A stretch of DNA of 20,486 nt from positions 1-20,486 of IMG/VR virus record IMGVR_UViG_3300050138_000042; one strand, given 5' to 3'. This document shows positions 1-20,486 of the stretch, one piece after another. A program made the position numbers and the translations under genes. The first letter of the stretch is position 1; each line of letters begins with the position of its first letter. Below the pieces are notes generated by a model, which did no database searches, was not told the DNA's origin, and was given only the letters and a program-made list of their open reading frames with translations. This stretch comes from a virus.

Positions 1-1320
1 CTCTTCAACGAGATAATGCCTACTGAGAAGGAGACGTGGACTAATGAGAGCATGTTCCAAAAAAGAACACAAGCTGGTCTTGCTCATGGTGGTGATGGTA
101 CTTTCGATTTTATTGGCGTTGGCGGTACTCTCCAGTCTAGGCATTATGATGTGGTAGTACAAGATGATCTTGTAGGACGAGAAGCGCGTAAAAGCGCCGT
201 AGTGATGGCAGATACGATCGACTATCACCAAGTACTCGTTGGAGCTACAGATAACAACCCTGATAATCCTGGGCGCGACTTTGATGAGATAGTCGTAGGT
301 AATAGGTGGAGTCATGATGATCTCAATTCGCACATTAGACAGGAAGAACCTTACTTTAGCTGGACAACTCATTCTGCACTTGGCGGTTGCTGCTCTCTAC
401 ATCCCTTTGGTGAGCCTATTTTTCCTGAAGCCTTTACAAGGGAAAAGCTTTTACGTTGGAAACGTAGGTTGGGTTCTTATCATTTCTCTTGCCAGTTCCT
501 TAATTACCCTATCGACCCTTCAAAAGCGCGTATTACAATGGGTGATCTCAGGTACTTTAACTTTGAAAAAGTTACCGGCGCACTTAGCATCCCGAAAGAA
601 AGTAAGATAGCTACTAGATTGTTTGACGTGTCTCAGCCGCAGCAGTATAGAATAGCGATTAGGCATCATGTAGCAGAAGGTGATGTAGAGAAGGATGTGT
701 TTCCACGTAATCTTCAGCGCTATATGATAGTTGATCCCAATCACGGGGGCAGTCATCTTGGCCAAGAAATCGGAAAGAATGGACGCTGCCGCCATGCTGT
801 TGCTATTACCGGAGTTAGTACCGATCCGCGTAGAGTCTATCTTCTTGACCAATGGGCAAAAGCTTGCTCGATTAAAGAGTTTGTTAAACAGTTGTTTTTC
901 CTAGCTGTTAAATGGAAGATACGTATTATACACGTTGAAGCTGTGGCAGCGCAGAAGTATCTTATCTACCATCTTAATGAATTCGTCGAGGAGCACAAAG
1001 GAACTCGTCCAGAGTTAGCAGGTATCAGAGTTGAGGAACTCAAAAGCTCACAAGCAGCAGGAGCGAAACAGGAGAGAATTGAAAACTTTATCCCTGTTAT
1101 AGAAGCGCATGAGCTTTGGCTTGATGTGAATAACTGCTCTGAGTTTAAAGAAGAAGCAGAAGCATACGGACAACGTAAAGGTTTGATTGACTTACTAGAT
1201 GTGCTCTCTTATGGACCGCAGGTTTGGAAGTTTCAGACTGTTTCTAAAGAGCATGTTGACGAATTTATGGCAAAGCAAATGGCGCAGTTTAGGAAGCGTA
1301 TTGCTTCTGCGGTTGCCTAG
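1..1320 (+). CDS. terL: Terminase large subunit, 3' part (5' end outside window)
   Basis: This is the ATP-driven DNA packaging motor and headful or cos nuclease that docks on the portal. The reading frame is open to base 1, five codons before the first ATG at 16, so the gene starts upstream and the ATPase Walker A region is missing. Numbering from the ATG at 16, a Walker B-like strand VVVQDD lies at about residues 46-51. The segment FSCQFLNYPIDP (about 157-168) is typical of the hinge between ATPase and nuclease. The RNase H-like nuclease acidic residues are visible as D240 (MIVDPNHGG), E308 (IIHVEAVAAQ) and D392/D395 (IDLLDVLSYG). It is followed after 9 bases by a holin-like gene. The terminase call is confident. 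The subfamily cannot be fixed without the N-terminal half. Confidence 0.93.
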   Translation, partial: LFNEIMPTEKETWTNESMFQKRTQAGLAHGGDGTFDFIGVGGTLQSRHYDVVVQDDLVGREARKSAVVMADTIDYHQVLVGATDNNPDNPGRDFDEIVVGNRWSHDDLNSHIRQEEPYFSWTTHSALGGCCSLHPFGEPIFPEAFTREKLLRWKRRLGSYHFSCQFLNYPIDPSKARITMGDLRYFNFEKVTGALSIPKESKIATRLFDVSQPQQYRIAIRHHVAEGDVEKDVFPRNLQRYMIVDPNHGGSHLGQEIGKNGRCRHAVAITGVSTDPRRVYLLDQWAKACSIKEFVKQLFFLAVKWKIRIIHVEAVAAQKYLIYHLNEFVEEHKGTRPELAGIRVEELKSSQAAGAKQERIENFIPVIEAHELWLDVNNCSEFKEEAEAYGQRKGLIDLLDVLSYGPQVWKFQTVSKEHVDEFMAKQMAQFRKRIASAVA

Positions 1321-1329
1321 GGAGAAACA

Positions 1330-1560
1330 TTGACACTCACAGCGAAGGAAATTGAGAAGAGATTCGAAGAACATCACGAGAGAATGCATCTACTGGAGGT
1401 AGATATGTGGTTTGGTAAAGACCAGCAAAATCCTTCGGTAGTGACGAGATTATTGCTGATCGAGGAAGCTATCTCTTCTCTCAAAACTATCAAATGGCTT
1501 CTTGTTGGCGCAGTAGCTACGGCGTTATTTAACATCTTATCAACACATATTAAGTTTTAG
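1330..1560 (+). CDS. Small XhlA/holin-like membrane protein
   Basis: A 76-residue protein with a TTG start, chosen because GGAGAA lies 3 bases upstream (1321-1326) and the frame fills the gap after the terminase. Residues 5-25 form a charged amphipathic helix (KEIEKRFEEHHERMH). A second helix at about 38-52 leads into one transmembrane segment (WLLVGAVATALFNIL, about 57-71) and a short basic tail. A charged coiled coil followed by one C-terminal membrane span is the layout of XhlA-type hemolysin/holin-accessory proteins, which sit in the inner membrane and assist lysis. The match is by architecture only, since I see no diagnostic motif. It could instead be a membrane anchor of unknown use. 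It is directly followed by another membrane protein, which supports a lysis pair. Confidence 0.6.
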   Translation: MTLTAKEIEKRFEEHHERMHLLEVDMWFGKDQQNPSVVTRLLLIEEAISSLKTIKWLLVGAVATALFNILSTHIKF

Positions 1561-1571
1561 GAGTGGGAAAT

Positions 1572-1838
1572 ATGAACTGGAAGACGTGGTTGTATTCTTT
1601 GGTTGCTGCTTCTATCGGAGGAGCCTCAAGTGCTGCTTTAAGTGCGTTTGCTATGCCTGATGTGTTTAATCTTTCACATCTTGGGTTGGTACACTTAGGC
1701 AAAGCGACTTTAATTGGAGGCTTACTTCCGGTACTTACGCTTTTAAAGCAGTCGCCACTTCCTACTTCTTCAGTGACTGTTACTACAACGCAGACAGTAG
1801 AAAAAACTGGGGATACAGTAGTTAAGGAAACGGTCTAA
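1572..1838 (+). CDS. Putative holin, two membrane segments
   Basis: An 88-residue protein. The ATG at 1572 is preferred over the in-frame GTG at 1563 because AGGAG (1559-1563) sits 8 bases before the ATG and overlaps that GTG. Hydrophobic stretches lie at about residues 5-26 (WLYSLVAASIGGASSAALSA) and about 43-58 (LGKATLIGGLLPVLTLL). They are followed by KQSPLP and a Thr/Val-rich hydrophilic tail. The start MNWKTWLYSL, the glycine/alanine-rich first span and the KQSPLP after the second span resemble a small phage and prophage membrane protein family often annotated as holin. Its expected role is to form inner-membrane lesions at the time of lysis. No endolysin is encoded in this window. The stop codon is 1 base before the portal start, so it is co-translated with packaging genes. 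Confidence 0.6.
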   Translation: MNWKTWLYSLVAASIGGASSAALSAFAMPDVFNLSHLGLVHLGKATLIGGLLPVLTLLKQSPLPTSSVTVTTTQTVEKTGDTVVKETV

Positions 1839-1839
1839 C

Positions 1840-3795
1840 ATGCCTTATCAACCGCCGACGTTAGTGACAAGCACGCTCATAGGGAAGGATAACTATGAGG
1901 ATATTTGCACGTTTATAAAAGATCAGGTTGCGCATCTAGATCGGCGGTTGGATACTTTTAGGAAAGAGAAGCTTCCTGAGTATGTGAGGCTTTACAAGGC
2001 GCGCCCGAAGAATGCAAACGTCGATTGGCCGTGGCCCGGCGCTGCTAATTTGGTGATTCCGATTATCGGAACGTATTCTGATGAGCTTCTGAGCCGCGTA
2101 ATGGGTGGAATTTGGATGTACGATCCACTTTGGGCAGCGACAATTAGTGGTGATATACCATCTAAGGATGGAGAAGAACTTAAACTTATTATTCAAAACT
2201 TCCTAATGGATATGGCGTATGCGCCGGATGAGCTTGATCTTTATAGAGTAGAGCAATCCTCCTTTCACAGTGCGATTAAGTACGGTACGGGTATGATCTA
2301 CGCGCCGTATGAGTATGAGACAGAGTATCAGCGCGTGTATAAGAGCGGCGGTGAGTCAGATACGTCTGATGTTATATCGGTAGATGAAGAGTATACTAAG
2401 ATCGACGGCCCCGCCCCTAGACTAATGCCGCTTAATCGTTGCGTGTTTGATCCTTCTGTCCCGAAGCTTGAAGATATGAAGATGCATGGTCATATCGAGT
2501 CGTTGAATGTATGGGACATTCAAGATTTAAAAGCGAAGTCGCCGTATTATAAGCAGGCGGATATAGACTTCCTGCTTAACAGCCCTGACGCGGCGCAAGA
2601 AACTGAGATGGAGATTGAGATTAATTCTCAGTTTGGGATTGACAGTAGCGGCATAGACACAGGCGCAGCGAGATGGTATATTTACAATCTCTGGTTCCAA
2701 TTCCGTTGCGGCGGAAAAGCGTATTCTTTTAATGCGCGTTATCACAAACGTAGTGAGAGAATACTTTGGATTACCTTCAACAACTATCCAAAGAACATGA
2801 AGCCATATCAGGACATGAAGCTGGCTTATGATGACGAATCCTACCTTGGAACGGGTTTCGCTGAGATGTTGCACATTGCCCAAAAAGAAGTCTCTAACAA
2901 TAACAACTGGAGAACTAATAATCGTAATTATGCTATGCTCGGAGCATGGCGAATTGATCCAGAAAGCAAGCTTAGCTCCATGCTTGACATTTTTCCAGGA
3001 GTCGGAATACCTGCTAGGAAAGATGAAGTCGAGTATCTCAAGATCGGAGCTGACCTCGGTTATTCTGATGGACCTGATCAGTTCCACATGGCAGTCGCCA
3101 AGGAGCGAGTAGGAGTTGATCCTGCTATGGGTGGAACGGGTGGAGGGATAGTAAATCCGAAGCGTGGAATTTACAGCGCCGCGGGTACGAGCATGGTTAT
3201 GAGTCAGCAGAATAATAGGAATAACCTTCGCACAGGTGATATGCGCTCGGCGCATGTAAAGTTAGCGATGAAGTTCCTGACGATGTATTCGTCGTTTGGC
3301 ATTGGAGATAAACTCAAGAAGTACGGCACACAGGCGGATAAACTTAAGAAAGCTTTGCAGATGTATAAAGAGGGTACTCTTGGCTTGCGCTTACGGCCCG
3401 CGTCTGCTAGTGCGAACAAAGAACTCGATCGCCAGAATGATATTCTCCTGTCGGATAAGGTAGACAGGTTCTACGCGCAGGAAGCTCAGATGGTACAAGC
3501 CATCATGACTCAAGGTATAACGCCTGAGCTTCAAAAGCTTTATATGGATCAGCTACTCGGTGCAAGAGCACTTATGAATACGCTCTTGCGTAACTTTAAC
3601 AAAGATAATACTGAGACTGTCCTCCCGGATATTAGCGGTATTATTGAATCAGTACAGCAAGCTGCAAAAGCGGCAAGCGGAGTAGGAGCGGGAAATGGAA
3701 ATCAAAACGGTGGGAGACCTAATCCCATACAGAGCGTCCCTCAAGGAGCTATGGGAGAAGGAGGAGTTCCAGCCAGTAATGGCCCTGTTCAATAG
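1840..3795 (+). CDS. Portal protein (head-tail connector)
   Basis: A 651-residue protein expected to form the ring at one capsid vertex through which DNA enters and leaves, and on which terminase and neck proteins dock. The N-terminal part contains DWPWPGAANLVIPI (about residues 62-75), a pattern characteristic of podovirus-type portals. A long alpha/beta body and helical segments follow. The C-terminal region (about 530-620) is helical with an RQNDILLSDKVDRF stretch. The last about 45 residues are Gly/Asn/Pro/Gln-rich and probably disordered. The length fits large portals of podoviruses. The gene lies between terminase/holin genes and a scaffold, as expected. Its final 101 bases are also read in another frame by the next gene. 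The function is confident. The family is not assigned beyond podovirus-like. Confidence 0.9.
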   Translation: MPYQPPTLVTSTLIGKDNYEDICTFIKDQVAHLDRRLDTFRKEKLPEYVRLYKARPKNANVDWPWPGAANLVIPIIGTYSDELLSRVMGGIWMYDPLWAATISGDIPSKDGEELKLIIQNFLMDMAYAPDELDLYRVEQSSFHSAIKYGTGMIYAPYEYETEYQRVYKSGGESDTSDVISVDEEYTKIDGPAPRLMPLNRCVFDPSVPKLEDMKMHGHIESLNVWDIQDLKAKSPYYKQADIDFLLNSPDAAQETEMEIEINSQFGIDSSGIDTGAARWYIYNLWFQFRCGGKAYSFNARYHKRSERILWITFNNYPKNMKPYQDMKLAYDDESYLGTGFAEMLHIAQKEVSNNNNWRTNNRNYAMLGAWRIDPESKLSSMLDIFPGVGIPARKDEVEYLKIGADLGYSDGPDQFHMAVAKERVGVDPAMGGTGGGIVNPKRGIYSAAGTSMVMSQQNNRNNLRTGDMRSAHVKLAMKFLTMYSSFGIGDKLKKYGTQADKLKKALQMYKEGTLGLRLRPASASANKELDRQNDILLSDKVDRFYAQEAQMVQAIMTQGITPELQKLYMDQLLGARALMNTLLRNFNKDNTETVLPDISGIIESVQQAAKAASGVGAGNGNQNGGRPNPIQSVPQGAMGEGGVPASNGPVQ

Positions 3796-4009
3796 TATGA
3801 AGGATGAGGCTATTACGGGTGTGAGGGCTTTGGAAATTCAAGAAGGTTTTGCTACGGGAGTTAGGGTTTCACAACTTAAAACGCAGCTTAATCTGACTAA
3901 CATGCTGTTGAATCTTCCAGCAGTTATTAAGGAAATTGAAGATCAACTTGAGCACAGGCAAGCTACACTTTTGAAAATGAAAGCTTCACAGGAAGGAGCG
4001 GAAATCTAA
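3695..4009 (+). CDS. Small helical head-module protein, overlaps portal 3' end
   Basis: A 104-residue protein of unknown function. The ATG at 3695 is chosen because AGGAG (3684-3688) is 6 bases upstream. An in-frame TAG at 3683-3685 shows that the ORF cannot start much earlier. The first 101 bases overlap the portal gene in the +1 frame. An internal ATG at 3779 would shorten the overlap to 17 bases, but its purine-rich stretch lies about 13 bases away. The sequence from residue 5 on (VGDLIPYRASLKELWEKEEF) already looks like a folded helical protein, which supports the long form. The rest is mainly helical with a charged C-terminal coil (EIEDQLEHRQATLLKMKASQ). It sits between portal and scaffold, where many phages carry a small head-assembly protein. 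I do not recognise the family. Confidence 0.75.
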   Translation: MEIKTVGDLIPYRASLKELWEKEEFQPVMALFNSMKDEAITGVRALEIQEGFATGVRVSQLKTQLNLTNMLLNLPAVIKEIEDQLEHRQATLLKMKASQEGAEI

Positions 4010-4731
4010 TGGCATTGTTTAAGTGGCAAAAGAAAACACAGGATGATGGAACTGAGACATTAGAGCTTCCTGATGATCTTGTAAAGAAGATTGAGAAGGG
4101 TGCAGAAGCTACTGTAAAGCTTGATAAGATCGAGCAGATGCTTGCGGATCAGAAGAGCGTGCAGGAAGCGGCTACGAAGGCTGCTAAGGATAAGGCTGAT
4201 GCTGAAGCGGCGGCGGCAAGGAAGAAAGCTGAAGAAACTAACCAAGGAACGCTTGATGAGCAAGTAGAAGCTCTTATGCTCGAAGGGCGTACTAAGGAAG
4301 CTATCGAGCTTGCTACTAAGGGAAAGACTGATGCTTTGGCAAACGTCATTATGACTACCCGCGCGGATCAGATTAAACGTGAAGTGTTTGAGGACGGAGA
4401 TAAGTTCAAATACTATCACGGCCCTCTGAAGACTGAAATCGACTCCCTGCTTGAGAAACAGCCTCTTGCTTTCCGCCAAGACCCTGCTAACATTGAGAAT
4501 GTCTACAACACAATCGTAGGCAAACATCATGGCGAGATTGTAGAAGGTAAGATCAAAAGTCGCTTCGCTGGTGGTAGTGGCTCAGGGCATACGAATACTA
4601 GCGGTGGCGCTGGAGATGAGAAAGAGCCTCCCGTTATCACTGATGATGTACGTAAGGCCGCTAAAACTTTCGGTATGAAACCTGAGGAGTATGCGAAGAT
4701 GCTCGTCGAAGAAGGGGTAGGGTACGTTTAA
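4009..4731 (+). CDS. Scaffolding protein, probable
   Basis: A 240-residue, highly charged Lys/Glu/Ala-rich protein expected to template procapsid assembly and then leave or be degraded. The start overlaps the previous stop as TAATG, with GGAAGGAG (3991-3998) upstream. Residues about 33-90 form a long coiled-coil helix, including an alanine run (DAEAAAARKKAEE). A second helical section spans about 82-180. A Gly/Ser/Thr linker lies at about 188-203 (GGSGSGHTNTSGGAG). The last 34 residues form a small helical C-terminal unit (TFGMKPEEYAKMLVEEG), the place where scaffolds usually bind the capsid protein. No protease motif is visible. The composition, the length and the position two genes before the decoration and capsid genes make the call good, although scaffolds show little sequence conservation. 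Confidence 0.75.
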   Translation: MALFKWQKKTQDDGTETLELPDDLVKKIEKGAEATVKLDKIEQMLADQKSVQEAATKAAKDKADAEAAAARKKAEETNQGTLDEQVEALMLEGRTKEAIELATKGKTDALANVIMTTRADQIKREVFEDGDKFKYYHGPLKTEIDSLLEKQPLAFRQDPANIENVYNTIVGKHHGEIVEGKIKSRFAGGSGSGHTNTSGGAGDEKEPPVITDDVRKAAKTFGMKPEEYAKMLVEEGVGYV

Positions 4732-4732
4732 T

Positions 4733-5329
4733 ATGCCTGAGATAACTCACAAAGATCAACCGAGCATTCCTGCTCCTGCGGTAGCTAAAGCAGTAGCCGA
4801 CGCGGGTGTTACGACTTCTGATTTGGAGAAGCAAGTTAAGGCTATTCTTGCACAGCGTCATAAAGAAGCTGTCATAGCCGCCGCTCCGAAAGAACCAGAT
4901 TGGGCTACTTTAACCGAAGCACAAGCTATGAACGCGGCGACATATATTCCTGTTATTGAGCATGATATTCCGGATTATATGAATATCAAGCTTAAGGATA
5001 CGGAGTATATTCCCGTATGGGCCTCCCGCGATCAGCGGCGCTTGGGACAGCTTCTAGCCGAAGGTTATGAGTTTATAACCGAAGGCATGATGGCGGAGGG
5101 GTTTAAAATCCCGTTGCTTTTCAATAGCGACAAGCAGTATGTCTATCAAGATGTTATTGCTATGCGTGTGCATAAAAGAATCAGCTTCTCCAAAGCACGC
5201 AGGGCGCTTGAAGTTTCCAAAAAGCAACTTCAAAACAACAACCGAATTCCAAAAACCAAGGTTCAAATGGAAGACAATGAGATTGATTTTGACCTTGATA
5301 ATGGTATGAAAGTCTACGATACTCGGTAG
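4733..5329 (+). CDS. Conserved head-associated protein of unknown function
   Basis: A 198-residue soluble protein. The ATG is one base after the scaffold stop (TTTAATATG), so translation is probably coupled. The first about 55 residues are Ala/Pro/Lys-rich and flexible. A compact core follows, with YIPVIEHDIPDYMNIKL and EYIPVWASRDQRRLGQLLAEG at about 75-120. The C-terminal part is basic (KRISFSKARRALEVSKKQL) and the tail is acidic. The pattern of a Pro-Asp-Tyr strand followed by VWASRDQRRLG resembles small proteins often found next to phage capsid genes, but I know of no assigned role. A minor head protein or assembly factor is the likely reading, based on position only. A gap of 50 bases separates it from the decoration gene. 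Confidence 0.7.
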   Translation: MPEITHKDQPSIPAPAVAKAVADAGVTTSDLEKQVKAILAQRHKEAVIAAAPKEPDWATLTEAQAMNAATYIPVIEHDIPDYMNIKLKDTEYIPVWASRDQRRLGQLLAEGYEFITEGMMAEGFKIPLLFNSDKQYVYQDVIAMRVHKRISFSKARRALEVSKKQLQNNNRIPKTKVQMEDNEIDFDLDNGMKVYDTR

Positions 5330-5379
5330 GGTGTGTGTCAAACGTCAACGCTGTATAACCTACGGAAGGACAAAAGAAC

Positions 5380-6003
5380 ATGGCTGGAGCGAATCTTACA
5401 TCGCATCTGCCGATTATGCAAGTGCAGGAGAAAGCGGGAACCACTCCGTTTACGAATGCACAACCAGAAGCGGCAGGGCAGACATTTAAATCCGGCGCTC
5501 CTGTACAATTAAATGGCTCTGGCTTTGTACAGGAGTGGGACGGAACGACACACACTGCTGGGATTCTTGGAGTTTCTGAGAGTTTCGGTCTTAACTTAGG
5601 AAGTGCTGGACTAGGCGCGCCGGTTCCTCCTTTTGGTGGGATTACTGGTGTAGGTGCGATTCAGACGTATGGGAGTGTTATTAATCAACCGAGTGCAGTT
5701 AACATCGCTCTTGGTACTCCTATCTCGGATGGTCGTACTCTTTATATGGAGCCGCGGGAAAGCACGATCTTCCAGGCTTTGTTTGACAACTCTGCTGGCA
5801 CTGTCGCCGCGAATTATACTCCGACGCAAGCTGATATCGGTGTGGCGTATGGTATGACTCGTGACGCAAACGGCTACTGGTATGTGGACAAGAATCTCAC
5901 TGGTGCTAGTGCCGTTTGTCAGATTGTAGCACTTCCGCAAGGGAGTATCGTCAACGCACTTGTTAACTTCGTATTCCTCGCCGCAGCGGTGCAGGTAATC
6001 TAA
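5380..6003 (+). CDS. Probable head decoration (cement) protein
   Basis: A 207-residue Gly/Ala/Thr-rich protein with almost no long helices and a beta-barrel-like pattern. The start is supported by GGAAGGA (5364-5370), 9 bases upstream. The segment AGQTFKSGAPVQLNGSGFVQ (about 31-50), followed by an AGILG strand (about 60-64), resembles the fold of small capsid-stabilising proteins. In that fold, a 'property value' strand is paired with 'still gives the expected level'. The C-terminal stretch LVNFVFLAAAVQVI is hydrophobic and may be a buried strand or capsid contact, not a membrane span. It lies immediately before the major capsid gene, the usual place for decoration proteins. Other possibilities are a minor capsid protein or a head fibre. 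No enzyme motif is present. Confidence 0.6.
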   Translation: MAGANLTSHLPIMQVQEKAGTTPFTNAQPEAAGQTFKSGAPVQLNGSGFVQEWDGTTHTAGILGVSESFGLNLGSAGLGAPVPPFGGITGVGAIQTYGSVINQPSAVNIALGTPISDGRTLYMEPRESTIFQALFDNSAGTVAANYTPTQADIGVAYGMTRDANGYWYVDKNLTGASAVCQIVALPQGSIVNALVNFVFLAAAVQVI

Positions 6004-6021
6004 CTCGAAGGAGTCTTTTAA

Positions 6022-6978
6022 ATGCCTCAAGTACGAGCGAAATATCCTCAATTAATGCAGCCGGGGCTAAAGAAGATTTACTTCGATAGCCTCGACAACC
6101 AGCTTAAAGCTTCTGACTATCCGAAGGTTTTTAATGAGATGGATTCGGATAGTGAGTATGAGCAAGAGCTGGAAATGGCGGGCGTTACTGCTCTTTATGA
6201 GAAGCCCGAAGATGCCTCAACTGCTTATACAGAGATGAAGCAGGGCGGTTCAAAACGTGTGATTCATCTTACGTATTCTTTGGGTATTCGAACATCCAAG
6301 GAATTGTATGATGATGACAAGTACGGTCTGATTAAAAAGGGACCGACGATTCTCGCACGTTCTGCTGCTTTCACTCAAGAGATGGTAGCTTGGAATGTAT
6401 TCAATCTCGGCTTTACGTCCGCGGTTACTACGTTTGATGGGCTTTCTCTCTTTAACAATCAGCACGCACTGATTGGCGGCGCGCAGGCTACGAATTTAGC
6501 ACCGGGAATCGCTGGTGTTATTAGCGCGGCGGGTACTTATCCCAATCGTCCGGCAGTGGATGTGGATTTCTCAGTAGCAGGGCTTCAGCTTGCTACTAAC
6601 CACGCCGCCCGTATGATTGATAACATGGGCTTCCCGATTCGTCTGCGCTGGACGAATCTCGTGACGCCACCGGAACTTCGGTTCCTTGTACGAGAGATTC
6701 TCGGATCTCCGGGCAAGCCTTATACTTCTGACAACACGATTAACTCGTTGCTGCCGGAGGATTATAAGAACATCGAAGTACCGTGGCTGAACAGTCCTAG
6801 CGCATGGTTCTTGATTGCGGATAAGAAAGATACTGCTCTCCAAGTTCTACATCGTGAGCGCCCGACTACTGATTTCGATGACGATTTTGATACTGATGCG
6901 ATCAAGCAGAAGACTCGTCTTCGTATGTCAGCATGGTGCCCACGTTGGCAGGGAGTTTGGGGTACTCAAGGACCGTAA
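6022..6978 (+). CDS. Major capsid protein, Mu gpT-like HK97-fold
   Basis: A 318-residue protein that should assemble the icosahedral head shell. GAAGGAG (6007-6013) lies 8 bases before the ATG. The N-terminal arm is followed by YTEMKQGGSKRVIHLTYSLG (about 70-89), TSKELYDDDKYG (about 93-104) and a helix ending NVFNLGF (about 127-133). These are followed by FDGLSLFNNQHALIGG (about 140-155). The order of a strand, a charged DDxYG turn, a spine-like helix with VFN, and then DG-LF-xxH is the signature seen in Mu gpT-type major head subunits. The length is typical, and no N-terminal delta domain or maturation protease is seen, in keeping with a separate scaffold. The gene is followed by two tandem stem-loops, which may limit transcription of downstream genes relative to the capsid. 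Confidence 0.9.
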   Translation: MPQVRAKYPQLMQPGLKKIYFDSLDNQLKASDYPKVFNEMDSDSEYEQELEMAGVTALYEKPEDASTAYTEMKQGGSKRVIHLTYSLGIRTSKELYDDDKYGLIKKGPTILARSAAFTQEMVAWNVFNLGFTSAVTTFDGLSLFNNQHALIGGAQATNLAPGIAGVISAAGTYPNRPAVDVDFSVAGLQLATNHAARMIDNMGFPIRLRWTNLVTPPELRFLVREILGSPGKPYTSDNTINSLLPEDYKNIEVPWLNSPSAWFLIADKKDTALQVLHRERPTTDFDDDFDTDAIKQKTRLRMSAWCPRWQGVWGTQGP

Positions 6979-6981
6979 AGC

Positions 6982-7011
6982 TTCTGTGAATGGCTCGACC
7001 CTATCACAGAA
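6982..7011 (+). promoter_or_regulatory. Stem-loop just after the capsid gene
   Basis: A perfect 8-bp inverted repeat, TTCTGTGA (6982-6989) and TCACAGAA (7004-7011), encloses a 14-base loop. It starts 4 bases after the major capsid stop codon. No run of T follows on the + strand, so it is not a classic intrinsic terminator. A processing site, an mRNA 3'-end stabiliser or an attenuator is plausible. It is immediately followed by a second, GC-rich stem-loop. Confidence 0.55.
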
Positions 7012-7013
7012 AA

Positions 7014-7057
7014 CAGGGGGAGATAAAGTGGACCCTACTCCCCATCTTCTCCCCCTG
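7014..7057 (+). promoter_or_regulatory. GC-rich stem-loop between capsid and zinc-ribbon genes
   Basis: A perfect 10-bp inverted repeat, CAGGGGGAGA (7014-7023) and TCTCCCCCTG (7048-7057), has a 24-base loop. The right arm ends one base before AAAGG (7058-7062), the ribosome binding site of the gene starting at 7071. Formation of the stem could therefore affect access to that site. Only a weak T-rich stretch (GGTTTATA) follows, so full termination is doubtful. An attenuator or RNase-processing site that lets the capsid message outnumber the downstream message is the likely use. On the - strand the stem is followed by TTTTCTGTG, but no - strand gene reads into it. Confidence 0.6.
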
Positions 7058-7070
7058 AAAGGTTTATACT

Positions 7071-7352
7071 ATGAGCTTCTTTAGCGAACCCGGATTAAGA
7101 CATACGTTTTGGACAGGGCCGTGGCATTATTGCGATCGGTGTGATAAGAAAACTAAGATTGCTCTAATGAAATGGGAACGTGGTCTTTTACTTGGTCCTG
7201 AGTGTCAAGATTCAAATGCTCTTCCTGGCCTTCTGGGAGAACGAGATGTGCGTATAGCACAAGTTCTTACGGATGGTAAAGAAGAGTTTGTTCCAGTAGA
7301 AAAGATCAGGCATCCGGCATTCGCGGAAGAAGTAGAAGATTTCCTCGTATAA
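7071..7352 (+). CDS. Small zinc-ribbon-like phage protein
   Basis: A 93-residue protein. The ATG is preceded by AAAGG (7058-7062) next to the foot of a stem-loop. The core reads WHYCDRCDKKTKIALMKWER (residues 18-37), then GLLLGPEC (38-45). This gives a CxxC knuckle (C21, C24) and a third cysteine (C45) after a beta hairpin. Many phages encode a similar small protein near the head genes with the pattern CDRCG...LRKEW.GL.VC..CWDPRHPQ. Here the fourth cysteine of the second knuckle is missing (QD follows C45), so H19 would have to serve as ligand or the site is degenerate. The family's role is unknown to me. A structural zinc in a virion or assembly factor is a guess. The acidic C-terminus (FAEEVEDFLV) is probably helical. 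Confidence 0.75.
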   Translation: MSFFSEPGLRHTFWTGPWHYCDRCDKKTKIALMKWERGLLLGPECQDSNALPGLLGERDVRIAQVLTDGKEEFVPVEKIRHPAFAEEVEDFLV

Positions 7353-7397
7353 CAGAGCAGTTACAGTAGCGTCCGATAAGGACAAGAGAGGATTCAA

Positions 7398-8126
7398 ATG
7401 TCACAAACACAAGGTAGATGGTCAGCAAAGACGCCGTTTCCAGATTTGCAGATTTTCTTTGGAGCGGATCAGTTTGCACTAATTTCAGGAACTGCTCCTT
7501 TATCACTTGCAATAGGACGTGATACTCTTGCAATTCTTAAAGCAACAGTTGCGGCAGGTTCAGCAGCAGTTTTTGGTGCTTCTCTTCCACTGCTTCTTAG
7601 AAGTGGTGTTCTAGCATCGCCGCAGTACGATCAGGAACAGTATGGAACAGCAGCTTCACAACCTGGGCCAAGCGCGGTTTCTGGTACAAGCGGCCCGCTC
7701 GCAGAACCGAATCCGGTTACTCCGTATTTTCAGGGTTTTCCTCCAACAGTCGCTGCTGCTATGGCAACGCTTGCTGGACCCTCGTCAGGAGCACAACCTA
7801 AAGGCATTCAGATTGACAGCATAGATGTTGTCTATCAGGTTCTTACTGATGCTACAGCAGTTGCCGCTACTGTTGGGTTGTCAAAGACAGTTTTCAAGAA
7901 TCTTACAGCTCCAGTCACTACTGATTTAATCATCTTAGGAGCAAATGGACTTCCGGTTGTTATCGGTGCGCAGCCTCAAGTCACTAATGTGCCCGTTATT
8001 TCTCCAGCTGCGATGATTGTAGCAGCAGACACGGAAGTTGTTCTTAATATTAATTTAACTGGTGGCACTGCCGGAACAATTGCTTTCTTTGGTGCTGTTG
8101 TAAAAGCTCACTATAACCTCGCATAA
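7398..8126 (+). CDS. Beta-rich probable virion surface protein
   Basis: A 242-residue Ala/Thr/Val-rich protein with almost no Lys or Arg after residue 70. A purine-rich RBS (AAGAGAGGA) lies just upstream. The N-terminal part (about 1-70) has hydrophobic strands (LQIFFGADQFALISG). A Pro/Gly/Gln-rich linker spans about 76-108 (GTAASQPGPSAVSGTSGPLA). The C-terminal domain (about 133-242) begins GIQIDSIDVVYQVLTDA and ends with alternating strands (EVVLNINLTGGTAGTIAFFG). This is the pattern of a beta sandwich seen in structural proteins encoded after phage capsid genes. It could be a head fibre, a second decoration protein or a neck part. There is no enzyme motif and no signal peptide. The virion assignment comes from composition and position. 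Confidence 0.65.
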   Translation: MSQTQGRWSAKTPFPDLQIFFGADQFALISGTAPLSLAIGRDTLAILKATVAAGSAAVFGASLPLLLRSGVLASPQYDQEQYGTAASQPGPSAVSGTSGPLAEPNPVTPYFQGFPPTVAAAMATLAGPSSGAQPKGIQIDSIDVVYQVLTDATAVAATVGLSKTVFKNLTAPVTTDLIILGANGLPVVIGAQPQVTNVPVISPAAMIVAADTEVVLNINLTGGTAGTIAFFGAVVKAHYNLA

Positions 8127-8140
8127 GAAAGGAGTAACCA

Positions 8141-8416
8141 ATGGCAAATGATTATAGCGGTCGCATATGGAAAATCACAACCGCTGGAACTACTCCTTTC
8201 GGTACTCTTAATGTCAAGTTCAAGGGTGGAACATGGGCGGGAGATACTGCCGGAAAAACATTCACTATCACGGATGTTGCTGGCAGAGTCTATTCATGGA
8301 CTTATCCTGCTGATGGTTCTGCTGTGAATTTTCAAGAACTAGGATGGCTTTCAGGGCCATTAACGTTCGGTGGAAATTTTACAGTCGAAGTTAATCTATT
8401 TCTTGGCACTAAGTAA
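8141..8416 (+). CDS. Small beta-rich protein, probably virion-associated
   Basis: A 91-residue protein. AAAGGAG (8128-8134) lies 6 bases before the ATG, which is 14 bases after the previous stop. The sequence is a series of short strands with Gly, Thr and Trp (VKFKGGTWAGDTAGKTFTIT, residues 25-44; RVYSWTYPADGS, residues 49-60). No helix of any length is evident. It looks like a compact beta barrel or sandwich. Its place between another beta-rich structural gene and the nozzle gene suggests a small virion component. I do not recognise a named family. The strong RBS suggests good expression. Confidence 0.6.
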   Translation: MANDYSGRIWKITTAGTTPFGTLNVKFKGGTWAGDTAGKTFTITDVAGRVYSWTYPADGSAVNFQELGWLSGPLTFGGNFTVEVNLFLGTK

Positions 8417-8428
8417 CTGGAGAAGACA

Positions 8429-10771
8429 GTGGGCAAGGTTAAAACAGAAGAACTTGACAACGGTAACATTGCTGTCGAGATTACATATGGTGGACTAGAA
8501 GCTCCTTATGGCGGCGTGGATACGTCTGCGCCGCCAGCTTATATTGATCCGAGATGTTTTACAGACTCTGATGGGTTCTTAGTAGTTAACAACAGACTTG
8601 TTGCAGTAGCGTTTGAAAAAGTCACCACGCCTACTCTTTGGTTTGGTGACGCTACTATACAGCTTTTGAAGTTTGGAACGTTTTATAACTCCACGTTTGG
8701 ACAACTTAACTATGCTTTGGGATATAAAGCTATCCCTTTCGCTGGTCCGCCGTCGGGAGTTACTTATAATTTTTATATAACCTCATGGCTTCCTGATAAT
8801 CTACTGATCTTCAATGATGACAACATCCCTTACACTTTGTTTGACTCAGTATCTCTTCCAACGCCAGCGTCGATAACGCTTGGAATTATTGGCACTAACG
8901 CACCAGCGCCGGGCGGAGGAACAGGAGCGGCGGGTAATGTGTTGACGGTTGGAGCAGGAGGGTTGCTCCTAACGCTTGACTTATCTACTAGCGCCGGTAC
9001 AGGCTATGGTGTTAATGACATTGTAGAAGTAACTCAACCTGGAGCAGGTGGCGGATGGATTATTGTTAATAGTATCGGTGGTGGCGGGTCAATTGCTACT
9101 TTCACAGTAGCTTCTCCTGACAGTTCAAACTTCGTAGCTGGACAGCCGTGGATTGCTGGCGTAGACACACTTAATTCTAGTTGTGTTCTTAAGATCATAG
9201 GACCAGGTGGTACAACTACACACACTGTTAATACGTGGCTTGCCTCTACGAAAGCGGAAATTGTTGCCGCTATGGTAAGTGCGATTAACGCAACTGATCC
9301 TAATGTGTTTGCATCTACGACTGTGGATGGGTTCTCTATCGTACTTACGGCATTAGCTGCTTATGCAGGAACTACTGGAAATGCTATAACAGTGCAGGAT
9401 TTATCTGTAAATCGAGTTCCTACTTCACCGCCGCCGTTTTACTTCGAGTGTAGAACTGTAGCATCTCTTAGCGGCGGAACTAACGCTGCGACTTTTAATG
9501 CTCTTCGTGTTATTCCTACTCCTATTTCATCAGCAGACGTAGGCGGTACGATCTACTTCGCTGGAGTTGGGCCGTTTATTTTGAAGTATAGCGGTCCTGG
9601 AAACTTCTTTGTCTCGACTTCTGAGAAAGGAGTTGGAGTTATTAGGAAGTTCGCAGGCTCCCTAATTGGCTTAAGAGATATACCGCAGCTTGGAGAGATT
9701 CTCCAGAATCAAGATATGATCTTCGCTTGGAGTGTAGCGGGAGAGCTTGATATTTGGAGTCCGCTGGATGTTAACGGTGATGTTACAGGAGCTGGTTTCG
9801 AGCAGATTGCGGATATAGGAGATTATCTTTCGGGGCTTATTATAGCCGGAGGAACGGCTTTTATTATCCGCTCACAAGGAGTTAGTTATGCGACTCCTAC
9901 TGGGAATGCGACGCTTCCTTTTGCTATAAATCATATTGGTTTGGGCGATCAGGGAGAGGGTTCTCAGACTTCGGCACTTTGCTGTCAGTATGACCAGATT
10001 GGTGCGTTTGTAGGAAATACGGATATTTTCCAAGTTGGGAGTAATATCTCATCTATTGGTAAAAAGATCAAGACTGCTCTCTTTACAGCGCTACAAAGTT
10101 TTGAACTGTTTTTGGATAGCAACGCTTGTTCAGTCTATCTCGGTGGCGAGACTTTTCCACTTGTAGCGTTCTTAGTAGATGGAACTGTTTATCTCTTCGA
10201 TACCGGCAACGGTACGTGGATGACTGTTAGTGTTCCTACGTATGCTACGTTTGCGCAAGCATTGCTTGGAACATTCGCTGCGAAGAATATTTTTGCTTCT
10301 CAAGATCAGTTTCAGCAAACCTCAATGATGCTTGGACTTCAGCAGACAGGGCAGGTGCCTGCCATTTATGCGCTGACTGAGACAGTGAAGAATAATAACT
10401 CAATCTCTGCTGGACAGGATATTTTCTTTCCGGCGGAGGAGTTGCTTTTTGGTAGAGATGTGACGATTGATGCATTGTATATTTCGTACAATGCTCAAGT
10501 GTTTACAGGTACGATGCAAGTTAAGTTTTATATAAGTGGGCAGCTGTTCAAAACACTTAGTATTTTCGGCTCGGCAACGCCGGTGCTTAATGATACTCCG
10601 ACAGAGATTCAGATATTTCCTGATAACACAACTGATAGTTCTGGAGTTTTCACAGCTCACTCGCCGCAGCTTGAGATTCAGATTTCTGAAGCAAACGCGC
10701 ACGATAATATAATCCGCTTTCCTAAGATCACAATGTTCGGATCGTTTGATCCAAAACAAAGGCCAGTATAA
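8429..10771 (+). CDS. Tail nozzle / DNA-stabilisation protein, beta-propeller
   Basis: A 780-residue protein with a GTG start, supported by GGAG (8419-8422) 6 bases upstream and by the 12-base gap from the previous gene. The part from about residue 360 on carries propeller-like repeats, including RDIPQLGEILQNQDMIFAWS (about 416-435), ELDIWSPL (439-446), AFIIRSQGVSY (477-487) and GAFVGNTDIFQVGS (525-538). A 'becomes ..WS..G..d.WsP' blade is the hallmark of P22 gp10-like and T7 gp12-like proteins, which form the short tail nozzle and seal the DNA. An inserted Gly-rich section at about 155-330 resembles repeats of phage adhesins. The C-terminal section (about 670-780) is a separate beta sandwich. 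The next gene starts inside its stop codon (TAATG), which supports a shared neck module. Confidence 0.8.
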   Translation: MGKVKTEELDNGNIAVEITYGGLEAPYGGVDTSAPPAYIDPRCFTDSDGFLVVNNRLVAVAFEKVTTPTLWFGDATIQLLKFGTFYNSTFGQLNYALGYKAIPFAGPPSGVTYNFYITSWLPDNLLIFNDDNIPYTLFDSVSLPTPASITLGIIGTNAPAPGGGTGAAGNVLTVGAGGLLLTLDLSTSAGTGYGVNDIVEVTQPGAGGGWIIVNSIGGGGSIATFTVASPDSSNFVAGQPWIAGVDTLNSSCVLKIIGPGGTTTHTVNTWLASTKAEIVAAMVSAINATDPNVFASTTVDGFSIVLTALAAYAGTTGNAITVQDLSVNRVPTSPPPFYFECRTVASLSGGTNAATFNALRVIPTPISSADVGGTIYFAGVGPFILKYSGPGNFFVSTSEKGVGVIRKFAGSLIGLRDIPQLGEILQNQDMIFAWSVAGELDIWSPLDVNGDVTGAGFEQIADIGDYLSGLIIAGGTAFIIRSQGVSYATPTGNATLPFAINHIGLGDQGEGSQTSALCCQYDQIGAFVGNTDIFQVGSNISSIGKKIKTALFTALQSFELFLDSNACSVYLGGETFPLVAFLVDGTVYLFDTGNGTWMTVSVPTYATFAQALLGTFAAKNIFASQDQFQQTSMMLGLQQTGQVPAIYALTETVKNNNSISAGQDIFFPAEELLFGRDVTIDALYISYNAQVFTGTMQVKFYISGQLFKTLSIFGSATPVLNDTPTEIQIFPDNTTDSSGVFTAHSPQLEIQISEANAHDNIIRFPKITMFGSFDPKQRPV

Positions 10772-11193
10772 TGCCAAGGTCATATAATCCGAATGCGTTT
10801 GCTCAGAGTCTTGATCCTTTGCATAGACAGTTTGTGCAATCAGTAGATCAGACTCTTAATGGCGGCGTAGATATGGGAACGCCGACAGGGAATGCACCGG
10901 ATAGCGCGGGAGTTAATGCGGGTGTTTATACTAAGTTTAAGCAGGGAAATAGCAGCGGTGTTTTAATCAGGATCGCAGCGCAGGGAGTTACGGATACTGG
11001 TGCGGATTATGAATGGGGCGCGGTTAATACGGGTATCGTTATTAATCATGGTTTGCTCAGGAAGCCAATAGGCTTTAAGGTAGTAGACATGGACAAGCCT
11101 GTACAAGTTTACAGAACAACACCACCGGATAAGCAACAGATAACTCTTGCGCCGACGGATAACACAGCTTCAGTAACAGTTTACGTGTTTTAG
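10771..11193 (+). CDS. Small structural protein of the neck/tail module
   Basis: A 140-residue protein, coupled to the nozzle gene by a TAATG overlap. The N-terminal third is polar (FAQSLDPLHRQFVQSVDQTL). A Gly-rich linker follows. The C-terminal about 55 residues read GIVINHGLLRKPIGFKVVDM, QVYRTTPPDKQQITLAP and a final VTVYVF. The 'NHGL.R.P.G..vv' strand followed by a 'LTL..s....v.v.vF' ending is common in small podovirus virion proteins that lie between nozzle and adaptor genes. It is probably a tail or fibre-attachment component, but the exact role is unknown to me. It is not an enzyme, judging from its lack of conserved catalytic residues. Confidence 0.65.
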   Translation: MPRSYNPNAFAQSLDPLHRQFVQSVDQTLNGGVDMGTPTGNAPDSAGVNAGVYTKFKQGNSSGVLIRIAAQGVTDTGADYEWGAVNTGIVINHGLLRKPIGFKVVDMDKPVQVYRTTPPDKQQITLAPTDNTASVTVYVF

Positions 11194-11202
11194 GAGTTTG
11201 AG

Positions 11203-11943
11203 ATGGCTTTCACTGCTGGAGATTGTTTTGACGGAATTACCGGACTTCTAATGAACAGGACTGTTTCTCAAGCTTTGATGCTTGAAGAGATTCGTAAAGC
11301 TGTGCTTGAGTTTACTGAAGATTATAAGCATCCGCTTTTAGAAGCTACTGGACCGACTGTTTCTCTTGTAGCATTTCAAAATGTTTATAACCCTAACTTC
11401 TTTTTACAAGTTGCAGATGCTAACTTAGATGTTAACAAGGTTAACTCGTTTTGGATTTATAATAATGGCTTTATTACACCAAGCTCTAGTAGCGAGACAA
11501 ATTCAGGTTATGAACTTAAGTTTATGGCTATTAAAGATATTGAAGTACTGCTGAATATTTCTGGAATTCCGTTGTACTGGAGTAGGAATAATAACCAAAT
11601 CTACATCACGCTTCCAGATCAAAGCTATCCTGTATATATGCGTTATCAGAAACAACATCCTCTGGCGAATGTGGTGAACGGTTTTGTAAGTGGTACTCCG
11701 ATCTTGATGGCGGACACGTGGCAGGAGATTATTGAGTACGCCGCTGCTATGCGCGTGGCTCCTAAAGTTAATCTTGCCTCTAAGAAAACAGAACTTCACA
11801 CCGCTCTCTACGGCGATCAAAAGTTTCAGACATCTTCTGGTATCGAAGGCGCACCGGGTCTAATCTTTCAGCGTACTTCACAACGTAATCGTGACCAAGT
11901 AACAACCACCCGCAGGCTGCGCCTGAGAATGGGAAGCGTGTAA
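11203..11943 (+). CDS. Head-tail adaptor, P22 gp4/T7 gp11-like
   Basis: A 246-residue protein expected to bind the portal ring and link it to the nozzle. AGGAG (11192-11196) overlaps the previous stop and lies 6 bases before the ATG. The N-terminal part is helical (LEEIRKAVLEFTEDYKHPLL, about residues 24-43). A beta section with IYITLPDQSYPVYMRYQKQH (about 130-149) follows. After it come a helix EIIEYAAAMRVAPKVN (about 174-189) and KKTELHTALYGD, typical of the gp4-like adaptor core. The C-terminus is Arg-rich (TTTRRLRLRMGSV), consistent with an extended tail that contacts portal or DNA. The gene follows the nozzle gene by one small ORF, as in related phages. The fold is a good guess, though its conserved residues are few. 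Confidence 0.72.
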   Translation: MAFTAGDCFDGITGLLMNRTVSQALMLEEIRKAVLEFTEDYKHPLLEATGPTVSLVAFQNVYNPNFFLQVADANLDVNKVNSFWIYNNGFITPSSSSETNSGYELKFMAIKDIEVLLNISGIPLYWSRNNNQIYITLPDQSYPVYMRYQKQHPLANVVNGFVSGTPILMADTWQEIIEYAAAMRVAPKVNLASKKTELHTALYGDQKFQTSSGIEGAPGLIFQRTSQRNRDQVTTTRRLRLRMGSV

Positions 11944-12488
11944 TGGCTACCGTGCCTATAGCTCCTCCTCAACTTCAAAACGTGGCAAAAGCTAATAGTA
12001 CAGTTACTGGACTTGTCCCTGCTGGACAGTTTAATGCTGTAGCTCCACCAATAAGAACTGTCTATGATACAGGTCCATTGAAAGGTAATTCAGTACCTGG
12101 AATGCTTGACGTAGGTAATATTGACCTTAATCAACGTCCATCAATTAAGAATGCCGATGGTACGTCGAGTTCGATTTTTTCTATGACTGTACCGATAGGA
12201 AAAGAGGGTCAACCTTTAGAGTGGGGGCATAAAGATATTACAGGTTATGCTTTGGTTCCTTCTATAGCGGATGGGAAATTTTTAACCAAAGATGGTAAGA
12301 TGCCGGATCAAAGCAATAAAAAAGCTATGCAAGCTTTGGAAGATGAGGCTACTAAGTATTATACTAAAACTAAACAGCACTTAGGTATCTTCAAAACTAT
12401 GCAAGATGCCAACTCTTATGCTGCTAGGACACATGCTTATGGGCCAAAAGGTCCTACAAAAGATAAAGTTTATGCTCCTTCGTATTAA
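11943..12488 (+). CDS. Stand-alone 'GNIDLNxRP' domain protein, probable virion/internal protein
   Basis: A 181-residue protein whose ATG overlaps the adaptor stop (TAATG). Residues 1-50 are Pro/Ala-rich and flexible. The core starts VGNIDLNQRPSIKNADG (57-73). It continues through SIFSMTVPIGKEG (77-89) and ALVPSIADG (103-111), and ends in EDEATKYYTKTKQHLGIFKT (133-152) with ANSYAARTHAY (156-166). The order GNIDL.xRP.v.NxDGs.Sti.S...g.evLiPt...A...Y..t..hLG.F.t...A..YA..lH is a small domain I know from many phage proteins. There it often sits within large internal virion or transglycosylase proteins. Here it is a separate gene. Its function is unknown, but a peptidoglycan- or DNA-ejection-linked role is plausible from its usual partners. 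The domain match is visual and fairly strong. Confidence 0.7.
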   Translation: MATVPIAPPQLQNVAKANSTVTGLVPAGQFNAVAPPIRTVYDTGPLKGNSVPGMLDVGNIDLNQRPSIKNADGTSSSIFSMTVPIGKEGQPLEWGHKDITGYALVPSIADGKFLTKDGKMPDQSNKKAMQALEDEATKYYTKTKQHLGIFKTMQDANSYAARTHAYGPKGPTKDKVYAPSY

Positions 12489-12502
12489 GAAAAGAGTGTG
12501 TA

Positions 12503-13252
12503 ATGGCTACTAACTCAATGGTTCCGTATTCTAATCCGGCGGGAAAAAACCAAACAGCGCCGTCTGTACCTATGGCGAATGCGGGTGCGGTATCGCATGT
12601 GCCTGCTCCTACGCCTCTTGCTCCTACGGCTACGGCGACAGCGAATCCGTTGATCCCTGCCACTTCTACAGTAACACCTGGAACTCCTACAGTGCCTCAG
12701 ACAGTAGGAACTGATCCAGCACAGTACCAACAACTTCAGGATATTTACGGTGCTTCCGGAAATTCGTTGTATGAGTTTATGCAGAGTCTTGATGGAACAA
12801 GTTCTGCGACTCTTCAAGATTATATTAAGAGTCTTGGACCACAGTTTGCTAAATCAGGGGCTAATTTGGATGCTTCTCTTGGAGCAGGTGGAGTAGGAGC
12901 TAATTCAAGCGTGAGTGCTTTAGCACATGCTGATCTTGGCTCGCAGGAAGATAGTCTCATAGCAGATGAGAGTGCGAAGCTTCTTCAGAGTCAGGAAGGC
13001 TTGCAGGCTAATCTTCTTGAAAGTACTCTTCCTTCCGCCGAAAAGCAAGTCTCTGACTCTAGCGGTTGGAATACATTCGCACAAATTCTAAGCGGTATTG
13101 GCGGATTAACTAGTTCTGTTATGGGACTTGGCGATCTTACTGGCGGCTTGAGTAGTTTGTTTAAAAGTGCTACTCCAGCAGCAACAGTTCCTACTTCTAC
13201 CTTCGGGAATGAGGATGCTCTTCTTCAAGGTATCAATCAGGGAGGTATCTAA
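12503..13252 (+). CDS. Probable internal/ejection protein, Ala/Ser/Gly-rich
   Basis: A 249-residue protein with a weak RBS (AAAGAG, 12491-12496), lying 14 bases after the previous stop. Residues 1-70 are Pro/Thr/Ala-rich and low in complexity (PAPTPLAPTATATANPLIPA). The middle section (about 74-175) is helical, with a small-residue hinge GAGGVGANSSVSALAHADLG (about 127-146) and LLQSQEGLQANLLE. The C-terminal third contains a hydrophobic Gly-rich stretch (FAQILSGIGGLTSSVMGLGD, about 193-212) that could insert into a membrane. A 'GVG.NSSV.ALA.AD..SQ' motif followed by a GW.. and a Gly-rich hydrophobic tail is familiar from podovirus proteins placed after the adaptor. An ejection-channel component like T7 gp14 is a reasonable guess. 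No enzyme motif is seen. The next gene overlaps its stop as TAATG. Confidence 0.6.
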   Translation: MATNSMVPYSNPAGKNQTAPSVPMANAGAVSHVPAPTPLAPTATATANPLIPATSTVTPGTPTVPQTVGTDPAQYQQLQDIYGASGNSLYEFMQSLDGTSSATLQDYIKSLGPQFAKSGANLDASLGAGGVGANSSVSALAHADLGSQEDSLIADESAKLLQSQEGLQANLLESTLPSAEKQVSDSSGWNTFAQILSGIGGLTSSVMGLGDLTGGLSSLFKSATPAATVPTSTFGNEDALLQGINQGGI

Positions 13253-14754
13253 TGGAAAGCTGGAACTCTGCGATGCCGGGATTTGAAAGCAGTATGCCTC
13301 AAAGTGTACCTGCGGCGCAACCGTCACAGGGGAATGATTTGATTTCTAGCATTCTCAAAACTGTCTCAAGTCCTGTCGATCCGAATCTTGTGCGTCAAGC
13401 GAATATGCCTATTGAGGGTACTCATGCGGCTTCTTTGCCGACGAGTTTGAGTACTCCAGTAGGGCCATATCAAACTGCGCCTTTGGATCAGCGTCAGGTT
13501 ACTGGACGGAAAGCTGCGAATCGTCAAGGGATTTCTAATGCCTTTACCGCCGCAACTAATGCGCTTGGAACTATTGTTACCAAGGAAGCGCAGATCAAGC
13601 AAGGTCATATACGTGACGCAGCGACCAAAGTTATCATGGCGCAACAAGGTATTGACGAAGCTAAAATAGCTCACGATCAAGCTATCACAGCGGGTGATGC
13701 TGCGGCAGCGTCTAAGTATCAGGAAGCGATTCAAAAGAACCAGCAAGCTCGTGATGCTATCTTTGCTGATCCTAAAATGCGTAAGGCGCTTCAGAAGGGG
13801 TTTGATATTAGCTATACGGACCCTGCCTCTAACAAAACTGAAGAACACGCTGCCGTGCAGGAAGCTCTTAAAACTGCCAAGAGTATGCAAGAGAAGCGTG
13901 AGATTATGAAAGCACAGCAAGAGAAGCAGAATCAAGCTTCTGGTTCTGCTATGGGTGCGGCGTTTGAGAAGTCAATGCCTCAAGGTATGGCGGCAAATCA
14001 ATTAGCACAAGCGCAACTTGGTCAGGTGCTGGCGGATAAGAAGATTCAGCAAGAAGCTATGAAGAACTTGTTAACCTTTCAAGCTTCTACTTATCGCTCA
14101 GACAAAGCTTACAACGCTACGCAGATGCGTACTATCGCACAAGGTATCTTAAAACAAGCTACTTTTGCTCATCAAGATCAGCAGATGGCACAGAGATTTG
14201 CCCAAGCGCAGAAAATGCTTGGGCAACGCTTCGCGCAGGAGAACAGCTTAGTTTATCTTCGCGCTAAGACTAATAGACAACTTGAGAATGATGTTTATAC
14301 GGATAAGGAATTCGATCCACTCACGATGAAGACAAAGAGTGAGAAGGTATCGCAAACGTATAACAGCAGCTACCTCGCCGATCAGAATGACATTGCGAAG
14401 CTTATAGTAGCGAGGGATAAGGAATTCTCAAGCGGTTCTAAACCGAGTTGGTATAAGAACGGACAACTTGCTACTGACGATCCGGCGGCTAAGTCTTATG
14501 AAGCATACAATCTCCAAATCCGCAATCTCGAATCAATGCGTGATTTGGATAAGCAAAAAGCTGATCACTACGAGCAAGTTTCTAAACAGATTTCACAAGC
14601 TTTTCCAAGTCTTACGGGGGTAGGAAATGACACCGGAAGTAGCGACGGTTCCAGCAGCCAATCCGATGCAGTCGGAGGAAGTGACGACTTTACTAACCCC
14701 TTCAACTGGCTCACCAGTGGCTCGGAAAGCGCCAACGCAGACGACGAGCAATAA
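13252..14754 (+). CDS. Gln/Ala-rich helical internal virion protein
   Basis: A 500-residue protein starting inside the previous stop (TAATG). Residues 1-80 are Ser/Pro-rich and disordered. Residues about 88-350 are almost entirely helix, rich in Gln, Ala and Lys (AQAQLGQVLADKKIQQEAMK; DQQMAQRFAQAQKMLGQRFA), consistent with long coiled coils. A polar section follows, then a Ser/Asp/Gly tail (about 448-475) that is low in complexity. The length, helical nature and position among ejection-type genes suggest an inner-core or ejected protein. I see no transglycosylase, peptidase or polymerase motif. The last 128 bases are shared with the next gene in the +1 frame. A structural rod or scaffold for the internal core is an alternative reading. 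Confidence 0.6.
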   Translation: MESWNSAMPGFESSMPQSVPAAQPSQGNDLISSILKTVSSPVDPNLVRQANMPIEGTHAASLPTSLSTPVGPYQTAPLDQRQVTGRKAANRQGISNAFTAATNALGTIVTKEAQIKQGHIRDAATKVIMAQQGIDEAKIAHDQAITAGDAAAASKYQEAIQKNQQARDAIFADPKMRKALQKGFDISYTDPASNKTEEHAAVQEALKTAKSMQEKREIMKAQQEKQNQASGSAMGAAFEKSMPQGMAANQLAQAQLGQVLADKKIQQEAMKNLLTFQASTYRSDKAYNATQMRTIAQGILKQATFAHQDQQMAQRFAQAQKMLGQRFAQENSLVYLRAKTNRQLENDVYTDKEFDPLTMKTKSEKVSQTYNSSYLADQNDIAKLIVARDKEFSSGSKPSWYKNGQLATDDPAAKSYEAYNLQIRNLESMRDLDKQKADHYEQVSKQISQAFPSLTGVGNDTGSSDGSSSQSDAVGGSDDFTNPFNWLTSGSESANADDEQ

Positions 14755-17272
14755 TTATCACTCCCCTAATAATCCATATGGCGTGGGCCTTGATGAGCGT
14801 AAGGCTCTAATGCAGAGGATTGCATTTGCTACGGACAAGCAGCCTATTCCAACATCCTCTTCTAAGTATGACTCCATAAACACTATGGAGCGTTCTCAGA
14901 AGGTTGAGGCGCTTAAGGATAACAAGCTTGATCCTACTCAGATTAAAGACCCGTATGATAAACTCGCACATGCTTTTAACCTGTGGACTGAACTAGGCGC
15001 GAAAGCTAAAGCGGCGCCGAATATTTCATTTACAGAACAACGTAAGATAGCAGAGAACTTTTACGATGGGATGCTTGCTCCTATATACGCTAACGATCTT
15101 AAGCTTGCTCCTATGGAAAAAGAACTCTGGATGAAGCAAGCGTATGAGCAGGCGCTTGGGTATAAGATTGAGAATGCTTATGGGAACGACTGGCTTCAGA
15201 GTATGCGACATGGTTGGAATTCTGGACTTGCTGCTACTGCACGAGCTGCTCATGCTGTAACTACGATGCTTGGTAATGGTACGGATGATGCTATTGCGCT
15301 GGCGAAGCAGTTTGCTGAAACGACTGTTAAGAACATGCAGCCACAAAGAAACGGTTGGCATGATAATCTCGCCGACTTACATAACGCTGTTGCTAATGTG
15401 AAGCATGAGCATACTGACTTTGGAGATGCTGTTTTACGCGGTGCGGTTATACAAGATGAGAAGCGTCAGTTCTGGGCGGATGCTATTCCTTCAAGGGATG
15501 GGATGCTTAATAAGTCTACTGATTTTGTAGCCGAGCAAGTAGCTCAAGCGCCGGTATATGCAGCGATGTATCTTGGAGCTAAGGGGCTTGGAGTAGGCGG
15601 AGGAACTTCTTTAACAGAACGCCTGATGAGTAATCCTGCTGGACGTAAGATTGTACCGTATCTCCTTGCTGGCGGAGAAGGGCTTGCTTACGGCGCGGCG
15701 GTTTCAAAGCAGAATGATTCCGGTGAGAAGTACAGGGATGCAATTGGTTTTATGACTTTTCATGGATTATTTGACGTAGGCGGTATGGGTTTGAAGAAGC
15801 TTTCTGATATGTTTCCGGCGGGCTCAAAGCAACTTGAGCTTTTGAAGCGCCGACAGGATGAACTTGAGCTTAGGATGGATGGAAATAAAACAGCTGATCC
15901 TGTAGAACAGTATAACATGCACAAGAAGGAGACTGCTAATAACATCGCAGTAGTTGGAATTCCTGGGCAGTTGGCTATACACGCCGATGCGGTAGGACAT
16001 TTAGCTGAGACTGAGGCTATGAGCAGGACTGAGCGAGTAACTTATGAAGCTAAGCTTCTGGAAGAAGACCCTGCTCGCTGGAGTCCGGTGTTGAGTGCAT
16101 CGCGGTATATTAGACAGCTTCTTCCTAGTGGTATGAGGTATAGTGAGCTTTTGCAGTATCCTCATAGTGAAGCGGCGACAAAAGTGCGTGAAGGGCTTAA
16201 TAGGCTGGTGTTTGATTCTGCTTCTGAGATGAATACACTCGTTAAGGATATGCCAGAAGCTTCTCAGCAGCAAGCTAAGAAGCAACTCAAAGATCCAAGC
16301 GCAAAACATACTCTTGAGTTTTATGTTAATAAGGTTAAGAAGGACGTAGAAAAAGATCCTGGAGCCGCAGCGTTGTTAACTTCTGAGCATATTCAAGCAG
16401 CGGCGGAGAAGATGTATGGAGAGGATCTTCAGAAAGCAGCACAGCACGCCGAGAAAGAAGCGGGAGCTTCTAAAGTAGAACGAGCTAACAACATCGGACA
16501 GCGTGTTAAGCCTGCTATGAAGATTCGTAGTGAGCGTACTGTTAGTGGGAAGAATGTAAGTGTACGCTATCAGATTGAACCTGACTACAAAGTACGCCTC
16601 GCCGAGCATCAACGCGCCGCTAAGAAAGCAGGAATGGGCTTAACAGAATGGTTTCGTAATCTCTCAGATGAGGATTTTGGAAAAGATCTTTCTGATTATT
16701 TTTATCCGAAGGCTCTTAAGAAAGCGGAGATATTCTTTGAGAATCAGCATACCAGAGAAGGAATGCAGAATCCTAACTTCTTAGCTTTTATGCATAACTA
16801 CAGCGATTCTATGCCGAAAGAGTTTGCTGATGAGCTTAAGAGTCGGTTTATAGATACTGCAAAGGTACAGAAGTATATCAAAGGCCAGAATCTCACAGAA
16901 CCGCAGCTTGATTATTATGCTAAGGCTATGCATAATCATGTTGATAATTTCCTAGGCTCTGGACGCTGGCCGAATGAAACTAATATCTTCAGAAGCTCGA
17001 ATGAGAATATGTTCAAAAGCACAGTGTATCAGCGGGAGCTTCTTATTGAGAAAGGTGCTCAGGAGATTAAGAATCTTAAAGATGCTTTCTCTGGGAATCC
17101 GAAAGAGCTTAAAAGTGCTCTTGGTATCTACGGAAAACTTGCCGGCGCTAGACTTGAGGAGTTTGACGTAGCCTCTCAGAAACGTAATTCCCAAGAAGTT
17201 ATCCGCTCTCTTGATGACCAGATTTCTGATCTTATCACTGCCAATAAGAAGTATGAAAGGTGGAACTACTAA
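14627..17272 (+). CDS. Large helical internal/ejection protein (N-terminal overlap with upstream gene)
   Basis: An 881-residue protein. The ATG at 14627 follows an in-frame TAG at 14621-14623, so it is the first possible start. GGGGG and TAGGA precede it, although the spacing to AGG is short (2 bases). Later ATGs (14666, about 14810) would remove the overlap of 128 bases but have no clear RBS. Residues 1-60 are polar and disordered. The rest is mainly helical, with KLAHAFNLWTELGAKAKA at about 112-129. A hydrophobic Gly-rich region (AAMYLGAKGLGVGGG, 312-326; IVPYLLAGGEGLAYGAAV, 342-359) could contact a membrane. Long charged coils fill about 400-881. No lysozyme, transglycosylase or RNA polymerase signature is seen. 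The size and place fit a DNA-ejection protein. The next gene starts in its stop (TAATG). Confidence 0.6.
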   Translation: MTPEVATVPAANPMQSEEVTTLLTPSTGSPVARKAPTQTTSNNYHSPNNPYGVGLDERKALMQRIAFATDKQPIPTSSSKYDSINTMERSQKVEALKDNKLDPTQIKDPYDKLAHAFNLWTELGAKAKAAPNISFTEQRKIAENFYDGMLAPIYANDLKLAPMEKELWMKQAYEQALGYKIENAYGNDWLQSMRHGWNSGLAATARAAHAVTTMLGNGTDDAIALAKQFAETTVKNMQPQRNGWHDNLADLHNAVANVKHEHTDFGDAVLRGAVIQDEKRQFWADAIPSRDGMLNKSTDFVAEQVAQAPVYAAMYLGAKGLGVGGGTSLTERLMSNPAGRKIVPYLLAGGEGLAYGAAVSKQNDSGEKYRDAIGFMTFHGLFDVGGMGLKKLSDMFPAGSKQLELLKRRQDELELRMDGNKTADPVEQYNMHKKETANNIAVVGIPGQLAIHADAVGHLAETEAMSRTERVTYEAKLLEEDPARWSPVLSASRYIRQLLPSGMRYSELLQYPHSEAATKVREGLNRLVFDSASEMNTLVKDMPEASQQQAKKQLKDPSAKHTLEFYVNKVKKDVEKDPGAAALLTSEHIQAAAEKMYGEDLQKAAQHAEKEAGASKVERANNIGQRVKPAMKIRSERTVSGKNVSVRYQIEPDYKVRLAEHQRAAKKAGMGLTEWFRNLSDEDFGKDLSDYFYPKALKKAEIFFENQHTREGMQNPNFLAFMHNYSDSMPKEFADELKSRFIDTAKVQKYIKGQNLTEPQLDYYAKAMHNHVDNFLGSGRWPNETNIFRSSNENMFKSTVYQRELLIEKGAQEIKNLKDAFSGNPKELKSALGIYGKLAGARLEEFDVASQKRNSQEVIRSLDDQISDLITANKKYERWNY

Positions 17273-19206
17273 TGGGCAGCGCAGGAATGAATATAGCGGA
17301 GAGTCTTCTCTCTAAAGGCGCCGAACATTTAGAAGGACTGTTTAATCGCGGTGTTTCCAACGCTGAAGGTAGCCGCGCTGGAAGAGGGGCGCTTAATCTT
17401 ATCGGTAATCAAAGCTGGGAGATGGGACTTACTGAGGGCGGACAAGCTATTGAGAAGATGCATAATGAGTATATCAGAGTGCATGACGCTTCTCTTGGGA
17501 CTACTAATAAGCAGCTTCAAGCTGTTAGAGACTTTCATGCTAACAGTCCTGCAGCGCGTCAAGCTTTAGATCCTGCAAAAGCTACAATGATGGACTATCA
17601 CCTTAAAGCCGCCGCTGAGAATCATCCGGCGCAGCAGGTGACAAGCCAACTTGTGAGTGATCCTGAAGTTGCTAAAATGACACAGGAGCAGTATCTTATT
17701 CGCGGTCAAAAAATAGCACGTCTCAACGCTATCGCTGGAAGCTATGGAGATAAGTTTAAGAACGCTACGCCTATCATTGCGCGAATGCTTCAAGACTCTG
17801 ATCCTCGTGTCGTGAGTAATGCTCACAGACTTGCGGATATAGTATCAAACCAAGTTCGTGACACTAAAATGTTCTCCGATAGCGGTGGGACAAATACTGA
17901 ACAAAGCGCCGCGAAGTATTACATGAATAAGGCATTTAAGAAAGCGAATAAGGTTTATGAGAAAGCGGAGATGGGACAGCGGATTCCGCTTCTTGACACA
18001 GAGAAAACTTACACGCGCCCTTCTGATACTGAGCGCACCGCGCATCGTGTTATGGATACGATGTTAATTCCTTTTGTAGCTGTAAAGCATATTGGGCAGA
18101 TTTTTAATCCTATAGCTTCTAGTCCTCTACCTGCACTTGGAGCAGCACTTCTTCGCATGGACCATGCTGGAATGAGTAAGACGATTGACGCTTCTGGGAT
18201 TGTAGCATCTACTATGTGGCGGGCAATGTATAGAGATGTGCTTGGTGAGAGTGGACATGTTGCGGAGTGGACTAAAAGCCCAACTCTTGGTAAGATCATG
18301 GCTCGTACTTTTCACTCACCCGGTATGACATTTGTACGCCGCACACAGATTAACCTTGCTGGTTCTGTAGGATTTCACAGTGCTATCTACTGGGCGCATA
18401 ACTTCGCGGAGAATGGTTCTCGCATCGCCGAGATGCGGTTAAAAGAAATGCAGATTAATCCTGCGGATGTGGTTAAACAAGGCGGAAAGCTTACAGATGA
18501 TCAGCTTCAAAAAGGAGTGTATCACTTCGTTAATAACAGAGAATTCATGAATCGTTCAATCGACAATGCTCTTTATCAGAATCGTGATGTAATCACTCGA
18601 AGTGCTTATATGTATCATGCTTTTGTAAACAACCAAGCTTCCTTTATGATGCGTGATCTTTTGAAGATGGCAAAGGTTGGAGATTACAAAGGCATAGCAC
18701 AATTCGTCGGGACGCTTGGTGTTTTGTTTCCTGCCGTTGCGGCGCCTATTCTTGGAAGTGCGGATGTGCTTTTAAGAACAGCTTCTTTAAAGCAGGCGAC
18801 GACTGATCTACAGGATAAGTATAGAAAGATGGCAAAGCCTAATAGCGCCGGAGAGTGGCTTGGTAATTACTTACAGCTTGTTTCTCATCTTGGTGCGGCG
18901 GGAGTATATTTCAACTATATCAATGCCATCAAAGCAAACCGTCTAGCTGCTGCTTTAGCTGGTCCCATGATTGGAGCAGCTACAACAGACCTAACAGACG
19001 CTGTTCATGCTGGCTTTATGCCAAGTGCTAAAGGCGAACGCAACTTTGCTCCTATCGAGCGTGATGTTTTGAAGCAAACAATTCCTGTCTTCGGCAGCGC
19101 CTTAGCACATCACTTTGCTCCTACTCTCGCCGAGAAGAAAGCACGTGGAGAAGGTGCACACAAAGGTTTAACTCTATCACGCCAACGTAGTGGCAGAAGG
19201 AGGTAA
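17272..19206 (+). CDS. Large internal/ejection protein with hydrophobic segments
   Basis: A 644-residue protein. The ATG at 17272 is preferred over the in-frame GTG at 17260, because it overlaps the previous stop as TAATG, like several neighbours, and GAAAGGTGG (17255-17263) lies 8 bases before it. The N-terminal about 250 residues are helical and polar. Hydrophobic stretches occur at about 263-290 (MLIPFVAVKHIGQIFNPI), 473-500 (FVGTLGVLFPAVAAPILG) and 535-570 (LAAALAGPMIGAATTDLTDA). These could span or insert into the host membrane. The C-terminus is basic (GLTLSRQRSGRRR), as if to bind DNA or phosphate. With the gene before it, it forms a pair that together matches the size of the largest ejection proteins of podoviruses. 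I see no catalytic motif. The role is inferred from position and hydrophobicity. Confidence 0.58.
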   Translation: MGSAGMNIAESLLSKGAEHLEGLFNRGVSNAEGSRAGRGALNLIGNQSWEMGLTEGGQAIEKMHNEYIRVHDASLGTTNKQLQAVRDFHANSPAARQALDPAKATMMDYHLKAAAENHPAQQVTSQLVSDPEVAKMTQEQYLIRGQKIARLNAIAGSYGDKFKNATPIIARMLQDSDPRVVSNAHRLADIVSNQVRDTKMFSDSGGTNTEQSAAKYYMNKAFKKANKVYEKAEMGQRIPLLDTEKTYTRPSDTERTAHRVMDTMLIPFVAVKHIGQIFNPIASSPLPALGAALLRMDHAGMSKTIDASGIVASTMWRAMYRDVLGESGHVAEWTKSPTLGKIMARTFHSPGMTFVRRTQINLAGSVGFHSAIYWAHNFAENGSRIAEMRLKEMQINPADVVKQGGKLTDDQLQKGVYHFVNNREFMNRSIDNALYQNRDVITRSAYMYHAFVNNQASFMMRDLLKMAKVGDYKGIAQFVGTLGVLFPAVAAPILGSADVLLRTASLKQATTDLQDKYRKMAKPNSAGEWLGNYLQLVSHLGAAGVYFNYINAIKANRLAAALAGPMIGAATTDLTDAVHAGFMPSAKGERNFAPIERDVLKQTIPVFGSALAHHFAPTLAEKKARGEGAHKGLTLSRQRSGRRR

Positions 19207-19207
19207 T

Positions 19208-19387
19208 ATGAGCGGACAATCAGCAAATCTTACTCTGAAAGAAGCTTGCGCTATGCAGCATCGTGTTCAAGCTTCTGGCAGTCATGCAAATAACAATGGC
19301 GGCGGCATGAAAATGTCGAGCAAAGTTACTAAGAAACCCCACACAGAAGCAAAGTACGAACCCTCTAAGATGGAAGGCGGAGAGTAA
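19208..19387 (+). CDS. Tiny basic ORF of unknown function
   Basis: A 59-residue protein. AAGGAGGT (19197-19204) is a near-perfect ribosome binding site overlapping the previous stop, 3 bases before the ATG at 19208. This start is preferred over the in-frame GTG at 19190. The sequence begins MSGQSANLTLKEACAMQHRV (1-20) and then has an Asn/Gly-rich stretch (HANNNGGGMKMSS) and a Lys-rich tail (KVTKKPHTEAKYEPSK) that ends acidic (MEGGE). Apart from one short helix it looks disordered. The strong RBS argues that it is expressed. A small DNA- or RNA-binding or virion protein is possible, but nothing recognisable supports any particular role. The next gene starts 4 bases after its stop. Confidence 0.6.
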   Translation: MSGQSANLTLKEACAMQHRVQASGSHANNNGGGMKMSSKVTKKPHTEAKYEPSKMEGGE

Positions 19388-19391
19388 AAAC

Positions 19392-20486
19392 GTGAGAATA
19401 GCAATGTCCTCGTATACTGGAATGGGCGCATGGTTTGTCCTTCGGCTTCTCGCAGAAGGCCATAAGGTAGACTATTATCTCTCAGAACAGAAGTACGAGG
19501 ACGTGCTATCTGGACTGATCCCGCGTCCTAGAATCTTAAACCTCGATCACAGGAAAACTCAACAAGGCTATGGCTATCCGTCGTATAAAGGGTATGACCT
19601 TTCGCTTTTTGACCTTACAGGTCGTGCTAAACAAGCGGATGCTTCTAAAGCAGAAGCGCCTACGATTGGAGACGGTAGTTTCGAGCATTGGTTGGAAGAT
19701 GACAGAGAAGCCGGGATTCAGGCTATGGAGCAGAGTAAGATAAATGTACCTCCTTATCAGAAGTTTAATACTCCAGCAGAGGCTAAGGTATACATACAAA
19801 AAGAAGATAAACGTTACGTATACAAACCATTCACAGTTGGTAGTGACATGCAGGACACAGCTACTACGTATGTGGCGAAAGATTCGAAAGATTTGCTGAG
19901 GGTTATAGATCAGCTTTTTAGCATTTCTAAGAGAGCGCCGTTTATTCTCCAAGAGTTCATCGAAGGCACCGAGGCTTCTGTAGCAGGCTTTTTCAACGGT
20001 ACAAACTTTTATACGCTTTCTTGCACACTTGAAGAAAAGAAGTTTATGAATGATAACAAAGGACCAAACACAGGATGCTCTGGGAACTTGGTTTTTGCTA
20101 TCTCTGAGGAGAGCAAGCTTTATAGAGACGGCTTGAGACGCGCTATCCCTTTTCTGCAAGAATCAGGCTTTACTGGCATGATTGATCTTAATACCATCGT
20201 CACGGAAGGAACAGCGTATGGACTCGAATGGACACCGCGGTTTGGTTATCTTGCGGATAGCACTATTGCTACCATGTATGGTACCGGTTATGGTGATATG
20301 CTTGCTGCTGTGGCCTCTGGCGGAGTACCAGAGATTAAATGGACAGCACCTTTCGGATATTCCGTACAATTAAGTATTCCGCCATATCCTACGGAAGTAC
20401 GACTTCCTAAGTCTAAGGATGTACCGATAGATGGCATAGACCCGTCGGATATCGAGCAACTTATGCGGTGTTATCTGTATGACGCG
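19392..20486 (+). CDS. PurD/GARS-like ATP-grasp ligase, 3' end outside window
   Basis: This ORF has 365 codons and is open at the window end. The GTG start at 19392 follows GGAG (19379-19382) with 9 bases of spacing, and VRIAMSS then matches a first beta strand. ATP-grasp enzymes couple ATP hydrolysis to ligation of a carboxylate to an amine, and bacterial PurD (glycinamide ribonucleotide synthetase) is the closest pattern. The visible order is a Rossmann-like N-domain (about 1-80), LEDDREAG (101-108) and VPPYQKFNTPAEA (119-131). It continues with the ATP lysine K145 (YVYKPF), LQEFIEGTEASV (186-197), KGPNTG (223-228), GMIDLN (262-267) and GLEWTPRFG (277-285). A GARS-C-like strand (FGYSVQLSIPPYPTE, 321-335) follows. 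The AAGKG loop of PurD is replaced by TVGSDMQ. The second metal Asn of ExN is Thr (E279, T281). The GNGGREHA motif is absent. It is probably a diverged ligase with another substrate. Confidence 0.85.
   Translation, partial: MRIAMSSYTGMGAWFVLRLLAEGHKVDYYLSEQKYEDVLSGLIPRPRILNLDHRKTQQGYGYPSYKGYDLSLFDLTGRAKQADASKAEAPTIGDGSFEHWLEDDREAGIQAMEQSKINVPPYQKFNTPAEAKVYIQKEDKRYVYKPFTVGSDMQDTATTYVAKDSKDLLRVIDQLFSISKRAPFILQEFIEGTEASVAGFFNGTNFYTLSCTLEEKKFMNDNKGPNTGCSGNLVFAISEESKLYRDGLRRAIPFLQESGFTGMIDLNTIVTEGTAYGLEWTPRFGYLADSTIATMYGTGYGDMLAAVASGGVPEIKWTAPFGYSVQLSIPPYPTEVRLPKSKDVPIDGIDPSDIEQLMRCYLYDA

Follow-up and report, generated by a model that had tools for sequence, protein, structure and literature searches.

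A diverged PurD-like ATP-grasp ligase encoded as a core late gene by uncultured podovirus-like phages

The stretch of DNA analyzed here (the window; 20,486 bases of an IMG/VR virus fragment) ended in a gene for a PurD-like protein, which would be a catalytically competent, phage-specific ATP-grasp carboxylate–amine ligase, a PurD descendant or ancient PurD sister that acts late and is most likely virion-linked (probability about 0.6 for this reading as a whole). The initial annotation had called it a repurposed PurD-like ligase and no ordinary GARS, which was upheld by the full gene, the tree, the fold, the neighbours, and the substrate residues.

The ligase gene and its kinship to PurD

The ligase gene and the small gene preceding it were as follows:
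19208–19387, + strand: small protein of 59 aa (MSGQSANLTLKEACAMQHRVQ...MEGGE), with a conserved N-terminus and a variable K/G/S-rich tail, mostly disordered
19392–20486, + strand: PurD-like ATP-grasp ligase, starting at GTG and continuing for 365 codons without a stop up to the window end (contig edge)

The window portion represented the N-terminal 365 of about 435 residues, or about 84% of the ligase gene, and a Shine–Dalgarno-like GGCGGAGAG was located just 5′ of the GTG, overlapping the 3′ end of the small gene. The motifs quoted in the initial annotation, LEDDREAG (about residues 101–108), EFIEGTEAS, KGPNTG, and LEWTPRFG, were each found in this ORF; the GGREHA motif and the AAGKG loop were both absent from the window ligase, as had been reported, and the position of Asn in the PurD ExN was occupied by Thr281, again as claimed. 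The GARS-C portion was truncated by the window end; the full-length relatives (mostly 420–440 aa) terminated in the PurD-type YRxD motif (MQYRTDI).

The Pfam search of the window ligase gave GARS_A (1.5e-12) and ATP-grasp_3 and no other family. The NCBIfam purD match reached 2e-13, with a TIGR00877 (PurD) score of 49.9 bits, below the 288-bit cutoff, and the matches of the PDB sequence search were nearly all to PurD structures (2e-11). At the sequence level, the similarity to PurD exceeds chance by a wide margin.

An AlphaFold2 model was built for L157, a complete relative 82% identical to the window ligase, from a 62-sequence alignment (pLDDT 93; pTM 0.91), and it recovered the ATP-grasp/PurD fold that had been expected from the initial annotation. 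In the Foldseek comparison of this model with the PDB, the top 15 matches were all GAR synthetase chains (TM 0.68–0.76; E to 3.7e-28), and the next family, biotin carboxylases, began seven orders of magnitude further down, at 2.5e-16. With the family profile, A. aeolicus PurD was matched across profile positions 68–408 (1.2e-40), C-terminal YRxD included; model and profile together displayed the N, ATP-grasp, and C domains of the PurD fold. In the tree, 63 phage proteins and 26 bacterial PurDs (the latter from just two phyla, those of the MAGs) were split by a 100/100 branch of about 3.8 changes per site, placing the phage proteins in a separate clade outside PurD, in line with the initial annotation. 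On this sequence and fold evidence, the ligase family is a PurD descendant or an ancient PurD sister.

Distribution of the family

An IMG/VR scan with the ligase gave 38 loci with 29–79% identity; in a further, alignment-based scan, 90 stretches matched, of which the best 80 were retained. One bacterial-genome scan gave only four ligase loci, each on a MAG contig. Cellular homologues were considered and dismissed, the two MAG contigs examined in detail resembling phage contigs: L157 had the gene order virion gene, small gene, and ligase, while in L160 the ligase was followed by tail-fibre-like ORFs. One examined MAG contig was 47.7 kb long, with a ligase 80–82% identical to the nearest phage copies.

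Among GenBank phages, the only match over most of the ligase was MW202796 (42140–43468; unannotated; 27% identity), and the ligase was not detected by profile in capsid-sharing phage records (Alcaligenes QDWS535, HTVC023P, Caulobacter RW, and others). The PHROG search gave no named family (best match 2e-4, to a family of unknown function), and the viral structure library contained no full-length counterpart (best TM 0.45). The ligase family spans dozens of uncultured podovirus-like genomes (soil and bog phages), and no named description of it was found in the searched sequence and structure libraries or in a limited set of papers.

Two peculiarities of single contigs were recorded: (i) the ligase frame was split into two overlapping frames in the contig L035/L187, by assembly error or real frameshift, and was intact in the near-identical L017; and (ii) the 99,640-base contig G005, about twice the usual 48–50 kb, had a single ligase match and was a possible chimera or a larger relative.

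A core gene of the late operon

The following genes preceded the small gene in the window:
1–1320, + strand: terminase large subunit, 5′ end cut (phrog_38, 7e-33)
1840–3795, + strand: portal/head-tail connector-like protein (weak match to PHROG 332, E 0.005)
6022–6978, + strand: major capsid protein (30% identity to the annotated MCP of MW202796; NF045541, 1.2e-9)
11203–11943, + strand: conserved late gene, cluster c4, 246 aa, used as a ligase-independent query in the core-gene test
14627–17272, + strand: late protein, cluster c12, 881 aa, presumed virion/ejection protein by position, start codon uncertain
17260–19206, + strand: late protein, cluster c11, 648 aa, presumed virion/ejection protein by position

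The relatives shared the gene order terminase, portal-like, capsid, other late genes, c12, c11, ligase, and large tail-spike-like genes, and the replication genes were located beyond the last of these on the opposite strand; several related contigs were circular at 48–50 kb with end overlaps of 80–127 bases. The ligase position was retained in relatives down to 25–31% identity, and c11 was the constant upstream neighbour in near relatives. The initial annotation had described the ligase as lying next to ejection genes; the upstream placement stood, and the label is to be taken as positional, since c11 and c12 matched no known family in Pfam or PHROG.

The core-gene test was a search with c4, a late gene unrelated to the ligase, in which contigs continuing at least 8 kb downstream were counted. 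A PurD-like ATP-grasp protein (a remote homologue in one contig) was found in the same slot, 5.8–8.4 kb from c4, in 35/35 c4 contigs, which include several near relatives and do not amount to 35 independent events. The ligase is thus a core gene, never lost in the contigs that could be checked.

The remote version was seen in L241, where the usual ligase was replaced, in that slot and again downstream of the small gene, by an extremely diverged PurD-like ligase (25 bits), followed by a GNAT acetyltransferase. This copy had no Pfam match, and its kinship to the family is suggested by profile comparison, in which it aligned with the family along its length (96.6%); the two-sequence structure model, with a pLDDT of 40, was unusable. 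The ligases of L241 (17114–18424) and L252 (9911–11284) had 54% mutual identity and about 16% identity to the main family, and that of L252 adjoined an ORF read from its sequence as peptidoglycan-binding/lysozyme-like. In MW202796, lysozyme- and holin-like ORFs followed the ligase.

The replication module comprised a split family-A DNA polymerase with a uracil-glycosylase-like part, DUF3987, AAA_24, and PD-(D/E)XK proteins, and FtsK-like, VWA-like, and GroES/DnaJ-like proteins. Its individual members included (i) a conserved FtsK/SpoIIIE-type ATPase (G014, 11585–12802; 4.9e-28) and a VWA-like protein (G014, 10318–11181), both in the early module and both unusual for a podovirus-like genome; (ii) a GroES-like domain fused to a DnaJ-type zinc motif (G014, 23958–24497); and (iii) a uracil-DNA-glycosylase-like domain (1.6e-7) with a weak 3′–5′ exonuclease match (G008, 34693–35805), with a separate family-A polymerase alongside. 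When about 90 proteins of five relatives were screened against Pfam, no purine, base-modification, amidoligase, or amidotransferase genes were detected.

Active-site residues

The active site was mapped by comparing 62 phage relatives with 27 PurDs, the substrate contacts and residue roles of A. aeolicus PurD being those of PMC8880213. Three segments of the window carried the main residues:
20031–20079, + strand: E214-E-K-K...GPNTGC229 signature, in which E214 corresponds to PurD D212, K216 to PurD K214, and C229 to a PurD Gly
20184–20192, + strand: D265-L-N267, invariant in the phage family, Tyr/Phe-x-Gly in PurD
20226–20246, + strand: E279-W-T281-P-R283-F-G, with the metal Glu and acyl-site Arg retained and the ExN Asn replaced by Thr

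Six residues were kept in 62/62 phage proteins (PurD/phage numbering): E100/E102, K143/K145, E192/E194, K214/K216, E283/E279, and R287/R283. The replacements were (i) K103 by Arg in all 62 and E185 by Gln in 61/62; (ii) the glycine-binding D212 by Glu (E214) in 62/62 and the glycine-binding E292 by Ala, Cys, Ser, or Gly in 61/62, so that only Arg287 persisted (62/62) of the D212/R287/E292 glycine set (PMC8880213); (iii) N285 of ExN by Thr in 56/62 and D290, the Asp of RFGDPE, by Tyr in 59/62; (iv) the GPNTGG loop by GPNTGC (C229) in 61/62; and (v) the PurD Tyr/Phe and Gly by Asp265 and Asn267 in 62/62. E214, K216, and C229 were invariant or nearly so in the 62 relatives, their counterparts being D, K, and G in 27/27 PurDs. 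The PROSITE motif PS00184, R[LF]GDPEx[EQIM], which serves as a GARS criterion (PMC3261824), appeared as RFGY(D/L)A in the phages, its Asp and Glu being present in 26/26 PurDs. In total, at least 10 PurD-diagnostic positions or motifs were swapped or lost. The N-terminal GGREHA, absent across the 62 relatives, is taken by us to serve the phosphoribosylamine side, by comparison with PurT and PurK.

The features of the ATP-grasp superfamily were retained: the fold was present, K145, K216, E194, D265, and E279 were invariant, and ExN appeared as ExT with N267 invariant nearby. ATP-grasp proteins in general have an acidic residue on a kinase-like strand (PMC4431377), and D265 and N267 are therefore probably replacement ligands that rebuild the metal site. 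The ATP-site and acyl-site residues being invariant across proteins down to 25% identical, the ligase is probably an active enzyme, and the swapped positions point to substrates other than those of PurD.

The small upstream gene and competing readings

Directly upstream of the ligase, the relatives had a small gene coding for 38–97 aa; such an ORF (homologous or analogous) was present in most of the 55-row clade and also in L241. It was separated from the ligase by an inserted gene in L009, L010, L012, L015, L144, and L150; judged by sequence, the insert of L144 was an HNH-like endonuclease and that of L150 a LAGLIDADG-like protein, the other ORFs being unnamed. Codon position 3 was more variable than positions 1 and 2, a protein-gene signal. 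The small-protein sequences differed by clade (MSGQSAxLSLKEAKAMQERVQ, MxAPHxHTxxE, and MSFxGxxEDAKK), and in the main group the N-terminus was the conserved part and the tail was highly variable. A Pup-like GG-type C-terminus was considered for the window copy, which ends in MEGGE, and was dropped on account of the varying tail. The basal ligase lineages (L152–L156, L159, L039, and MW202796) had no small gene at that place, so the ligase does not strictly need one as its neighbour. The initial annotation of the ligase had made no mention of this small gene. The small protein may be a partner or a substrate of the ligase. The stronger form of this idea, that it is the substrate to which the ligase adds an amino acid or in which it closes an amide in a RiPP-like manner, is possible and rather doubtful: a conserved N-terminus with a variable tail resembles leader and core, and the gene stays upstream despite inserted genes and even where the ligase is extremely diverged (L241), but the basal lineages carry the ligase without it, no conserved Ser/Thr/Lys acceptor, Asp/Glu core motif, or C-terminus was found, the tails being wholly different between groups, and the fold is PurD-like, not RimK-like as in known graspetide ligases.

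It is very improbable that the protein is a working GAR synthetase raising host purine synthesis during infection. PurD homology and fold extend along its full length, the ATP-site residues and C-terminal YRxD are retained, and purine genes occur in other phages, e.g., purM annotated in HTVC023P; yet its 49.9 bits lie far from the 536–570 bits of the real PurDs of the same MAGs (90.7 bits for the match taken as the phage copy in one MAG), GGREHA, RFGDPE, and Glu292 are lost across the 62 relatives, no other purine gene was found among the relatives' screened proteins, and the operon is late, not early. Comparable losses (no GARS_N, lost Mg2+ sites, and lost RFGDPE Asp) led to the rejection of archaeal PurD-like proteins as GARS (PMC3261824). 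An ordinary PurD was rejected by score, residues, tree, and gene context together. Participation in phage DNA base or nucleotide modification, one of the targets offered by the initial annotation, is improbable: such modification is common among phages and the closest known relative of the ligase acts on a ribosyl amine, but the DNA-modification genes sought among the same roughly 90 proteins (hydroxymethylase, thymidylate synthase homologue, glycosyltransferase, base kinase, and deazaguanine genes) were not detected by Pfam, the gene belongs to the late operon outside the replication module, and the ligase lacks the N-terminal motif that probably acts on the phosphoribosylamine side. A search of the early module for DNA-modification or amidoligase/GATase partners likewise found none. 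The other targets then offered, a peptide or virion component, fit the late position better as candidates. A non-enzymatic structural or scaffolding PurD derivative would suit a location among presumed virion genes and the loss of several PurD residues; it is nevertheless quite improbable, as 62/62 sequences, differing by up to 75%, have kept the ATP, metal, and acyl-site residues unchanged, which pure scaffolding would not require.

Proposed function

For the preferred reading of an active, PurD-derived late ligase, the conserved residues suggest the following course: ATP and two metal ions would be held by E102, R105, K145, E194, K216, and E279, with D265 and N267 taking over from PurD Asn285; the carboxylate would be bound by R283 and E214 and converted to an acyl phosphate; and an amine would attack the acyl phosphate to give an amide. 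With Glu292 turned into a small residue and GGREHA lost, glycine is unlikely to be the acid and phosphoribosylamine unlikely to be the amine, judging by these residue changes. A late-operon gene that is never lost, with presumed virion genes before it and tail-spike-like genes after it, most likely has a virion-linked acceptor or product. The candidate acceptors are a virion protein and, for the main clade, the small protein whose gene precedes that of the ligase. This link may hold on the basis of gene position, c11 and c12 having no known family match, and a late-operon place is not proof of a virion target, as lysis and metabolic genes can occur there. The more specific account, in which a purine ligase was captured by phages and rebuilt as a late protein or peptide ligase modifying a virion protein or the co-encoded small disordered protein, is put forward tentatively, at somewhat under even odds.

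If true, that account would constitute a new class of phage protein modification, and if the activity is as predicted, these phages would rely, while assembling or being released, on a modification through an amide bond of which no description was found, and the residue switches would make its substrate directly testable. The ligase clearly illustrates how an enzyme type of central metabolism is put to other use in a virus, and such genes should not be annotated as purD or as auxiliary metabolic genes.

Comparison with known systems

In graspetide-type RiPP systems, a small precursor gene adjoins the ATP-grasp ligase; in the present family the picture is mixed, with a small gene upstream in most of the 55-row clade and none found there in the basal lineages. 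The R2K/CDC123 ATP-grasp peptide ligases, which occur in some phages and are predicted protein modifiers (PMC4431377, PMC7824862), are likewise phage ATP-grasp enzymes with a predicted role in protein modification; in Pfam, by contrast, the present ligase matched only GARS_A and ATP-grasp_3, and nothing in the viral structure library matched its full length. The LUZ24-like phage cluster consists of an ATP-grasp protein, an amidoligase, a COOH–NH2 ligase, and a glutamine amidotransferase (PMC3890496) and is also annotated in Alcaligenes phage QDWS535. It shares with the present family a podovirus-encoded ATP-grasp ligase of unknown substrate, but its ATP-grasp protein is shorter (about 219–291 aa) and belongs to the early module, where three further amide enzymes accompany it. 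The present ligase is a late-operon protein with no such companions, and QDWS535 gave no match to its profile.

The archaeal Hlac_1553 and rrnAC0307 (PMC3261824) are likewise PurD-like without GARS_N, the Mg2+-site residues, and the RFGDPE Asp; they are cellular and archaeal, and the likeness is one of description. From PurD/GARS itself (EC 6.3.4.13; PDB 2yw2, 2xcl, and 1gso), the phage ligase differs in having about 18% identity, in the loss of GGREHA, AAGKG, and RFGDPE, in the changes K103 to R, D212 to E, E292 to A, and N285 to T together with the new D265, N267, and C229, and in its location in a phage late operon with no purine genes found nearby, while the two share the fold, the N/ATP-grasp/C domain order, the ATP lysine, most glutamates, the GPNTG loop, the Glu and Arg of ExNxR, and YRxD.
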